The position numbers and the translations under genes were made by a program. The notes under the pieces were generated by a model. It was not told the origin of the DNA, ran no database searches, and saw only the letters and a program-made list of their open reading frames with translations. Source: Streptomyces cyaneus (lineage in GTDB: Bacteria > Actinomycetota > Actinomycetes > Streptomycetales > Streptomycetaceae). From it: a stretch of 64,000 bases of DNA. The stretch lies in contig NZ_RQJW01000019.1 in assembly GCF_004028635.1 (NCBI RefSeq), forward strand, positions 1 through 64,000, read 5' to 3'. Shown piece after piece: positions 1 through 64,000 of the stretch; position 1 is the first letter of the stretch, and every line of letters starts with the position of its first letter.

Positions 1-375
1 TTTTGGCACGCTGTTGAGTTCTCAAGGAACGGACGCTTCCTTTGTACTCACCCTCTCGGGCTTTCCTCCGGGCGCTTCCCTTCGGTCTTGCGTTTCCGAC
101 TCTATCAGATCCTTTTCCGATCCGATTCCCTGTCGGCGGGATTGCCGTGGGGCTCTGGGCTTTCGCCCGGCGGCCTTTCGACATTCACTACGTTAGCCGA
201 TTCCCCCGCCCGATTCATAATCGGGGTTCTGCGGATCCGAATTCAGGCATGCGGGCACGCCGAATTCGACCCCGCTGAGGGGTGTTCGTAGGTAGTGGGT
301 TAGCCGCTCCGGCTGCTGACTTCGCAGTACCCGGTTCAGCGGCTCGGGCTACGTTACGCGCCTCGCCTAGGTGCG
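1..375 (-). promoter_or_regulatory. rRNA operon leader and promoter region (16S gene beyond left edge)
   Basis: Read on the minus strand, this stretch ends at the window edge with TTGAGAACTCAACAGCGTGC, the conserved block that precedes 16S rRNA in Streptomyces rrn operons (family knowledge). A -10-like TAGAGT lies at 99-104 and a 7-3-7 inverted repeat (CCCGATT/AATCGGG) at 209-225. Two similar TAACGT motifs further upstream may belong to additional tandem promoters. No protein gene is credible here: the overlapping frames have no ribosome site and poor codon use. The 16S gene itself is not in the window. Confidence 0.85.
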
Positions 376-1026
376 TCAACTTCGGCGGCGCCTCGGGACA
401 TGGGCCCGATAGGGGCTCACTGTGGGGTCGTTGGCGATCCAGTAGCGCCAGGGGTGGGCGTCTCCGTTGCCGCCGTCGCCTGCCACGCCGGTGCGTGGGC
501 CGTTTCGTACCTGGTCCGAGGGGACCGGGGTGCCGGCGAGGACGTATAGGGGTGTCTCGCCGGAGGCGCATGCGTCCGTGCCGTCCAGGGCGCGGTCCAC
601 GCCCAGGGCGGTGGCCAGGCGGGCTGGGCCTTTGGCCAGTTCCTTGTCGTTGCGGGCCGAGAGTCGACGTTTGCGGGCGAGCTCGGCTCCCTCGACGATC
701 TCGCCGGCGCGCAGCAGGACCGCGCTCGCCTGGCCGTCGGGGCCGCACACCAGGTTCATGCAGTGCCACATGCCGTAGGTGAAGTAGACGTAGACGTGTC
801 CGGGGGGACCGAACATCACGTCGTTGCGGGGCGTGCGCCCGCGGTAGGCGTGTGAGCCGGGGTCGTTCGGGCCGTCGTAGGCCTCGACCTCCGTGAGGCG
901 GAGGGTGATCGGACCGTCCGGGGTGGTGCGTACGAGGAGGCGGCCCAGGAGGTCGGGGGCGACCTCCAGGACGGGCCGGTCGAAGAAGTTCCTGGGGAGG
1001 GGCGTACGGTCGGGGGTCGCGATCAT
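376..1026 (-). CDS. mpg: 3-methyladenine DNA glycosylase (AAG/MPG family)
   Basis: Monofunctional base-excision glycosylase that removes alkylated and deaminated purines. The 216-residue protein has the usual family length. It shows FFDRP near residue 14, the catalytic block with Glu48, Tyr50 and His59 (EVEAY then GSHAYRG), the TPRN motif, and VYVYFTYGM with Tyr81 matching the base-stacking tyrosine of human AAG. ATG start at 1026; no strong ribosome site is visible, so the transcript may be leaderless or the site weak. It lies upstream of, and on the same strand as, the rRNA operon. Function is inferred from the family, with high confidence. Confidence 0.95.
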
Positions 1027-1166
1027 GCCGTCCGAGGGTAGTGCAGACGGGTGGTCGCAGCGGGGTGGTCAGGGGGCGTGCTGCTTGCCAGGGTGAGAGC
1101 GCGGAACCGGCCACGGCCGGATCGCGTTTGTAGGGATCAAGGATCCACTCTGAAAAGAGGAGAGTC

Positions 1167-1949
1167 ATGGCGTTCAAGAAGCTGCTCGCGAGCCTGGGGG
1201 CCGGTGGGGCTTCGGTCGAGACGGTGCTGACTGAGGTCAACGTCGTTCCGGGCGGTGTCGTCCAGGGTGAGGTGCGGATTCAGGGCGGGTCCGTGAAGCA
1301 GGACATCGAGGGCCTGTCTGTCGGCCTGCAGGCACGTGTCGAGGTCGAGGGCCAGGACTCGGAGTACAAGCAGGACATCGAGTTCACGAAGCTTCAGCTC
1401 GGTGGTGCCTTCGAGCTGCAGGCCGGGGGTGTGCACGCCGTGCCCTTCGGGCTGGAGATCCCGTGGGAGACGCCGGTCACGACGATCGACGGTCAGACGC
1501 TGCGTGGCATGAACATCGGTGTGACCACGGAGCTGTCGATCGCCCGGGCCGTGGACTCCACCGACCTGGACCCGATCAACGTGCACCCGCTGCCCGCGCA
1601 GAAGGCGATCCTCGACGCCTTCATCCAGCTGGGCTTCCGCTTCAAGAACGCGGACATGGAGCGCGGCCACATCCGGGGTACGCGGCAGAAGCTGCCGTTC
1701 TACCAGGAGATCGAGTTCTTCCCGCCGCAGCAGTACCGCGGTATCAACCAGGTCGAGTTGAGCTTCGTCGCGGACGAGCACGCGATGGACGTCGTTCTGG
1801 AAATGGACAAGAAGCCGGGGCTGTTCAGCTCGGGCAGCGACACCTTCCGGTCGTTCCAGGTGGGTCTGAACGACTTCCAGGGGACCGACTGGGCGGCGTA
1901 TCTCAACCAGTGGCTGTCCGAGGTCGGCAGCAAGCGCAACTGGTCCTAG
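1167..1949 (+). CDS. Spo0M family sporulation-control protein
   Basis: A 260-residue member of the Spo0M (SpoOM) family, an arrestin-like beta-sandwich protein that in Bacillus affects entry into sporulation. The opening [21 protein letters not shown] is typical, followed by the [11 protein letters not shown] strand segment and the conserved EIPWETPVT turn. There is no signal peptide or membrane segment, so it is cytosolic. Start ATG 1167 is set by the GAGGAG ribosome site just upstream. The next gene begins 43 bases after the stop with its own strong ribosome site, so the two may be co-transcribed. The molecular role in Streptomyces is not evident from sequence. Confidence 0.93.
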
Positions 1950-1992
1950 GCTCGGAGCTACTGATTCCGCTGTTCCCTCAGGAGGTATCGAC

Positions 1993-2532
1993 GTGACCGA
2001 GCTCAAGAGGCGGCCGCTGCCCCACGACTTCCATCCGCCCGTGCCGTCCTTCACGGTCACGAGCGAGGACGTCGAGCAAGGCGGGACCCTCAAGGACGCT
2101 CAGGTCTACGCGGCCGGCAACACCTCGCCGCAGCTGCGCTGGGAGGGCTTCCCGGCCGAGACCAAGAGCTTCGCCGTGACCTGCTACGACCCCGATGCCC
2201 CTACGGGCAGCGGGTTCTGGCACTGGGTCGTCTTCGACATCCCGGCCTCGGTGACCGAGCTGCCGGCGGGTGCGGGCAGCGGCAAGTTCGAGGGGCTGCC
2301 TGAGGGTGCCGTACAGGCGCGGAACGACTACGGGTCGAAGGACTTCGGCGGGGCCGCGCCGCCCGCCGGGGACGGGCCGCACCGCTATGTGTTCACGGTG
2401 TACGCCGTGGACCAGGAGAAGCTCGGTCCGGACTCGGACGCCAGTCCGGCCGTCGTCGGCTTCAATCTGCGGTTCCACGCGATCGCGCGCGCCCATGTGA
2501 TCGGTGAGTACGAGGTGCCTGCCGAGGACTGA
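1993..2532 (+). CDS. YbhB/YbcL family Raf-kinase-inhibitor-like protein (PEBP)
   Basis: Bacterial phosphatidylethanolamine-binding-protein homologue of 179 residues, the normal size. The ligand-pocket motif [15 protein letters not shown] is at residues 64-78 and the second signature GPHRYVF at 128-134. No signal peptide. The GTG start at 1993 is fixed by an excellent ribosome site (AGGAGGT at about 1980). Substrate or partner is unknown for bacterial members. A factor-independent terminator follows at 2565-2611, so Spo0M and this gene form a short unit. Confidence 0.93.
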
Positions 2533-2564
2533 TGTTCGCTGAAGCCTGACGTTCATGGAACGTT

Positions 2565-2611
2565 TGCCCGCCTCTGGTCTTGGAAGTGATCAGGGGCGGG
2601 CATTTTTTATT
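2565..2611 (+). terminator. intrinsic terminator after PEBP-like gene
   Basis: Near-perfect stem TGCCCGCCTCTG (2565-2576) with CAGGGGCGGGCA (2591-2602), followed directly by six T residues (2603-2608). One of the few hairpins in the window with a real U-tract. Confidence 0.85.
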
Positions 2612-2694
2612 TCGTTGTCCATCTCGGCGTGCCCGGCCAGAGTTGATCCCAGTCCGCCAGGGGGTGGGCAGGTGCACACGGGAGGTGGGCTGTA

Positions 2695-3201
2695 ATGCGG
2701 GACACGCTGGTACTGAACGCGAGCTTCGAGCCGCTGTCGACGGTGACGTTGAACAGAGCCGTCGTTCTGGTGCTTCAGGACAAGGCCGTCGTCGAGCAGT
2801 CCCACCCCGAACTGCGGATGCGTGGAGCCGCGGTGGACATACCGGCGCCCCGGGTGATTCGGCTCTGCAGGTACGTGCGGGTGCCGTTCCGAAGACAAGC
2901 GCCGTGGTCGAGGCGGGGTGTGCTGGTGCGGGACCGGCACCGGTGCGCGTACTGCGGGCGTAGGGCTACGACCGTGGACCACGTCGTTCCTCGGTCGCGG
3001 GGTGGGCAGGACACATGGCTGAATACGGTCGCCTCGTGTGCGGAGGACAATCATCGGAAGGCTGACCGGACGCCTGAGCAGGCGGGTATGCCGTTGCTTC
3101 GGGAGCCGTTCGAGCCGACGCCTGCTGATGCGATGTTGCTGGCGCTGGGGGCCGACGAGTTTGCGGCGCTGCCGGATTGGCTGGCACTGGACGCTGCGTG
3201 A
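2695..3201 (+). CDS. HNH endonuclease
   Basis: A 168-residue HNH nuclease of the type widespread in actinobacteria. The zinc pair CAYCG sits near residues 84-88, followed by the core DHVVPRSRGG with the first His, then LNTV and the terminal DNHRKADRTP, giving the full H-N-H pattern. The N-terminal 70 residues form the usual domain starting LVLNASFEPL. ATG start at 2695 with GGGAGGTG about 8 bases upstream. It stands alone, converging on the SPFH gene. This subfamily is not linked to a mobile element or restriction system here; its cellular substrate is unknown. Confidence 0.92.
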   Translation: MRDTLVLNASFEPLSTVTLNRAVVLVLQDKAVVEQSHPELRMRGAAVDIPAPRVIRLCRYVRVPFRRQAPWSRRGVLVRDRHRCAYCGRRATTVDHVVPRSRGGQDTWLNTVASCAEDNHRKADRTPEQAGMPLLREPFEPTPADAMLLALGADEFAALPDWLALDAA

Positions 3202-3247
3202 GCAATCGCCGTAGGGCTTGAGGTTGTTGGTTGGCTGCGGCTTGTTT

Positions 3248-3302
3248 GTGGCTTGTCGCGCCCACGCGGCGGAGCCGCACATCGATACAGCCCCGCGCCC
3301 CT
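3248..3302 (+). repeat. dispersed intergenic repeat, copy A
   Basis: One of four copies in the window of a 54-56 bp element containing the hairpin GCGGCGGAGCCGC and the stretch ATCGATACAGCCCC. It lies between the convergent HNH and SPFH genes. Other copies: 29051-29104, 30525-30578, 42773-42828. Confidence 0.9.
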
Positions 3303-3312
3303 GGGGACGTCA

Positions 3313-3341
3313 GGGCCCGCCTTCTTCACGAAGGCGGGCCC
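3313..3341. terminator. bidirectional hairpin terminator between HNH and SPFH genes
   Basis: Perfect 12-bp stem GGGCCCGCCTTC / GAAGGCGGGCCC with a 5-base loop, in the gap between convergent genes. No U-tract, as is common for Streptomyces terminators. Confidence 0.75.
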
Positions 3342-3365
3342 CATCTTCGTACGGCCGTCCTTGCC

Positions 3366-4319
3366 TCAGTCGATCGACGGCTTCTCTCGGCGTTCCGTTC
3401 CCGAGCCGCTGTTGCCGGAAGATCCGTTGCCCGAACCACCGCCCATGCCGCCGAAGTTGCCCATGGCGCCCGACAGGCCCTTGAGGGCGTCGCCGATTTC
3501 GCTGGGGACGATCCAGAGCTTGTTGGCGTCGCCTTCGGCGATCTTCGGGAGCATCTGGAGGTACTGGTAGGAGAGGAGCTTCTGGTCCGGGTCGCCGGCG
3601 TGGATGGCCTCGAAGACCGTGCGGACTGCCTGGGCCTCGCCCTCGGCTCGCAGGGCCGCCGCCTTGGCCTCGCCCTCTGCGCGGAGGATCTGGGACTGCT
3701 TCTCGCCCTCTGCGGTGAGGATGGCTGCCTGGCGCGTACCTTCGGCGGTGAGGATCGCGGCGCGCTTGTCGCGGTCGGCGCGCATCTGCTTCTCCATCGA
3801 GTCCTGGATGGAGGTGGGGGGTTCGATCGCCTTGAGCTCGACTCGGTTGACGCGGATGCCCCACTTGCCCGTCGCCTCGTCCAGGACGCCGCGCAGGGCC
3901 GCGTTGATCTCCTCGCGGGAGGTCAGGGTGCGCTCCAGGTCCATGCCGCCGATGATGTTGCGGAGCGTGGTGACCGTCAGCTGCTCGATCGCCTGGATGT
4001 AGCTGGCGACTTCGTAGGTGGCGGCGCGGGCGTCGGTCACCTGGTAGTAGATGACGGTGTCGATGTTCACGACCAGGTTGTCCTGGGTGATCACCGGCTG
4101 CGGCGGGAACGGTACGACCTGTTCGCGCAGGTCGATGCGGTTGCGGATGGTGTCGATGAACGGGACCACGATGTTGAGGCCCGCGTTGAGTGTCCGCGTG
4201 TATCGGCCGAAGCGTTCGACGATGGCCGCACTCGCCTGTGGAATAACCTGGATCGTCTTGATCAGGGCGATGAAGACCAACACCACCAGAATGATCAAGA
4301 CGATGATGACCGGTTCCAT
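3366..4319 (-). CDS. SPFH/Band 7 domain membrane protein (stomatin/QmcA-like)
   Basis: A 317-residue flotillin/stomatin-type scaffold of the inner membrane. Residues about 4-25 form one hydrophobic segment. The SPFH domain follows (PQASAAIVERFGRYTRTL onward), then a long Ala/Glu/Arg coiled coil with repeated AILTAEG / ILRAEGEAKA units (about 190-240). The tail is rich in Gly, Ser and Asn. ATG start at 4319 with GGGGAA upstream. The NfeD-family gene lies just upstream on the same strand. SPFH-NfeD pairing is a known functional unit in membrane organisation and quality control. Client proteins are unknown. Confidence 0.94.
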   Translation of the reverse strand: MEPVIIVLIILVVLVFIALIKTIQVIPQASAAIVERFGRYTRTLNAGLNIVVPFIDTIRNRIDLREQVVPFPPQPVITQDNLVVNIDTVIYYQVTDARAATYEVASYIQAIEQLTVTTLRNIIGGMDLERTLTSREEINAALRGVLDEATGKWGIRVNRVELKAIEPPTSIQDSMEKQMRADRDKRAAILTAEGTRQAAILTAEGEKQSQILRAEGEAKAAALRAEGEAQAVRTVFEAIHAGDPDQKLLSYQYLQMLPKIAEGDANKLWIVPSEIGDALKGLSGAMGNFGGMGGGSGNGSSGNSGSGTERREKPSID

Positions 4320-4452
4320 CGTCGTTTCCCCGTACCCCTTCTCCGCTGCGGCAACTTCGGCAGATCTTACGGTTGTTGAAGATCTTGCTGGTCGAGTCTG
4401 ACAGACCGTCGCGTGGCCCGTGGCGCGTTCGCGCCACTTACGTCGTGCGAGG

Positions 4453-4884
4453 TCACATGACGATCGCCGTGGCCCCCTCGATGTCCACGACGTCCACTTC
4501 CTGGCCTACTTCGTAGGCGCGGTCGGTGTCGAGGGAGCGGGCCGACCAGACCTCTCCGGCGAGCTTGATCCGGCCGCCGGAGGCGTCGACGCGCTCCAGT
4601 ACGACGGCCTGCTTGCCCTTCAACGCCTCGATGCCGGTGGCGAGTTGGGGCCGCTGTGCGCGATGTCGGTTCGCGATGGGCCGTACGACGGCGATGAGTG
4701 CGGTCGAGATGATGACGAAGGACACGACCTGGACGACGGCGTCACCGCCGAAGATGCCGGCGACCACGGCGGCCGCGACGGCGCCCACCGCCAGCATGCC
4801 GAGTTCGGGCATCGCGGTGATCACGAGACCGATACCGAGCGCTGCCGCGCCGATCAACCACCAAACCCACGCGTCGATTTCCAC
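4453..4884 (-). CDS. NfeD-family membrane protein
   Basis: Short NfeD protein of 143 residues, without the serine-protease domain of long forms. It has three hydrophobic segments (about 5-25, 28-47, 52-70) and then a C-terminal OB-fold (KGKQAVVLERVDASGGRIKLAGEVW...VVDIEGATAIVM). It is the expected partner of the SPFH protein encoded 133 bases downstream, where the OB domain is thought to sit next to the stomatin ring (family knowledge). ATG start at 4884. The 8-bp stem-loop at 4906-4924 separates it from the ABC gene further upstream. Confidence 0.93.
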   Translation of the reverse strand: MEIDAWVWWLIGAAALGIGLVITAMPELGMLAVGAVAAAVVAGIFGGDAVVQVVSFVIISTALIAVVRPIANRHRAQRPQLATGIEALKGKQAVVLERVDASGGRIKLAGEVWSARSLDTDRAYEVGQEVDVVDIEGATAIVM

Positions 4885-4905
4885 ATGGTCATGGTAGGAC
4901 CGCGG

Positions 4906-4924
4906 GCCCTGTCGCGGACAGGGC
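4906..4924 (-). terminator. hairpin between ABC ATPase gene and nfeD
   Basis: Perfect 8-bp inverted repeat GCCCTGTC / GACAGGGC with loop GCG. On the minus strand it follows the stop of the ABC gene and precedes the nfeD start. Confidence 0.5.
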
Positions 4925-4978
4925 GCCGATCAGTTTGAAGAGCCTTCTTACCGGGGTTTCGCGGGGTGAAGGGCCGGG

Positions 4979-5776
<798 letters not shown>

Positions 5777-5922
5777 GAGCGCGTTGTCTCCCCTTGCAGT
5801 GTGACCGGTGTCGGCGTCTCGGCGTCTCGGTGGTCGCGTGCGCCCGTGGGCGCAGCCCTCAAGGAAATCTACGCCACCGGTCGGGCGCTTCATTCCATCG
5901 GTCCTGTCCTTAGGGTGGGGGC

Positions 5923-6711
5923 ATGCTCTCGGAACCACGTTCAGGACGCCTTGCGGCTTGGGGAAATGCCCTTTTGGCCGGACTTGTCTCGCCGGATGAC
6001 GCTGTGCTCGAGATCGTCGGGGACGATGCGGTGCACCGGGTGGAGGGGTTGCCGGGTGAGTCGGCGCCCGTCGGGCTCACGCTGGCGCTGGGGCGGCTGC
6101 GGACGCTCGGGGTGAGCGGGCTGCGGGTCGCACTGCCCGCGCCGGGGCATCCGCTGGGGCTGAGCGGGCCGCCGGAGTTCAATGCGCGGGCGCTGGACGC
6201 CGAGGAGGCGGTGATCTGTCACGGCGCCGCGTTGGGGTTGGTGCCTGAGGTGTACGAGGCCGGGCCCGACGGTGATGTACATGTCGAGGTCGTCTGGCAT
6301 GTGCTGCCGGTGCGGGAGGCGCCGCCCGCGGATGTGCCGTCGCTGGGTGAGGCCGAACGGGAGCTGGCCGAGGCCTTGCGGGATGCGACGGAGGTGTTGT
6401 CGCGGCTGGACGTGGCCGGGTCGGGGCCCGTGGCCGAGGCGGCGATCGATGCGTATCGGGCTCGGGCCGAGCGGGGGCGGGAGGTGCTGGCGCCGGGGTA
6501 TCCGCCACGGGCGGTACGGGTGCTGGAGCTTGCGCAGCGGGTGGGGTTGCTGGTTTCGCTGGCGTATGAGAACGGCCACGGCGGAGCGATGAGTGCCTCG
6601 GAGATGGGGGCTCGGGCTGCTGCGTTGCGGCCGGTGGAGCGGGTGGCTCGGCGGGCGCTCGTTGCCGCGTACAACGCGTACGTGGAGGAGCGGGAGCGGG
6701 GGGCTCGCTGA
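5923..6711 (+). CDS. conserved actinobacterial protein of unknown function
   Basis: A 262-residue protein with no motif I recognise. The sequence is globular with good coding bias throughout, and the C-terminal half is Ala/Arg-rich and probably helical (AERELAEALRDATEVLSRLD; MGARAAALRPVERVARRALV). There is no signal peptide or membrane segment. ATG at 5923 follows a purine-rich GGGTGGGGG. It is divergent from the ABC ATPase with about 146 bases between the starts. A strong terminator separates it from chpE. It looks like a conserved single-copy Streptomyces gene, with no functional assignment. Confidence 0.8.
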   Translation: MLSEPRSGRLAAWGNALLAGLVSPDDAVLEIVGDDAVHRVEGLPGESAPVGLTLALGRLRTLGVSGLRVALPAPGHPLGLSGPPEFNARALDAEEAVICHGAALGLVPEVYEAGPDGDVHVEVVWHVLPVREAPPADVPSLGEAERELAEALRDATEVLSRLDVAGSGPVAEAAIDAYRARAERGREVLAPGYPPRAVRVLELAQRVGLLVSLAYENGHGGAMSASEMGARAAALRPVERVARRALVAAYNAYVEERERGAR

Positions 6712-6796
6712 GCGCTGATCGTGCTGGTTCTCGGCGATGGGGCTGGACGGGGTGGGCCGCGCGGCCCGGCACAGCAACAGAGCCCTGACAAACTGA

Positions 6797-6825
6797 CCGG
6801 CCTCCCGGGAAACCCGGGAGGCCGG
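6797..6825. terminator. perfect hairpin between convergent genes
   Basis: A 13-bp perfect stem CCGGCCTCCCGGG / CCCGGGAGGCCGG with an AAA loop, between the unknown gene (stop 6711) and chpE (stop 6863). Confidence 0.85.
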
Positions 6826-6862
6826 AGGTCACTGCTCGCTGTGCGGCAGAAGTCAGCGGACG

Positions 6863-7108
6863 TCAGTGGTTGACGGCCAGGTTGTCGAAGGCGGGGTTCA
6901 GCAGGCCGACGACGTTCACGGTGTTGCCGGAGACGTTGACCGGCACATCCACCGGGACCTGGACGAGGTTGCCCGAGGCGACGCCCGGGGAGCCCACGGC
7001 CTTGCCGTCGGCGTGCGCACCGCTGGTGGCGGAGGCCACGCCCGCACCGGCGGCCAGCAGGCTGCCCGCCACCATCGTCACGGCCGCTGCCTTCTTCAGG
7101 TTCTTCAC
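6863..7108 (-). CDS. chpE: chaplin ChpE (short, cysteine-free chaplin)
   Basis: Secreted amphipathic amyloid-forming surface protein that helps aerial hyphae escape the aqueous medium. The 81-residue precursor has the signal peptide KNLKKAAAVTMVAGSLLAAG ending near ASA-TS, followed by one chaplin domain (GKAVGSPGVASGNLVQVPV ... NVVGLLNPAF). It lacks the two cysteines found in most short chaplins, which is the hallmark of ChpE. The GTG start at 7108 is chosen over a longer in-frame ATG because AAGGAGG sits 7 bases upstream and the signal peptide begins there. Monocistronic. Identity is very likely. Confidence 0.95.
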   Translation of the reverse strand: MKNLKKAAAVTMVAGSLLAAGAGVASATSGAHADGKAVGSPGVASGNLVQVPVDVPVNVSGNTVNVVGLLNPAFDNLAVNH

Positions 7109-7276
7109 TTCTGAGCCCTCCTTGCGATTGCCGCGGCAGTCGCCGCAGCACGCACTGGAAAACGGCGGAGATCCACGGAGGATGCGCCATCTGGGGGACA
7201 TTCCCACGACGGTATGAATCTCAGTCCGGAGCGGAACCCTCCGTATTGCCGTCCGTCACGTCCTGCGGAGAGCGTT

Positions 7277-7918
7277 TCAGCCGGTCACGCCATGGCGTAC
7301 GGCCCACAGCGCGGCCTGCGTGCGGTCCGCCAGGTCGAGCTTCATCAGGATGTTCGAGACGTGTGTCTTGACGGTCTTCTCCGACAGGACCAGGGCTCTG
7401 GCTATCTCGCGGTTCGAGCGGCCGTCCGCGATCAGGCCGAGGACCTCGCGCTCCCGCTCGGTCAGCGAACCACCTCTCCCCTGCCCCGAGTTGGCCTCTT
7501 CCTGGGACAACAGGGCGCCCGCGACCTCGGGTTGGAGCAGGATGTGGCCGGCGTGGACCGAGCGGATGGCTCCGGCGAGCGCGTCCGGGTCGACGTCCTT
7601 GTAGACGTACCCGGCGGCGCCCGCGCGCAGGGCCGGGATCACCGTGCGCTGTTCGGTGAAGCTGGTGACGATCAGCACGCGCGCGGGGTTGTCCAGTTCG
7701 CGGAGCTTGCGCAGGGCGTCGACGCCGTCCATGCCCGGCATCTTGACGTCCATCAGGACGACGTCCGGCTTCAGTTCCTCAGCACGGGCCACTCCCTCGG
7801 CGCCGTCGGCGGCCTCGCCCACGACCTCGATGTCGTCCTGCACTTCGAGGAAGGTGCGCAGGCCCCGGCGGACCACCTGGTGGTCGTCGACGAGCAGCAC
7901 CTTGATTGCGTCAGCCAC
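7277..7918 (-). CDS. NarL/LuxR-family response regulator
   Basis: A 213-residue two-component regulator. The receiver domain has the acidic pair Asp11-Asp12, phospho-acceptor Asp57 (VVLMDVKMPGMDG) and the conserved Thr/Lys region. The C-terminal LuxR helix-turn-helix (LTEREREVLGLIADGRSNRE onward, about 148-208) binds DNA. The GTG start at 7918 overlaps the 3' end of the histidine kinase gene by 8 bases, so the pair is translationally coupled and cognate. Target genes are not evident; the divergent SDR/QueA-like operon upstream of the kinase is a candidate. Confidence 0.95.
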   Translation of the reverse strand: MADAIKVLLVDDHQVVRRGLRTFLEVQDDIEVVGEAADGAEGVARAEELKPDVVLMDVKMPGMDGVDALRKLRELDNPARVLIVTSFTEQRTVIPALRAGAAGYVYKDVDPDALAGAIRSVHAGHILLQPEVAGALLSQEEANSGQGRGGSLTEREREVLGLIADGRSNREIARALVLSEKTVKTHVSNILMKLDLADRTQAALWAVRHGVTG

Positions 7919-9056
7919 CGGGGACCTCCATCTCGATCGTGGTGCCCTTGCCGGGCGCCGATTCCACGGTCAGCGTGCCGCCCACCCCGTTCGTCCGGTC
8001 CCGCATGGAGACCAGGCCGAGGTGGCGTCCGGCTCGGCGTATCGCCTTCGGGTCGAAGCCGCTGCCGTTGTCCGTGACCCGCAGGACTGCCCCGCTGCCG
8101 CGCCGGTCCAGTGTCACGTCGACGTGCTCGGCTCCGGAGTGCCGCAGGGCGTTGTGCAGGGCTTCCTGGGCGACGCGCAGTACGGCCTCTTCCTGGGCGG
8201 CGGGCAGGGCCTTCACGCCGCGGCCGGCGAAGGTCACGCGCGCGGTGTGGGCGCGGTCGAGGACGTGGATCTGGGTGCGCAGGGTGGCGACGAGGCCGTC
8301 CTCGTCGAGGGCGGCGGGGCGCAACTCGACGACCGCGGCGCGCAGTTCGTCGGCGGCCTCGGCGGCGAGTGCGGCCACCTGGTGCATCTCACCCTTGGCG
8401 CGGGACGGGTCGCGGTCGATCAGGGCTGCGGCAGCCTGGGCCGTCAGGCGCAGGGAGAACAGCTTCTGGCTGACCGCGTCGTGCAGTTCGTGGGCCAGGC
8501 GTGAGCGTTCCTCGGCGATCGTCAGTTCGCGGCTGCGTTCGTAGAGGCGGGCGTTGGTGAGGGCGATCGCGGCATGCTGGGCGAGGATGCCGAGGAGTTC
8601 CTCGTCCTCCTGCGTGAAGCCGCAGCTTCCCTCAGGCTTCGGGCAGTTCTTGTTGGCCAGGAAGAGTGCACCGATGACCTCATCGCCGTCGCGGATGGGC
8701 AGGCCGAGGAAGTCGGACATGTCGGGGTGGGCGGTCGGCCAGCCCTCGAAGCGGGGGTCCTTGCGTACGTCGGCGAGGCGCTCGACCTCGGCCTCCTGGA
8801 GCATCGCGGCGAGGATGCCGTGCTGGCGCGGGAGGGGCCCGATGGCCTTCCACTGCTCGTCACTGACGCCGTCGACCACGAACTGGGCGAAGCCCCCGTG
8901 GTCGTCGGGGACGCCGAGCGCGGCGTACTGCGCGTCGAGCAGCTCGCGGGCCGAGGCGACGATCGTCTTGAGGACGTCGCGCACCTCGAGATGCCTGCTC
9001 ATGGCCAGCAACGCGGAGCTCACCGCGGCGAGGCCGGACCTGGGGCCTTGACTCAT
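7911..9056 (-). CDS. GAF-domain sensor histidine kinase
   Basis: A 381-residue cytosolic HPK7-type kinase. A single GAF domain (about 25-170) is the probable sensor. The HisKA_3 dimerisation region carries phospho-acceptor His192 in AHELHDAVSQ. The HATPase region has the N-box VAQEALHNALRHS and G-box DNGSGFDP. No transmembrane segment, so the signal is intracellular or a bound cofactor or ligand. ATG at 9056 follows GTGAGGG. Two-gene operon with the response regulator. The architecture resembles DevS-like kinases, but it has one GAF rather than two and no obvious haem-ligand motif, so redox sensing is only a guess. Confidence 0.94.
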   Translation of the reverse strand: MSQGPRSGLAAVSSALLAMSRHLEVRDVLKTIVASARELLDAQYAALGVPDDHGGFAQFVVDGVSDEQWKAIGPLPRQHGILAAMLQEAEVERLADVRKDPRFEGWPTAHPDMSDFLGLPIRDGDEVIGALFLANKNCPKPEGSCGFTQEDEELLGILAQHAAIALTNARLYERSRELTIAEERSRLAHELHDAVSQKLFSLRLTAQAAAALIDRDPSRAKGEMHQVAALAAEAADELRAAVVELRPAALDEDGLVATLRTQIHVLDRAHTARVTFAGRGVKALPAAQEEAVLRVAQEALHNALRHSGAEHVDVTLDRRGSGAVLRVTDNGSGFDPKAIRRAGRHLGLVSMRDRTNGVGGTLTVESAPGKGTTIEMEVPGG

Positions 9057-9111
9057 GCCCTCACGGTACCGGCGGGGTATGACAGGCGGATCGGACCTGT
9101 GACGGCGGCCT

Positions 9112-9131
9112 ACTAGGGCGGCGGTCCTAGT
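9112..9131. promoter_or_regulatory. inverted repeat, candidate operator in kinase/SDR divergent region
   Basis: ACTAGG N8 CCTAGT, a perfect 6-8-6 dyad in the 241-bp gap between the kinase and SDR starts. Two direct copies of GCGGCGTAGGRCGAA follow at about 9150 and 9178. Plausible binding site for the adjacent NarL-type regulator; not proven. Confidence 0.4.
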
Positions 9132-9297
9132 CCCCTGGTCCCGGGATCAGCGGCGTAGGGCGAACGGCCCGGGGTGCGCGGCGTAGGACGAAGGGCCCCG
9201 CGGCTTTGCGGCCCGCGTCCGAGGCGGGGCGGGTGTCCCGGTTCCTACGTTGAGGACACCGCCGACGGAGGCGGCCTGGGACGAGGGGACGGTTGTC

Positions 9298-9996
9298 ATG
9301 CCGGTAGCGATCATCACGGGGGCCTCGAAGGGGCTGGGGCGTGCGCTCGCCGAGGGGCTGGCCGCGCACGGCTGGGATCTGGTGCTCGACGCCAGGACCC
9401 CCGAGGTCCTCCAGGAGACGGCGGCCGGGCTCCTGGCGTACGGCACGCGCGTGACGGCGGTGCCTGGGGACGTCACGGACGCCCGGCACCGGTCCGAGCT
9501 GGTGGCGGCCGCCTGGAAGCTGGGCGGCGTCGATCTGCTGGTGAGCAACGCCAGCGCGCTGGGCGCCGAGCCGCTGGTACGGCTGGACGCGCTGCCCCTG
9601 GAGGGGCTGCGGCGGGCGCTGGAGGTGAACGTGATCGCCGCGCTGGCCCTTGTTCAGGAGGCGCTGCCTCTGCTGCGGGCGTCCGGGACGGGCGCGGTGA
9701 TCACCGTCAGCTCGGACGCGGCCGCCGAGGCGTACGAGACGTGGGGCGGGTACGGGGCGTCGAAGGCCGCCCTGGACCATCTCGCGGCGGTGCTCGGCGA
9801 GGAGGAGCCAGGGCTGCGGGTCTGGGCGGTCGACCCCGGGGACATGGCCACGGACCTGTATGCGGCGGCCGTACCGGACGACGACGATCCGCGGCCGACG
9901 CCGGCCAGTGTGGTGCCGGCCTTCCTGCGGCTGCTGGACGAGCGTCCGGCGAGTGGGCGCTACGGGGCGCCCTCCTTGCTGGAGGGAGGGCGATGA
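9298..9996 (+). CDS. short-chain dehydrogenase/reductase
   Basis: Classical SDR of 232 residues with the NAD(P) motif TGASKGLG near the N-terminus, the structural NAS motif (SNASALG), catalytic Ser in VSSDAA, and YGASK supplying Tyr and Lys. The ATG at 9298 is preferred over an in-frame start at 9250 because GAGGGG lies just upstream and the beta-strand VAIITGAS starts the fold. Its stop overlaps the start of the QueA-like gene (ATGA), so the two are translationally coupled. Substrate unknown. Confidence 0.93.
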   Translation: MPVAIITGASKGLGRALAEGLAAHGWDLVLDARTPEVLQETAAGLLAYGTRVTAVPGDVTDARHRSELVAAAWKLGGVDLLVSNASALGAEPLVRLDALPLEGLRRALEVNVIAALALVQEALPLLRASGTGAVITVSSDAAAEAYETWGGYGASKAALDHLAAVLGEEEPGLRVWAVDPGDMATDLYAAAVPDDDDPRPTPASVVPAFLRLLDERPASGRYGAPSLLEGGR

Positions 9997-11618
9997 CCCT
10001 GACAGTGCGGGTGCCGGAGGAGCTGTCGGCGCGGATTCCCGCCGAGCAGCGCGGGCCGGGGCTGGACCGGGATGCCGTACGGCTGCTGGTGTCGCGGGGG
10101 ACCGAGGTGTCGCACCACGCGTTCGGCGAGCTGCCGCGGCTGCTGCGGGCGGGGGATCTCCTGGTCGTCAACACGTCGGAGACGCTGGCCGCCGCGGTGG
10201 ACGGGCGGATCGGGCACGCGCGCGTGGTGGTGCACTTCTCCACGCGCGGGGACGACGGGCGGTGGGCGGTCGAGCTGCGGGATCCCGACGAGCGGGGCAC
10301 CACGCGCGCGCGTGCGGGCGGGCCCGCGGGGACTGAGGTGCGGTTCCCGGGGGGTGTTCGGCTCGTCCTTGAGGAGCCGCTGAGCGCGGGGAGCGAGCGG
10401 CTGTGGTGGGCGCGGGTCGCCGGGCCCCAGGGCGCGGGGCGTACCGACCCGCAGGGGGCAGGGGGCGCCGGCCCTCAGGGTGAAGGGGACATGGACCACC
10501 CCCGGGGAGCAGGCGGCACGGGCCCACGGGACACAGGGAGCCCCGGCCCACGCGGGGCGAGGGGCGCCGGTCCGCAGGGGGCGATGGGCACGGGCCCACA
10601 GGGAGCAGGCGGCACGGGCCCACAGGACACAGGGAGCCCCGGCCCACGGGGGGCGAGGGGCGCCGGTCCGCAGGGGGCGATGGGCACGGGCGCACAGGGA
10701 GCCGGGGGCGCAGGCCCCCACGACACAGGGGGCACGGGCCTCCACGACACAGGGAGCGCCGCCCCAGCGGGGGCAATGGGCACGGACCCCGACCGAGCAG
10801 GCGGCACCCGCCCACAGGACACAGGGAGCCCCGGCCCACGCGGCACAGGCGGCACCCGTCCACAGGGGGCAATGGGCACGGCCCCCCAGCTAGCAGGCAG
10901 CACCGGCCCACAGCCAGCCGGCGGCACTGGCCCCCAAGACACAGAAAGCGCCGGCCCCCAAGGCTCAGTAGTCCTCAGGCTGATGCGGGAGTACGGGCGG
11001 CCTATTCGTTACTCCTATACGGAGCGGGACCAGCCGTTGTCCGTGTATCAGACGGTGTTCGCGCTGCCGTCGGCCGACGGGGCAGGTAGTGCGGAGATGC
11101 CGAGCGCGGCGCGGCCCTTCACGGTGCGGATGGTGACGGAGCTGGTGAGCCGGGGTGTGCAGTTCGCGCCGATCATGTTGCACACCGGGGTGGCCTCGGC
11201 GGAGGCGCACGAGCCGCCGTATCCGGAGCGGTTCGCGGTGCCCGAGGCGTCGGCCCGGCTGATCAACGCGGCGAAGGCGACAGACGGGCGGATCGTCGCC
11301 GTCGGGACGACGGCCGTGCGGGCCGTGGAGTCGGCGGCGGGCGCCGACGGCGTCGTACGCGCGCGTGAAGGGTGGACGGATCTCGTGGTCACCCCGGAGC
11401 GCGGGGTGCGGGTGGTGGACGGGCTGCTGACCGGGCTGCACGAGCCGGAGGCCTCGCATCTTCTGATGCTGGAGGCGGTCGCCGGACGAGCCGCGATCGA
11501 CCGCAGCTATGACGAGGCGCTGCGCGGGCTGTACCTGTGGCACGAGTTCGGCGACGTGCATCTCATCCTCCCGACGGAGAGCCCTCACTCAGAGCATTGC
11601 GCCAGCAACTGCCGGTGA
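9993..11618 (+). CDS. QueA-like S-adenosylmethionine:tRNA ribosyltransferase-isomerase homologue with large repeat insertion
   Basis: A 541-residue protein, against about 356 for E. coli QueA. QueA blocks are recognisable: GDLLVVNTSETL (residues ~51-62), VYQTVFALPS, MLHTGVAS, IVAVGTTAVRAVESAA, VVDGLLTGLHEPEAS and YLWHEFGDVHLI. Residues about 144-325 are an 8-residue tandem repeat rich in Gly, Pro, Thr and Gln (GGTGPQDT, GSPGPRGA, RGAGPQGA, MGTGPQGA). Without it the core matches normal QueA length. Several near-invariant QueA residues differ (NTSET for NTRV; MPSAARPF for APTAGLHF), so true queuosine activity is doubtful. Start ATG 9993 overlaps the SDR stop. A terminator follows at 11704. Confidence 0.85.
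   Translation: MTLTVRVPEELSARIPAEQRGPGLDRDAVRLLVSRGTEVSHHAFGELPRLLRAGDLLVVNTSETLAAAVDGRIGHARVVVHFSTRGDDGRWAVELRDPDERGTTRARAGGPAGTEVRFPGGVRLVLEEPLSAGSERLWWARVAGPQGAGRTDPQGAGGAGPQGEGDMDHPRGAGGTGPRDTGSPGPRGARGAGPQGAMGTGPQGAGGTGPQDTGSPGPRGARGAGPQGAMGTGAQGAGGAGPHDTGGTGLHDTGSAAPAGAMGTDPDRAGGTRPQDTGSPGPRGTGGTRPQGAMGTAPQLAGSTGPQPAGGTGPQDTESAGPQGSVVLRLMREYGRPIRYSYTERDQPLSVYQTVFALPSADGAGSAEMPSAARPFTVRMVTELVSRGVQFAPIMLHTGVASAEAHEPPYPERFAVPEASARLINAAKATDGRIVAVGTTAVRAVESAAGADGVVRAREGWTDLVVTPERGVRVVDGLLTGLHEPEASHLLMLEAVAGRAAIDRSYDEALRGLYLWHEFGDVHLILPTESPHSEHCASNCR
10422..10967 (+). repeat. in-frame 24-bp tandem repeat array (about 22-23 units)
   Basis: Degenerate 24-bp units such as GGCACGGGCCCACAGGACAC plus four bases, encoding octapeptides of the form GGTGPQDT / GSPGPRGA / RGAGPQGA / MGTGPQGA. 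The array spans 546 bp = 182 codons, so expansion or loss of units keeps the reading frame. One higher-order block of about four units is repeated almost identically (around 10510-10610 and 10610-10700). Confidence 0.9.
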
Positions 11619-11703
11619 GACTGTTACGGGCCCGATGTGAGCCCGCACATAGGGCCCACGTCACGTACGAAAGTCCGTAGTAGGTGACGACGTCCCTTTT
11701 GAG

Positions 11704-11734
11704 CGGGACAGACAGTCCTGTCTGTCCCGATTTG
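11704..11734 (+). terminator. terminator after QueA-like gene
   Basis: Perfect 12-bp stem CGGGACAGACAG / CTGTCTGTCCCG with a TC spacer, followed by ATTTGCCC. A second weaker fold (GGGCCC...GGGCCC) precedes it at about 11628-11656. Confidence 0.75.
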
Positions 11735-11917
11735 CCCTTCACGGGTCCACTATCGGGGATCGTACGTCACACCTTTGCCACGCAATTTTGCGGCCGCTAA
11801 GAATTGCTCTCGTCGCTCAGCGCCGCGGGTTCCGCCCGCGGCGTTTGTGCCGGAAGCACCCGTGTCCCCCGCCGGACAGCGAGCGACCTCCGCGCTATTC
11901 GAAGAGGTCCATCTGCC
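11735..11917 (+). promoter_or_regulatory. structured 5' leader of SLT-domain gene
   Basis: Contains a perfect 9-bp hairpin CGCCGCGGG / CCCGCGGCG (11821-11843) followed by TTT, enclosed by a 7-bp closing stem GTCGCTC (11812-11818) with GAGCGAC (11881-11887). Cell-wall hydrolase genes in Streptomyces often carry cyclic-di-AMP (ydaO) riboswitches, but I cannot align the diagnostic ydaO bases here, so the identity of this fold is open. No gene is seen between 11619 and 11917. Confidence 0.45.
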
Positions 11918-12697
11918 ATGCTCAAGAACACCAACAACCGTGCTCTCAGTCGTGCCCGTGCCCTGACCAAGCGGAACAAGATCGCGGTCGCCGGTGTCGC
12001 CACCCTCGGTGCCGCCGCCCTCGCCTTCACCGCCGTCCCCGGCAACGCACGGACGACCACGGCCGAGGCCCCCACGGGCCAGGTGGCGTACAGCAGTGAG
12101 CAGATCAAGGACGTCAAGGCCAGCGTCACCGACCGGCTCGCCTCCGAGAGCGTGAAGGCCGAGGAGATGTCGGCCAAGCACAAGGCTGCCGTGGCTGCCG
12201 CCAAGCACAGGGCCGCGGTGGCCCACGACAAGCACGAGGCCGCCGAAGCAGCCGCCAAGAAGAGGGCCGCCGAGGCTGCCGCCAAGAAGAAGGCCGAGGC
12301 CGCGCGCAAGGCGAACGAGGCCGCGAGCCGGTCCACCGAGCGCGCCCAGGTCAAGCCGGTCGCCGCCAAGACCTACGCCAACAACCTCGACGGCTGGATC
12401 CGTGAGGCCCTGGACATCATGAAGAAGCACGACATCCCGGGCACCTACAACGGTCTCTACCGCAACACCATGCGGGAGTCCTCGGGCAACCCGAACGCGA
12501 TCAACAACTGGGACATCAACGCCCAGAACGGTGTTCCGTCGATCGGTCTGCTCCAGGTCATCAAGCCGACCTTCGACGCGTACCACGTCCCGGGCACTGC
12601 CTGGAGCCAGTACGACCCGGTCGCCAACCTCACCGCCGCCGCCAACTACGCGGCCGACCGGTACGGCTCGATCGACAACGTCAACAGCGCGTACTGA
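11918..12697 (+). CDS. secreted transglycosylase SLT-domain protein
   Basis: A 259-residue exported murein hydrolase candidate. Residues 1-55 contain a long basic signal sequence (ALTKRNKIAVAGVATLGAAA ... PGNA). Residues about 75-150 are a Lys/Ala/Glu-rich coiled coil (AAKHRAAVAHDKHEAAEAAA). The C-terminal ~100 residues form the SLT/lysozyme-like domain with MRESSGNPNAIN (catalytic Glu), GVPSIGLLQVIKPTFDAYH and NYAADRYGS. The ATG at 11918 is chosen over an upstream in-frame ATG: it precedes the signal sequence and follows GAAGAGG, and the upstream ATG would put coding inside the leader hairpin. It probably cleaves peptidoglycan glycan strands in the envelope. Confidence 0.9.
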   Translation: MLKNTNNRALSRARALTKRNKIAVAGVATLGAAALAFTAVPGNARTTTAEAPTGQVAYSSEQIKDVKASVTDRLASESVKAEEMSAKHKAAVAAAKHRAAVAHDKHEAAEAAAKKRAAEAAAKKKAEAARKANEAASRSTERAQVKPVAAKTYANNLDGWIREALDIMKKHDIPGTYNGLYRNTMRESSGNPNAINNWDINAQNGVPSIGLLQVIKPTFDAYHVPGTAWSQYDPVANLTAAANYAADRYGSIDNVNSAY

Positions 12698-12728
12698 GTG
12701 AGGTAGGCGCGGGCCTCAATCGCGTACG

Positions 12729-12768
12729 CCGAAGGGCGGCACCCTCCTGACGGGGTGCCGCCCTTCGG
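12729..12768. terminator. bidirectional terminator between SLT gene and FHA-ABC gene
   Basis: Perfect 16-bp stem CCGAAGGGCGGCACCC / GGGTGCCGCCCTTCGG with an 8-base loop, flanked by CGTACG on both sides. Confidence 0.85.
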
Positions 12769-12801
12769 ACGTCGTACGACTGCGGTTGCTCGCGACAGCG
12801 A

Positions 12802-15345
12802 CTACTTGCGCATGACCTCGGGCTCGTGCCGGCGCAGGAAGCGGGCCACGAAGATGCCGCAGATCACACCGAGGACGATCAGGGCGAGCATGTCCATGGT
12901 CCAGGCGCCGACGGTGTGCTCCCAGAGCGGGTCGTTGCTCTCGCCCTTGTCGGGCGGGCTGATCTTGTTGAAGTCGAGCGTGGCACCCGCGGCGCCCACG
13001 GCCCAGCGCGACGGCATCAGGTACGAGAACTGATTGACGCCGATCGAGCCGTTCAGGGCGAACAGGCAACCCGTGAACACGACCTGGATGATCGCGAACA
13101 TGACCAGCAGCGGCATCGTCTTCTCGGCCGTCTTCACCAGCGCCGAGATGATCAGGCCGAACATCATCGAGGTGAAGCCCAGCGCCATGATCGGCAGGGA
13201 GAGCTCCAGGAGCGTCAGGTTGCCGAGGACCAGGCCCTCCTCCGGGATCTCCCGGCTGGCGAAGCCGATCACGCCGACCATCAGGCCCTGCAGCACGGTG
13301 ATCAGGCCGAGCACGAACACCTTGGACATCAGGTACGCCGAGCGGGACAGGCCGGTCGCCCGCTCGCGCTCGTAGATGACCCGTTCCTTGATCAGCTCAC
13401 GCACGGAGTTCGCGGCGCCCGCGAAGCAGGCGCCGACCGCGAGGATCAGCAGGACGGTGGTGGCCGTGCCGTTCGGGATGATCCGGCCGGTCTGCGGATT
13501 GGCCGGGTTGGGCAGCAGGTCCTTGCCCGCGTCGATCAGCAGGCTCACCGCGCCGAGGACGCCCGGCAGGATCACCATCAGGGCGAGGAAGCCCTTGTCG
13601 GAGGCGATCACCGACACATAGCGGCGCACCAGCGTGACGAACTGGGACATCCAGCCCTGCGGCTTCGGCGGCTTCATCGCCTGCATCGGAGGCATCTGTA
13701 CGGACTGCGGCGCAACGGCGTCGATGTCCGCGGCGTACATCTGGTAGTGCTGCGAGCCCTTCCAGCGTCCCGCCCAGTCGTAGTCGCGGTAGTTCTCGAA
13801 GGCGGAGAAGACGTCGGCCCAGGTGTCGTAGCCGAAGAAGTTCAGCGCCTCCTCGGGCGGGCCGAAGTAGGCGACCGCACCGCCCGGCGCCATCACCAGG
13901 AGCTTGTCGCACAGCGCCAGCTCGGCCACGGAGTGGGTGACGACGAGGACCGTACGGCCGTCGTCGGCGAGGCCGCGCAGCAGCTGCATGACATCGCGGT
14001 CCATGCCCGGGTCGAGGCCGGAGGTGGGCTCGTCGAGGAAGATCAGCGACGGCTTGGTGAGGAGCTCCAGGGCCACCGAGACGCGCTTGCGCTGGCCGCC
14101 GGAGAGGGAGGTGACCTTCTTCTCCTTGTGGATGTCCAGCTTCAGCTCGCGCAGCACCTCGTCGATACGGGCCTCGCGCTCCTTGCCCGTGGTGTCGGCG
14201 GGGAAGCGGAGCTTGGCCGCGTACTTGAGGGCCTTCTTGACGGTCAGCTCCTTGTGCAGGATGTCGTCCTGCGGGACCAGACCGATGCGCTGGCGCAGCT
14301 CGGCGAACTGCTTGTAGAGGTTCCGGTTGTCGTAGAGGACGTCGCCCTGGTTCGCGGGCCGGTAGCCGGTGAGCGCCTTGAGCAGGGTCGACTTGCCGGA
14401 ACCGGACGGTCCGATGACCGCGATGAGCGACTTCTCGGGGACGCCGAAGGAGACGTCCTTGAGGATCTGCTTGCCGCCGTCGACCGTGACGGTCAGGTGA
14501 CGTGCCGAGAAGGAGACCTCACCGGTGTCGACGAACTCCTCGAGGCGGTCACCGACGATCCGGAACGTGGAGTGACCGACACCCACGATGTCCGCCGGGC
14601 CCAGCAGCTGCGAGCCGCCCTTGGCAATCGGCTGGCCGTTGACGTACGTGCCGTTGTGGGAGCCGAGGTCGCGGATCTCCATGCGGCCGTCGGGCATCGA
14701 GTGGAACTCGGCGTGGTGGCGGGAGACCTGCAGGTCGGAGACGACCAGCTCGTTCTCCAGAGCACGGCCGATGCGCATGACACGGCCGATGGCGAACTGG
14801 TGGAAGGTGGTGGGGCTGCGGTCGCCGTAGACCGGCGGCGCCCCCGCACCACCACCGGGGCCCTGCTGGTGCGGGATGTGCGCGGCGGCCTGCTGCGGCT
14901 GCTGCCAGCCGGCCTGCGGGGCCTGCTGCTGCGGAACCTGCTGGGCCGGGGCCTGCTGAGGAGCCGGTGCCTGCTGGGCCCAGCCCGCCTGCGCCCCCTG
15001 CGCGGCGTACGGCTGCTGCTGCGGCTGGGCCTGCGGAGAGGCGACGGATGCCGCGGTGCCGGAGAGGTTCAGGCACGGTCCGTCCGTCGCGTTGCCCAGG
15101 TGCACGGCCGAGCCGGGGCCGATCTCCAGCTGGTGTATCCGCTGGCCCTGCACGAAGGTGCCGTTGGTACTGCCGTTGTCCTCGATGACCCAACTACGGC
15201 CGCTCCAGCTGATCGTGGCGTGCCGCCAGGACACTCTGGCGTCGTCGAACACGATGTCGCCCTGCGGATCGCGTCCGAGGTTGTAGGACCTGGACGGATC
15301 GAGCGTCCAGGTCCGTCCGTTCAATTCCAGTACGAGTTCCGGCAC
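12802..15345 (-). CDS. FHA-domain ABC transporter, ATPase-permease fusion
   Basis: An 847-residue half-transporter of ABCG/ABC-2 type with two N-terminal phosphothreonine-binding FHA domains, like mycobacterial Rv1747. FHA1 is at about 20-84 (NLGRDPQGD, SWRH, DNGSTNGT). A Gln/Pro/Ala-rich linker spans about 104-165. FHA2 is at 187-260 (RIGRALENEL, VSRHHAEF, GSHNGTYVNG). The ATPase has Walker A GPSGSGKS (312-319), signature LSGGQRKR and DEPTSGLDPG. About six membrane helices follow from residue ~600. The start is GTG at 15345 with GTGGGG upstream. Transport is likely controlled by Ser/Thr kinases through the FHA modules. The exported substrate is unknown. Monocistronic. Confidence 0.95.
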   Translation of the reverse strand: MPELVLELNGRTWTLDPSRSYNLGRDPQGDIVFDDARVSWRHATISWSGRSWVIEDNGSTNGTFVQGQRIHQLEIGPGSAVHLGNATDGPCLNLSGTAASVASPQAQPQQQPYAAQGAQAGWAQQAPAPQQAPAQQVPQQQAPQAGWQQPQQAAAHIPHQQGPGGGAGAPPVYGDRSPTTFHQFAIGRVMRIGRALENELVVSDLQVSRHHAEFHSMPDGRMEIRDLGSHNGTYVNGQPIAKGGSQLLGPADIVGVGHSTFRIVGDRLEEFVDTGEVSFSARHLTVTVDGGKQILKDVSFGVPEKSLIAVIGPSGSGKSTLLKALTGYRPANQGDVLYDNRNLYKQFAELRQRIGLVPQDDILHKELTVKKALKYAAKLRFPADTTGKEREARIDEVLRELKLDIHKEKKVTSLSGGQRKRVSVALELLTKPSLIFLDEPTSGLDPGMDRDVMQLLRGLADDGRTVLVVTHSVAELALCDKLLVMAPGGAVAYFGPPEEALNFFGYDTWADVFSAFENYRDYDWAGRWKGSQHYQMYAADIDAVAPQSVQMPPMQAMKPPKPQGWMSQFVTLVRRYVSVIASDKGFLALMVILPGVLGAVSLLIDAGKDLLPNPANPQTGRIIPNGTATTVLLILAVGACFAGAANSVRELIKERVIYERERATGLSRSAYLMSKVFVLGLITVLQGLMVGVIGFASREIPEEGLVLGNLTLLELSLPIMALGFTSMMFGLIISALVKTAEKTMPLLVMFAIIQVVFTGCLFALNGSIGVNQFSYLMPSRWAVGAAGATLDFNKISPPDKGESNDPLWEHTVGAWTMDMLALIVLGVICGIFVARFLRRHEPEVMRK

Positions 15346-15586
15346 TCCAGCCCCACTGAGTAGTCCCCCGAGTTACCCCCAACACAGGGAGTCTAGGGAT
15401 GTCGAACATCGTCGGGAACTATTTCAGGCTCCGCCCCCTGACCGAAAGTCGGGCCTTGTGAGGAGCACGCATACGCGCTTCGACTGGTTCCGTTGACGGG
15501 GTTGAAATCAGCCCGGAGAGTGGTAATCCACGCGAGGGGGACATGCGCGGCGAACAGTCGCCGCGCCGCGGATCGGGGGGTCTGCC
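15346..15586. promoter_or_regulatory. divergent promoter region (FHA-ABC / streptophobe)
   Basis: 241 bp between two divergent starts. No gene and no strong dyad is seen; it must hold both promoters. Confidence 0.4.
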
Positions 15587-17671
15587 ATGACCGCGTCCAC
15601 GAACGTCGAGACCGCGAGGCACGGCACACGGCTGCCGTGGGGAGACATCCTGCTGTCCGCGATCGCCTGCGTGAGCTGGGCGTTGATCGGGATGGCGGGT
15701 ACGGCGGCACTCGGTCTGCATCTGCTGGAGGCGGACACGGCGGGTTCGTTGGGTCCGATGACCGCGGCGGTGGTGGCCCTTGGGGCGGGTGGTTCTGTCA
15801 CACCGTCCGGTGATGTGTCTGCTTTCGGGCTGACGGGCGCGGAGGCGGCGACCGCCATCGAGATCACGCCACTGGGCGTGAGCCTGGTCGGCGCGGTGCT
15901 GCTGTCGTGGTTCTTCTTACGGTCCTTGCGGGGCGCGGGAGTTGTGATCGCGCCTGCCGAACTCCTCGCGCGCGTGGGCGCAGTGGTCGCGCTGTTCGTG
16001 GCGATGCTGAGCGGACTCGCCTGGGCGGGACACGACGTCATCACGATCGACGGGAGTTCGCTGGGGCTCGACGACCTGCCCGGGGGTGGCGGGGGCGGCG
16101 GCGGAATCGAGATCCCCGGGGTGGGTGACATCGGGGACATCGGCGGCCTGCTGCCCGACCAGATCGGCGACCTCATCGACGCGAAGGCGGCGGTGGGCTT
16201 CACGGTGGATACGGCGCCGACGCTGCTCGGCGGCATGGCCTGGTCCGCCGGCATCCTGCTGATCGCCCTGCTGGCCTCGCGCCGCACCCCGCTGCCGCGC
16301 GGCTGGGAGGCCGTGCACCGCGTCGTTCGACCCGCCGCGTCCGCCCTCGTCACGGTGCTGCTGGTGGCGGTCGCGGCAGGGCTCGCGGCGGCGGCGTACG
16401 CGGCGATCGGCGACGACCACCCCAAGCGGATCGCGGGCGCCGCCCTGCTCGGCGCCCCGAACGGCGTCTGGCTCGGCATCCCGATCGGCCTGCTCGTACC
16501 GTTCGACGGCCGGGCCACGGGGGCGCTGGTCGGCCTGCTCCCGGATCCCCTGGACGACCTGCTGAACGGCGGCGCCGACCAGTCCGTGACGCTGAGCAGG
16601 CTGGCGGACCTGGACGGACGGGTGTGGCTGCTGGGGGTCGCGGCCGCACTGATGATGCTGCTCGCAGGCGTGCTGACAGCGGCGCGGACGCCGGTGGGGG
16701 CGCGGGGTGGCGTCGAGGGCGGGGGACGGGGCGGTGGCGACGGGCCCGGCGAGGCTCCGGGGGCTCACGGCGGGGTGGCTTCGGGTGGAAGGTCGGTGGG
16801 TGGCTCGGGTGGTTCCTGGGGCGTACGGGGATCGGGGGGCGGTGCGGTCGGGGGGCCGGATCCGGGTGCCGTACGGCCATCGGGAGCCGCCGCGGCAGGA
16901 GGTCCAGCTTCCCGGGGCGTACGGGATCCAGGGCCCCTCGGTTTCGCCGGGCGGTGTGCGCTGCGGCTGGGGATCGCCACGGCGTTGACGCTGCCGTTGC
17001 TCGCGTGGCTGACGCAGCTGTCCGTGGATGCCTCGCTGTCGGTACTGGGCTTCGACGCGTTCGGCGCCGGAGTGGAGCTGCGGGGCAACCTCGGTATGGC
17101 GCTGCTCCTGGGGGCGGCTTGGGGCGCGGGGGCGGGTGCCGTGGGGGCACTGCTGGCCCGGGCGACGGGGGCTGCGGGGCAGCGGGCGGCGCCGCTGGCT
17201 CGGGGTGAGGTGGGGGCGGGTGCGGGGACTCCGGGATCTGCAGGTACGCCGGGCTCGGTGGGATGGACGGGATCGGCGGCCGAGGGTGCCGGGGCTTCGT
17301 CGTATGTGAGCCGGTCCGGGCCGTACACGCCCGGCACGCCGTACCGGCCACCGAACCCGGCGACGAACCCGTATCTGCGCAAGCCGGACCACCTGCGCGA
17401 GCCGGAGGACGCGCGGCCGCCGGACGCAGCTCCGCCTCCGGGGGGCGCCCCGCAGCCCCGCGCCCCTCAGTACGGTGAGCCGCCGCGCCCCGGTGGCGAC
17501 GACATGTACGGCGCGCCCACGGTCGCCCGGCCGTTCACACCACCCCCGAGGTCGCCTCGCCCCCCTCGTCGGCGTGGGAATCGGTCGCGGTCCGGAGGGG
17601 ACGACGGTCCACCGCCTCCGCCTCCGCCACCCCCTCCCCCGCCGCCGGGGAAGCCGAAGGGGCACCCCTGA
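15587..17671 (+). CDS. streptophobe-family integral membrane protein
   Basis: A 694-residue membrane protein of the Streptomyces-specific streptophobe family; function unknown. There are about eight hydrophobic segments in two clusters (roughly 20-140 and 205-365) and two more at about 465-525. They are separated by Gly-rich linkers, including a GGGGGGGG run near residue 165. The region between about 370 and 450 is Gly/Ser-rich. The C-terminal ~150 residues are Pro/Arg-rich, low complexity, and end in a 13-proline run before GKPKGHP. ATG at 15587 with GGGGGG upstream. It stands alone. The cytosolic proline-rich tail suggests protein-protein contact, but this is inference only. Confidence 0.85.
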   Translation: MTASTNVETARHGTRLPWGDILLSAIACVSWALIGMAGTAALGLHLLEADTAGSLGPMTAAVVALGAGGSVTPSGDVSAFGLTGAEAATAIEITPLGVSLVGAVLLSWFFLRSLRGAGVVIAPAELLARVGAVVALFVAMLSGLAWAGHDVITIDGSSLGLDDLPGGGGGGGGIEIPGVGDIGDIGGLLPDQIGDLIDAKAAVGFTVDTAPTLLGGMAWSAGILLIALLASRRTPLPRGWEAVHRVVRPAASALVTVLLVAVAAGLAAAAYAAIGDDHPKRIAGAALLGAPNGVWLGIPIGLLVPFDGRATGALVGLLPDPLDDLLNGGADQSVTLSRLADLDGRVWLLGVAAALMMLLAGVLTAARTPVGARGGVEGGGRGGGDGPGEAPGAHGGVASGGRSVGGSGGSWGVRGSGGGAVGGPDPGAVRPSGAAAAGGPASRGVRDPGPLGFAGRCALRLGIATALTLPLLAWLTQLSVDASLSVLGFDAFGAGVELRGNLGMALLLGAAWGAGAGAVGALLARATGAAGQRAAPLARGEVGAGAGTPGSAGTPGSVGWTGSAAEGAGASSYVSRSGPYTPGTPYRPPNPATNPYLRKPDHLREPEDARPPDAAPPPGGAPQPRAPQYGEPPRPGGDDMYGAPTVARPFTPPPRSPRPPRRRGNRSRSGGDDGPPPPPPPPPPPPPGKPKGHP

Positions 17672-17999
17672 TCCCGCGCGGGGTCGGGCTGCGGGGCCAT
17701 CCCCGAGGCGGCAGCGGGTCGGCACGCCTCGCGGTGATGCGTCCGGGCCGCGGTGATCCGCCCGGGCGAGGCCACCGCAGTACGCCTCTCGGGCACGGCC
17801 GCGGTACGTCCGCAGTCGCGTCCGGCACGAGTGGGTGACCTCGATGACTCACAGGTACTCCTGCGTCGGCTCATAGCTACTGGTGCAGCCGTGACCCGAA
17901 CGTAAGACTCACGCCACCCGACAGACACCCAGTGTTCCGTGTCCGCTAGACGGACCTCAGGGGCGGCAGGCACTGGGTGCCGGATACGGTGGAAGCACC
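17672..17999. other. 328-bp intergenic region upstream of serB with structured leader
   Basis: No gene is seen. The serB-proximal end holds a two-layer fold: outer 9-bp stem CACCCAGTG (17926-17934) with CACTGGGTG (17971-17979), and an inner hairpin GTCCG-CTAGA-CGGAC (17941-17955). This could be a translational or transcriptional control element of serB. Confidence 0.5.
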
Positions 18000-19208
18000 A
18001 TGAGCGCTTCGCAGACCTCCGACATCCCCACACTTCTCGTCAAGATCTTCGGGAAGGACAGGCCGGGAATCACGGCCGGCCTCTTCGACACGCTGGCCGC
18101 CTACTCCGTCGACGTGGTCGACATCGAGCAGGTCCTCACCCGTGGCCGGATCACGCTGTGCGCGCTCGTGACGCAGCCTCCTGCCGGGTTGGAGGGGGAC
18201 CTCCGGGCGACGGTACACAGCTGGGCCGAGTCGATGAAGATGCAGGCGGAGATCATCTCCGGCCTGGGCGACAACCGTCCGCGCGGCCTCGGACGCTCCC
18301 TGGTGACGGTGCTCGGGCACCCGCTCACCGCGGAGGCGACGGCCGCGATCGCCGGCCGGATCACCAAGTCCGGCGGCAACATCGACCGTATCTTCCGGCT
18401 CGCCAAGTACCCCGTGACGGCAGTGGAGTTCGCGGTCTCCGGCGTGGAGACCGAGCCGCTGCGCACCGCCCTGGTGACCGACGCGGCGGCACTGGGTGTC
18501 GACATCGCCGTCGTCGCGGCCGGTCTGCACCGGCGGGCGCAGCGCCTGGTCGTCATGGACGTGGACTCGACCCTCATCCAGGACGAGGTGATCGAGCTCT
18601 TCGCCGCGCACGCCGGCTGCGAGGACAAGGTGGCCGAGGTGACGGCGGCCGCGATGCGCGGGGAGCTGGACTTCGAGCAGTCGCTGCACGCGCGCGTGGC
18701 GCTGCTGGAGGGGCTGGACGCGTCGGTGGTGGAGAAGGTGCGCAGCGAGGTGCGGCTGACGCCGGGTGCGCGCACGCTGATCCGTACGCTGAAGCGGCTC
18801 GGCTATCAAGTCGGGGTCGTCTCGGGTGGGTTCACCCAGGTCACCGATGATCTGAAGGAGCGGCTCGGGCTCGACTTCGCCCAGGCGAACACGCTGGAGA
18901 TCGTCGACGGCAAGCTGACGGGCAGGGTCACCGGCGAGATCGTGGACCGGGCGGGCAAGGCGCGGCTGCTGCGCCGGTTCGCCGCGGAGGCGGGGGTGCC
19001 GCTGTCGCAGACGGTGGCGATCGGCGACGGCGCCAACGACCTGGACATGCTGAACGCGGCCGGTCTGGGCGTCGCCTTCAACGCCAAGCCGGTGGTGCGG
19101 GAGGCGGCGCACACGGCGGTGAACGTGCCGTTCCTGGACACGGTCCTGTATCTGCTGGGCGTCACCCGTGAAGAGGTCGAGGCGGCGGACATGCACGACG
19201 AGGGCTGA
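18000..19208 (+). CDS. serB: phosphoserine phosphatase SerB with N-terminal ACT domains
   Basis: Last step of serine biosynthesis: hydrolysis of O-phospho-L-serine. The 402-residue protein has two ACT-type regulatory domains (about 8-85 and 100-175) and a HAD phosphatase core. Motif I is DVDSTLIQDE (nucleophile Asp187, acid/base Asp189). Motif II is Ser/Thr in VVSGGFTQV. Lys and the acidic pair lie in AIGDGANDLDML. This matches the long, serine-sensing SerB2-type of mycobacteria rather than the short SerB1. ATG at 18000 with GGTGGA upstream. Feedback control by serine through the ACT domains is expected; the leader fold upstream may add another layer. Confidence 0.95.
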   Translation: MSASQTSDIPTLLVKIFGKDRPGITAGLFDTLAAYSVDVVDIEQVLTRGRITLCALVTQPPAGLEGDLRATVHSWAESMKMQAEIISGLGDNRPRGLGRSLVTVLGHPLTAEATAAIAGRITKSGGNIDRIFRLAKYPVTAVEFAVSGVETEPLRTALVTDAAALGVDIAVVAAGLHRRAQRLVVMDVDSTLIQDEVIELFAAHAGCEDKVAEVTAAAMRGELDFEQSLHARVALLEGLDASVVEKVRSEVRLTPGARTLIRTLKRLGYQVGVVSGGFTQVTDDLKERLGLDFAQANTLEIVDGKLTGRVTGEIVDRAGKARLLRRFAAEAGVPLSQTVAIGDGANDLDMLNAAGLGVAFNAKPVVREAAHTAVNVPFLDTVLYLLGVTREEVEAADMHDEG

Positions 19209-19233
19209 CGACCCGCGCAATGAAGCCCTGGGT

Positions 19234-19274
19234 GCGTAGGGGCCCGGCACCGGGACGGCGCCGGGCCCCTACGC
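19234..19274. terminator. bidirectional terminator between serB and phosphatase gene
   Basis: Perfect 15-bp stem GCGTAGGGGCCCGGC / GCCGGGCCCCTACGC with an 11-base loop, between convergent genes. Confidence 0.85.
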
Positions 19275-19283
19275 GTGGGTCTG

Positions 19284-19802
19284 TCACTCGGACGGTGCCC
19301 AGTAGTCCAGCAGGGTGCCCACGCCGGGCTCCAGCGTCTTCCAGGGGCCGCTGAAGGAGAGGACGGCGAAGGCGGCGGCCGGGAAGCCGCGGCGGCTCAT
19401 CCGCTCGCGCGCCTCGTCCTCGGCCGAGCCGGACAGGATCTCGGCGAGTCCCTGCACGCCCGGGTTGTGGCCGATCAGCAGGACGCTCTGGACGTCGTCG
19501 GGTGTTTCGTTGAGCACGGCGATCAGCTCGCCGGGTGAGGCCTCGTAGACCCGCTCTTCGTAGATGGTTTTCGGCCGGTGCGGGAACTCGTGGACGGCGA
19601 GCTTCCAGGTCTCCCGAGTCCGGGTCGCGGTGGAGCACAGGGCCAGATCGAAGGGGATGTCGGTGTCGGCCAGCCTGCGGCCGGCCTCTGCCGCGTCCAT
19701 TCGGCCCCGATCAGCGAGCGGCCGCTCGTGGTCGGTGACCTGTGGCCAGTCGGCTTTCGCATGCCGGAAGAGGACAATCCTGCGGGGTTCTGCGACGCTC
19801 AT
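19284..19802 (-). CDS. SixA-like histidine phosphatase
   Basis: A 172-residue member of the histidine phosphatase superfamily. The RHG-type motif is LFRHAKADW (catalytic His near residue 13); the second His is in LLIGHNPGVQ. SixA in E. coli dephosphorylates a His-phosphotransfer protein, but actinobacterial members are uncharacterised. The start at ATG 19802 (MSVAEPRRIVLFRHAK) is preferred; a much longer in-frame opening upstream has no homology and overlaps the neighbouring small gene. Cytosolic. Confidence 0.92.
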   Translation of the reverse strand: MSVAEPRRIVLFRHAKADWPQVTDHERPLADRGRMDAAEAGRRLADTDIPFDLALCSTATRTRETWKLAVHEFPHRPKTIYEERVYEASPGELIAVLNETPDDVQSVLLIGHNPGVQGLAEILSGSAEDEARERMSRRGFPAAAFAVLSFSGPWKTLEPGVGTLLDYWAPSE

Positions 19803-19867
19803 GAGATCCAGCTTCGCATGAAACAGGCCATGGGGCGCAGGTAGTTGACGGGCGGCTTCTGTAGTGC

Positions 19868-20074
19868 TCAGCGCGTGATCAACTGCTGTATGCGCTCGAA
19901 GAGCTGGGTGATCGCGGGCTCGGCGGTCGCCGCCTGCGCGTCGGACGGGTTGATGATCAGCATCAACAGCGTGACGAAGGCGAGCGTCGGCAGGGCGAGG
20001 GCCCACCAGGGCAGCCGGATGTCGGCACGGCCCGTGGACGCCGGGTGGGGCGGGGTGTGCGTGCGGGCCGACAT
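19868..20074 (-). CDS. small membrane protein of unknown function
   Basis: A 68-residue protein with one clear hydrophobic helix (WWALALPTLAFVTLLMLII, about 24-42) after a polar N-terminus and a short amphipathic tail (AITQLFERIQQLITR). The ATG at 20074 has an optimal GGAGG five bases upstream, which supports translation. It lies 65 bases before the SixA-like gene on the same strand. No family assignment is possible from sequence; it appears to be a conserved Streptomyces type. Confidence 0.75.
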   Translation of the reverse strand: MSARTHTPPHPASTGRADIRLPWWALALPTLAFVTLLMLIINPSDAQAATAEPAITQLFERIQQLITR

Positions 20075-20201
20075 GACGCCTCCGTGGGTCTTCGAGTGGT
20101 CCGTGTCCGCCTCTCGCGGTCACACTTCGAAGTTACGGACTCCTCGACCCTCAACCCATCCGGTGATCCACCCAGTTGACCCTGACACTCGCCCCCTAGG
20201 G

Positions 20202-20225
20202 GATGGTGGTGCTAGCCCCACCATC
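20202..20225 (-). terminator. hairpin after the 38-residue microprotein gene
   Basis: Perfect 8-bp inverted repeat GATGGTGG / CCACCATC with an 8-base loop, 17 bases beyond the stop of the microprotein gene on the minus strand. Confidence 0.5.
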
Positions 20226-20241
20226 GGCAGGACGACGTGTG

Positions 20242-20358
20242 TCAGGGGGAGGCGATCGTCGCGACGATGGCGATGACCACGAAGATGGCGAGGAACGCGC
20301 CGAAGACGAGCAGCATCTTCTTCTGGCCGTTCTGGGGGTTCGGGTCGAGCACTGGCAT
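20242..20358 (-). CDS. SGM_5486-family transporter-associated microprotein (38 aa)
   Basis: A 38-residue membrane peptide: polar head MPVLDPNPQNGQKK, then one hydrophobic helix (LLVFGAFLAIFVVIAIVATI), then ASP and stop. It matches the small family known in Streptomyces annotations as SGM_5486 family transporter-associated protein, named for its position next to MFS transporters. Here it follows the CynX/NimT-type MFS gene by 77 bases on the same strand, as expected. ATG at 20358; the ribosome site is weak. It is shorter than common ORF cut-offs. It may stabilise or regulate the transporter (inference). Confidence 0.85.
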   Translation of the reverse strand: MPVLDPNPQNGQKKMLLVFGAFLAIFVVIAIVATIASP

Positions 20359-20435
20359 ACGGCAAGTCTCGCACCCGCCGTCCGGGGCGGGTCGGCCGGG
20401 GTGAGGCTCAGCGGGCCGGGGTCAGCGGGCCGGGG

Positions 20436-21746
20436 TCAGCGAGCCGCCTCGTCCTCCACCGTGCGGTCGCGTCCCGCCAGGACACCTACCGCCATCTGCG
20501 GGATCATCAGGCCCGCCATGAGCGCGATCGGCAGCCCCCAGCCGCCGCTGTGCTGGTAGAGCACGCCCACCAGGAGCGGGCCGGGGATCGAGATCAGATA
20601 GCCGGTGCTCTGCGCGAAGCCCGACAGCTGGGCCACGCCCGCGCTGGTCCTGGCCCGCATGCCGACCATCGTGAGGGCCAACGGGAACGAGCAGTTGGAG
20701 ACGCCCAGCAGCAGGGCCCAGGCCCAGGAACCGGCGGCCGGTGCGAGGTACAGACCGGCGTATCCGGCGAGGCCGCAGGCGCCCAGCGCGAGCACGATCG
20801 GCCCCTGGTGGGGCAGCCTGGTGGCGAGGCGCGGGATGACGAAGGCCAGCGGCACGCCCATCACCATCGTGACGGCGAGCAGCAGCCCCGCCGTGCCGGC
20901 GTGCACTCCCGCGTCCCGGAAGATCTGCGCCATCCAGCCCATCGTGATGTAGGCGCCGGTGGCCTGAAGCCCGAAGTAGACGGCGAGGGCCCAGGAGGTG
21001 CGGCTCCGGGTGATCCGCAGCGGGGGCGCGTCCACGCGCGCGGGGGCCTCCTGCGCGGACGCGGCGGGCCCCGCCCCCCGGTCCCGTACGAACGGGATCC
21101 ACGGCAGTACGGCCGTCGCCGCGAGCGCCGCCCACACCGCGAGCCCGGTCTGCCAACTCCCGCCCAGCACCTCGGTCATGGGCACCGTCACCGCCGCCGC
21201 GGACGCGGTGCCGAGCGCGAGGGCCATCGAGTACAGGCCGGTCATGGAGCCGACCCGGTCCGGGAACCAGCGCTTGACGATGACCGGCATCAGGACGTTG
21301 CTGACCGCGATGCCCATGAGGGCGAGTGCGCTGGCGGCCAGGAAACCGGCCGTGCTGCCCGTGTACGGCCGTATGAGAAGGCCCGCGGTGATGGCGGCCA
21401 TGCCCGCGCACACCACCGCGCCCGGGCCGAAGCGGCGGGCCAGGCGCGGGGCCATGACGCCGAAGACGGCGAAGCAGAGCGGGGGCACGGAGGTGAGCAG
21501 TCCGGCCACGCTGCCGCTCATGCCGAGCCCGTCGCGAACCTCTTCGAGGAGGGCGCCGAGGCTGGTGATGGCGGGGCGGAGGTTCAGCGCGGTCAGCACG
21601 ATGCCGAGCACGAGCAGCCGGATCGTCCACGCGCGCGTGGTCGGCCCTGTGGGGGTGCGTGGCTCAGGGGTACGCGCCTCATGGGTGCGCTCCCCATGGG
21701 TGCGTATCCGCGTGGACGTCGTAGTCCGGGTCTCCTCGCTAGCCAT
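20436..21746 (-). CDS. MFS transporter, CynX/NimT family
   Basis: A 436-residue 12-helix secondary transporter. The first helix region IRLLVLGIVLTALNLRPAIT, with the LRPAITS motif, is diagnostic of the CynX/NimT (cyanate/nitroimidazole-type) group. The other membrane segments are spaced normally. The N-terminal ~35 residues are Thr/Arg-rich and cytosolic. The start is taken as ATG 21746; the in-frame ATGs at 21755 and 21758 are alternatives. A TATGAT -10 at 21751-21756 (minus strand) would give a near-leaderless mRNA from 21746. The divergent GntR regulator and the shared dyad suggest repression. Substrate unknown. Confidence 0.92.
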   Translation of the reverse strand: MASEETRTTTSTRIRTHGERTHEARTPEPRTPTGPTTRAWTIRLLVLGIVLTALNLRPAITSLGALLEEVRDGLGMSGSVAGLLTSVPPLCFAVFGVMAPRLARRFGPGAVVCAGMAAITAGLLIRPYTGSTAGFLAASALALMGIAVSNVLMPVIVKRWFPDRVGSMTGLYSMALALGTASAAAVTVPMTEVLGGSWQTGLAVWAALAATAVLPWIPFVRDRGAGPAASAQEAPARVDAPPLRITRSRTSWALAVYFGLQATGAYITMGWMAQIFRDAGVHAGTAGLLLAVTMVMGVPLAFVIPRLATRLPHQGPIVLALGACGLAGYAGLYLAPAAGSWAWALLLGVSNCSFPLALTMVGMRARTSAGVAQLSGFAQSTGYLISIPGPLLVGVLYQHSGGWGLPIALMAGLMIPQMAVGVLAGRDRTVEDEAAR

Positions 21747-21750
21747 GTCG

Positions 21751-21795
21751 CCCATCATAGAATCATGGGATGATTGGTTGTCCACCCCCGGCCCG
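21751..21795 (-). promoter_or_regulatory. MFS gene promoter with embedded GntR operator
   Basis: On the minus strand TGGACA (-35-like) and TATGAT (-10) are 19 bases apart. Between them lies the perfect dyad AATCAT-CCC-ATGATT (21761-21775). On the plus strand TAGAAT at 21758-21763 could serve as -10 for the divergent gntR. One dyad could therefore control both genes. Confidence 0.6.
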
Positions 21796-21828
21796 CCCGG
21801 TCCCGGTCCTGACGTGCGAAGGTGTGCC

Positions 21829-22521
21829 ATGCCCCTGAGCCACCCCCGCCGCTCGGCACTGTCCGAGCAGGTCATCGCGGCGTTGCGGAACCAGATCACC
21901 TCGGGCGAATGGCCGGTCGGCTCCCGTATCCCGACGGAGCCCGAGCTGGTCGAGCAGCTCGGCGTGGCCCGCAACACGGTCCGTGAGGCGGTCCGCGCGC
22001 TCGCGCACAACGGCCTGCTGGACATCCGCCAGGGCTCCGGCACCTACGTGGTGGCGACCAGCGAGCTGGCCGGTGTCATGCACCGCCGCTTCGCCGACGC
22101 CGACCCCCGGCACATCGCCGAGCTGCGCTCCACCCTGGAGTCCGCCGCCGCGAAGCTGGCCGCCGAGCGGCGTACGGAGAAGGACCTCAAGCAGCTGGAC
22201 GCCCTGCTGGTGCGGCGGGAGGAGGCCTGGGAGTCGGGTGACGCGGAGGCGTTCGTGGCGGCCGACGCGACCTTCCATCTGGCGGTGGTGGCGGCCTCCC
22301 ACAACGACGTGATGACGGCGATGTACGCGGACCTGGGCGAGGTACTGCGGGACTGGCTGCGCGAGGACGTCGGCGAGGAGCTGACGCCGGAGACGCACAT
22401 GGACCATGCCCGGCTGGTCGATGCGATCCGCGCGGGAGACGCGGCGGCGGCCGCGACGGAGGCGGCGAGCTATCCGTTCCTGTGCCGTCCGGGGCGCTTC
22501 AGCTCTCCCGCCCGTGACTGA
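21829..22521 (+). CDS. GntR-family (FadR subfamily) transcriptional regulator
   Basis: A 230-residue regulator. The N-terminal winged helix (about 8-72) includes the GntR signature GSRIPTEPELVEQLGVARNT and the wing IRQGSGTYV. The C-terminal FCD domain (about 90-220) is all-helical, with the usual metal/ligand-binding His residues in the ATFHLAVV and HMDHARLV stretches. ATG at 21829 follows GAAGG. Divergent from the CynX-type transporter, with a perfect AATCAT/ATGATT dyad between them, so it probably represses the transporter until an organic-acid-like ligand binds. The 3' end overlaps the convergent gene by 23 bases. Confidence 0.93.
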   Translation: MPLSHPRRSALSEQVIAALRNQITSGEWPVGSRIPTEPELVEQLGVARNTVREAVRALAHNGLLDIRQGSGTYVVATSELAGVMHRRFADADPRHIAELRSTLESAAAKLAAERRTEKDLKQLDALLVRREEAWESGDAEAFVAADATFHLAVVAASHNDVMTAMYADLGEVLRDWLREDVGEELTPETHMDHARLVDAIRAGDAAAAATEAASYPFLCRPGRFSSPARD

Positions 22522-22849
22522 TCCACACCGAGCCGACCTCTTTCCAGCAGCGCCCGGTCAGCCGCACGGTCTGCGCCGGCCCGGCCGCCACCGGGGAGCC
22601 GTCACTGTCGATGTCCCACCAGCGGGCGCACTCCACGTGCAGACTCACCCGGTCCGTGTCCGGATAGGGGTTGTGGCAGTAGACGGTCACCTGGGAGCCG
22701 CTGACGCGTATGCGGCACGCGGCGCCGAACGGCTCCCGGGGCTCCGCCTGAACGGCGGGCACGCGTGCGTGGGCCAGCGCCTCGTACGACAGGGGCAGTA
22801 CGAGGGCGACGGCGACGGTCGTCGAGGCCAGGCGGCGGGACAAGCGCAC
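22499..22849 (-). CDS. small secreted protein, unknown function
   Basis: A 116-residue protein with a clear signal peptide (LSRRLASTTVAVALVLPLSY ... ALAHA) and a mature domain of about 88 residues with four cysteines (ACRIRV, VYCHNP, VECARW, GRCWKE), probably two disulfides. Several Trp and Val residues suggest a small beta fold. GTG start at 22849 with GGAGGT upstream. Its last 23 bases overlap the 3' end of the convergent gntR gene. No known domain is recognised. Confidence 0.75.
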   Translation of the reverse strand: MRLSRRLASTTVAVALVLPLSYEALAHARVPAVQAEPREPFGAACRIRVSGSQVTVYCHNPYPDTDRVSLHVECARWWDIDSDGSPVAAGPAQTVRLTGRCWKEVGSVWISHGRES

Positions 22850-22956
22850 AACGGGACCTCCTCGGCCGTACGGGAGAGGGGCTCGCGTGATGAACGCGTA
22901 CTCCAGGGTGCGCAGTTGTGGGTCTGGCCCGCCCGGCCGGATAGGCCGAACGGGTG

Positions 22957-22996
22957 ACGCCCCGCTCCCCCGCGCTGCGGGAGAAACGGGGCGTCG
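22957..22996 (-). terminator. terminator after fabG-fabI
   Basis: 9-bp stem GACGCCCCG / CGGGGCGTC enclosing a second smaller stem (CTCCC/GGGAG), 25 bases past the fabI stop. Confidence 0.7.
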
Positions 22997-23020
22997 GCGA
23001 CGTGGTCGATGTACGGGGGG

Positions 23021-23797
23021 TCAGGCTCCGATGGCGTGCAGGCCGCCGTCCACGTGGATGATCTCGCCGGTGGTCTTCGGGAACCAGTCGCTCAGCAGGG
23101 CGACGATGCCGCGGCCGGCCGGCTCCGGGTCCTCCAGCTTCCACTCCAGCGGGGAGCGGCTGTCCCACACGGACGCCAGCTCGGCGAAGCCGGGGATGGA
23201 CTTCGCGGCCATGGAGCCGAGCGGGCCCGCCGAAACCAGGTTGCAGCGGATGTCGTGCTTGCCCAGGTCACGCGCCATGTAGCGGTTCGTGGCCTCCAGA
23301 GCGGCCTTGGTCGGGCCCATCCAGTCGTACTGCGGCCAGGCGAACTGCGCGTCGAAGGTGAGGCCGACGACGGAGCCGCCCTCGGTCATCAGCGGGAGCA
23401 GCGCCATCGTCAGCGACTTCAGGGAGAAGGCGGAGACGTGCATGGCGGTGGCCACGGACTCGAAGGGCGTGTTGAGGAAGTTGCCGCCGAGCGCGTCCTG
23501 CGGCGCGAAGCCGATGGAGTGCACGATGCCGTCGAGCTTGTCGCCCAGGTGCTCACGCACCTGGCTCTCCAGGCGGGCGAGGTGCTCGTCGTTGGAGACG
23601 TCGAGCTCCAGGACCTTGACCTTCTCCGGCTGGGGGAGCTTCTTGGCGATGCGCTCGGTCAGCGTCGGACGCGGCCAGGCGGTCAGGATGATCTCCGCGC
23701 CCTGCTCCTGGGCCAGCTTGGCGGCGTGGAAGGCGATGGAGGACTCCATCAGCACACCGGTGATGAGGATCTTCTTGCCCTCGAGGATTCCAGCCAT
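23021..23797 (-). CDS. fabI: enoyl-[acyl-carrier-protein] reductase (NADH), FabI/InhA type
   Basis: Final reduction of each fatty-acid elongation cycle (trans-2-enoyl-ACP to acyl-ACP). At 258 residues it is close to InhA. The nucleotide-binding loop ITGVLMESSIAFHAA is present, Ser94 is in the VHSIGF motif as in InhA, and Tyr157 and Lys164 (YDWMGPTK) match the catalytic pair. The ATG at 23797 is 5 bases after the fabG stop, so the two are co-translated, reproducing the mabA-inhA order of mycobacteria. Cytosolic FAS II enzyme, essential in most actinobacteria. Confidence 0.96.
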   Translation of the reverse strand: MAGILEGKKILITGVLMESSIAFHAAKLAQEQGAEIILTAWPRPTLTERIAKKLPQPEKVKVLELDVSNDEHLARLESQVREHLGDKLDGIVHSIGFAPQDALGGNFLNTPFESVATAMHVSAFSLKSLTMALLPLMTEGGSVVGLTFDAQFAWPQYDWMGPTKAALEATNRYMARDLGKHDIRCNLVSAGPLGSMAAKSIPGFAELASVWDSRSPLEWKLEDPEPAGRGIVALLSDWFPKTTGEIIHVDGGLHAIGA

Positions 23798-23802
23798 GGT
23801 GA

Positions 23803-24504
23803 TCAGTGACCCATTCCCAGTCCGCCGTCAACGGGGATGACGGCTCCAGTGATGTACGAAGCGTCGTCCGAGGCGAGGAACCGCACCGTCGCGGCGATCT
23901 CCTCCGGCTGCGCGTAACGACCGAGGGGCACCTGCTTCACGATGCCCTCGCGCTGCTCGTCGGTGAGCACCTTGGTCATGTCGGTGTCGACGAAGCCGGG
24001 CGCGACGACGTTGAAGGTGATGTTGCGCGAACCCAGCTCACGGGCGAGAGAGCGCGCGAAGCCGACCAGGGCGGCCTTGGAGGCGGCGTAGTTGGCCTGG
24101 CCGGGGCCGCCGTAGAGGCCGACGACCGACGAAATGAGCACCACGCGGCCCTTCTTTGCGCGCAGCATGCCGCGGTTGGCGCGCTTGACCACGCGGAAGG
24201 TGCCGGTGAGGTTGGTGTCGATGACCGAGGTGAAGTCCTCCTCGGACATGCGCATCAGGAGCTGGTCCTTGGTGATGCCGGCGTTGGCGATCAGAACCTC
24301 GACCGGGCCGTGCTCGGCCTCGATCTCCTTGTAGGCCTGCTCCACCTGCTCGGTGTCGGTGATGTCGCACTTGACGGCCAGGAAGCCGGCCGGCGGCTCA
24401 CCCGAGCGGTACGTGATCGCGACCTTGTCGCCGGCGTCGGCGAAAGCGCGGGCGATGGCGAGGCCGATGCCCCGGTTGCCTCCGGTGACGAGAACCGAGC
24501 GGCT
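23803..24504 (-). CDS. fabG: 3-oxoacyl-[acyl-carrier-protein] reductase
   Basis: NADPH-dependent beta-ketoacyl-ACP reductase of fatty-acid synthesis. SDR motifs are complete: TGGNRGIG cofactor loop, NAGIT, Ser in ISSVVGLYG, and the YAASK pair. 233 residues if started at the TTG codon at 24504 (SRSVLVTGG...), which has AAAGGG about 8 bases upstream and fits the homologues. An in-frame GTG at 24537 would add 11 unrelated residues. First gene of the fabG-fabI operon. Confidence 0.95.
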   Translation of the reverse strand, partial: SRSVLVTGGNRGIGLAIARAFADAGDKVAITYRSGEPPAGFLAVKCDITDTEQVEQAYKEIEAEHGPVEVLIANAGITKDQLLMRMSEEDFTSVIDTNLTGTFRVVKRANRGMLRAKKGRVVLISSVVGLYGGPGQANYAASKAALVGFARSLARELGSRNITFNVVAPGFVDTDMTKVLTDEQREGIVKQVPLGRYAQPEEIAATVRFLASDDASYITGAVIPVDGGLGMGH

Positions 24505-24614
24505 CAACGGATCACCCTTTCGATAGAGGTCTGACACACCCGCCCGAACACGTGGATGGCAGGCGGCTTCCCCGAAAACCTATCGGGCCGGTCCCGCCTG
24601 GGGACATTCGGGCA

Positions 24615-24644
24615 CCGACAGTGGCGTACGGGTGTCACTGTCGG
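24615..24644. promoter_or_regulatory. inverted repeat between fabG and tldD
   Basis: Perfect 9-bp dyad CCGACAGTG / CACTGTCGG with a 12-base spacer, in the 243-bp region between divergent fabG and tldD starts. Could be an operator for either gene. Nothing else is seen in this gap. Confidence 0.35.
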
Positions 24645-24747
24645 GTCCCTACAGAATGATGCGCACTCCAGCCGGAAACGTGTGGTCCGACGCCCCGCTC
24701 GCGCGACATGATCGGTGCCGACAGGCCACGACAGCAGGGAGACCTCC

Positions 24748-26271
24748 GTGCCTCATACGATCGACGAAGCCTTTACGGCGCTTCCGCTACGCGCCCTGGC
24801 CGACGCCGCGCTGGCACGCGCGCGTGCGCTGGGGGCCGAGCACGCGGACTTCCGGTTCGAGCGGGTGCGCAGCGCGTCCTGGCGCCTGAGGGACGCCAGG
24901 CTCGCCGGGTCGTCGGACACCACCGACCTCGGGTACGCGGTGCGGGTCGTGCACGGCGGGACCTGGGGGTTCGCCTCCGGGGTGGATCTGACGCTGGACG
25001 CCGCCGCCAAGGTCGCCTCGCAGGCGGTGGCGATGGCGAAGCTGTCCGCCCAGGTGATCAAGGCCGCCGGGTCGGACGAGCGGGTGGAGCTCGCCGACGA
25101 GCCCGTGCATGCCGAGAAGACGTGGATCTCGTCGTACGAGATCGATCCGTTCACGGTGCCCGACGAGGAGAAGTCGGCGCTGCTGGCGGACTGGAGCGCG
25201 CGGCTGCTGGCGGCGGACGGGGTCAACCACGTCGACGCCTCGCTGCTCACCGTCCACGAGAACAAGTTCTACGCCGACACCGCCGGGACCGTGACCACCC
25301 AGCAGCGTGTCCGGCTGCACCCGCAGCTGACCGCCGTGTCGGTGGACGAGTCGAGCGGCGAGTTCGACTCCATGCGCACCATCGCGCCGCCCGTGGGGCG
25401 CGGCTGGGAGTACCTGACGGGCACCGGCTGGGACTGGGAGGGCGAGCTGGAGCGGATCCCGGAGCTGCTCGCCGAGAAGATGCGGGCGCCGAGCGTGGAG
25501 GCGGGGCCGTACGACCTCGTCGTCGACCCCTCCAACCTGTGGCTGACCATCCACGAGTCCATCGGCCACGCCACCGAACTGGACCGCGCCCTCGGCTACG
25601 AGGCCGCCTACGCCGGCACCTCCTTCGCCACCTTCGACCAGCTCGGCAAGCTCAGGTACGGCTCCGACCTGATGAACGTCACCGGTGACCGCACCGCCGA
25701 GCACGGCCTCGCGACCATCGGGTACGACGACGAGGGCGTCGAGGGCCAGTCCTGGGACCTGGTCAAGGACGGCACCCTCGTCGGCTACCAGCTGGACCGG
25801 CGGATCGCGAAGCTGACCGGGTTCGAGCGGTCCAACGGGTGCGCGTTCGCCGACTCCCCCGGGCATGTGCCGGTGCAGCGCATGGCCAATGTGTCGCTGC
25901 AGCCGGATCCGGCCGGGATGTCGACCGAGGATCTGATCGGGAGCGTCGACCGCGGGATCTACGTCGTCGGCGACCGGTCCTGGTCGATCGACATGCAGCG
26001 CTACAACTTCCAGTTCACCGGGCAGCGCTTCTTCAAGATCGAGAACGGTCGGATCACCGGCCAGCTGCGGGACGTGGCCTATCAGGCGACGACCACGGAC
26101 TTCTGGGGCTCGATGGCGGCCGTCGGTGGTCCGCAGACCTATGTGCTCGGCGGCGCGTTCAACTGCGGCAAGGCCCAGCCGGGGCAGGTCGCGGCGGTCT
26201 CGCACGGCTGCCCGTCGGCCCTCTTCAAGGGAGTCAACATTCTGAACACCACGCAGGAGGCCGGTCGATGA
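24748..26271 (+). CDS. tldD: TldD/PmbA-family metalloprotease, TldD subunit
   Basis: Catalytic subunit of the TldD/TldE heterodimeric zinc peptidase that trims unfolded or modified peptides. The 507-residue protein carries the HExxxH zinc site HESIGH (269-274) and the terminal DFWGSMAAVGG and CGKAQPGQ motifs typical of TldD. The GTG start at 24748 (PHTIDEAFT) is supported by AGGGAG 7 bases upstream; the in-frame start at 24715 has none. It overlaps the next family member by 4 bases (ATGA). Native substrates in Streptomyces are unknown. Confidence 0.95.
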   Translation: MPHTIDEAFTALPLRALADAALARARALGAEHADFRFERVRSASWRLRDARLAGSSDTTDLGYAVRVVHGGTWGFASGVDLTLDAAAKVASQAVAMAKLSAQVIKAAGSDERVELADEPVHAEKTWISSYEIDPFTVPDEEKSALLADWSARLLAADGVNHVDASLLTVHENKFYADTAGTVTTQQRVRLHPQLTAVSVDESSGEFDSMRTIAPPVGRGWEYLTGTGWDWEGELERIPELLAEKMRAPSVEAGPYDLVVDPSNLWLTIHESIGHATELDRALGYEAAYAGTSFATFDQLGKLRYGSDLMNVTGDRTAEHGLATIGYDDEGVEGQSWDLVKDGTLVGYQLDRRIAKLTGFERSNGCAFADSPGHVPVQRMANVSLQPDPAGMSTEDLIGSVDRGIYVVGDRSWSIDMQRYNFQFTGQRFFKIENGRITGQLRDVAYQATTTDFWGSMAAVGGPQTYVLGGAFNCGKAQPGQVAAVSHGCPSALFKGVNILNTTQEAGR

Positions 26272-27671
26272 GCGCTCACTCCAACAAGGCGCACAAGCCG
26301 CACGAGATCGTCGAGCGTGCCCTGGAGCTTTCCCGGGCCGACGGGTGTGTCGTCATCGCCGACGAGCAGTCGACCGCCAATCTGCGCTGGGCGGGCAACG
26401 CGCTCACCACGAACGGCGTCACGCGCGGGCGGACGCTCACCGTCGTCGCGACCGTGGACGGCAAGGAGGGCACGGCATCCGGGGTCGTGTCCCGGTCGGC
26501 CGTGACCGCGCAGGAGCTGGAGCCGCTGGTGCGGGCCGCCGAGGCCGCCGCGCGCGGTGCCGGGCCCGCCGAGGACGCGCAGCCGCTGGTGACGGACGTA
26601 CCGGCGTCGCCGGACTTCACGGACGCGCCGGCCGAGACGTCGTCCACCGTCTTCGCGGACTTCGCCCCGGCGCTCGGTGAGGCGTTCGCACGCGCGCGTG
26701 CGGGTGGGCGGGAGCTGTACGGCTTCGCCAACCATGAGCTGGTGTCGACGTACGTGGGCACGTCCACGGGGCTACGGCTGCGGCACGACCAGCCCAACGG
26801 GACGCTGGAGCTGAACGCCAAGTCCCCGGACCGTACCCGCTCGGCGTGGGCGGGGCGCTCCACGCGGGACTTCAAGGACGTGGACCCGACGGCGCTGGAC
26901 GCCGAGCTTGCCGTACGCCTCGGCTGGGCCGAGCGGCGCCTGGAGCTGCCGGCGGGCCGGTACGAGACGCTGCTGCCGCCGACCGCCGTGGCCGACCTGC
27001 TGATCTACCAGATGTGGTCGGCGTCGGGGCGGGACGCGGTCGAGGGCCGGACGGTGTTCTCCAAGCCGGGCGGCAAGACACGCGTCGGCGAGAGGCTGAG
27101 CGAGCTGCCGCTGACCCTGCGCAGCGACCCGAACGAGCCGGGTCTGGAGTCCGCGCCCTTCGTGATCGCGCACTCCTCCGGCGGGGACCAGTCGGTGTTC
27201 GACAACGGGCTGCCGATCGCCGCCACCGAGTGGATGCGCGAGGGCGAGCTCAAGCACCTCACGACCACCCGCCACAGTGCCGGGCTGACCGGTCTGCCGG
27301 TCGCGCCGGGCGCCGACAACCTGATCCTGGACGGCGGCGAGGACCGCTCGCTCGAGGAGATGGTCGCGAACACCGAGCGCGGACTGCTGCTGACCTGCCT
27401 GTGGTACATCCGCGAGGTCGACCCGGCGACGCTGCTGCTCACCGGCCTGACCCGAGACGGGGTGTACCTCGTCGAGAACGGTGAGGTGACCGGCGAGGTC
27501 AACAACTTCCGGTTCAACGAATCGCCGGTGGGCCTGCTGGGGCGGGCCACGGAGGCGGGGCGTACGGAGAAGACATTGCCCCGGGAGTGGAGCGACTGGT
27601 TCACCAGGGCGGCGATGCCGGCGCTGCGCGTCCCCGATTTCAACATGAGCTCTGTCAGTCAGGGCGTATAA
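26268..27671 (+). CDS. TldD/PmbA-family protein, TldE-like partner
   Basis: A 467-residue homologue without the HExxxH motif, as expected for the non-catalytic TldE/PmbA subunit that completes the active dimer. It has the family N-domain (SAHSNKAHKPHEIVERAL ...), the central ELNAKSPDRTRSAW region and the C-terminal LYLTGLT-like stretch (LLLTGLTRDGVYLVENGEVT). ATG 26268 overlaps the tldD stop and follows CAGGAGG, so the two subunits are made in equal amounts. tyrS follows after 56 bases. Confidence 0.94.
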   Translation: MSAHSNKAHKPHEIVERALELSRADGCVVIADEQSTANLRWAGNALTTNGVTRGRTLTVVATVDGKEGTASGVVSRSAVTAQELEPLVRAAEAAARGAGPAEDAQPLVTDVPASPDFTDAPAETSSTVFADFAPALGEAFARARAGGRELYGFANHELVSTYVGTSTGLRLRHDQPNGTLELNAKSPDRTRSAWAGRSTRDFKDVDPTALDAELAVRLGWAERRLELPAGRYETLLPPTAVADLLIYQMWSASGRDAVEGRTVFSKPGGKTRVGERLSELPLTLRSDPNEPGLESAPFVIAHSSGGDQSVFDNGLPIAATEWMREGELKHLTTTRHSAGLTGLPVAPGADNLILDGGEDRSLEEMVANTERGLLLTCLWYIREVDPATLLLTGLTRDGVYLVENGEVTGEVNNFRFNESPVGLLGRATEAGRTEKTLPREWSDWFTRAAMPALRVPDFNMSSVSQGV

Positions 27672-27727
27672 CCTCGTAGTCGGCTGTCACCCGACTGCCC
27701 GAAGATCTTCAAGGAGACACGAGAACC

Positions 27728-28996
27728 GTGACGGACATCGTCGACGAGCTGAAGTGGCGTGGCGTGATCGCCCTGTCCACTGACGAGGACGCATTGCGCA
27801 AGGCGCTCGCGGACGGTCCCGTCACGTTCTATTGCGGTTTCGACCCGACCGCGGCCAGCCTGCACGTCGGCCACCTGGTCCAGGTCCTCACCATGCGCCG
27901 CCTCCAGCAGGCGGGCCTGCGCCCGCTGGCGCTGGTCGGCGGTGCCACGGGCCAGATCGGCGACCCCCGCCCGACGGCCGAGCGCACGCTGAACGACCCG
28001 GAGACGGTCGCGAACTGGGTGAACCGCCTGCGCGGGCAGATCGAGCCGTTCCTGTCCTTCGAGGGCGAGAACGCCGCCGTGATGGTGAACAACCTGGACT
28101 GGACGGCCGGCATGTCGGCCATCGAGTTCCTGCGGGACATCGGCAAGCACTTCCGCGTCAACAAGATGCTGACCAAGGACTCGGTCGCCCGCCGTCTGCA
28201 GTCCGAAGAGGGCATCAGCTACACGGAGTTCAGCTACCAGCTGCTGCAGGGCATGGACTTCCTGGAGCTGTACCGGCGGTACGGTTGCACGCTCCAGCAG
28301 GGCGGCAGCGACCAGTGGGGCAACCTCACCGCGGGTCTTGACCTGATCCACAAGCTGGAGCCGCACGCAGGCGTGCACGCTCTGGCGACGCCGCTGATGA
28401 CCAAGGCGGACGGCACCAAGTTCGGCAAGACCGAGGGCGGCGCCATCTGGCTCGACCCGGAGATGACGACGCCGTACGCGTTCTACCAGTTCTGGCTGAA
28501 CGCGGACGACCGGGACATCTCGACGTACATGCGCATCCTGTCCTTCAAGTCCCGTGCGGAGCTGGAGGAGCTGGAGAAGCAGACCGAGGAGCGTCCGCAG
28601 GCCCGTGCCGCGCAGCGCGCGCTGGCCGAGGAGCTGACGACGCTGGTGCACGGCGCCGACCAGACGGCCGCCGTGATCGCCGCGTCGAAGGCCCTCTTCG
28701 GCCAGGGCGAGCTGACGGAGCTGGACGACAGGACGCTTGCCGCGGCCCTCTCCGAGGTGCCGCACATCCAGGTCGAGCAGCTCGGCCAGGTCGTCGACCT
28801 CTTCGCCGAGGTCGGCCTGGTCGCCAGCAAGTCCGCCGCGCGCCGCACCGTGAAGGAGGGCGGGGCCTACGTGAACAACGTCAAGGTCGCCGGCGAGGAC
28901 GCGGTGCCCGCGAAGGAGGACCTGCTGCACGGGCGGTGGCTGGTGCTGCGGCGAGGGAAGAAGAACCTGGCGGCGGTCGAGGTCACCGGAGCGTAG
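27728..28996 (+). CDS. tyrS: tyrosyl-tRNA synthetase
   Basis: Class I aminoacyl-tRNA synthetase, 422 residues. The HIGH-type motif is HVGH at 46-49, the KMSKS-type loop KFGKT at 231-235, the tyrosine pocket lies in [14 protein letters not shown] and GGSDQWGN, and a C-terminal S4 RNA-binding domain covers about 350-415. The GTG at 27728 follows AAGGAG. A short hairpin (AGTCGG/CCGACT) lies just upstream; I see no T-box specifier architecture. Possibly co-transcribed with the TldD/TldE genes. Confidence 0.97.
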
Positions 28997-29050
28997 CGCC
29001 CCGCGGGTTGCGCCACAGGGGTGCGGTGATCTGCGGGCTGCGGCTTCGTC

Positions 29051-29104
29051 GTGGCTGGCCGCACCCCGCGGCGGAGCCGCATATCGATACAGCCCCGCAC
29101 CCCT
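29051..29104 (+). repeat. dispersed intergenic repeat, copy B
   Basis: Same element as at 3248-3302, including GCGGCGGAGCCGC and ATATCGATACAGCCCC, between the convergent tyrS and GlsB-family genes. Confidence 0.9.
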
Positions 29105-29117
29105 TGGGGCGTTTGGA

Positions 29118-29396
29118 TCACGCCCGCTCCTTACGCTTGCCCAGCGTCGCCATGTACAGCATGTCGCCCACATACACGATGATCACCGCGGCGACGATCT
29201 GGAAGACGTGACGGCTCCAGTCGATGCCGCGGGTCGAGTCGACGCCGAACGCGCGGGCGATGGAGTTGCCGACGATGGCGCCGAGGATGCCGAAGATGGT
29301 GGTCAGCCAGAGAGGGCTGTGCTGCTTGCCCGGGATGAGCAACTTCGCGATCAGGCCGAGCACGAATCCCACGATGATCGCCCACAACCAGCCCAT
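29118..29396 (-). CDS. GlsB/YeaQ/YmgE-family stress membrane protein
   Basis: A 92-residue transglycosylase-associated-type small membrane protein. It has three hydrophobic segments (about 3-22, 29-50, 63-85) with the family motifs GLIAKLLIPGKQ and FGILGAIVGN. Members are induced by general stress and growth arrest in several bacteria; biochemical function is unknown. ATG at 29396 has GAGGAGG upstream. Single gene; its 3' end meets tyrS across repeat copy B. Confidence 0.93.
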   Translation of the reverse strand: MGWLWAIIVGFVLGLIAKLLIPGKQHSPLWLTTIFGILGAIVGNSIARAFGVDSTRGIDWSRHVFQIVAAVIIVYVGDMLYMATLGKRKERA

Positions 29397-29618
29397 GGCT
29401 GCCTCCTCGTACGGCTCGGGTGAGCATTACGCCCAGTGTTGGTCCGGGCGCGGTACGTCGCATGCCGGGTGCGGCCGTACGCGTTACGGCTGAGGGCGTT
29501 CCCCCAGGTGACAGGGGCCCCGGTCTCGTAGGCGGCGGAGCCGGGGCGTAACGTGGGACGTGTCCTGGCCCGGGTCCCCGACCGGGGGGCGGGCGGGTCC
29601 GGGCAGGGGGAGAGTCCG

Positions 29619-29642
29619 ATGCGGGCGGATGGTGGAATGTGA
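29619..29642 (+). CDS. candidate 7-codon upstream ORF
   Basis: ATG CGG GCG GAT GGT GGA ATG TGA: a seven-codon frame (MRADGGM) with a strong purine-rich ribosome site (AGGGGGAGAG) four bases before its start. Its stop codon shares one base with the ATG of the DUF3099 gene (TGATG). It may deliver ribosomes to the next gene; direct evidence is lacking. Confidence 0.4.
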   Translation: MRADGGM

Positions 29643-30040
29643 TGCGGAAGCTGCACGCGGGCGGCAACACCGAAGTGTTCCGGATCACCGGGGCCCGGGC
29701 GGGCCTCCATGACGATGTGCGTGCACGCCAGCGCCGGTACATCATCTCGATGTCGGTCCGTACGGTGTCGGTGATCCTCGCGGCCACGCTGTGGAACGTC
29801 GAACGGCACGTCGCGATCGTGGCGTTGGTGCTCGGGGCGATCCTGCCGTACATCGCGGTGGTGATCGCCAACGCGGGGCGGGAGAATGCGCCGTCCTTGC
29901 CGTCGACGTTCGTGACCGCTCCGATGCGGCCGATGATCACGCCGCCGCGGACGAATGACGGTTTCGCGGAATCGGTCCCGGAAGATGTCGCGGGCGACTC
30001 CGTGCCGGGCGAACAAAGGAAACCGCACGACGAGGCGTGA
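29642..30040 (+). CDS. DUF3099-domain membrane protein
   Basis: A 132-residue protein with two hydrophobic helices (about 38-52 and 58-78: VRTVSVILAATLWNV and VAIVALVLGAILPYIAVVIA) and the DUF3099 opening HAGGNTEVFRITGARAGLHDDVRARQ (shown in two parts: TEVFRITGARAGL and DDVRARQRRY). The cytosolic tail is acidic and disordered. ATG 29642 is chosen; GTG 29639 just before it is the alternative. The tiny upstream frame ends on this start codon. Function unknown. Confidence 0.88.
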   Translation: MRKLHAGGNTEVFRITGARAGLHDDVRARQRRYIISMSVRTVSVILAATLWNVERHVAIVALVLGAILPYIAVVIANAGRENAPSLPSTFVTAPMRPMITPPRTNDGFAESVPEDVAGDSVPGEQRKPHDEA

Positions 30041-30149
30041 TCCTGCGGACCGCTTCCCTCCGGAAGTCGAGTCCGCGCCAAGCTCAGGAAAAGCTCAGAT
30101 CAATAGTGTTGTTCCGGTGCCGGGCGACGGGTTACCCGTGACATACTTC

Positions 30150-30229
30150 GTAGGCGCTCCGCATCCCCCGTCGGAGCGACGGACCGACGCCGGGCAGCTC
30201 CCCCCGTGGCTGCTCGGCGTCGCCTTTTT
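30150..30229 (+). ncRNA. candidate small RNA with two C-rich loops and intrinsic terminator
   Basis: Two consecutive stem-loops. The first is CGCTCCG / CGGAGCG with loop CATCCCCCGT. The second is CGACGCCGGGCAG (30185-30197) with CTGCTCGGCGTCG (30210-30222; one G-U) and loop CTCCCCCCGTGG, followed by CCTTTTT. The terminator lies only 26 bases before the next gene, so the RNA either ends there as an independent transcript or acts as an attenuator. C-rich apical loops are typical of small RNAs that mask GGAGG ribosome sites. The 5' end is not defined. Confidence 0.5.
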
Positions 30230-30254
30230 GTGCGCGAACTTGTGAGACGAATCT

Positions 30255-30470
30255 GTGAGTGACGAGACGCCGATCTGTTCTGCCAAGGGGTGCCGTGCCG
30301 ACGCCGTGTGGGTGTTGGCGTGGAACAACCCGAAGATTCATACGCCGGAGCGGCGCAAGACGTGGCTCGCTTGCGAGGAGCATCGCGAGCATTTGTCGCA
30401 GTTCCTCGGGGTGCGGGGGTTTTTGAAGGACGTGGTCCTGCTCGAGGAGTGGGAAGCGCGGGGGGCTTGA
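30255..30470 (+). CDS. small conserved cysteine/histidine protein, unknown function
   Basis: A 71-residue protein with a likely zinc site: C-x4-C early (PICSAKGCRADA) and C-x2-H with a following His later (LACEEHREHLSQFL). WVLAWNNPKIHTPERRKTW is a well-conserved actinobacterial stretch, though homologues carry no firm function. GTG start at 30255; no Shine-Dalgarno motif is visible, so the start is less certain. It follows a hairpin-U terminator by 26 bases. Repeat copy C lies downstream. Confidence 0.8.
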   Translation: MSDETPICSAKGCRADAVWVLAWNNPKIHTPERRKTWLACEEHREHLSQFLGVRGFLKDVVLLEEWEARGA

Positions 30471-30524
30471 GGGCACGCCATCGGTTCGGGGTGGCGTGGG
30501 TCGTGGGGCGTGTGCGGCGCCATC

Positions 30525-30578
30525 GTGGCTGGTCGCGCCCCGCGGCGGAGCCGCATATCGATACAGCCCCGCGCCCCT
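30525..30578 (+). repeat. dispersed intergenic repeat, copy C
   Basis: Third copy of the element (CGTGGCTGGTCGCGCCC ... ATCGATACAGCCCCGCG), between the 71-residue gene and moaA. It abuts a small hairpin (CGCCCC/GGGGCG) and the MITE-like element. Confidence 0.9.
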
Positions 30579-30593
30579 GAAGGGGCGTTGCCC

Positions 30594-30782
30594 CTAGGCC
30601 CTGTCGTTTGGATCATCCCGGCGTCGCGGGCCCTGGCACGCGCATCTGCCGCGTTGTCGTCACTCGCCGACGCTCCGCGTCGACTCCCTCCTCCGCCTTG
30701 CAGCTGCACGCACCAGACCCCGCTCGGGCCGGCTGAAGGCACTGCACCTCACAGCCGGCCTGATCCAAACGACAGGGCCTAG
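30594..30782. mobile_element. MITE-like element with 22-bp perfect terminal inverted repeats
   Basis: Left end CTAGGCCCTGTCGTTTGG... (30594-30615) is an exact inverted match of the right end (30761-30782). The total is 189 bp, or 183 bp if TA is counted as target duplication; CTAG occurs on both sides. The interior has no transposase and no long frame. The right end supplies the TAG stop codon of moaA. Probably a non-autonomous insertion mobilised in trans by an IS transposase elsewhere in the genome (inference). Confidence 0.75.
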
Positions 30783-31768
30783 CCGCCGATGGCAGACATC
30801 GGGCGATCCGGCTGCACGAAGGACGGGTCGTCCAGGCCCGCGCCCGCCTTCTTGCCCCACATCGCCAGCCGCCAGATCCGGGCGATCTCCTCGTCCGGGG
30901 CGCCGGAGCGCAGGGCCGCGCGCAGGTCCGTCTCCTCCTGGGCGAACAGGCAGGTGCGGACCTGGCCGTCGGCCGTCAGGCGGGTGCGGTCGCAGGCCGA
31001 GCAGAACGGGCGGGTGACGGAGGCGATCACGCCGACCACGTGCGGGCCGCCGTCGACCAGCCAGCGCTCCGCCGGGGCCGAGCCGCGCTTCTCCGCGCCC
31101 TCCTCGGTCAGCTCGAAGCGGGTCCGCAGGGAGGTCAGGATGTCTCCTGCCGTGATCATGCCGTCGCGCTTCCAGCCGTGCTGGGCGTCCAGCGGCATCT
31201 GCTCGATGAAGCGCAGTTCGTAGTCGTGCTCCACCGCCCAGGCCAGCAGGTCCGGGGCCTCGTCGTCGTTCAGGCCCGGCATCAGGACCGAGTTGACCTT
31301 GACCGGGGTCAGGCCGGCGTCGCGGGCGGCGTACAGGCCCTCGATGACGTCCTTGTGGCGGTCACGGCGGGTGAGCGTCTTGAAGACGTCCGGGCGCAGG
31401 GTGTCCAGGGAGACGTTGACCCGGTCCAGGCCCGCCGCCTTCAGGGCGGCCGCGGTGCGCTTGAGGCCGATGCCGTTCGTCGTCAGGGACATCTGGGGGC
31501 GGGGCTCCAGGGCCGCGACCCGCTCGACTATGCCGACCAGGCCGGGGCGCAGCAGGGGCTCACCGCCGGTGAAGCGGACCTCCTCGATACCGAGGGAGGT
31601 GACCGCGATCTCGATCAGGCGGACGATCTCGTCGTCCGTGAGCAGGTCGGGCTTGGCGAGCCACTGCAGGCCCTCCTCGGGCATGCAGTACGTACAGCGC
31701 AGGTTGCAGCGGTCCGTCAGCGAGACCCTCAGGTCGGTGGCCACTCGGCCGTAGGTGTCGATGAGCAC
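30779..31768 (-). CDS. moaA: GTP 3',8-cyclase MoaA (molybdenum cofactor biosynthesis)
   Basis: Radical SAM enzyme starting molybdopterin synthesis from GTP. 329 residues. The N-terminal cluster motif C-x3-C-x2-C is at Cys21, Cys25 and Cys28 (DRCNLRCTYCMP). The C-terminal second cluster lies in PFCSACDRTRL and RTCLF, and the essential terminal Gly-Gly is preserved (MSAIGG stop). The GTG at 31768 is favoured by GAGGGAGGG 5 bases upstream over the in-frame start at 31801. The stop codon TAG lies inside the terminal repeat of the MITE-like element, so the insertion landed exactly at the gene end. Confidence 0.95.
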   Translation of the reverse strand: MLIDTYGRVATDLRVSLTDRCNLRCTYCMPEEGLQWLAKPDLLTDDEIVRLIEIAVTSLGIEEVRFTGGEPLLRPGLVGIVERVAALEPRPQMSLTTNGIGLKRTAAALKAAGLDRVNVSLDTLRPDVFKTLTRRDRHKDVIEGLYAARDAGLTPVKVNSVLMPGLNDDEAPDLLAWAVEHDYELRFIEQMPLDAQHGWKRDGMITAGDILTSLRTRFELTEEGAEKRGSAPAERWLVDGGPHVVGVIASVTRPFCSACDRTRLTADGQVRTCLFAQEETDLRAALRSGAPDEEIARIWRLAMWGKKAGAGLDDPSFVQPDRPMSAIGG

Positions 31769-31869
31769 GTGGGCCCCCTCCCTCGTCACGACCAGATTCA
31801 ACTTCTGTCACCTGCGAGCCTACGTGACCGCACTGACAGCGACACCGGCCCGATCCCACGACGTACGAC

Positions 31870-31903
31870 GCGGCCGCGTCGTAGGGATCTACGACGCGGC
31901 CGC
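31870..31903 (-). terminator. terminator of the acetate-type symporter operon
   Basis: Perfect 14-bp stem GCGGCCGCGTCGTA / TACGACGCGGCCGC with a 6-base loop, 14 bases past the symporter stop and upstream of moaA. Confidence 0.8.
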
Positions 31904-31917
31904 TTCAGGGGTCGGGC

Positions 31918-33546
31918 TCAGTGGGCGCCGGTGCCGGTGAGGGACCGGACCTCCAGCTCCGCGTACTTGCCGGCGTCGGGCTCTTCCTTGGACAGGACCG
32001 TGCCGAGCCAGCCCATGAAGAAGCCGAACGGGATGGAGATGATGCCCGGGTTCTTCAGCGGGAACCAGGCGAAGTCGACGTCGGGGAACATCGCCTTGGG
32101 GTCGCCGGAGACGACGGGCGAGAACAGCACCAGGCCGACGGCGACGATCAGACCGCCGTAGATCGACCACAGCGCGCCCTGGGTGGTGAACCGCTTCCAG
32201 AACAGGCTGTAGAGGATCGTCGGCAGGTTGGCGGAGGCGGCGACCGCGAAGGCCAGGGCGACCAGGCCGGCGACGTTCAGGTCGCGGGCGAGGGCGCCGA
32301 GGAGGATGGAGACGGCGCCGATGCCGATGGTGGCGAGGCGGGCGGCCCGGATCTCCTCCTTCTCGGTGGCCTGGCCCTTCTTGATCACGTTCGCGTAGAT
32401 GTCGTGGGCGAACGACGAGGACGAGGCCAGGGTCAGGCCGGCGACCACCGCGAGGATCGTCGCGAAGGCCACCGCCGAGATGGTGGCGAGCAGGATCGCG
32501 CCCCAGGCCGAGTCGACGCCGCCGAGGTGCAGGGCGAGCAGTGGTGCCGCCGTATTGCCGGACGGGTTGGAGGCGATGATCTCGTCCTGCGAGATGAGCG
32601 CGGCGGCGCCGAAGCCGAGGGCGATGGTCATCAGGTAGAAGCCGCCGATGATGCCGATGGCCCAGTTCACGGACTTACGGGCGGCCTTGGCGTTGGGCAC
32701 CGTGTAGAAGCGGATCAGGATGTGCGGCAGACCGGCGGTGCCGAGGACCAGGGCGATGCCGAGGGAGATGAAGTCCAGCTTGGAGGTGCCGGTGGCGCCG
32801 TACTGGAGGCCGGGCTCCAGGAAGGCGGCGCCCTTGCCGCTGTTCTCGGCGGCCTTGCCGAGCAGGTCGGAGATGTTGAAGTTGAACTTCAGCAGCACCA
32901 GGAAGGTGATCAGGATGGTGCCGCCGATGAGCAGCACGGCCTTGACCATCTGGACCCAGGTGGTGCCCTTCATGCCGCCGATGGAGACGTACACGATCAT
33001 CAGGACGCCGACGAGGGCGACGATCAGGATCTTGCCCGCGTCGGTGGTGATGCCGAGCAGCAGCGAGACCAGGACGCCCGCGCCGGCCATCTGGGCGAGC
33101 AGGTAGAAGATCGACACGACGATGGTGGAGGTGCCGGCCGCCGTACGCACCGGGCGCTGGCGCATGCGGTACGCGAGGACGTCACCCATCGTGTAGCGGC
33201 CGGAGTTCCTGAGCGGCTCGGCCACCAGGAGCAGGGCGACCAGCCAGGCGACCAGGAATCCGATGGAGTAGAGGAAGCCGTCGTATCCGAAGAGGGCGAT
33301 GGCGCCCGCGATGCCGAGGAAGGACGCGGCGGACATGTAGTCGCCGGAGACGGCGAGGCCGTTCTGGAAGGCGCTGAACGACCGGCCGCCCGCGTAGAAG
33401 TCGGCGGCGTCCTTGGTCTGGCGGCCCGCCCAGACGGTGATGAACAGGGTCGCGACCACGAAGCACGCGAACAGGGTGATGATCAGCGGCCGGTGCTCGC
33501 TGGCCTCGTTGGCGGCGAGCTGCACATGGGTCATCGCGGGGCTCAT
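31918..33546 (-). CDS. sodium:solute symporter, acetate (ActP)-type
   Basis: A 542-residue SSS-family transporter with about 13 membrane helices. ActP-group features: TKDAADFYAGGRSFSAFQNG after helix 1, SGDYMSAASFLG in helix 2 and GLPHILIRFYTVPNA in the middle. The final loops match cation/acetate symporters. ATG 33546 overlaps the stop of the DUF485 gene (ATGA); DUF485 proteins are the standard partner of ActP-type carriers. Likely imports acetate or related short monocarboxylates. The CRP-like site upstream of the operon fits catabolite control. Confidence 0.93.
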   Translation of the reverse strand: MSPAMTHVQLAANEASEHRPLIITLFACFVVATLFITVWAGRQTKDAADFYAGGRSFSAFQNGLAVSGDYMSAASFLGIAGAIALFGYDGFLYSIGFLVAWLVALLLVAEPLRNSGRYTMGDVLAYRMRQRPVRTAAGTSTIVVSIFYLLAQMAGAGVLVSLLLGITTDAGKILIVALVGVLMIVYVSIGGMKGTTWVQMVKAVLLIGGTILITFLVLLKFNFNISDLLGKAAENSGKGAAFLEPGLQYGATGTSKLDFISLGIALVLGTAGLPHILIRFYTVPNAKAARKSVNWAIGIIGGFYLMTIALGFGAAALISQDEIIASNPSGNTAAPLLALHLGGVDSAWGAILLATISAVAFATILAVVAGLTLASSSSFAHDIYANVIKKGQATEKEEIRAARLATIGIGAVSILLGALARDLNVAGLVALAFAVAASANLPTILYSLFWKRFTTQGALWSIYGGLIVAVGLVLFSPVVSGDPKAMFPDVDFAWFPLKNPGIISIPFGFFMGWLGTVLSKEEPDAGKYAELEVRSLTGTGAH

Positions 33547-33899
33547 GCGCCGCCCTCCATACGGGTCTTGATGGCCTCAGCCTTGGGGTCGAGCTTGGCG
33601 CCGGCGTGGCGCGAGTACCACCAGGCAATGAGGAACGTGGTGAGGAACTGGGCGATACCGAAGACGAACGCGACGTTGATGTTGCCGAACAGCTTGGTGC
33701 CCATGAAGTCGCCCGCGTAGTTGGAGAGCAGGACGTACAGCAGGTACCAGGCGATGAAGGCGACGGTCAGCGGAAAGGCGAAGGAGCGGTAGGAGCGGCG
33801 CAGTTCACCGAACTCCGCGCTCTCCTGCACCTCGGTGAACTCCTCGGTGGAGGGGAGTTTGTGTGTCTCTTTCGAGGGGGGCGGTGCGTCGGTGGCCAC
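33543..33899 (-). CDS. DUF485-domain membrane protein (symporter partner)
   Basis: A 118-residue protein with two membrane helices (FAFPLTVAFIAWYLLYVLLS and VAFVFGIAQFLTTFLIAWWY), separated by NYAGDFMG. DUF485 (YjcH-like) genes nearly always precede ActP-type symporters. The GTG at 33899 is chosen: GAGGAG lies exactly five bases upstream, and codon bias is poor in the Pro/Ser-rich extension up to an in-frame ATG at 33998, which is the alternative (151 residues). Overlaps the symporter start by 4 bases. Confidence 0.9.
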   Translation of the reverse strand: MATDAPPPSKETHKLPSTEEFTEVQESAEFGELRRSYRSFAFPLTVAFIAWYLLYVLLSNYAGDFMGTKLFGNINVAFVFGIAQFLTTFLIAWWYSRHAGAKLDPKAEAIKTRMEGGA

Positions 33900-34288
33900 G
33901 GAGTCTCCTCGCGTTGCGGGCGCTGTTGCGACGGTGGACGGGGACGGATCGGGGGTGGGCGGCGGATCGGAAGTCGGGGACGGATCGGGTACGGACATGG
34001 ACGGCTCTGTTCCTCGCAGTGATATGGATCACTTGAGCCGGGTGGCGATGTTAGGGCTCCGGCGCGTGATCCGACAGGGGGCTCGCTCGTGCTCGCGCCT
34101 CCTGTTCAACGTCACGGCGCCACGCGAGGACCGGTTCAACTCCCCGGCCTTCTTTCCGAAGTCGCCCCGGGTCAGATTGCTGGCCAGTAAGTTCGGGGAT
34201 AGCTTCACCTCTGCACCACTCGTCATGTACCTGCCCGAGCGCCCACCTGCGTCTCGGGCGGTCTCGTTCCGGATGATGTGGAGATCCC
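33900..34288. other. 389-bp divergent intergenic region (DUF485 / subtilase)
   Basis: Holds the possible N-terminal extension of the DUF485 gene (33900-33998), a CRP-like palindrome at 34018-34033, and otherwise no gene. The subtilase ribosome site (GGAGAT) is at the right end. Confidence 0.6.
34018..34033. promoter_or_regulatory. CRP-like palindrome upstream of symporter operon
   Basis: AGTGATATGGATCACT: perfect 6-4-6 inverted repeat containing GTGA-N6-TCAC, the core of CRP-family sites. It lies about 20 bp upstream of the alternative DUF485 ATG and about 119 bp upstream of the preferred GTG start. Confidence 0.5.
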
Positions 34289-35818
34289 ATGGCTCATCTG
34301 CGGTCCAGACGCCGTCTCGGCCTCGCCGTACCCCTCGTTCTTTCGCTGACCGCCTCGCTCGGCTTCCTGCCGACGGGGGCCTCAGCGGCATCACTCGCGG
34401 AGCCGACAGTGCGGGCCACGGACGCGCCCTCGCTGGCGTACGTCGTCAATACCAGCCCGGACCGCCGCACGATCGAGTCGGTGAAGAAGGCGATCACCGC
34501 GGCCGACGGGACGGTGGTGATCACGTACGCACGGATAGGCGTGATCGTCGTCCACTCCGCGAACCCCGGCTTCGCCCAGGCGATACGCGCGGTGCGCGGG
34601 GTCCAGTCGGCGGGTGCGACACGTACGGCGCCCCTGACCGCCGCCGGGGCGACGGACGAGGGCCCCGTCCAGCCCATGACCAAGAAGCAGGCCGCGAAGA
34701 CGACGAGCGCGACCGGCGCGGCGGCCGACAGCGAGCCACTCGAAGCCGACCAGTGGGACCTGCGCGCCATCGGCGCCGACCGGGCGGCGAAGATCAACCC
34801 GGGCAGCGACAGGGTGACCGTCGCCGTGATCGACAACGGCGTCGACGACACCCACCCCGACCTCGCACCGAACTTCTCCGCCGCCCAGTCGGCGAACTGC
34901 GCCGGCGGCAAGGCGGACACCAGTGAGGGCGCCTGGCGGCCCTACACGAGCGCCGACGCCCACGGCACGCATGTGGCGGGGGAGATAGCCGCGCCCCGCA
35001 ACGGCATCGGTGTCGCCGGCGTCGCCCCCGGCGTCAAGGTCTCCGGGATCAAGGTGAGCGATCCGGTCAACGGTCTCTACTACCCCGAGAGCGTCGTGTG
35101 CGCCTTCGTGTTCGCCGCCGACCACGGCGTCGAGATCACGAACAACAGCTACTACGTCGATCCATGGCTGTACAACTGCATGGACGATCCGGACCAGCGG
35201 GCCATCGTCGATGCGGTCAACAGGGCCCAGCTGTACGCCCAGAACAAGGGCACCCTCAACTTCGCGTCGGCCGGCAACTCCAACCACGACCTGGACTCCG
35301 ACGCGATCGTCGACGAGAGCAGCCCCGACGACTCGACCGCGGTCAAGCGCACCGTCGACCCGCACGAATGCTTCGACGTACCGACGCAGCTGCCGGGTGT
35401 CGTCACGGTCAGCGCCACGGGCGTACAGAACCTCAAGTCGTACTACTCCTCCTACGGTTACGGCGTCATCGACATCGCGGCGCCGGGCGGCGACCGGCTC
35501 TACCAGATCCCGGACACCCCGTCGAAGAACGGCCGCATCCTGTCCACCGTCCCGGACGGCAAGTACGGCTTCCTGCAGGGCACGTCGATGGCCGCCCCGC
35601 ACGCCGCGGGCGTCGCAGCGCTGCTGAAGTCCCGGTACCCGTACGCGACTCCGGCCCAGCTGAAGGCGCTGCTCAAGGCCCAGGCGGACAACCCGGGCTG
35701 CCCGGAGTCCTACGACCAGAACGGCGACGGCAAGCAGGACGCGGTGTGCGAGGGCGGCAAGCGGTTCAACGGGTTCTACGGGGTCGGCATCGTCAACGCA
35801 CTGGACGCGGTTGATTGA
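34289..35818 (+). CDS. secreted S8 family serine protease (subtilisin-like)
   Basis: A 509-residue exported protease. The signal peptide is residues 1-33 (RRRLGLAVPLVLSLTASLGF, cleavage near ASA-AS). A pro-domain follows to about residue 150. The catalytic domain has Asp182 (IDNGVDDTHPDL), His225 (HGTHVAG) and Ser433 (GTSMAAPHAAG), plus the oxyanion Asn in ASAGNSN. The C-terminal part has four or more cysteines and a Ca-binding-like DQNGDGKQD loop. ATG at 34289 with GGAGAT upstream. Extracellular; probably a morphogenesis or nutrient protease. Single gene. Confidence 0.95.
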   Translation: MAHLRSRRRLGLAVPLVLSLTASLGFLPTGASAASLAEPTVRATDAPSLAYVVNTSPDRRTIESVKKAITAADGTVVITYARIGVIVVHSANPGFAQAIRAVRGVQSAGATRTAPLTAAGATDEGPVQPMTKKQAAKTTSATGAAADSEPLEADQWDLRAIGADRAAKINPGSDRVTVAVIDNGVDDTHPDLAPNFSAAQSANCAGGKADTSEGAWRPYTSADAHGTHVAGEIAAPRNGIGVAGVAPGVKVSGIKVSDPVNGLYYPESVVCAFVFAADHGVEITNNSYYVDPWLYNCMDDPDQRAIVDAVNRAQLYAQNKGTLNFASAGNSNHDLDSDAIVDESSPDDSTAVKRTVDPHECFDVPTQLPGVVTVSATGVQNLKSYYSSYGYGVIDIAAPGGDRLYQIPDTPSKNGRILSTVPDGKYGFLQGTSMAAPHAAGVAALLKSRYPYATPAQLKALLKAQADNPGCPESYDQNGDGKQDAVCEGGKRFNGFYGVGIVNALDAVD

Positions 35819-35894
35819 TCGGGCAGGTCTGATGTACTGCGGCGGCACTCCCGGTCGACATGTTGATCGAATCGATACTGGAAATCGAATCAAC

Positions 35895-35909
35895 ACTGCA
35901 TAGTGCAGT
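35895..35909 (+). promoter_or_regulatory. palindrome overlapping a leaderless promoter
   Basis: ACTGCA-TAG-TGCAGT, a perfect 6-3-6 dyad ending two bases before the ATG at 35911. CATAGT inside it is a good -10, placing transcription start at the start codon. A wider dyad TTGAT...ATCAA lies just upstream (about 35863-35893). Confidence 0.5.
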
Positions 35910-35910
35910 C

Positions 35911-37287
35911 ATGACTGGAATCGAGTCCGCCTGGTCCGCGGTGGGAGGCGACCCCGCCCTTCTCCCGCGGGTGTCCACCGTGCTGCGGGGAGGCACGCTC
36001 CATGCGCGCCTCCCCGTACGGGAGTTGGCGCGCGCCTGTGTGGGTGCGTGCGCGTTGGCCGCGGCCGAGCTGGGCGCACGGCGGGCCGGGCTCGCCGAGG
36101 TGCCCGGGGTGCGGCTGGACGACGGGGCGATCGCCACGGCTTTCGTGAGTGAACGGCATCTGCTGGTCGACGGGCGCGCGCCGGTCACCTTCGCTCCGTT
36201 GTCGCGGTTCTGGCGAACGGCGGACGGCTGGGTGCGCACGCATGCCAACTATCCGCATCACCGGGCCCGGCTGCTGGCCGCACTGGGGATGACGGAGGAG
36301 GATCCGGACGCCGTCGGGGCGACGCTCGCCGAGCGGACCTCGCATGAGGTGGAGGAGTCCGTGTACGCGGCCGGCGGGCTGGCCGTGGCGCTGCGTACGC
36401 CCGAGGAGTGGGCGGCGCACGAGCAGGCGGCCGCGGTGGCCCGACGGCCGCTCGTCGAGCGCGAACGGCTGAACACGGCACGCGCGCGTGCCCTCCCGCC
36501 GCTCGACGGTGCGCCCCTGCTGCCCGCCGCCGGAGTGCGCGTACTGGATCTGACGCGGGTCATCGCGGGACCGGTCGCCACGCGCACGCTCGCGCTGCTC
36601 GGCGCGGACGTTCTGCGCGTGGACGCGCCCCAGCTGCCCGAACTGGCGGACCAGCACGCCGACACGGGCTTCGGGAAGCGCTCGGCGACGCTGGACCTGG
36701 TGGCGGACCGGCGCGCCTTCGAGGAACTCCTGGCGGCCGCGGACGTCGTCGTCACCGGGTACCGGCCCGGCGCCCTGGACCGGTTCGGGCTGTCGGCCCG
36801 GGAACTGGCCGAGCGGCGGCCCGGGCTGGTCGTGGCGCAGCTGTCGGCATGGGGGTCGTACGGGCCGTGGGCCGGCCGGCGCGGCTTCGACAGCCTCGTG
36901 CAGGCCGCCACCGGAATCGCCGCGATCGAGGGGTCGGCCGAGCGGCCCGGCGCGCTGCCCGCGCAGGCCCTCGACCACGGGACGGGGTATCTGCTGGCGG
37001 CGGCCGTGCTGCGGGCGTTGACCGAGCGGGCGGAGCAGGGGTACGGCCGGTGCGTACGGCTGTCACTGGCGCGCACGGCGGCCTGGCTGACGAACCAGAT
37101 CCAGCCGGGCCCTGCGGGGAACGCGGGGAACATGCCGTACGACGGGCCCGATGCCTGGCTCGCCGAGAGGGACAGTGCCCTCGGGCGGCTGCGGTACGCC
37201 CTGTCGCCGGTGTCGTTCGAGGGCGGTCCGGTCGACTGGGCCCGGCCACCGGGGGTGTGGGGCACGGATCCGGCGCGGTGGGTCTGA
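35911..37287 (+). CDS. CoA-transferase family III (CaiB/BaiF) protein
   Basis: A 458-residue protein. The C-terminal half holds the family III core: VRVLDLTRVIAGPVATRTLA, GADVLRVDAP, DLVADRRAFEELLAAADVVV and LSAWGSYGPWAGRRGFDSLV. The catalytic Asp of this family is not placed with certainty. The N-terminal ~190 residues form a separate region found in Streptomyces homologues. ATG 35911 has no ribosome site and is preceded by a -10 and a palindrome, so the transcript is probably leaderless. Acyl-CoA substrate unknown. Confidence 0.88.
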   Translation: MTGIESAWSAVGGDPALLPRVSTVLRGGTLHARLPVRELARACVGACALAAAELGARRAGLAEVPGVRLDDGAIATAFVSERHLLVDGRAPVTFAPLSRFWRTADGWVRTHANYPHHRARLLAALGMTEEDPDAVGATLAERTSHEVEESVYAAGGLAVALRTPEEWAAHEQAAAVARRPLVERERLNTARARALPPLDGAPLLPAAGVRVLDLTRVIAGPVATRTLALLGADVLRVDAPQLPELADQHADTGFGKRSATLDLVADRRAFEELLAAADVVVTGYRPGALDRFGLSARELAERRPGLVVAQLSAWGSYGPWAGRRGFDSLVQAATGIAAIEGSAERPGALPAQALDHGTGYLLAAAVLRALTERAEQGYGRCVRLSLARTAAWLTNQIQPGPAGNAGNMPYDGPDAWLAERDSALGRLRYALSPVSFEGGPVDWARPPGVWGTDPARWV

Positions 37288-37387
37288 GCGCCGGGGTTGT
37301 CGGAAACGTACCCATGGACGGAATGCCGTTCCCTCACTTGTTTTCCGGCACTTGCCCGACTCTGTGATGCTTTGTGAAGATCACGAG

Positions 37388-38395
37388 GTGACGTTGACGA
37401 GACCCTCCCTTGGCGTGTCCGACGGGAGCGCGCCCAGACCTCGCCCCGGCGTAGGCCGGGCCGTCGCCGTGCTCGTCCTGGTGGCGCTGGCGGCGTTGAT
37501 CCCGCTGCTCGGGCCGTCGGCCGCGCTGCGCGGTACCGGGGAGGCCGCCGCGCCCGGCACCGCCGGGATCGGGCTGCTGCGTACGGTGCTGTTCGCGGCG
37601 CTGTGCGTCCCGCTGGGCGAGCTGTTCGTGAACCGGCTGGCCCGACACGTGCCCGGCGCTCCCCCGGCCATGCCCCGCAGTTGGGCGCCGTACGCGGCCG
37701 GCGCCGGTTTCGTCGCCGCCCTGGGCCTGGCCTCGGTGGTGTCCACCGGCAACCTCGTGCCGCACAGCCCCTCCGACCTCGACGTCGGCGGCCTGTACGC
37801 GTCACGCGACGGCAAGCTCGCGCTGCTGCAGGTCAACGCCTTCGCCGTGACCGGGCTGTGCGCCCTCTCACGCCGGCCCGCCACCCAGGTCTGGCCGCTG
37901 GCCGCGGTCGTGGTCGCCGAGGCGCTGCGTGCCCACCCCACCACCGAGCACGGCCCGCTGCTCGGCTCCGGGCTGACGCTGGTGCACTTGGCCTGCGCGT
38001 CGCTCTGGGCCGGCGGGCTGCTGCACGCGCTGCGGACCCTGCGCGGATGGGGCGGCACGGAGACGGGCGGGGCCCTGCTGGGGCTCTACGCGCGCGTGGC
38101 GGCCGTACTGCTCGCCGCCATCACGGCGACGGGAGTGTGGAGCTCGCTGCGCCGGATGCCGTCGGACACGATCCTGGAGCAGCTGACCGAGACGGCGTAC
38201 GGGCGTGCCCTGCTGGCCAAGGTGATCCTGGTGGCGGCCGTGGCCGCGCTCGCCCTGTGGGCACGGATCAGGCTGCGCCGGGCGGCCGACCCGTTGACGG
38301 CCTGCTCTCCGGCGCGGGCGGAGGTCGTGGCTCTGGGTGTGGTGGTCGCCCTGTCGGGCCTGCTGACGGCGCTGCCGGTGCCGATCCGCTGGTGA
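37388..38395 (+). CDS. CopD-domain membrane protein
   Basis: A 335-residue integral membrane protein with about nine hydrophobic segments. The C-terminal half matches the CopD copper-resistance domain: LVHLACASLWAGGLLHALRT, then YARVAAVLLAAITATGVWSS and YGRALLAKVILVAAV. No CopC domain is attached. The start is uncertain: GTG 37388 is preferred on codon bias, while an in-frame ATG at 37367 is possible. Likely role in copper handling across the membrane, by family only. Converges on the alcohol dehydrogenase gene with 34 bases between. Confidence 0.85.
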   Translation: MTLTRPSLGVSDGSAPRPRPGVGRAVAVLVLVALAALIPLLGPSAALRGTGEAAAPGTAGIGLLRTVLFAALCVPLGELFVNRLARHVPGAPPAMPRSWAPYAAGAGFVAALGLASVVSTGNLVPHSPSDLDVGGLYASRDGKLALLQVNAFAVTGLCALSRRPATQVWPLAAVVVAEALRAHPTTEHGPLLGSGLTLVHLACASLWAGGLLHALRTLRGWGGTETGGALLGLYARVAAVLLAAITATGVWSSLRRMPSDTILEQLTETAYGRALLAKVILVAAVAALALWARIRLRRAADPLTACSPARAEVVALGVVVALSGLLTALPVPIRW

Positions 38396-38429
38396 GCCCA
38401 TCAGGTCCTCAGCAGGCTTGCTCACGGCC

Positions 38430-39473
38430 TCAGTCGGTGACCATCACCTTGAGCGCCGTGCGCTCGTCCATCGCCTTGTAGCCGGCGGGGACGTCCTCCA
38501 GCCCGATCGTCAGGTCGAAGACGGGCGACGGGTCGATCGTGCCGTCCAGGACGTCGGGCAGCAGGTGGGGGATGTAGGCGCGGACCGGCGCGACGCCTCC
38601 ACGCAGCGCGATGTTGCGGTCGAACATGACGCCGAGGTCGAGACCCGTGCCGCTGCCGTGCGGCACACCGACGAAGCCGATGGCGCCGCCGTCGCGGGTG
38701 ATGTCGACCGCCGTACGCATGGACTGTTCGGTACCGACGGCCTCGACGACGGCGTGCGCGCCCTGGCCGCGGGTGAGTTCGCGTACCGCCTCCACGGCCG
38801 CGTCGCCGCGCTCGGCGACGACCTCGGTGGCGCCGAAGCGGCGCGCGATGTCCGTGCGGACCCGGTGGCGGCCCAGCGCGATGATCCGCTCGGCACCGAG
38901 CCGCTTGGCCGCGAGCACCGCGCACAGTCCTACGGCGCCGTCACCCACGACGGCGACCGTGGCACCCGGGCGGGCTCCGGCGCCGAGGGCGGCGTGGTGG
39001 CCGGTGCCCATGACGTCGGAGAGGGTCAGCAGGGCGGAGAGCAGGTGGTCGTCGGAGGCGGCGTCCTTGGGGAGCTGGACGAGGGTGCCGTCGGCGTAGG
39101 GGACGCGCACGGCCTCGCCCTGGCCGCCGTCGGAGCCGACGGTGCCCCAGAAGCCGCCGTGCTCGCAGGAGGTGGTGAGGCCCTCGCGGCAGTAGTCGCA
39201 GACGCCGTCGGACCACATGAAGGGCGCGACGACGAGGTCGCCCCGCTCGACGCCGGTCACCTCGGAACCGGTCTCCTCGACGACGCCGAGGAACTCGTGG
39301 CCGATCCGCTGGCCCGGCTGCCGCGCCGACTCGCCCCGGTACGCCCACAGGTCGCTGCCGCAGATGCAGGCGCGCAGCACCCGGACCACGGCGTCGGTGG
39401 GCTGCTGCACCACGGGATCGGGCACGTCCTCCACGCGCATGTCGAAGGGGGCGTGGATGGTGGTGGCACGCAT
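38430..39473 (-). CDS. zinc-dependent alcohol dehydrogenase family protein
   Basis: A 347-residue MDR-superfamily enzyme. Catalytic zinc ligands: Cys in CICGSDLW and GHE (GHEFLGVV). The structural zinc loop is reduced (CDYCREGLTTSCEHGG). The Rossmann motif VVGDGAVGLCAVLAAKRLGA binds NAD(P). The ATG at 39473 is preferred over longer in-frame openings because GAAGGA lies upstream and homology begins at MRATTIHAPFDMRV. Substrate unknown; typical of IMP-dehydrogenase-independent general ADHs in Streptomyces. Confidence 0.93.
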   Translation of the reverse strand: MRATTIHAPFDMRVEDVPDPVVQQPTDAVVRVLRACICGSDLWAYRGESARQPGQRIGHEFLGVVEETGSEVTGVERGDLVVAPFMWSDGVCDYCREGLTTSCEHGGFWGTVGSDGGQGEAVRVPYADGTLVQLPKDAASDDHLLSALLTLSDVMGTGHHAALGAGARPGATVAVVGDGAVGLCAVLAAKRLGAERIIALGRHRVRTDIARRFGATEVVAERGDAAVEAVRELTRGQGAHAVVEAVGTEQSMRTAVDITRDGGAIGFVGVPHGSGTGLDLGVMFDRNIALRGGVAPVRAYIPHLLPDVLDGTIDPSPVFDLTIGLEDVPAGYKAMDERTALKVMVTD

Positions 39474-39594
39474 GGCGCGGGTCCTTCTCGTGTCCGGTGG
39501 TACCTGCGCTCGGGGGGTGTTCGAGCTCACCTCACCGTACGTCGCCGTCGGCGCCCGGCGCGCTCCGAGCGCCCGCCGTCCGGAGCCGTGGGCG

Positions 39595-40305
39595 CTACAC
39601 CCCCGCCGCCCCCAGCAGCGTCCCGGCCGCGTAGGTGACCCCCATGGCCAGCGCGCCGCCCGCCACATTGCGCAGCACCGCGCGGGGCGGGGCGGCGGCG
39701 CCCAGGCGGGCGCTGCTCCAGCCGGTCAGCGCGAGGGCGGCCAGTACGGAGGCGACGGTGACCGCCAGCCGCCAGTGCGCCGGCGGCAGCACCATGGCCA
39801 GCAGCGGCAGCAGCGCCCCGGCCGTGAACGCCAGGAAGCTCGCCCACGCCGCGTGCCACGGGTTGGTCAGCCGGTCCGGGTCGATACCGAGCTCCACGCG
39901 CGCGTGTGCCCGTAGCGCGTCCCTTTCCGTCAGCTGGACCGCCGCCTCCGAGGCCACCTCCCGGGACAACCCCCGTCGCTCGAGCAGCCCTGCCAGCTCC
40001 TCCAGCTCCGCCTCCGGCCGCTCCCGCAACTCCCGCTTCTCCAGGGCCAACGCGGCCTTCTCCGAGTCGCGCTGGGTGGACACCGAGACGTACTCCCCCG
40101 CCGCCATCGACATCGACCCGGCGAGCAGCCCGGCCAGCCCGGCCGTGAGCAGGGCGGAGCGGTCGTCCGTCGCGCCGGCCACACCGACGACGAGTCCGGC
40201 GGTCGACACGATGCCGTCGTTCGCCCCGAGAACGGCCGCCCGCAGCCAGTTCAGCCGCTCACCCAGCGCGCCGCCGTGGGCCTCGTCATGCGTTGGTTCG
40301 GTCAC
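39595..40305 (-). CDS. VIT1/CCC1-family transporter
   Basis: A 236-residue vacuolar-iron-transporter-type protein with five hydrophobic segments. The first helix region LRAAVLGANDGIVSTAGLVVG is diagnostic, and the following GSMSMAAGEYVSVSTQRDSE carries the conserved metal-pathway Met and Glu. The middle cytosolic Glu-rich stretch (EKRELRERPEAELEELAGLL) corresponds to the metal-binding domain of plant VIT1. Probable Fe(II)/Mn(II) efflux. GTG start at 40305 with no clear ribosome site. Divergent from the exonuclease gene. Confidence 0.92.
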   Translation of the reverse strand: MTEPTHDEAHGGALGERLNWLRAAVLGANDGIVSTAGLVVGVAGATDDRSALLTAGLAGLLAGSMSMAAGEYVSVSTQRDSEKAALALEKRELRERPEAELEELAGLLERRGLSREVASEAAVQLTERDALRAHARVELGIDPDRLTNPWHAAWASFLAFTAGALLPLLAMVLPPAHWRLAVTVASVLAALALTGWSSARLGAAAPPRAVLRNVAGGALAMGVTYAAGTLLGAAGV

Positions 40306-40416
40306 ATGCGGAGGATTGCACCGAGGGGGACATCAGGGATGTACCGACGCTCCCGGGCAGGCATCGGGCTCATCAGGTTCATCGGGACACGGCAGCACAC
40401 CGCGGCAACACCGTGC

Positions 40417-40438
40417 GCGCGCCGACCGGTTGGCGCGC
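40417..40438. promoter_or_regulatory. palindrome in VIT/exonuclease divergent region
   Basis: GCGCGCC-GACCGGTT-GGCGCGC, a 22-bp near-perfect palindrome (inner part also nearly symmetric), midway between the two divergent starts. Candidate operator, perhaps for the metal transporter gene. Confidence 0.4.
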
Positions 40439-40523
40439 TGACGTTCGCAGCCCTCGAACGGGCGGGCGGAGCAAGGCACCTGACGGCCGGCAGTGTCAGT
40501 CCCGGCCCGTATCCTCAGTGACC

Positions 40524-41534
40524 ATGCTCGAAGACCGTACGACCGCAGCGCCCTCCGCCACAGCTTGGCCGGCCGCGTATCCCCAGGGATACGCGGTCGT
40601 TGACGTGGAGACCACGGGCCTGGCCCGGGACGACCGGATAATCTCCGCGGCCGTCTACCGGCTGGACGCGCGCGGCGAGGTCGAGGACCACTGGTACACG
40701 CTGGTCAACCCGGAGCGGGACCCGGGCCCGGTCTGGATCCACGGTCTGACGAGCGAGATGCTCGAAGCGGCACCCCTTTTCCCGGACATCGCCGAGGAGT
40801 TCTCGGCCCGGCTCGACGGCCGGGTGCTCGTCGCGCACAACGCCGTCTTCGACTGGCAGATGATCGCGCGGGAGTACGCGCGCGCGGAGCGCGAGGCCCC
40901 GGTACGGCAGCGGCTGTGCACCATCGCGCTGTCCAAGGAGCTGGACCTGCCGCTGCCCAACCACAAGCTGGAGTCGCTCGCCGCGCACTTCGGCGTCGTA
41001 CAGCAGCGCGCGCACCACGCGCTGGACGACGCGCGCGTGCTGGCGGAGGCGTTCCGGCCGAGTCTGCGGGCCGCGGCGGCGGGCAGCGTGCGGCTGCCGC
41101 TGCAGGAGTGCCGGCCACTGACCGAGTGGCGGGACACCGCCACGCCCCGGATCGGACAGCAGGCGGGCGGCTACAGCGGCTACGACGGCTCCAGTGGCTA
41201 CCGGCCGACCAGTTGGCGTCCGTCCCGCAAGAGGCCCGCCTGCCCCTACCCCAACCCGGGGCGCTACGAAGAGGGCAAACGGCTCAAACAAGGCATGCGG
41301 GTCGCCTTCTCCGGCGACACGTCGATCGAGCGCGACCTGCTGGAGGACCGCGCGATCGAGGCCGGGCTGCATGTGTCGACGAGCCTGTCCCGGCTGACCA
41401 GCCTGCTCGTCACCAACGACCCGGACGCGGGCACGTCGAAGGTGGTCAAGGCCCGCCAGTACGGGACGCCGGTGATCGACGAGGCGGCCTTCGGGCAACT
41501 CCTGCGGGACGTGGAACCGGCGTCGGAGCCGTGA
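40524..41534 (+). CDS. DEDDh 3'-5' exonuclease with C-terminal BRCT domain
   Basis: A 336-residue DNA-polymerase-III-epsilon-like exonuclease. Exo I is VVDVETTG (Asp27, Glu29), Exo II is VLVAHNAVFDW, and Exo III is HHALDDARV with the general-base His. After a Gly/Tyr/Ser-rich linker, a BRCT domain covers the last ~80 residues (GMRVAFSGDTSIERDLLEDR ... LLVTNDPDAGTSKVVKARQY). No polymerase partner is adjacent; likely DNA repair or RNA/DNA end trimming. TATCCT at 40510-40515 sits eight bases before the ATG, suggesting a leaderless mRNA; GTG 40518 is an alternative start. Confidence 0.92.
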   Translation: MLEDRTTAAPSATAWPAAYPQGYAVVDVETTGLARDDRIISAAVYRLDARGEVEDHWYTLVNPERDPGPVWIHGLTSEMLEAAPLFPDIAEEFSARLDGRVLVAHNAVFDWQMIAREYARAEREAPVRQRLCTIALSKELDLPLPNHKLESLAAHFGVVQQRAHHALDDARVLAEAFRPSLRAAAAGSVRLPLQECRPLTEWRDTATPRIGQQAGGYSGYDGSSGYRPTSWRPSRKRPACPYPNPGRYEEGKRLKQGMRVAFSGDTSIERDLLEDRAIEAGLHVSTSLSRLTSLLVTNDPDAGTSKVVKARQYGTPVIDEAAFGQLLRDVEPASEP

Positions 41535-41613
41535 CCGTACGGACGGGTGATTGCCGCGCGACTCGCCCGGAGCCGTCTCGCCCGGGCCGCGATGACGGCT
41601 CACCCTGTGGCGC

Positions 41614-41847
41614 ATGGCGACATGTGAAGTATGCGGAAACGACTACGGCATGACCTTCGAGGTGCACGCGCAGGGCGCGGTGCACGTCTTCGACTGCTTC
41701 TCCTGTGCGATCCACCGCATGGCACCCGTCTGCGAGCACTGCCGCGTCCAGATCATCGGGCAGGGCGTCGAGGTCGAGGGCCAGTGGTACTGCGGTGCCC
41801 ACTGCGCCCGCGAGGAGGGAAAGGTGGGGATCGTCGACAAAGTGTGA
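41614..41847 (+). CDS. small zinc-binding (metallothionein-like/LIM-like) protein
   Basis: A 77-residue protein with four metal-ligand pairs: CEVCG, CFSCAIH, CEHCR and CGAHC. The spacing suggests two zinc sites of a treble-clef or LIM-like fold. Homologues in Streptomyces are called metallothionein-like or hypothetical. ATG at 41614 without an obvious ribosome site. It lies between the exonuclease and SURF1 genes on the same strand. The 13-bp hairpin at 41901-41933 follows. Confidence 0.85.
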   Translation: MATCEVCGNDYGMTFEVHAQGAVHVFDCFSCAIHRMAPVCEHCRVQIIGQGVEVEGQWYCGAHCAREEGKVGIVDKV

Positions 41848-41900
41848 CGCGGCCCGGACCCGTACCAGGCCCCGCACCCGGACCCGTACCCGCCTGAACG

Positions 41901-41933
41901 CACCCCACGACCGAGTTGTACGGTCGTGGGGTG
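41901..41933 (+). promoter_or_regulatory. perfect hairpin occupying the SURF1 start codon
   Basis: CACCCCACGACCG / CGGTCGTGGGGTG, perfect 13-bp stem with loop AGTTGTA. The last three bases of the 3' arm are the GTG start (41931-41933). It may terminate the upstream gene, mask the start codon, or both. TACGGT at 41919-41924 is also a possible -10 for a leaderless SURF1 mRNA that would skip the stem. Confidence 0.55.
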
Positions 41934-42719
41934 TACCGCTTCCTGTTGTCCCGGCAGTGGGTGATCCTCACGCTGGTCGCCCTCGTCCTCATCCCCACGA
42001 TGATCAGGCTGGGCATCTGGCAGATGCACCGCTACGAGGAGCGCTCCGCCCGGAACCAGCTGGTCGCCGACGCGCTGGGCGCGAAGCCGGTACCCGTGGA
42101 GAAGCTGACCTCCCCGGGGCACACGGTCACCACCAAGGAGCGGTACCGCAGCGTGACGGCCGTGGGCCACTTCGACGCCGACCGGGAGGTCGTCGTCAGG
42201 CGGCGCGTCAACGCCGACGAAGAGGTCGGCTTCCATGTGCTCACCCCCTTCGTCCTGACGGACGGCAAGGTGGTGCTGGTCAACCGCGGCTGGATCCCCG
42301 CCGACGGTCCCAGCCAGACGGCCTTCCCCAAGATCCCGGCGCCGCCGAGCGGGCGTGTCACCGTCACCGGGCGACTGATGCCCGACGAGACGACCGAGGC
42401 CAGCGGCATCAAGAACCTCAAGGGGCTTCCCGACCGGCAGGTCATGCTGATCAGCAGCGAGCAGGAGGCGGGGCGCCTCGATGCGCGGGTGCTCGGCGGG
42501 TACCTGGTGCAGACGGCGCCCGAGCCGAAGGGTGACACGCCGGAGCTGATCGGGAAGCCGGGCGAGGAGAACGCCCCGCTGAACTATGCGTACGCCCTTC
42601 AGTGGTGGCTGTTCGCAGCGGGCGTTCCCATCGGGTGGGTGATCCTGGCTCGCCGGGAGGCTCGTGACCGGGCGGCGAACCAGGAGAAGGCGGTGGAGGC
42701 GGAGCCGGTGGGTGTGTAG
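41931..42719 (+). CDS. SURF1-family cytochrome oxidase assembly protein
   Basis: A 262-residue membrane protein that assists haem a3/Cu_B-type cytochrome c oxidase assembly. The N-terminal helix WVILTLVALVLIPTMIRLGI is followed by the conserved GIWQMHRYEER, a periplasmic domain (YRSVTAVGHFDADREVVVRR, VLVNRGWIPA), and the C-terminal helix LNYAYALQWWLFAAGVPIGW. Start GTG 41931; TTG 41916 in the hairpin loop is an unlikely alternative. There is no ribosome site; a perfect hairpin covers the start. Confidence 0.93.
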   Translation: MYRFLLSRQWVILTLVALVLIPTMIRLGIWQMHRYEERSARNQLVADALGAKPVPVEKLTSPGHTVTTKERYRSVTAVGHFDADREVVVRRRVNADEEVGFHVLTPFVLTDGKVVLVNRGWIPADGPSQTAFPKIPAPPSGRVTVTGRLMPDETTEASGIKNLKGLPDRQVMLISSEQEAGRLDARVLGGYLVQTAPEPKGDTPELIGKPGEENAPLNYAYALQWWLFAAGVPIGWVILARREARDRAANQEKAVEAEPVGV

Positions 42720-42772
42720 GGTCCGCCCACTCGCCATGTGTGGCTAGTACGTCCGGCGACTGCGGGTTGTTG

Positions 42773-42828
42773 GGGGCTGGTCGCGCCCACGCGGCGGAGC
42801 CGCATATTGGGCACAGCCCCGCGCCCCT
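42773..42828 (+). repeat. dispersed intergenic repeat, copy D
   Basis: Fourth copy (GGTCGCGCCCACGCGGCGG ... CAGCCCCGCGCCCCT). It differs from the others at ATTGGGCACAG, in place of ATCGATACAG. It lies between convergent SURF1 and the cstA-associated small gene. Confidence 0.88.
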
Positions 42829-42852
42829 TGGGTGGGTCCACTGAGCCGGCAC

Positions 42853-42960
42853 TCAGCAGCAACGCCCCTGCCGGTGCTCCTCCCGGTGCAGCAGGCTCAG
42901 CACCTGCATCAGTTCCCGTACGTACCACCGCACCGCCCGCACCCAGCGCACCGCCCTCAC
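42853..42960 (-). CDS. miniature YbdD/YjiX-like protein (35 aa) downstream of cstA
   Basis: A 35-residue frame starting at GTG 42960, which overlaps the cstA stop (GTGA), and ending in RQGRCC. YbdD/YjiX (Sel_put) proteins follow cstA in many bacteria, are normally 60-70 residues, and keep WYxREL near the start and RCC at the end. This one retains VRWYVRELM and GRCC but lacks about 30 central residues, as if deleted internally in frame. Translation is supported by the stop/start overlap. The TGA after CC is an ordinary stop. It is below usual ORF cut-offs and is probably unannotated. Confidence 0.65.
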   Translation of the reverse strand: MRAVRWVRAVRWYVRELMQVLSLLHREEHRQGRCC

Positions 42961-45110
42961 GACCGCGCCCCCACCAGCGGCTCACCCGCCTGCTCGGGCA
43001 CGTCGATGCGGGACTCGACGTACGGTGCCTCGGTGGTCGGCAGTGAGCCGGGACGGCGTATCGACCGGACGCACACCACCGCCGCGTTGACGATCACGAC
43101 TGCGACCAGCAGCAGGAACAGCGCGATCAGTACGCCGTCGACGGTGGAGTTGGTGACCACGGTGTGCATGTCGTCGAGGGTCTTGGCGGGCGGCAGGACC
43201 TGGCCGTTGTCGATGCCGTCGGCGTACTTGGCGCGCTGGGCGAAGAAGCCGATCTTGGGGTCGTCGGAGAAGATCTTCTGCCAACCCGCGGTGAAGGTGA
43301 TCGCGACGACCCAGGCGAGCGGGACGCCGGTGACCCAGGCCCAGCGCAGCCGGCCGGACTTGATCAGGACCGTGGTGCAGACGGTCAGCGCCACGGCTGC
43401 CAGGAGCTGGTTGGCGATGCCGAAGAGCGGGAAGAGCTGGTTGATTCCGCCCAGCGGGTCGGTGGCGCCGGTGTAGAGGAAGTAGCCCCAGGCCGCCACG
43501 ACGAGGCCGCTGCACAGCCAGATGCCCGGCTTCCAGTTGACCCGGCCGATCGGCTTCCACACATTGCCGAGCATGTCCTGGAGCATGAAGCGCCCGACGC
43601 GGGTGCCCGCGTCGACCGTGGTCAGGATGAACAGCGCCTCGAACATGATCGCGAAGTGGTACCAGAAGGCCTTCATCGCGGTGCCGCCGAAGACGCCGGA
43701 GAAGATCTCCGACATGCCGACGGCGAGGGTCGGGGCGCCGCCGGAACGGGCGATCAGCGTCTGCTCCTCGACGGCCTTGGCCGCCTGGGTCAGCTGGTCG
43801 GGGGTGATCGTGAAGCCGAGGCCCGCCACGGCCTGGGACGCCGACTCGGCCGTCGTACCGAGGAGGCCGGCGGGGGCGTTCATGGCGTAGTACAGGCCCG
43901 GCTCCAGGGTCGCCGCCGCGATCAGCGCCATGATCGCGACGAATGACTCCATCAGCATCGCGCCGTATCCGATCAGCCGGACCTGGGACTCCTTCTGGAT
44001 CAGCTTCGGAGTCGTACCGGACGCGACCAGCGCGTGGAAGCCGGACAGTGCGCCGCACGCGATGGTGATGAACAGGAAGGGGAAGAGGGAGCCGGCGAAG
44101 ACCGGACCCGCGCCGGTCGAGGCGAAGTCGCTCACCGCGTCCGCGCGCAGCACGGGGGCGGCGACCACGACACCCACAGCGAGCAGGGCGATCGTGCCGA
44201 TCTTCATGAACGTGGAGAGGTAGTCGCGCGGGGCGAGCAGCATCCACACCGGGAGTACGGAGGCGACGAAGCCGTAGCCGACGAGGCACAGGACGAGGGT
44301 GGTCGGGCTGAGGGTGAAGGCGCCGGCCAGCGAGGACTCCTGGATCCAGCTGCCGCCGACGATCGCGAGCAGCAGCAGCGCCACGCCGATGAGGCTGGTC
44401 TCGACGACCCGGCCCGGGCGGATGCGGTGCAGCCAGAAGCCCATGAACAGGGCGATGGGGATGGTCATGGCCACGGAGAAGGTGCCCCACGGCGAGTGGG
44501 CGAGGGCGTTGACCACGACCAGGGCCAGCACACCCAGCAGGATGATCATGATCGCGAATACGGCGACCAGCGCGGCCGCGCCGCCCACCCGGCCGATCTC
44601 CTCGCGGGCCATCTGCCCCAGCGACTTGCCGTCCCGCCGCATGGACAGGAACAGCACGACCATGTCCTGCACCGCCCCGGCGAAGATGACCCCGGCGACG
44701 ATCCAGAGCGTGCCGGGCAGATAGCCCATCTGGGCCGCGAGCACGGGACCGACCAGCGGCCCTGCGCCCGCGATGGCGGCGAAGTGGTGGCCGAGGAGCA
44801 CCCGGCGGTCGGTGGGCTGGAAGTCGACGCCGTCCTCCAGTCGCTCGGCAGGGGTGGCCCGGCGGTCGTCCGGCTTCAGTACGCGGCGGGCGACGAAGCG
44901 GGAGTAGAAGCGGTAGGCGATGGCGTACGAGCCGAGCGCGGCGACCACCAGCCAGACCGCGGAGATCTCCTCGCCTCGGGCCAACGCGAGGACACCCCAG
45001 GCGACGGCGCCGAGGAGGGAGACGGTGGTCCAGAGGAGGATCGACCGAGGGGACATTGCGCGCTTTTCGGGCACTCGACGGCCGTTTTCGGGCAGGGCTG
45101 ATGTGGGCAT
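42957..45110 (-). CDS. cstA: carbon starvation protein CstA family (pyruvate/peptide transporter)
   Basis: A 717-residue inner-membrane transporter with about 16 helices. CstA features: GHHFAAIAGAGPLVGPVLAA, YLPGTLWIVAGVIFAGAVQD, FHALVASGTTPKLI and the C-terminal NQLLAAVALTVCTTVLIKSG. Family members take up pyruvate or peptides during carbon limitation. The ATG at 45110 is fixed by AAGGAG six bases upstream; the longer in-frame opening crosses the divergent promoter. Followed by the YbdD-like mini gene with overlapping codons. Divergent from a second symporter gene. Confidence 0.95.
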   Translation of the reverse strand: MPTSALPENGRRVPEKRAMSPRSILLWTTVSLLGAVAWGVLALARGEEISAVWLVVAALGSYAIAYRFYSRFVARRVLKPDDRRATPAERLEDGVDFQPTDRRVLLGHHFAAIAGAGPLVGPVLAAQMGYLPGTLWIVAGVIFAGAVQDMVVLFLSMRRDGKSLGQMAREEIGRVGGAAALVAVFAIMIILLGVLALVVVNALAHSPWGTFSVAMTIPIALFMGFWLHRIRPGRVVETSLIGVALLLLAIVGGSWIQESSLAGAFTLSPTTLVLCLVGYGFVASVLPVWMLLAPRDYLSTFMKIGTIALLAVGVVVAAPVLRADAVSDFASTGAGPVFAGSLFPFLFITIACGALSGFHALVASGTTPKLIQKESQVRLIGYGAMLMESFVAIMALIAAATLEPGLYYAMNAPAGLLGTTAESASQAVAGLGFTITPDQLTQAAKAVEEQTLIARSGGAPTLAVGMSEIFSGVFGGTAMKAFWYHFAIMFEALFILTTVDAGTRVGRFMLQDMLGNVWKPIGRVNWKPGIWLCSGLVVAAWGYFLYTGATDPLGGINQLFPLFGIANQLLAAVALTVCTTVLIKSGRLRWAWVTGVPLAWVVAITFTAGWQKIFSDDPKIGFFAQRAKYADGIDNGQVLPPAKTLDDMHTVVTNSTVDGVLIALFLLLVAVVIVNAAVVCVRSIRRPGSLPTTEAPYVESRIDVPEQAGEPLVGARS

Positions 45111-45340
45111 GGCGGCTCCTTGAAAGGGCGAGTCAGAGGTGACTCGGCAGATCGACAGGCGGCTGGGACAGGAGCTCCCTCCCGCTCGCTGTCGGTCTGT
45201 GCAAGAGTTGCCCACCCCCTCGGACCGGTTGACAGCGAATTTCAAGGAAATTTCCCGCCGGTTTTCTGTCCTCCGTATCGGCCGCTCGCGCAACTTACGC
45301 GTAGGTCCCAAGGGCACAGGCACACCAAGGACGGTGACCC
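45111..45340. promoter_or_regulatory. divergent region between cstA and symporter-sigma operon
   Basis: Contains a consensus TTGACA at 45229-45234 and, overlapping the expected spacer, the perfect dyad AATTTC-AAG-GAAATT (45238-45252). This A/T-rich palindrome stands out in a GC-rich background and may bind a repressor acting on either gene. No coding sequence is seen. Confidence 0.45.
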
Positions 45341-46879
45341 ATGGCCGATGGCGCCATGACCGCGACGTTCCTCGCCGTGATCGGCGGGGCGTCGCTGCTC
45401 GCCGTGACCGCGCGGCGCCTGCACCCCAGCGACCGGCTGCCCTCCCTGGAGGGCTGGGCACTGGCCGACCGCAGCCTCGGCCCGGTGTGGACCTGGCTGC
45501 TGCTCGGCGGCACGATCTTCACCGCGTACACCTTCGCCGCCATACCGGGCCTGGCGTACGGCAACGGCGCCCCCGCCTTCTTCGCGGTGCCGTACACGGT
45601 GATCATCTGCCCGATCGCCTTCGTGCTGCTGAGCCGCCTGTGGACCGTGGCCCGCCGGCACGGCTACGTCACCGCGGCCGACTTCGTGCGCGGCCGGTAC
45701 GGCTCGGCCCCGCTGGCCCTGGTGGTCGCGCTGACCGGGATCCTCGCGACCATGCCGTATCTCGCGCTGCAACTGCTCGGCATACGGGCGGTGCTGACGG
45801 CCGGGGGCGTGTATCCGCGGGGTGCGGCCGGTGATCTGGTGATGGTGGGCCTGTTCGCGGGGCTGGCCGTCGCCACCTACCGGCACGGGCTGCGCGCCCC
45901 CACCGTCATCTCCGCGCTCAAGGCCGTGGCCGTCTTCGTCTCGCTGACCGCGGTGACCTGGCTGGTCCTCGACCGGCTGAGCGGCCCGGGGGCCGTCTTC
46001 GACGGTGCGGCCGAACGCATCGGCGGCCCGGCGCTGCTCCTGACCCCCGAGCAGCAGCCCGCCTACGCCACCCTCGCCCTCGGCTCCGCGCTCGCCCTGC
46101 TGATGTACCCGCACGTACTCACCGCCGGCTTCGCCGCCGACGGCCCGCGGACGCTGCGCAAGGTGTCCGTGGCGCTGCCCGCCTGGACCGGCCTGCTCGC
46201 CCTCTTCGGCTTCCTGGGCATCGCGGCCCTCGCGACCGGCGTCCGCGCCCCGGCGGGCGGCGCCGAGGCCGCCGTACCGATGCTGGTCGACCGGCTGATG
46301 CCGGCGCCGCTGGCCGGGCTGGTGTTCGGGGCGATCACCGTGGGGGCGCTGGTCCCCGCGGCGGTGATGTCGATCGCGGCCGCCACGAGCTTCGTACGCA
46401 ATGTGTACGTCGAGTACGTCCATCCGACGGCCACGCCCAAGCGGCAGGTGCGCATCGCCAAGGCGGTGTCGCTGACCGCCAAGGTGGGCGCGGTGGCGTT
46501 CGTGTTCGGGCTGCGCGACCAGGACGCCATCAACCTCCAACTCCTCGGCGGGGTCTGGATCCTGCAGATCTTCCCGGCCGTCGCGATCGGGCTGTTCACC
46601 GGGCGGCTGCATCCGCGGGCGCTGCTCGCCGGGTGGGGCGTGGGCATGGTGGCGGGGACCTACATGGTCGTACGGGAGGGGTTCTCCTCGATCGTGCCCC
46701 TCGGCTCCGGGCCGGAGATCTACGCCGGGCTCGCCGCCCTGTTCCTCAACCTGACCGTCGCCGTGGCCGGGACCGCGGTGCTCGAACGCTTCGGCGTCCC
46801 GCGCGGCGCCGACGTCACCGATCTGCCGTCGCGCCTGAGCGTCAGGCGGCGCCCCGAGACGGGAGCGAACAACCCGTGA
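45341..46879 (+). CDS. sodium:solute symporter family protein
   Basis: A 512-residue SSS transporter with about 13 helices; motifs DRSLGPVWTWLLLGGTIFTA, RHGYVTAADFVRGRYGS and ATMPYLALQLLGI are typical of actinobacterial monocarboxylate-type members. ATG at 45341 follows CCAAGGACGG. Its stop overlaps the start of a sigma-factor gene (GTGA), an unusual pairing. With cstA divergent, the locus holds two carbon-uptake systems back to back. Substrate unknown, perhaps a short organic acid. Confidence 0.92.
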   Translation: MADGAMTATFLAVIGGASLLAVTARRLHPSDRLPSLEGWALADRSLGPVWTWLLLGGTIFTAYTFAAIPGLAYGNGAPAFFAVPYTVIICPIAFVLLSRLWTVARRHGYVTAADFVRGRYGSAPLALVVALTGILATMPYLALQLLGIRAVLTAGGVYPRGAAGDLVMVGLFAGLAVATYRHGLRAPTVISALKAVAVFVSLTAVTWLVLDRLSGPGAVFDGAAERIGGPALLLTPEQQPAYATLALGSALALLMYPHVLTAGFAADGPRTLRKVSVALPAWTGLLALFGFLGIAALATGVRAPAGGAEAAVPMLVDRLMPAPLAGLVFGAITVGALVPAAVMSIAAATSFVRNVYVEYVHPTATPKRQVRIAKAVSLTAKVGAVAFVFGLRDQDAINLQLLGGVWILQIFPAVAIGLFTGRLHPRALLAGWGVGMVAGTYMVVREGFSSIVPLGSGPEIYAGLAALFLNLTVAVAGTAVLERFGVPRGADVTDLPSRLSVRRRPETGANNP

Positions 46880-47448
46880 GACAGCACCTGAGACGCGAGA
46901 CCGGCGCTGCCGCCCTCCCGGCCGTGCCCCTCGCTCCCGCGGCGAGCGACCCGGCCGACCTGGAGCGCGAGGCCGGCCTTGCCCGCCTGTTCGAGCTGCA
47001 CTACTCCTCGATGCTGCGCCTCGCCGTCCTGCTCGGGGCCGACGATCCGGAGAACGTGGTGGCGGAGGCCTACTACCAGATCTACCGGAAGTGGCGGCGC
47101 CTGCGGGACACCGAGGCGGCGGAGGCGTATCTGCGCTCCACGGTGTGCAATCTGACGCGGATGCGGATACGGCACCTCCAAGTGGCCCGCAAGCATGTCG
47201 AGAAGCCGGCCGACGAACTCGTCGCCTCCGCCGAGAGCACCGCGCTCCTGCGCGACGACCAGCGTGTGCTGATCGACGCGCTGCAGCAGCTGCCGGCCCG
47301 GCAGCGCGAGGCGCTGGTGCTGCGGCACTGGCTCGGACTGAAGGAGGGTGAGATCGCCGCGGCGATGGGGATCTCCTGCGGCTCCGTCAAGACCCATACG
47401 GCACGCGGCCTCGCCGCCCTGACCCAGGCGATGGAGGCCCGGCGATGA
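46876..47448 (+). CDS. SigE-family ECF-type RNA polymerase sigma factor
   Basis: A 190-residue sigma-70-family protein. Region 2 spans about 35-105 (LFELHYSSMLRLAVLLG ... YYQIYRKWRRLRD). Region 4 is at 130-185 with the helix-turn-helix ALQQLPARQREALVLRHWLG and GISCGSVKTHTARG. No region 1 or 3. The GTG at 46876 overlaps the symporter stop, and the gene's own stop overlaps the next membrane-protein start (ATGA). Both neighbours are therefore translationally coupled to it, and the downstream protein is a candidate anti-sigma factor. Confidence 0.92.
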   Translation: MRQHLRRETGAAALPAVPLAPAASDPADLEREAGLARLFELHYSSMLRLAVLLGADDPENVVAEAYYQIYRKWRRLRDTEAAEAYLRSTVCNLTRMRIRHLQVARKHVEKPADELVASAESTALLRDDQRVLIDALQQLPARQREALVLRHWLGLKEGEIAAAMGISCGSVKTHTARGLAALTQAMEARR

Positions 47449-47810
47449 CGTATCGAGATGCGACTCCGCCGCGTGGCACCGGTGCGGACCGCACCGAGCG
47501 GGAGCTGCGCGAGGCTCTCTCCGCGCTCGCCGACGGGGTGCAGGCGGCGCCCGACGCCTATCGCACGGCGCGCGGCGAGTGGCTGCGCCGGGAACGCCGA
47601 CGCCGGCTCGTCCTCGCCGTCCTCGTCGCGGTCGTCTTCGCCCTGGCCACGCTGATCGGGCTGTGGGTCCTCAACCAGGCCCCCGCGGATCCCGGCGTGA
47701 TCTTCTCCGGCACGGGGTCCCCGGCGGCCGTGTCAATCACCGGATCCCCGGCGGACGTATCACTCACCGGATCCCCGACGGGCGGGTCACTCCCCCGGCC
47801 TCACCCCTGA
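47445..47810 (+). CDS. single-pass membrane protein, candidate anti-sigma factor
   Basis: A 121-residue protein: acidic/basic cytosolic N-domain (about 1-50: TERELREALSALADGVQAAP), a basic RRERRRR flank, one membrane helix (LVLAVLVAVVFALATLIGLW), and a short extracytoplasmic tail made of the repeated unit ITGSPADVS / LTGSPTGGS (about 9 residues, three copies). No zinc motif (HxxxCxxC) of ZAS anti-sigmas is seen. Coupling to the sigma gene by ATGA suggests it holds the sigma factor at the membrane. This is inference from position and topology. Confidence 0.8.
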   Translation: MTYRDATPPRGTGADRTERELREALSALADGVQAAPDAYRTARGEWLRRERRRRLVLAVLVAVVFALATLIGLWVLNQAPADPGVIFSGTGSPAAVSITGSPADVSLTGSPTGGSLPRPHP

Positions 47811-47844
47811 TTGGCCCACCGCCCCTGGGGGAACCCGCATTTGC

Positions 47845-49632
47845 GTGCACCCGCGCATCGAGGACTACGCCCTCATCGGCGACGAGCAGACGGCCGCTCT
47901 GATCGGCAGGGACGGCTCCGTCGACTGGCTGTGTCTGCCCCGCTTCGACTCGGGAGCCTGCTTCGCCAAGCTCCTCGGCGACAGCGACAACGGCCACTGG
48001 CGCATCGCCCCCAAACACGCGAAAGGCCCCTGCACCCGCCGCGCCTACCGCCGCGACACCCTGGTGCTCGACACCGAGTGGGAGACCGATGAGGGCGCGA
48101 TCCGCGTCACCGACCTGATGCCCCAACGCGACCGCGCCCCCGACCTCGTGCGCATCGTGGAAGGCCTCAGCGGCCGCGTCACCGTGCGCAGCATTCTGCG
48201 GATCCGCTTCGACTACGGCTCGATCGTCCCCTGGGTGCGCAAGTCCGACGGGCACCGGGTGGCCGTCGCCGGCCCCGACTCGGTCTGGCTGCGCAGCGAA
48301 CCCCATGTGCACACCTGGGGCAAGGACTTCGGTACGCACTCGGAGTTCACGGTCGAGAAGGGCGAGAAGGTCGCGTTCGTCCTCACCTGGCACCCCTCGC
48401 ACGAGCGGCGCCCGCCGCTCGTAGACCCGTACAAGGCGTTGCACGTCAGCGTCCGGGACTGGCGCAAGTGGGTGGGGCGCTGCCACTACGACGGCCCGTA
48501 CCGGGACGCCGTCGTCCGCTCCCTGATCACCCTCAAGGCCCTCACCTACCGGCCGACCGGCGGTATCGTCGCCGCCGCCACCACCTCGCTCCCCGAGGAA
48601 CTGGGCGGTGTCCGCAACTGGGACTACCGCTACTGCTGGCTGCGCGACTCCACCCTCCTGCTGAACGTGGGGCTGTCAGCGGGCTATCGGGAGGAGGCCG
48701 AGGCATGGCGCAACTGGCTGGTGCGCGCGGTCGCGGGTGACCCTGCCGACCTGCAGATCATGTACGGGCTGGCGGGCGAGCGGCGGCTGCCCGAGTTCGA
48801 GGTGCCGTGGCTGTCCGGCTTCGCCGGCTCCGTTCCCGTACGCATCGGCAACGAGGCCGTGAAACAGCTGCAGTTGGACGTGTACGGCGAGGTCATGGAC
48901 ACCCTGGCACTGGCCCGGGAAGCGGGTCTGCCCATCAAGCCGCACATGTGGGCGATCCAGTCCTCCCTCATGGAGTGGCTGCGCACGGAGTGGCGGCAGC
49001 CGGACGAGGGTCTGTGGGAGGTGCGCGGCGGCCGCCGCCACTTCGTGCACTCGAAGGTGATGGTGTGGGTGGCCGCGGACCGCGCCGTGCGCACCCTGGA
49101 GAAGAACCCGAAGCTGAAGGGCGACCTCGACGGCTGGCGCGAGCTGCGCGACGAGGTGCACCGCGAGGTGTGCGACAAGGGCTACGACGCCGAGCGGAAC
49201 ACCTTCACCCAGTCCTACGGCTCCCGCGAACTCGATGCCGCCCTGCTGCTCATCCCGCGCGTCGGCTTCCTGCCGCCGGACGACCCGCGCGTCACCGGCA
49301 CCATCGACGCGATCCGCGCCGAGCTCAGCCATGACGGGTTCCTGCGCCGCTACAGCACCGACGGGACGGCCGTAGACGGGCTGCCGGGCGGCGAGGGCAC
49401 GTTCCTGGCGTGCTCGTTCTGGCTCGCGGAGGCGCTGCACATGACGGGTCGGACGGGCGAGGCACGCGAGCTGTTCGACCGGTTGGCGGGGCTCGCCAAC
49501 GACGTGGGCCTGCTGTCCGAGGAGTACGACCCGGTGACCGACCGCCAGCTCGGCAACTTCCCGCAGGCCTTCAGTCACATCGGCCTGGTGAACACCGCCC
49601 TCGCCCTGTTCGGGGGCGACGGGGCAGGATAG
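47845..49632 (+). CDS. glycoside hydrolase family 15 protein (trehalase/glucoamylase-like)
   Basis: A 595-residue cytosolic enzyme. The N-terminal beta-sandwich starts HPRIEDYALIGDEQTAALIG. The catalytic (alpha/alpha)6 barrel carries GGVRNWDYRYCWLRDST and the second acidic region near GLPGGEGTFLACSFWLAEAL. This subgroup includes mycobacterial GH15 trehalase; glucoamylase or glucodextranase activity is the alternative. GTG start at 47845, 34 bases after the candidate anti-sigma gene; GGGGGAA lies rather far upstream. It probably belongs to the same operon. Confidence 0.93.
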   Translation: MHPRIEDYALIGDEQTAALIGRDGSVDWLCLPRFDSGACFAKLLGDSDNGHWRIAPKHAKGPCTRRAYRRDTLVLDTEWETDEGAIRVTDLMPQRDRAPDLVRIVEGLSGRVTVRSILRIRFDYGSIVPWVRKSDGHRVAVAGPDSVWLRSEPHVHTWGKDFGTHSEFTVEKGEKVAFVLTWHPSHERRPPLVDPYKALHVSVRDWRKWVGRCHYDGPYRDAVVRSLITLKALTYRPTGGIVAAATTSLPEELGGVRNWDYRYCWLRDSTLLLNVGLSAGYREEAEAWRNWLVRAVAGDPADLQIMYGLAGERRLPEFEVPWLSGFAGSVPVRIGNEAVKQLQLDVYGEVMDTLALAREAGLPIKPHMWAIQSSLMEWLRTEWRQPDEGLWEVRGGRRHFVHSKVMVWVAADRAVRTLEKNPKLKGDLDGWRELRDEVHREVCDKGYDAERNTFTQSYGSRELDAALLLIPRVGFLPPDDPRVTGTIDAIRAELSHDGFLRRYSTDGTAVDGLPGGEGTFLACSFWLAEALHMTGRTGEARELFDRLAGLANDVGLLSEEYDPVTDRQLGNFPQAFSHIGLVNTALALFGGDGAG

Positions 49633-49637
49633 GGGCC

Positions 49638-50393
49638 ATGGATCTTGGACTGAAGGACCGGGTGTACGTCGTCACGGGGGCCACCCGTGGACTGGGCAAC
49701 GCGGCGGCGCGTGAGCTCGTGGCCGACGGGGCGAAGGTCGTCCTGACGGGCAGGGACAAGGAGCGAGTCGACGCCGCTGCGGCCGAACTGGGGCCGAACG
49801 CCCTCGGGCTGGCCGTCGACAACGCCGAGCCGGACGCGGCAGCACGGTTGATCGCTGCCGCGCGGGATGCGTTCGGGGGCTTCGACGGCATCCTCGTGAG
49901 CGTCGGCGGGCCGCCGGCCGGGTTCGTCGCCGACAACACGGACGAGCAGTGGCAGGCCGCGTTCGAGTCGGTGTTTCTGGGGGCGGTTCGGCTGGCGCGG
50001 GCGGCAGCGGCGGAACTGGACGCCGGCGGGGTCATCGGGTTCGTGCTGTCGGGCTCGGTGCATGAGCCGATTCCGGGGCTGACCATTTCGAATGGGCTGC
50101 GCCCCGGACTGGCCGGGTTCGCCAAGTCCCTTGCGGACGAATTGGGGCCGCGGGGAATTCGGGTCGTGGGGTTGCTGCCGTCCCGGATCGACACGGATCG
50201 CGTGCGCGAGCTGGACGGCCTGTCGGCGGATCCGGAGGCCACTCGGGCTGCCAACGAGGCGCGGATTCCGTTGCGGCGGTATGGGGCGCCGGAGGAGTTC
50301 GGGCGTGCGGCGGCGTTCTTGTTGTCTCCGGCCGCGTCATATCTGACGGGGATCATGCTGCCGGTGGACGGCGGGATGCGGCACGGGTTCTAG
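49638..50393 (+). CDS. SDR-family protein with atypical active site
   Basis: A 251-residue SDR fold with an intact cofactor loop (TGATRGLG) and the C-terminal TGIMLPVDGGMRHGF typical of FabG-like enzymes. The catalytic YxxxK is replaced by TISNGLRPGLAGFAK, as in a subgroup of FabG-like proteins that lack the classical Tyr/Lys pair. The NAG-type motif is also altered (VSVGGPPAG). ATG at 49638 follows AGGATAGGGG, five bases after the GH15 stop. It may have a different mechanism or be a non-enzymatic binding protein. Confidence 0.9.
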   Translation: MDLGLKDRVYVVTGATRGLGNAAARELVADGAKVVLTGRDKERVDAAAAELGPNALGLAVDNAEPDAAARLIAAARDAFGGFDGILVSVGGPPAGFVADNTDEQWQAAFESVFLGAVRLARAAAAELDAGGVIGFVLSGSVHEPIPGLTISNGLRPGLAGFAKSLADELGPRGIRVVGLLPSRIDTDRVRELDGLSADPEATRAANEARIPLRRYGAPEEFGRAAAFLLSPAASYLTGIMLPVDGGMRHGF

Positions 50394-50419
50394 CAGCCCG
50401 GGTTCCGGCAGCCCAGGTT

Positions 50420-51007
50420 CTAACTGACCCTCTCCGCACGGTGTTTGGCGCCCTTCAGGCGTACCTCTGTAGGCAAGGCCGCGAGGCCCGCTGAATTGCG
50501 GGCGTGGGTGAGGGCCTGTGCGGAGAGGTCGTTCAACGCGGTGCCCGGGTCCACATGTGGTTCCAGCAGGAGGCGCACCCGGGTCTCGGGGGTGCTGCGC
50601 CTGCCCGTCAGGTGGACCCGGGCGCGCTGGACGCCCTCCAACCCCCCTGCCTCACCTGCCAGTACGCCCTCCAGGGCCCGGCCCCGAAGCAGGGCGCCCT
50701 CGCCGTCGCCGGTGTCGACCAGGACCTCGGCGAGGCGGTGTCGGCGCAGGACCGAGGTCAGCCACCACAGGGCGAGCAGGACCAGGACGGCCAGCACGGC
50801 GATGACGGTCGGCCACCACCAGCCGTCGTCCCGCCAGCGCGTCCGCTCGGCGTCGCTGAGCAGTACGTCGTGCTTGCTGTCGTGGATCCACCAGGACGGG
50901 GGCTCCAGCCCCAGTCCCACGGCCAGTACGGAGCCGCCGATCACGAGCAGCACCAGCCCGACAAGCCCGATCAGCACCCGGTTGACCACCCTGAGCACGG
51001 CCCTCAC
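50420..51007 (-). CDS. amaP: alkaline-shock membrane anchor protein AmaP
   Basis: A 195-residue protein with two N-terminal membrane helices (RVLIGLVGLVLLVIGGSVLA and WPTVIAVLAVLVLLALWWLT) and a cytosolic Asp23-like C-domain (VQRARVHLTGRRSTPETRVR). AmaP anchors Asp23-family proteins to the membrane in Firmicutes. GTG 51007 overlaps the upstream gene's stop (GTGA) with GGAAGGGG as ribosome site. Last gene of a five-gene envelope-stress operon. Confidence 0.92.
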   Translation of the reverse strand: MRAVLRVVNRVLIGLVGLVLLVIGGSVLAVGLGLEPPSWWIHDSKHDVLLSDAERTRWRDDGWWWPTVIAVLAVLVLLALWWLTSVLRRHRLAEVLVDTGDGEGALLRGRALEGVLAGEAGGLEGVQRARVHLTGRRSTPETRVRLLLEPHVDPGTALNDLSAQALTHARNSAGLAALPTEVRLKGAKHRAERVS

Positions 51008-51684
51008 CCCTTCCGTCCGAGCCGCCGTACATGCACCGACAGCGAGGGCGGCCGGGCCAGCCCCAGGCCCCTGATCGCGTCGGCGAGCGTGCTGTCCAGG
51101 TCGGCGCGTACGTCGTCCAGGTCGCGGAAGTGCGACACGGCGCGGACATCGGCCCGGGACCGCCTCGCCCGTACCCGTACCGACTGGACCCCGGAGACCT
51201 CCATGGCCCGGTCGCGCAGGACGAGGGCGGCCAGGTCGCGGTGGAGCCCGGCGCGGACGTCGGGGTGGGTGCGCCGCATCGGCAGGACCGAGCGCAGGCC
51301 GGGCGTGACGGCCAGGACCAGCAGCCACAGCCCGAGGACCGCGGCGACGCCCGCGCCGACCAGCACCCAGATGTCGTCGAGGGGGCGTTCGGCGAGCTGG
51401 TGGGCGAATTCCCGGCGCCAGCGCATGGCGGGCCGGTCGGCGCGCACGGCGGCGATGTCGTACAGGAAGAATCCGGCGGCGAGGAAGAGCAGGAGCGCCG
51501 TGATCGCGGCCGGGATCCGGCGTGCCGACCAGAAGCGGCCCTCGCCGCCGCCCTCGCCGTCGACCGGGGGCGGCGGCTCGTAGGCGGCCGCCGACGCCGA
51601 CTGGTCGAGGGGGTCGGGTCCGGTCTCCTTCTCGATGACCGGCAGTCGTTGTGTGGTGCCTTCGGAACCTTGGGACTCGCTCAT
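51004..51684 (-). CDS. DUF6286-domain membrane protein
   Basis: A 226-residue protein with a disordered acidic N-terminus (~1-55), two membrane helices (IPAAITALLLFLAAGFFLYD and DDIWVLVGAGVAAVLGLWLL) and a C-terminal domain (LVLRDRAMEVSGVQSVRVRA ...) similar in layout to AmaP. DUF6286 proteins occur only in actinobacterial Asp23 clusters. ATG 51684 overlaps the upstream stop (ATGA) and follows GGGAGGA. Role: probable extra membrane anchor (inference). Confidence 0.9.
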   Translation of the reverse strand: MSESQGSEGTTQRLPVIEKETGPDPLDQSASAAAYEPPPPVDGEGGGEGRFWSARRIPAAITALLLFLAAGFFLYDIAAVRADRPAMRWRREFAHQLAERPLDDIWVLVGAGVAAVLGLWLLVLAVTPGLRSVLPMRRTHPDVRAGLHRDLAALVLRDRAMEVSGVQSVRVRARRSRADVRAVSHFRDLDDVRADLDSTLADAIRGLGLARPPSLSVHVRRLGRKG

Positions 51685-52064
51685 CGCGTCCTCCCGCGTG
51701 CCGCGCCCTGCCCGGGCGCCGGGTGCAGCCGCTCCACATGCACGGCGACCTCCGGCACCTCCATGCCCACCAACGCGCCTACCCGCTCCACGACATGCCG
51801 ACGCACGGCCGCGCATCGGGCGCCGATGTCGGTGGGGTAGTCGAGTTCGAGGTGGACGCGGACGCGGGCGGTGTCGTGGGCGACGACGACGTCGGCGTAC
51901 GGGCGGGCGGCGTCCTTGGCCGGCGTCCCCACCGCCTCGCGTGCGGCCTGCGAGGCGACCTTCGCGACGACCCGGTCGGTGATCCGGGTCGCCCCGCGCT
52001 CACCGGGCGGGACAACGGGACGGGGTCCGCCGAGCTCACCGGCCCCCGCGCTCACCGGCCTCAC
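51681..52064 (-). CDS. Asp23/Gls24-family envelope stress protein (second copy)
   Basis: A 127-residue Asp23 domain: GATRITDRVVAKVASQAARE, then the VHLELDYPTDIGARCAAVRR and VPEVAVHVERLHP strands. It lacks the acidic tail of the first copy. GTG 52064 overlaps the preceding small gene's stop (GTGA); its own stop overlaps the next start. Expected to form membrane-associated assemblies with AmaP. Confidence 0.9.
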   Translation of the reverse strand: MRPVSAGAGELGGPRPVVPPGERGATRITDRVVAKVASQAAREAVGTPAKDAARPYADVVVAHDTARVRVHLELDYPTDIGARCAAVRRHVVERVGALVGMEVPEVAVHVERLHPAPGQGAARGRTR

Positions 52065-52246
52065 CGCCGCCGTTCGTCGCGGCGCCGGAAGAAGTCACCG
52101 AGCTCGTACTGCCCCTCCACGAACTGCCCGACGACGAAGCCGACGGCGCCAAGGGCCGCCACCAGCAGGAAGGCGCCGAATCCACCGAAATACCCGGCGA
52201 AGCCCAGTGCCATGCCGGCGATCATGCCGACCACGGCCATGCTCAT
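52061..52246 (-). CDS. DUF2273-like small membrane protein
   Basis: A 61-residue protein with two hydrophobic helices (VVGMIAGMALGFAGYFGGFG and AFLLVAALGAVGFVVGQF) and a basic tail (FFRRRDERRR). DUF2273-type proteins are regular members of Asp23/Gls24 operons. ATG at 52246 with GAGGAG upstream; the stop overlaps the next gene. Confidence 0.88.
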   Translation of the reverse strand: MSMAVVGMIAGMALGFAGYFGGFGAFLLVAALGAVGFVVGQFVEGQYELGDFFRRRDERRR

Positions 52247-52304
52247 GGTGCGCTCCTCAGCTCCTCAGCAGCGCCCGGCCGCTGAGTTGTCGGTCGCCGA
52301 CGCC

Positions 52305-52781
52305 TCACTGGATCCGGCGCTCCGGTTCCTCTTCCTCTTCCTCCGGAAGCTTCACATCACTCACCGCGATGTTGACCTCGACGACTTCGAGGCCGGTCAT
52401 CCGCTCCACGGCGTTGATCACGTTCTCGCGCACGTCCCGGGCGACGTCGGAGATCGAGACGCCGTACTCGACGACGATCTCCAGGTCGAGCGCGGCCTGC
52501 ACCTCGCCGACCTCGGCCTTCACCCCCCGCGTCACCGACTTCGTCCCGCCCGGCACCCGGTCGCGCACGGCCCCGATGGTCCGTGACAGCCCGCTGCCCA
52601 TGGCGTGCACGCCGTCCACATCGCGTGCGGCCATCCCGGCGATCTTCTCCACGACGCCGTCCGCGATGGTCGTCCGGCCCCGGGTGCCGGGGTCTCCGCC
52701 GCCGCGCCTGGGCGCCTGCGTCTTGCGTGTGCTGAGGGCCTCGCCCTCCGTCCCCCGGCTCTGCTCCGTCGTCTCAGTCAT
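52305..52781 (-). CDS. Asp23/Gls24-family envelope stress protein (first copy)
   Basis: A 158-residue protein with a disordered N-terminus and a full Asp23 domain (TTIADGVVEKIAGMAARDVD, VHAMG, VQAALDLEIVVEYGVSISDV, VEVNIAVSDVKLP), ending in an acidic run EEEEEEPE. Asp23 proteins are abundant, cell-envelope-stress-linked and membrane-associated through AmaP. ATG at 52781 with AAAGGA. First gene of the operon; the promoter lies in the 87-bp gap to the divergent partner. Confidence 0.93.
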   Translation of the reverse strand: MTETTEQSRGTEGEALSTRKTQAPRRGGGDPGTRGRTTIADGVVEKIAGMAARDVDGVHAMGSGLSRTIGAVRDRVPGGTKSVTRGVKAEVGEVQAALDLEIVVEYGVSISDVARDVRENVINAVERMTGLEVVEVNIAVSDVKLPEEEEEEPERRIQ

Positions 52782-52868
52782 GGCCGTATGTCCTTTTCGG
52801 TTGTCCTCCCTTGACCACGTTAGTCATGGTTACGCGATCGCGCGCCAGGGATACGGCAGGCTGGAGGA

Positions 52869-53606
52869 ATGACGACGGCGGACCGGTGGACGCAGGCAGT
52901 GAAACGACAGCTCGGCCTCGGCAGGCTCCTGCCCCTGGGCGGCCCGCACGACGGCGCGTGGATCGCCGAGGGGGCGGCCGAGGCGGTGCTGCGGCGCGCG
53001 GCGGAGGACATGCGCGGGGTACGGCTGGACGCGCTCCGGATCGCGCTCGTCGACCCGGACGACGCCGACGAGGCGGCCGTACCGCCGCCGCCGAGCGCCT
53101 TGCCGCCGGGGCCTCTACGGGTGACGGCGGACTTCGCGGCGACGGCGGCCGAGGCGCTGCCCACGACGGCGGATCGGTTGCGTGGCCTGCTGGCCACCGC
53201 GGCCACGGAAGGCCTTGGCCTGACAGTGACCGAGGTGGACCTGCGGGTCACGGCCCTGCTCGACGAGGACGCGCAACCCGCTCCCGTACGGCAGCCCGAG
53301 CCGACGCGGGCCGCCGAGCCCGGGAGCCCCGACGAGGAGCGCGTCGCAGCCGCGGCCCTGGCGGTACCGGGCGTGACCGGGCTGACGGGCGCTCTGGGCG
53401 GGTTGGGCCGTGCCGTGCACATCGAGGAACGGCAGGACGAGGAACGGCAGGACGAGGCCGCCCTGCCGCGCCGTCACGTGCGCGTGGAGATCGCGGTGAG
53501 CGCGGACCGCCGGTCCGTGGAGGTGGCCCGGGAGGTCCGCGAGTGGGTAGGAGAGGCGCTGGCCGATCGCCCGACGGTCGCGGTACTGATCACGGCCGTC
53601 GGCTGA
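52869..53606 (+). CDS. Asp23-cluster-associated protein ('nucleopolyhedrovirus P10 family' in annotations)
   Basis: A 245-residue cytosolic protein regularly found divergent from Asp23 clusters in Streptomyces. It contains two weak Asp23-like segments (GPLRVTADFAATAAEALPTT ... LTVTEVDLRVTALL; and the C-terminal RRHVRVEIAVSADRRSVEVA), suggesting a degenerate Asp23 duplication. A short duplicated EERQD unit occurs near residue 185. ATG 52869 follows CTGGAGGA. The viral family name is a database artefact. Role probably linked to envelope stress. Confidence 0.85.
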   Translation: MTTADRWTQAVKRQLGLGRLLPLGGPHDGAWIAEGAAEAVLRRAAEDMRGVRLDALRIALVDPDDADEAAVPPPPSALPPGPLRVTADFAATAAEALPTTADRLRGLLATAATEGLGLTVTEVDLRVTALLDEDAQPAPVRQPEPTRAAEPGSPDEERVAAAALAVPGVTGLTGALGGLGRAVHIEERQDEERQDEAALPRRHVRVEIAVSADRRSVEVAREVREWVGEALADRPTVAVLITAVG

Positions 53607-53618
53607 TCAGCGCATGGC

Positions 53619-54422
53619 TCATTCGCCGAGGCCGGCCAGGTCCCGCAGCCGCCGCGCCTGCGCAGCCCGCTCGGCGCCACGCTGCTCGTCGTACGTACGG
53701 TCCACGGCACCACGAAGCAGCGCCTTGGTCTCGATCACGGCATCCCGCGGCGCGGCTACGATGGCACCCGCCAGATCCCGTACGGCGTCGTCGAGCTGTT
53801 CGGCGGGCACCGCGAGGTTGGCCAGCCCACTGCTCACGGCCTCCTCGGCCAGCACGAACCGGCCCGTCACGCAGATCTCCAGCGCACGGCCGTATCCGAC
53901 CAGCCCGACCAGCGGATGCGTACCCGTCAGGTCCGGCACCAGCCCGAGGCTGGTCTCACGCATGGCGAACTGCACGTCGTCGGCGACGACGCGCACGTCA
54001 CAGGCGAGCGCGAGCTGGAAGCCCGCCCCGATGGCATGGCCCTGTACGGCGGCGATGGACACGATGTCGTTACGCCGCCACCAGGTGAAGCCCTCCTGGA
54101 ACTCGGCGATGGCAGCGTCGAGTTCGCCGTCGCTGCTGCGCGCGAGTTCGATGAACGAGGGCTCGCCCTCGATCCCCTCAGGCGTGAACATCTGCCGGTC
54201 GAGCCCTGCGGAGAAGGACTTGCCCTCACCACGCAGCACGACGACACGCACGCTGCCCGGCAGCAACTGCCCGGCCTCGCCGAGCGTCCGCCACATGGCG
54301 GGGCTCTGCGCATTGCGCTTGACCGGGTTGTTCAGCGTCACCGTGGCGATCGCGCCGTCGACGGTGAGCCGTACGCCGTTCTTGTCGAGCAGGGGAGCGA
54401 GTTCCTGGTCGGACGAAGCCAT
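53619..54422 (-). CDS. enoyl-CoA hydratase/isomerase family protein
   Basis: A 267-residue crotonase-fold protein. The oxyanion-hole segments are GKSFSAGLD and VQGHAIGAGFQLALACDVRV; the catalytic-Glu region is MRETSLGLVPDLTGTHPL. The substrate-side Glu matches type members. The ATG at 54422 follows GGAGG. Likely fatty-acid or branched-chain beta-oxidation; the physiological substrate is unknown. Upstream of it on the same strand, beyond a terminator-like hairpin, is gbn. Confidence 0.92.
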   Translation of the reverse strand: MASSDQELAPLLDKNGVRLTVDGAIATVTLNNPVKRNAQSPAMWRTLGEAGQLLPGSVRVVVLRGEGKSFSAGLDRQMFTPEGIEGEPSFIELARSSDGELDAAIAEFQEGFTWWRRNDIVSIAAVQGHAIGAGFQLALACDVRVVADDVQFAMRETSLGLVPDLTGTHPLVGLVGYGRALEICVTGRFVLAEEAVSSGLANLAVPAEQLDDAVRDLAGAIVAAPRDAVIETKALLRGAVDRTYDEQRGAERAAQARRLRDLAGLGE

Positions 54423-54491
54423 GGGGTGCCTCCGATGAGTGCGGTCATCACGGGATGCCCGGAGGGCACCCCCTAAGTGACTGCACAGTAA

Positions 54492-54523
54492 CCACCCGGC
54501 CGATCAACCGACCGACCGGGTGG
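54492..54523 (-). terminator. terminator downstream of gbn
   Basis: 8-bp stem CCACCCGG / CCGGGTGG around a loop that itself contains short CGAC repeats, 30 bases past the gbn stop. Confidence 0.55.
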
Positions 54524-54553
54524 CCACCATCGAAGCCGATGGGCCGCCCGGTC

Positions 54554-54772
54554 TCAGCCGGCGGCCTTCTTGCCTCGTGTCGCACCGCCACGCCCACGAA
54601 GCGTGACGCCCGACTCGCTGAGCATCCGGTGCACGAAGCCATACGAGCGGCCGGTTTCCTCGGCCAGTGCCCGAATGCTCGCACCGGAGTCGTACTTCTT
54701 CTTCAGGTCTGCCGCGAGCTTGTCGCGCGCGGCGCCGGTTACCCGGCTGCCCTTCTTCAGAGTCTCGGCCAC
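54554..54772 (-). CDS. gbn: GATC-binding nucleoid-associated protein Gbn
   Basis: A 72-residue basic helix-turn-helix protein (AETLKKGSRVTGAARDKL, SGASIRALAEETGRSYGFVH, RMLSESGVTL, tail RGRGGATRGKKAAG). It is nearly identical in my recollection to S. coelicolor SCO1839 (Gbn), a small nucleoid-associated protein that binds GATC-containing sites and affects development. The GTG at 54772 is chosen because GAGGAGG lies five bases upstream; in-frame starts up to 54817 would add 15 residues. Monocistronic. GATC clusters occur nearby (55045-55131). Confidence 0.92.
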   Translation of the reverse strand: MAETLKKGSRVTGAARDKLAADLKKKYDSGASIRALAEETGRSYGFVHRMLSESGVTLRGRGGATRGKKAAG

Positions 54773-55107
54773 CCGTGCCTCCTCATGGGAAGTGCGCTCT
54801 GGTCTCCTCATGATCACCCCTCCGGGGCTTCATGGCCACCCATTCGGCAAGGTCCGTGAGACATGGTTTTGACGACAGGAGCACATCCCCACATGCGGAA
54901 TCTGCAATTCCGCCGCGAGTTGTCCGTACGGCCGAACGGGTTCTTTCGCGAAGTACCAGGTCAGAGACGCGGGACGGCCGAGCCCTTGTCGATAAAGGAC
55001 TCGGCCGTGAAATCGATGTAGTACACACCTCGGTACGAGGAGATCTCACACAGATGATGGATCACCGATAGGCCGAATGATCCATAGCCTGTTGATCACG
55101 CATTCGA
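54773..55107. other. 335-bp region upstream of gbn
   Basis: No gene is seen. It contains a 7-5-7 dyad GCGGAAT/ATTCCGC (54895-54913), a strong hairpin ACGGCCGAG/CTCGGCCGT with inner CCTT/AAGG (54974-55008) that can terminate the ABC-F transcript, and the left part of a GATC cluster. Confidence 0.6.

Positions 55108-55131
<24 letters not shown>
55045..55131. promoter_or_regulatory. cluster of six GATC tetranucleotides
   Basis: GATC at 55045, 55063, 55082, 55097, 55109 and 55128, spanning the end of the ABC-F gene and the region upstream of gbn. At about 72% GC, one would be expected roughly every 400 bp. Candidate Gbn binding region. Confidence 0.5.
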
Positions 55132-56706
<1,575 letters not shown>

Positions 56707-56798
56707 GGACAGACTCCAGGGCGGGGTGGGTGGCGGGATGGGCGGCTGAGGACGTTCCCGCCGTCTAATGCGCGAGGAGAATGGCCATGGGGGCCAGT

Positions 56799-57773
56799 CT
56801 AACGGGGCCGTGCAACCACTTTTTCTGGGTCCAGGTGTTCGGACCGGGGCCTGCCGCCTTCTTGGACCACTTCGTTGCCGATGCGGTTGCCGACTTCGTT
56901 ACCGAGCGGTCGGCGGTGCGGGGCGATCCGTCCCAGGTCGTCCACGGCGACGAGCTGGGCGGTCCAGGCCGCGTGGGGGCAGGGCTGGGCGATGAGAAGC
57001 GCCGCACCGTGATGTTCGGCACGTGCGGGCTCGAACGCGCAGCCCTCACGCGCGGGCAGCACCCAGCGCAGATCGCCATCGGTGATGCGGTACGCGGAGA
57101 CGCGGTGCGGCGTCACGACGGCGAGGATGCCGCGTCCGAGGGGGCGCAGGACGCCGGTGCCGCCCTGTCCCGGCAGCCAGTCACCCGCCGCGGGCAGGGC
57201 TCGGTGCCAGCGCACGGAACGGCCGTCGGTGTCGGTGACCATGCCGTCGTCCCAGAGCGTGATCGCCTCCACGCGCGCGTGAAGCGACATGCGTGCGCGG
57301 TCTGAGCGGACTGAGCTGACTGAGCTGAGCGGACGCCGGCCTTCACGGGTGTAGCGCCAGTGGGTCGCGCCGGTGCGGGGGTCGTAGGCCTCGATGGCCG
57401 CTTCGCGCGTGCGGAAGTGCGTGGGCCACGGCGTCGGCGGCTGTGGGGTGGTGGCTTGGCGCACGCGCGCGTGGACGGTCGCGTGACCGGTGAGGTGGTC
57501 GCCGTAGGGGGTGGGGCGGGCGAGGTGGGCGGCGATGAGGAGCGGGGGTGCGAGGAGAACGAGAAGGAGCAGGGCGGCTGCGCGGAGTGGGCGGGGGATG
57601 TGGAGGGGGCGGCGCGGGGTGGGCGGTGGGGTTGCGGGCGGGGGCGGGTCGGGGAGGTCCTCGGATGCGGGGAGCCCGGACGTGGGGAGCCCGGAGGCGG
57701 GGAGCTCGGATGCGGGGAGCTCGGATGCGGCAGGGTCGGCGATGCTCGGGAGGCCGGCGGAGTCGAGGGTCAT
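56799..57773 (-). CDS. membrane-anchored protein with PQQ-like beta-propeller features
   Basis: A 324-residue protein. The N-terminal ~55 residues are low complexity, with a pentapeptide tandem SELPA/SGLPT and Pro runs. Next comes one membrane helix (LRAAALLLLVLLAPPLLIAA). The extracytoplasmic domain has blade-like motifs (AYDPRTGATHWRYTREG, TDTDGRSVRWHRALPAAGDW, YRITDGDLRWVLP) as in PQQ-binding-like repeats. ATG 57773 has no clear ribosome site, so the start is uncertain. Function unknown; perhaps a lipid/wall-linked sensor or scaffold. Confidence 0.75.
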   Translation of the reverse strand: MTLDSAGLPSIADPAASELPASELPASGLPTSGLPASEDLPDPPPPATPPPTPRRPLHIPRPLRAAALLLLVLLAPPLLIAAHLARPTPYGDHLTGHATVHARVRQATTPQPPTPWPTHFRTREAAIEAYDPRTGATHWRYTREGRRPLSSVSSVRSDRARMSLHARVEAITLWDDGMVTDTDGRSVRWHRALPAAGDWLPGQGGTGVLRPLGRGILAVVTPHRVSAYRITDGDLRWVLPAREGCAFEPARAEHHGAALLIAQPCPHAAWTAQLVAVDDLGRIAPHRRPLGNEVGNRIGNEVVQEGGRPRSEHLDPEKVVARPR

Positions 57774-58168
57774 CGGGCTCGGCGGGGGCTCTGGGCGGGG
57801 GCGGTTGGGGAGCAGCTCTGCGAGTCCCTCGCGGCCTCCGGGAGGGCGCGGTTCGGCTTTGTCGCCTCGGTCGGTAGAAGGACCACCAACGCCCCCTTGG
57901 AACCCGTCCCGGGGCCTTCTCGGCCCGTCCCGACGTCCGCTTCCGGCGGATCAGGCGCAGAGCGTAGTCATGTCCGAGGCGGGTGGTGAGCGCATGCCGT
58001 CGGGACACGGCGAGTTGGCGGGGTCGCTCCCCCGTTCGGCCCTGCGGACGGGCTCGGTGCCTCGGCTCACGGGCCGTTGTCAGTGGTCGCTGCAAGACTG
58101 GCTGCGGATTGGAATTCCGGCAGTCGACAGCAAGGATCACTGCGATTGATCACGAAGGGGTGATCGGC
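57774..58168. other. 395-bp divergent intergenic region
   Basis: No gene, tRNA or strong dyad is seen. The right end holds three GATC sites within 31 bp (58135, 58148, 58162) next to the VOC gene start. Confidence 0.5.
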
Positions 58169-58582
58169 ATGGCGGGCACGAGCGGTGGGCGTCCGAGCAT
58201 CTACCCGACGCTGCTGTACGCGGACGCGAAGGAGGCGATCAAACAGCTCACGGAAGCCTTCGGATTCACGGAGTCGGCGGTCTACGAGGGCGAGGACGGC
58301 TCGGTGGCACACGCCGAGCTGGTGCAGGGCAACGGCGCGGTGATGCTCGGCTCGAAGGGCACCGGCAGCGCCTTCGACAAGGTGATGAAGGACGCGGGCA
58401 CGACCGGGGTGTACGTCGTCGTGGACGACGTCGACGCACACCACCGACGGGCCGTGGAGCACGGCGCGGAGATCCTGATGCCCCCGACGGACCAGGACTA
58501 CGGCTCGCGGGACTACATGGCCCGGGACGTCGAGGGCAATGTGTGGAGCTTCGGCACCTACGCCCCGGAGATAAAGGGCTGA
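58169..58582 (+). CDS. VOC-superfamily (glyoxalase/bleomycin-resistance-like) protein
   Basis: A 137-residue single VOC domain pair: PTLLYADAKEAIKQLTEAFG, a HAELVQGNGAVMLGSKG strand, and the second half VYVVVDDVDAHHRRAVEHGA ... RDYMARDVEGNVWSFGTY. Putative metal ligands are in HAELV and the terminal Glu of DVEGN. ATG 58169 follows AAGGGG; a GTG at 58160 is possible. Substrate unknown. The stop is only 13 bases from that of the convergent neighbour. Confidence 0.9.
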   Translation: MAGTSGGRPSIYPTLLYADAKEAIKQLTEAFGFTESAVYEGEDGSVAHAELVQGNGAVMLGSKGTGSAFDKVMKDAGTTGVYVVVDDVDAHHRRAVEHGAEILMPPTDQDYGSRDYMARDVEGNVWSFGTYAPEIKG

Positions 58583-58595
58583 GCGCCGGCCCGGC

Positions 58596-60002
58596 TCAGC
58601 TCCCCCCGGTGTGCACCTGGAAGGCTGCGCGGCGTACGGCCTTCGCGAGCGCGGGGTCGGGGTGCGCGGCGGCGAGCGCGACCAGGACCTGCACGGTGCG
58701 CGGGTGACCGACGGCACGGACCTCGGCGAGGAGCGCGGGGACGGTCGGCTGCACCGCGGACTCCAGGTGCCGTACGAGCATCGGGGCCTCGCCGTGGTCG
58801 GCGACGGCGGCGGCGGTGTCGACCCACAGCCAGGTGGCCTCTTCCCGGGTGAGCACCTCGTGGGCGTCCTCGGGGTCGACGCCGTCGTGCTCGGCGAGCC
58901 ACAGCAGGGCGTACGGCCGCAGGGTCGGCTCGTCGTGGACGGCGCGTACGTCGGGCTCGGCGGGGGCGCCGACGACGCGCAGGGCCTCGAAGGCGAGGCC
59001 GCGCAGCAGGGCGTCCTCGCCCCGGGCGGCGTCGAGGAGTTCGGTGACGGCGCTGCCGACGGGGCGGGCGGCGAGCCAGGCGCGGTATTCGTCGCGGGCG
59101 GCGTTCGGGCGGAGCTGGGCGCAGCCGCGGAGCATGTCCTCGGCCGCCTGCTCGATGTTCCCGGCGGGGCTCTGGGCGGCGACGCAGATCTGCTCCAGCT
59201 TGACCCAGACCGCCCAGTTGCCGAGCGGGGTGAGCGTGGCCTGGCCGTCGCCGTAGGTGAGAGCGCCGACGGAGGCGAGGGCGTGCAGGGCCCAGTCGAG
59301 GAGGGGGGCGAGGGGCGTGTCCTCGGCGGGCGTGGCCGGGTCGGCGACCGGCTCGGGCTGCGGGCCGTAAGGGATCTCGCAGCGCTCGGTGCGCAGTTCG
59401 GTGACCCGCTGTTCCAGCAGGTCCAGGAGCTGCTCCACCGGGACCGGCCCGGCGGACAACTGCAGGAAGGAGAGCAACTGGGGCATGGCCGAGACGACGT
59501 CGGCCACGGCGCCGTGCGCGAGCTGGTCGGGTTCCGGGTGGGCGAGCGACCAGGCGTCGAAGAGGGCGACCCAGCCGCGCAGTACGGCGCTGTCGTCGCG
59601 GTCCCAGGCGCGCAGCCGCCAGCCGGGGCGGGCGCTGTCGCCGTGCACCTCGACGAGGCCGGCGAGGCGGGCGGTGTCCCAGTCGGCGCGGACCTGAGCG
59701 ACGGTCAGGCCGAGGTCCTGGGCCGCGCGTTCGGCGGTCTCGTCGGAGAGGGTGCCCTTGCCGTCGGGGTTCGCACCGTCGCGGCCGGGGCGCAGCGCGG
59801 CGTCGGCCCAGTGGGCGACGCGGGCCGCGGTGGCCAGGCAGGAGCGAGCCATTCTGGCCAGCTCGGCCCGGGCCGGTGTGCCCTCCGGAGGGCGGGGCGC
59901 GGGGCGGCGTGGGCGCCGCTGGTTCACAGCTGAGGGGGCGGCGGCCAGGGGTCGCGGGCGGACGAGTCGAAGCCTGGAGTCGCGCGGGATACGGGACGTC
60001 AC
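58596..60002 (-). CDS. conserved Streptomyces protein of unknown function
   Basis: A 468-residue cytosolic protein. A basic, Pro/Arg-rich N-terminus (~1-45) is followed by a helical region resembling a winged helix (ERAAQDLGLTVAQVRADWDT, ARLAGLVEVHG), a middle alpha-helical part, and C-terminal helices reminiscent of HEAT-like repeats (VPALLAEVRAVGHPRTVQVL, VALAAAHPDPALAKAVRRAA). The GTG at 60002 is a tentative choice; an ATG at 60077 would add 25 residues. No catalytic motif is seen. Confidence 0.75.
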   Translation of the reverse strand: MTSRIPRDSRLRLVRPRPLAAAPSAVNQRRPRRPAPRPPEGTPARAELARMARSCLATAARVAHWADAALRPGRDGANPDGKGTLSDETAERAAQDLGLTVAQVRADWDTARLAGLVEVHGDSARPGWRLRAWDRDDSAVLRGWVALFDAWSLAHPEPDQLAHGAVADVVSAMPQLLSFLQLSAGPVPVEQLLDLLEQRVTELRTERCEIPYGPQPEPVADPATPAEDTPLAPLLDWALHALASVGALTYGDGQATLTPLGNWAVWVKLEQICVAAQSPAGNIEQAAEDMLRGCAQLRPNAARDEYRAWLAARPVGSAVTELLDAARGEDALLRGLAFEALRVVGAPAEPDVRAVHDEPTLRPYALLWLAEHDGVDPEDAHEVLTREEATWLWVDTAAAVADHGEAPMLVRHLESAVQPTVPALLAEVRAVGHPRTVQVLVALAAAHPDPALAKAVRRAAFQVHTGGS

Positions 60003-60303
60003 GGGTGCAGTCTTCCGGTTGACGGTCCGAAAACCCAAACGGAATGTCACGAGGGGCGACGGGGATGGCCAACGCACGGGGTCCTGCGAGCGGCGGGGGA
60101 CCGATAACAGGCCAGTGGTACGGGGTTAAACGGAATCTGCGCGACCGGTGCGGGAGGGGTGGGGTGGGGCGGGGTGAAGGTAGCCGGCCGAGGGTGGGAG
60201 CAAGGCTGGGAGCGGCGGACCGGGGGCGGCCGTGGAAGAGAGGGCCGGACGGGAACCGGGCGCCCCCCGGGCGGGGGCCGCACGCCGATGGGGCACAGGA
60301 GCG
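60003..60303. other. 301-bp intergenic region
   Basis: Between two minus-strand genes. I see no small gene; G-rich runs and a CCCCC/GGGGG fold near 60260-60275 may terminate the hydrolase transcript. Confidence 0.4.
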
Positions 60304-61431
60304 TCACATGAGCGGCGTGATGAAGCGGCGCAGGGACTCTTCGTAGGACTCGGGGTCGGCGTTCCACATGGCGGCGTGGGGAGCGTTCTTGACGGTGTTG
60401 ATGGCCACCAGGTTGGGGTGGGCCTCGGCCAGGCGGCGGGAGAGGGTCCAGGGGGCCACCCTGTCGTCGGGGCCGTGGAAGATCAGGGTCGGCACCGTGA
60501 GGCGGCCGGGGGCGCCGGTGTCGGTGACGCGGTCGATGTTCAGGCCGGTGCGGCCCTGTGCCGCGCGGACGGCGAGCGGCAGCAGCGCGCTCGGCGTGTG
60601 GCGGGCCGTGGCCAGGGCGCGCAGCGTGGCTTCCCAGCTGAGCACCGGGGAGTCCAGGACCAGGCCCGAGACATGGTCACGCAGCCCCGAGTGCGCGGCG
60701 GCGCGCAGCGCCATCGTCGCGCCGGTGGACCAGCCGAGCAGGACGAGCTGCTTGGCGCCGTACCGCACGGCGTAGCGCATGGCCGCGTCCAGGTCGCGCC
60801 ACTCGGTCTCGCCGAAGTGGTTCAGGCCGTCCGGCGGGCGGGGTGCGCCGAGGTCGCCGCGGTAGGCGAGGGCGAGGACCGGGAAGTGGCGGCCGTTGAG
60901 GAACTCCATGACGTTCATGGCGTGTTCGCGGGTGGTGCCGAGGCCGTGCACCGCGATGACCCAGGTGTCGCGGGCGCCAGGGACGAACCATGCGGGCAGG
61001 GCGCCGAGTTCGCCCGGGATGTCGACGTCGGCGTGGTCGAGGCCGAGGGCGGCGCTCGGGTTGCCGACGTGGACGTTCGGGGTGAGCCAGACGCTGTCGC
61101 CGGGCCGGAAGGTGCCGTGTGTGACGCGTACCAGGCGGCGTACGACGGTGTCGGCGGAGTGGTTCGCCGCGGCGAGGACGGGGCCGACGACCGCGTGCGA
61201 GCCGTCGCCGGAGAGGCCGTAGGTGCCGGGGCGCAGGGAGGCCAGGTCGCGGGTGAGCGCGATCTGGCCGGCCGCCGTGGCGTGCACGGTGAGCCTGGGT
61301 TCGGTGGGCAGGGGCCTGCCAGGGGGCGCCTTCAGCGCGGCGCCACTGGCGAACCGCCCGGCGGCGACGCTCGCAACGCCGGCGGCGAGAGCCACGGTGA
61401 CGGCAGCGGCCGTCGTTTTGACAGTGCGCAC
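60304..61431 (-). CDS. alpha/beta hydrolase with N-terminal membrane anchor
   Basis: A 375-residue protein. The N-terminal hydrophobic segment (TTAAAVTVALAAGVASVAAG) is a signal or anchor. The hydrolase core has the oxyanion HGLGTTREHAMN, nucleophile elbow GWSTGAT (Ser), Asp in FHGPDDRVAPW and His in NAPHAAMW. Resembles bacterial alpha/beta hydrolases of the FrsA/BAAT-like side. GTG 61431 with CTGGA upstream; an in-frame opening to 61506 lacks support. Ester or peptide substrate unknown; acts outside or at the membrane. Confidence 0.88.
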   Translation of the reverse strand: MRTVKTTAAAVTVALAAGVASVAAGRFASGAALKAPPGRPLPTEPRLTVHATAAGQIALTRDLASLRPGTYGLSGDGSHAVVGPVLAAANHSADTVVRRLVRVTHGTFRPGDSVWLTPNVHVGNPSAALGLDHADVDIPGELGALPAWFVPGARDTWVIAVHGLGTTREHAMNVMEFLNGRHFPVLALAYRGDLGAPRPPDGLNHFGETEWRDLDAAMRYAVRYGAKQLVLLGWSTGATMALRAAAHSGLRDHVSGLVLDSPVLSWEATLRALATARHTPSALLPLAVRAAQGRTGLNIDRVTDTGAPGRLTVPTLIFHGPDDRVAPWTLSRRLAEAHPNLVAINTVKNAPHAAMWNADPESYEESLRRFITPLM

Positions 61432-61544
61432 GGATCCAGTGTCCGGGTGGAGAGGGGGACCGGCCAGTGGGAGTGACTCCGTCGGCTGAACCGAGTCACC
61501 GGGCACAGCGACTTGCAGGGCGCGCTAGCGCGCACCCGCACCGC

Positions 61545-62294
61545 CTACCCCCGCTGCCCGTACCCCCGCAGCCGCTCCCCCGCCTCCGCCACCTGTCCCT
61601 CCGACAGCAGCGTCGGGGACAGGCCGGGTACCGAGGTCGCCGTGAGCCACAGGCGGGACATCCACTCGAGTTGGGCCGTGCGGTCGTAGGCCTGGTCCAG
61701 GGTCGTGCCGTAGGTGATCGTGCCGTGGTTCTGGAGGAGGCAGGCGGTGCGGTCGGTGAGGGCCTGGAGCATGTTCTCGGCCAACTCCCGGGTGCCGTAT
61801 GTCGCATAGGGGGCAACCCGGACGGGGCCTCCGAGGGCGCCCGCCATGTAGTGGATCAGGGGGAGCTCCGGCACCAGGGTCGAGACGGCCGTCGCGTGGA
61901 CCGCGTGGGTGTGCACGACGGCGCCGGCGTCCGTGGCGCGATAGACGGCGAGGTGCATGGGCAGCTCGCTCGTCGGTACCAGCGCGCCCAGCACCTGCCT
62001 GCCGTCCAGGTCGACCCCCGTCACGTCCTGGGGCGTCAGGCGGTCGTACGGCACTCCCGACGGCGTGACCAGCACCGTGTCACCGACGCGCACCGAGACA
62101 TTGCCGGACGTGCCGACGACCAGCCCCTCGGACACGGTCCGGCGGGCCGTCGCCACGAGGGACTCCCAGGCATCCGCCTCCTCGGGGCGCACACGCCTGC
62201 CCCACGGCTCCCCCACTTCCTGTACGCCTTCCCGCGCATCCCGCGCATCGCGCGCGCCCCGCTGATCCCGCTGGTCCCGCCGCTCCTCAGCCAT
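61545..62294 (-). CDS. class II aldolase/adducin-family protein
   Basis: A 249-residue protein of the FucA/AraD type. After a disordered Arg/Asp-rich N-terminus (~1-35), the domain shows VVGTSGNVSVR (phosphate binding), LPMHLAVYRAT, zinc ligands in VVHTHAVHATA, and NHGTITYG. Likely cleaves a phosphorylated sugar or acts as an epimerase or decarboxylase; substrate unresolved. ATG at 62294 with CAGGA upstream. A 14-bp palindrome GCGCGCTAGCGCGC (61520-61533) lies just past the stop. Confidence 0.92.
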   Translation of the reverse strand: MAEERRDQRDQRGARDARDAREGVQEVGEPWGRRVRPEEADAWESLVATARRTVSEGLVVGTSGNVSVRVGDTVLVTPSGVPYDRLTPQDVTGVDLDGRQVLGALVPTSELPMHLAVYRATDAGAVVHTHAVHATAVSTLVPELPLIHYMAGALGGPVRVAPYATYGTRELAENMLQALTDRTACLLQNHGTITYGTTLDQAYDRTAQLEWMSRLWLTATSVPGLSPTLLSEGQVAEAGERLRGYGQRG

Positions 62295-62455
62295 ACGGCG
62301 ATCCTGCCAGCCGGGACCGCGACGCGGCCTCAAGTCGCAACCGAGCCGGGGCACTCTAGGGCGGAAGACCGACGTCCGGAAGGGTGCATATACGGATACA
62401 TCACCCTCTTCCCATGCTTGGCCGGAGATCGATCGGCATTCAATGACCTTCCAGT

Positions 62456-62470
62456 AATCTCTGGGAGATT
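62456..62470. promoter_or_regulatory. palindrome upstream of GH25 lysozyme gene
   Basis: AATCTC-TGG-GAGATT, perfect 6-3-6 dyad 31 bases before the lysozyme start. AT-rich context; candidate operator. Confidence 0.4.
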
Positions 62471-62501
62471 TGTTGTGCACGTCGCCATTCCGGGGGGAAA
62501 T

Positions 62502-63251
62502 ATGGCCCGTGATCGCAAACCGTCCCGTCACCGCTCCCGCCTCATAGCGATATCCGTGGCGGCGCTCACCCTTGGGGGGACCGCGCTCGCCGAGATTCCG
62601 GCCGCGGCGGCCGGCAAGCCCAAGGGACATGACGTCTCGTCCCACCAGAAGAACGTCAACTGGCAGAGCTCGAAGGCGAAGGGCGCCAGGTTCGTCTACG
62701 TCAAGGCGACGGAGTCCCACACCTACCGCAACCCATACTTCAACCAGCAGTACAACGGCTCCCGCAACGTGGGCCTGGTACGCGGCGCGTACCACTTCGC
62801 GCTGCCGAACAAGTCGTCGGGCCAGGCGCAGGCGGCGCACTTCGTGCGCAACGGCGGCGGCTGGAAGTCGGACGGCTGGACCCTGCCGCCAGCGCTGGAC
62901 ATCGAATACAACCCGTACAGCAAGCACAAGTGCTACGGGCTGAGCAAGGCGAAGATGGTCAGCTGGATCCAGTCCTTCAGCAATGAGGTGAAGCGGCTGA
63001 CCGGCCGCCGTCCGGTGATCTACACCACCACGCACTGGTGGAACACATGCACCGGTGCCAGCCGCGCCTTCGCCTCGAATCACGCGCTGTGGATAGCCCG
63101 CTACGACTCCGCGACGGCGGGGGCACTGCCGGCCGGATGGCAGTACTGGACCATCTGGCAGTACGACAACGGCAGCGGCAGCCTGCCGGGTGACCAGAAT
63201 CTCTTCAACGGGTCCATGACCCAGCTGAGGAAGTTTGCCCGGGGCTACTGA
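62502..63251 (+). CDS. secreted GH25 lysozyme (N,O-diacetylmuramidase type)
   Basis: A 249-residue exported muramidase. The signal peptide (HRSRLIAISVAALTLGGTAL) ends near AAAA-GKPKG. GH25 domain: GHDVSSHQ with Asp44, FVYVKATES, GAYHFALPN, catalytic DIE (Asp133, Glu135 in PPALDIEYNP), IYTTTHWW, LWIARYD and the terminal YWTIWQYDNGSGS. It resembles Streptomyces cellosyl. ATG 62502 follows GGGGGGAAAT. Cleaves peptidoglycan beta-1,4 bonds, own or foreign. Confidence 0.94.
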   Translation: MARDRKPSRHRSRLIAISVAALTLGGTALAEIPAAAAGKPKGHDVSSHQKNVNWQSSKAKGARFVYVKATESHTYRNPYFNQQYNGSRNVGLVRGAYHFALPNKSSGQAQAAHFVRNGGGWKSDGWTLPPALDIEYNPYSKHKCYGLSKAKMVSWIQSFSNEVKRLTGRRPVIYTTTHWWNTCTGASRAFASNHALWIARYDSATAGALPAGWQYWTIWQYDNGSGSLPGDQNLFNGSMTQLRKFARGY

Positions 63252-63359
63252 CCCTTGCGGCGCCTGGGCCGCTCGGTGACCGATGGAGGCCGTTGGAGCG
63301 GGAGCCTCCGCTTTCGACAGAACAACCACCTCCTCCAGACACCGTGCGGCCTGCCCCAG

Positions 63360-63381
63360 TTCACCTTCCGTTCACTCAGGT
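63360..63381 (+). promoter_or_regulatory. PHO box (PhoP direct repeats) upstream of pitH2
   Basis: Two adjacent 11-bp units, GTTCACCTTCC and GTTCACTCAGG, matching the Streptomyces PhoP GTTCACC repeat, about 47 bp before the transporter start. A third degenerate unit (TTTCCTACGGT) follows. Confidence 0.8.
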
Positions 63382-63427
63382 TTCCTACGGTCAACCGACC
63401 GATGACCTCGAACGATTGCCTGGGTAA

Positions 63428-64000
63428 ATGGAAAACTTCTCGCTGATCCTCGCGATTGTGGTAGTAACCGCACTTGCGTTCGATTTCACGAACGGTTTCC
63501 ACGACACCGCCAACGCGATGGCCACGACCATCTCGACCGGTGCACTCAAGCCCAAGGTCGCGGTGGCCATGTCCGCCGTGCTGAACCTTGTCGGCGCCTT
63601 CCTCTCCGTGGAGGTCGCCAACACGATCTCCAAAGGTCTCGTCGACGAGACCGGCATCCGCCCCGAGGTCATATTCGCCGCGTTGGTCGGCGCGATCCTC
63701 TGGAACCTGCTGACCTGGCTGGTAGGCCTGCCCTCCAGCTCCTCGCACGCCCTCATGGGCGGACTGATCGGCGCCACCGTCGCCTCGGCCGGCATCGGCG
63801 CGGTCCACGGGGACGTGCTCGTCACCAAGGTGCTGATCCCGGCGATCGCCGCCCCGCTGGTCGCGGGCATCGCCGCGCTGCTGGCCACGCGGCTGTCGTA
63901 CTCCCTCGGCAAGAAGGCCGACGGCAACGCCGCCAAGAAGGGCTACCGCGCCGGCCAGATCGCCTCCGCCGGCCTGGTCTCCCTCGCCCACGGCACCAAC
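63428..64000 (+). CDS. pitH2: low-affinity inorganic phosphate transporter PitH2 (partial, cut by right edge)
   Basis: First 191 codons of a Pit-family (PiT) H+/phosphate symporter. The signature FDFTNGFHDTANAMATTIST is in helix 1; later come SSSSHALMGGLIGAT and, at the edge, SLAHGTN, the start of the second PiT signature. At least five membrane helices are visible. ATG 63428 follows TGGGTA. The PHO box upstream fits known PhoP control of pitH2 (SCO1845 in S. coelicolor, from memory). The 3' part lies outside the window. Confidence 0.93.
   Translation, partial: MENFSLILAIVVVTALAFDFTNGFHDTANAMATTISTGALKPKVAVAMSAVLNLVGAFLSVEVANTISKGLVDETGIRPEVIFAALVGAILWNLLTWLVGLPSSSSHALMGGLIGATVASAGIGAVHGDVLVTKVLIPAIAAPLVAGIAALLATRLSYSLGKKADGNAAKKGYRAGQIASAGLVSLAHGTN

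Follow-up and report, generated by a model that had tools for sequence, protein, structure and literature searches.

A mobile element at the moaA stop codon of Streptomyces cyaneus that probably carries a structured module

Location and structure of the element

The stretch of Streptomyces cyaneus DNA that was analysed (contig NZ_RQJW01000019.1, positions 1 to 64,000; 64,000 nucleotides, referred to as the window) contained an intact moaA gene on the minus strand, the stop codon of which lay in the end of a 189-bp element. The features of the locus are as follows:

30779..31801, minus strand: moaA (GTP 3',8-cyclase), an intact open reading frame with a MoaA family match and the C-terminal end Ile-Gly-Gly-stop
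30779..30781, minus strand: moaA stop codon TAG, placed by the same open reading frame (30779-31801, minus) and family match
30594..30782, no strand: the whole MITE, from CTAG to CTAG, 189 bp, defined by its inverted repeat, further genome copies and empty sites in relatives
30594..30622, plus strand: left terminal inverted repeat, CTAGGCCCTGTCGTTTGGATCATCCCGGC, with the end architecture of IS5-family ISs
30754..30782, minus strand: right terminal inverted repeat
30594..30597, no strand: CTAG, one presumed copy of the target duplication (CTAG or TA), from the sequence and the single CTAG at the G001 empty site
30779..30782, no strand: CTAG, the other presumed copy, which includes the moaA stop, from the sequence and the G001 empty site
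30624..30725, minus strand: structured core of 102 nt as predicted by a match to model R1 and by covariation, with a covarying stem, a near-invariant internal loop GCAAGGCGGAGGAGG / GACGACAACGC and an apical hairpin

The moaA product was full length (340 aa) with the Gly-Gly end and matched TIGR02666 with 369 bits (cut-off 284). Its stop codon is read on the minus strand at positions 30779-30781, within the right-hand CTAG of the element, and the right end of the element therefore forms the TAG of moaA directly after Gly-Gly, as a preliminary description made from the letters alone had stated. The inverted terminal repeats of that description were also real: the arms measured 29 nt each and were 93% complementary, with a perfect match of the outer 22 bases. 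The 19-mer end GGCCCTGTCGTTTGGATCA had two inverted occurrences in the window, both at the element, against 0.02 expected (up to 3 mismatches allowed). The folding z-score of the element was -10.2 for the minus strand and -8.2 for the plus strand. The open-reading-frame list showed no transposase frame within the 189 bp.

Copies of the element in the genome and the genus

The source genome contained two further full copies, at C1:990330-990518 (99% identical) and C4:366516-366705 (92% identical), and a shortened, internally deleted copy of 91 bp at C7:455613. Across the genus, 200 of 296 genomes had a match, and relatives of the element were carried on 35 Streptomyces plasmids; the phage records searched gave no match. 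The element is thus a MITE, being short, with inverted terminal repeats, without a transposase gene, dispersed in near-identical copies and with a target duplication and an empty site, and the earlier term “MITE-like insertion” was borne out by the copies in the genome and across the genus. In the literature, which was covered in part, there was no paper with the terminal-repeat sequences and none that described a MITE of streptomycetes; 32 papers contained fragments of the core, apparently as chance primer matches to judge by their titles and abstracts. One relative (L403, NZ_CP045549.1 78273-78446) lay on a Streptomyces plasmid, in a polyketide cluster, with fabG on one side and an aromatase/cyclase gene on the other.

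Empty sites at moaA

The 3' ends of moaA in relatives showed that the stop codon was there before the element. In G001, moaA ended with GGC-TAG directly before CTGCAACGCCTCAAAGGGGCGCGGGG (the same junction also reads GGC-TAG-CTGCAACGCC), with a single CTAG and no element, and the order in the window was GGC-TAG, the element and then CTAG-GGGCAACGCCCCTTCAGGGGCGCGGGG. In G317 and G220, moaA ended with GGT-TAG and matching downstream sequence, also with no element. Other relatives had TGA, TAA or TAG stops. Since three relatives without the element have TAG at the same place, the element did not originate the moaA stop, and the earlier claim that it supplies this codon was not upheld. The element instead entered an existing CTAG and duplicated it. 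The single CTAG at the G001 site supports the proposed duplication of CTAG (or TA) at both ends; the two targets read alike because the palindrome masks which was duplicated.

Insertion sites relative to stop codons

An end of the MITE formed the stop codon of a gene in 60 of 92 distinct insertions of the genus, compared with 29 of 95 CTAG sites in a background sample of 464 kb, 14 of 46 CTAG sites flanking these MITE loci and 12 of 33 insertions of ISs with the same end architecture; here a stop was called where the element end closed a frame that was open for 80 codons or more and had the streptomycete GC3 pattern, a rule applied to samples in place of a gene finder. The difference between MITE insertions and background was stable across thresholds (Fisher p 2.4e-6). 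The 68 gene ends at MITEs fell in 68 unrelated families, which argues that the stop-codon insertions were independent events. In a further set, in which most cores were divergent, 22 of 40 copies were at stops, and copies from other genera showed no excess (10 of 39), so that the bias is a property of the genus and not of the whole superfamily.

CTAG was about twelve-fold rarer than composition predicts, estimated from 95 sites in 464 kb against about 1 per 0.4 kb expected, and copies away from stops were likewise at CTAG. The preliminary description had offered, as one option, that the element targets stop-codon CTAG sites; this was supported as a description of the observed copy locations. 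The simplest reading of the excess is survivor selection, and the lack of enrichment of the ISs at stops fits their being younger. The bias amounts to a simple rule, open to measurement, by which a transposon may stay harmless in a gene-dense, CTAG-poor genome.

Terminal repeats and related insertion sequences

A truncated IS in the source genome (C5:328943) had the ends CTAGGCGGTTTCGTTTGGATCATC...CTAG, and the end architecture of the MITE recurred in an intact IS of 893 bp and in about 25 others. The intact relatives (879-923 bp) had the layout TAGG-nnnTnTC-nnnnnn-GATCA with CTAG flanks, and the same layout and flanks were found in a 1311-bp element with four copies and perfect 24-bp repeats. 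This IS5-like element (L244, L252, L262, L269; G247) also had an extra short open frame besides its frameshifted transposase. The IS transposase, searched as two reading frames joined by hand, belonged to the IS5 family (NF033580, 283 bits, cut-off 110), and we take the two-frame layout of the ISs to be of the IS427 type.

The ISs and the MITE are alike in their CTAG ends, in the form of the terminal repeats and in the target CTAG/TA; they differ in that the MITE has no transposase and the ISs have no core. An autonomous IS with exactly the ends of the MITE was absent from its own draft genome within 2 mismatches. The check for a full IS with the same ends, proposed in the preliminary description, thus gave agreement in the architecture of the ends and, within this draft assembly, none in their exact sequence. 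The middle of the terminal repeat differed between genomes (GTTTGG, CCGGCG, TTCCGG and others), and the two arms changed together, with 7.71 of the middle 8 bases identical compared with 5.64 after shuffling (87 copies).

Fold and covariation of the core

On the moaA-sense strand (30725 to 30624) the predicted structure of the core is a long stem with an internal loop and a hairpin at the apex; over the whole element, this strand gave the more stable fold of the two in 87 of 87 copies. Alignment A2, built with MAFFT independently of structure from 39 sequences below 90% identity, had 97.9% of cells paired and compensatory double changes at 16 of 35 pairs; none of 500 shuffles reached its covariation, and slid structures scored far lower. 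Double changes were found at 21 of 35 pairs in the divergent copies of the order (A3) and at 29 of 35 pairs in 40 copies from other genera (A4), both of which were fitted to model R1, which favours its structure. A4 contained 351 double-change cells compared with 103 after shuffling, and its mismatch cells on the folded strand were 161 G-U against 5 A-C, cell counts of this kind being inflated by sequences of shared ancestry. A double-stranded cruciform would not separate G-U from A-C, and it is thus one strand that selection sees. The loop GCAAGGCGGAGGAGG / GACGACAACGC was near-invariant across the class, and the stems, the hairpin length and the terminal repeats varied. Taken with the covariation, this suggests that one strand of the core is selected as a fold, either as RNA or as ssDNA.

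A coding core was ruled out, as variable columns occurred in all three phases and tracked base pairing. Searches of Rfam 15 at permissive thresholds with both strands of the window and 20 divergent copies matched no family. The CGCAAGG of the core, which we took to resemble the twister-sister ribozyme, was dropped as a ribozyme candidate on the same searches.

Distribution of the core and its independence from the ends

A covariance model (R1) built from the 39 A2 sequences matched the core in the window at an E-value of 6e-24 on a scan of the source genome, E-values of this model being rough, and found 4 copies in that genome. One of these (C7:243864-243965) lay between quite different perfect terminal repeats (CCAGGGCCTGCCGCCGAATTCCCCTC), and its sequence indicates that the ends were probably exchanged around the core. 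In the order, R1 had matches in 108 of 148 genomes; in the class, 70 of 297 genomes matched, spread over 21 of the 114 genera sampled and often with at least 10 copies.

Derivation of the core from an IS was ruled out: among 100 IS loci the lone match (L254, in G004) lay outside the IS. It is a partial core at 509-574, about 40 bp from an IS5-family element, where an IS perhaps landed beside or inside a MITE. Since MITEs with unrelated ends share the core and the ISs are without it, the core is neither left over from one particular IS nor tied to one transposase. Found across the class inside MITEs with a wide range of terminal repeats, it has the character of a mobile structured module. The preliminary description had set a mobile element against a conserved structured RNA; this either/or was misleading, as the element is mobile and also has a conserved, covarying single-strand fold. 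The loop motifs of the core were also present in four contigs of viral collections (L395-L398).

Proposed explanation of the locus

The locus is very probably explained by a non-autonomous MITE, presumably mobilised by an IS5-type transposase onto a pre-existing moaA TAG and carrying a core with a selected fold of the mobile structured module type. This reading builds on the observed copies, terminal repeats, TAG-bearing empty sites, CTAG ends, stop excess and IS5-family elements of the same architecture. An IS5-family transposase would act in trans on the ends, CTAG-GNNNTGTC-NNNNNN-GATCA, inserting the MITE at CTAG and duplicating CTAG (or TA). CTAG is rare in this high-GC genus, and about a third of its sites are stop codons. 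Insertion at a stop would do no harm, since TAG is restored at either end of the element and the protein stays unchanged, and copies would therefore persist at gene ends. At moaA, the MITE landed on the existing TAG and the gene was spared.

The core may then act as cargo, a one-strand fold that works independently of any single transposase. The module is most likely RNA and possibly ssDNA. A one-strand fold with a near-invariant loop, common to elements with unrelated ends and present in many copies per genome, likely does something. Our best guess is that a putative core RNA is bound by a conserved protein of the host or undergoes processing (by an RNase), aiding the spread or the tolerance of the element. 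The wider proposal, that the core is a functional structured RNA of a new, class-wide actinomycete family, which binds protein, is processed or even cleaves itself and which has become mobile through the ends of many insertion sequences, is plausible but somewhat short of probable.

Alternative explanations

The stop excess could be explained by a dedicated factor that directs integration to stop codons beyond CTAG alone, as the stop fraction was twice that of CTAG sites generally. Such a factor is improbable: ISs with the same end architecture and CTAG were not enriched, copies outside stops used CTAG too, and survivor bias accounts for the excess without a new factor. The excess might also reflect adoption by the host, with the hairpin acting as a transcription terminator or 3' processing signal that ends or protects mRNAs and is kept at gene ends for this reason. 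The strong hairpin on both strands and the presence of 65% of copies at gene stops, with ISs not enriched there, speak for this. It is nevertheless rather unlikely, since the pattern of an intrinsic terminator (a hairpin followed by a T run and oriented with the gene) was not found in the element: there was no T run 3' of the stem, and the orientation relative to genes was 26:26 despite conservation of the fold on a single strand. As genes enter the element from both sides equally, the folded strand would not be selected as the 3' end of a host mRNA. The moaA copy was absent from the other relatives examined and is therefore not a conserved moaA terminator.

A purely selfish MITE without a functional core, in which pairing would follow from palindrome descent and arm-to-arm gene conversion, agrees with the nearly identical terminal-repeat arms within a copy and with a core that has neither an ORF pattern nor a known family. 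We consider this very improbable, because gene conversion would erase the conserved wobbles rather than favour G-U over A-C, and because the unpaired internal loop was near-invariant across the class. The main alternative to an RNA is that the folded strand matters as ssDNA, as an intermediate of replication, conjugation or transposition. G-T wobble is tolerated in ssDNA too, and the absence of orientation bias would be expected if transcription of host genes were irrelevant. The terminal repeats and the target duplication, however, speak for a DDE transposase that works on double-stranded ends, and a link to a single-strand-acting enzyme was not noticed in an incidental, non-systematic look; ssDNA as the selected form thus seems unlikely, and the MITE with a module that acts most likely as RNA is preferred.

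Comparison with known MITEs and structured RNAs

Bacterial MITEs such as Correia (Neisseria), ERIC/RU-1 (enterobacteria) and BOX/RUP/SPRITE (pneumococcus) are short, non-coding and located near genes, with terminal repeats and stably folded transcripts (PMC10969869). Streptomyces is not mentioned in that review. Compared through the literature, these elements and the present MITE are alike as short, non-coding, folded repeats, but here it is the core and not the ends that is conserved, with one-strand covariation and unrelated ends across the class. MITEs are usually defined by their ends, with the middle as filler; in this element it is the middle that has been conserved. Many structured RNAs of Rfam (riboswitches, ribozymes and protein-binding RNAs) resemble the core in having an invariant internal loop flanked by covarying stems; the core differs from them in being mobile, multicopy and outside the Rfam 15 families.

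A second repeat next to the element

Another intergenic repeat of 66 nt, with the core GCGGCGGAGCCGCATATCGATACAGCCCCGCGCCCC, was present at 29039-29104 and 30513-30578 of the window, with 91% identity between the two. It directly adjoins the MITE and also occurs near positions 3266, 42791 and 47453. Similar sequence was found 3' of moaA in several relatives.
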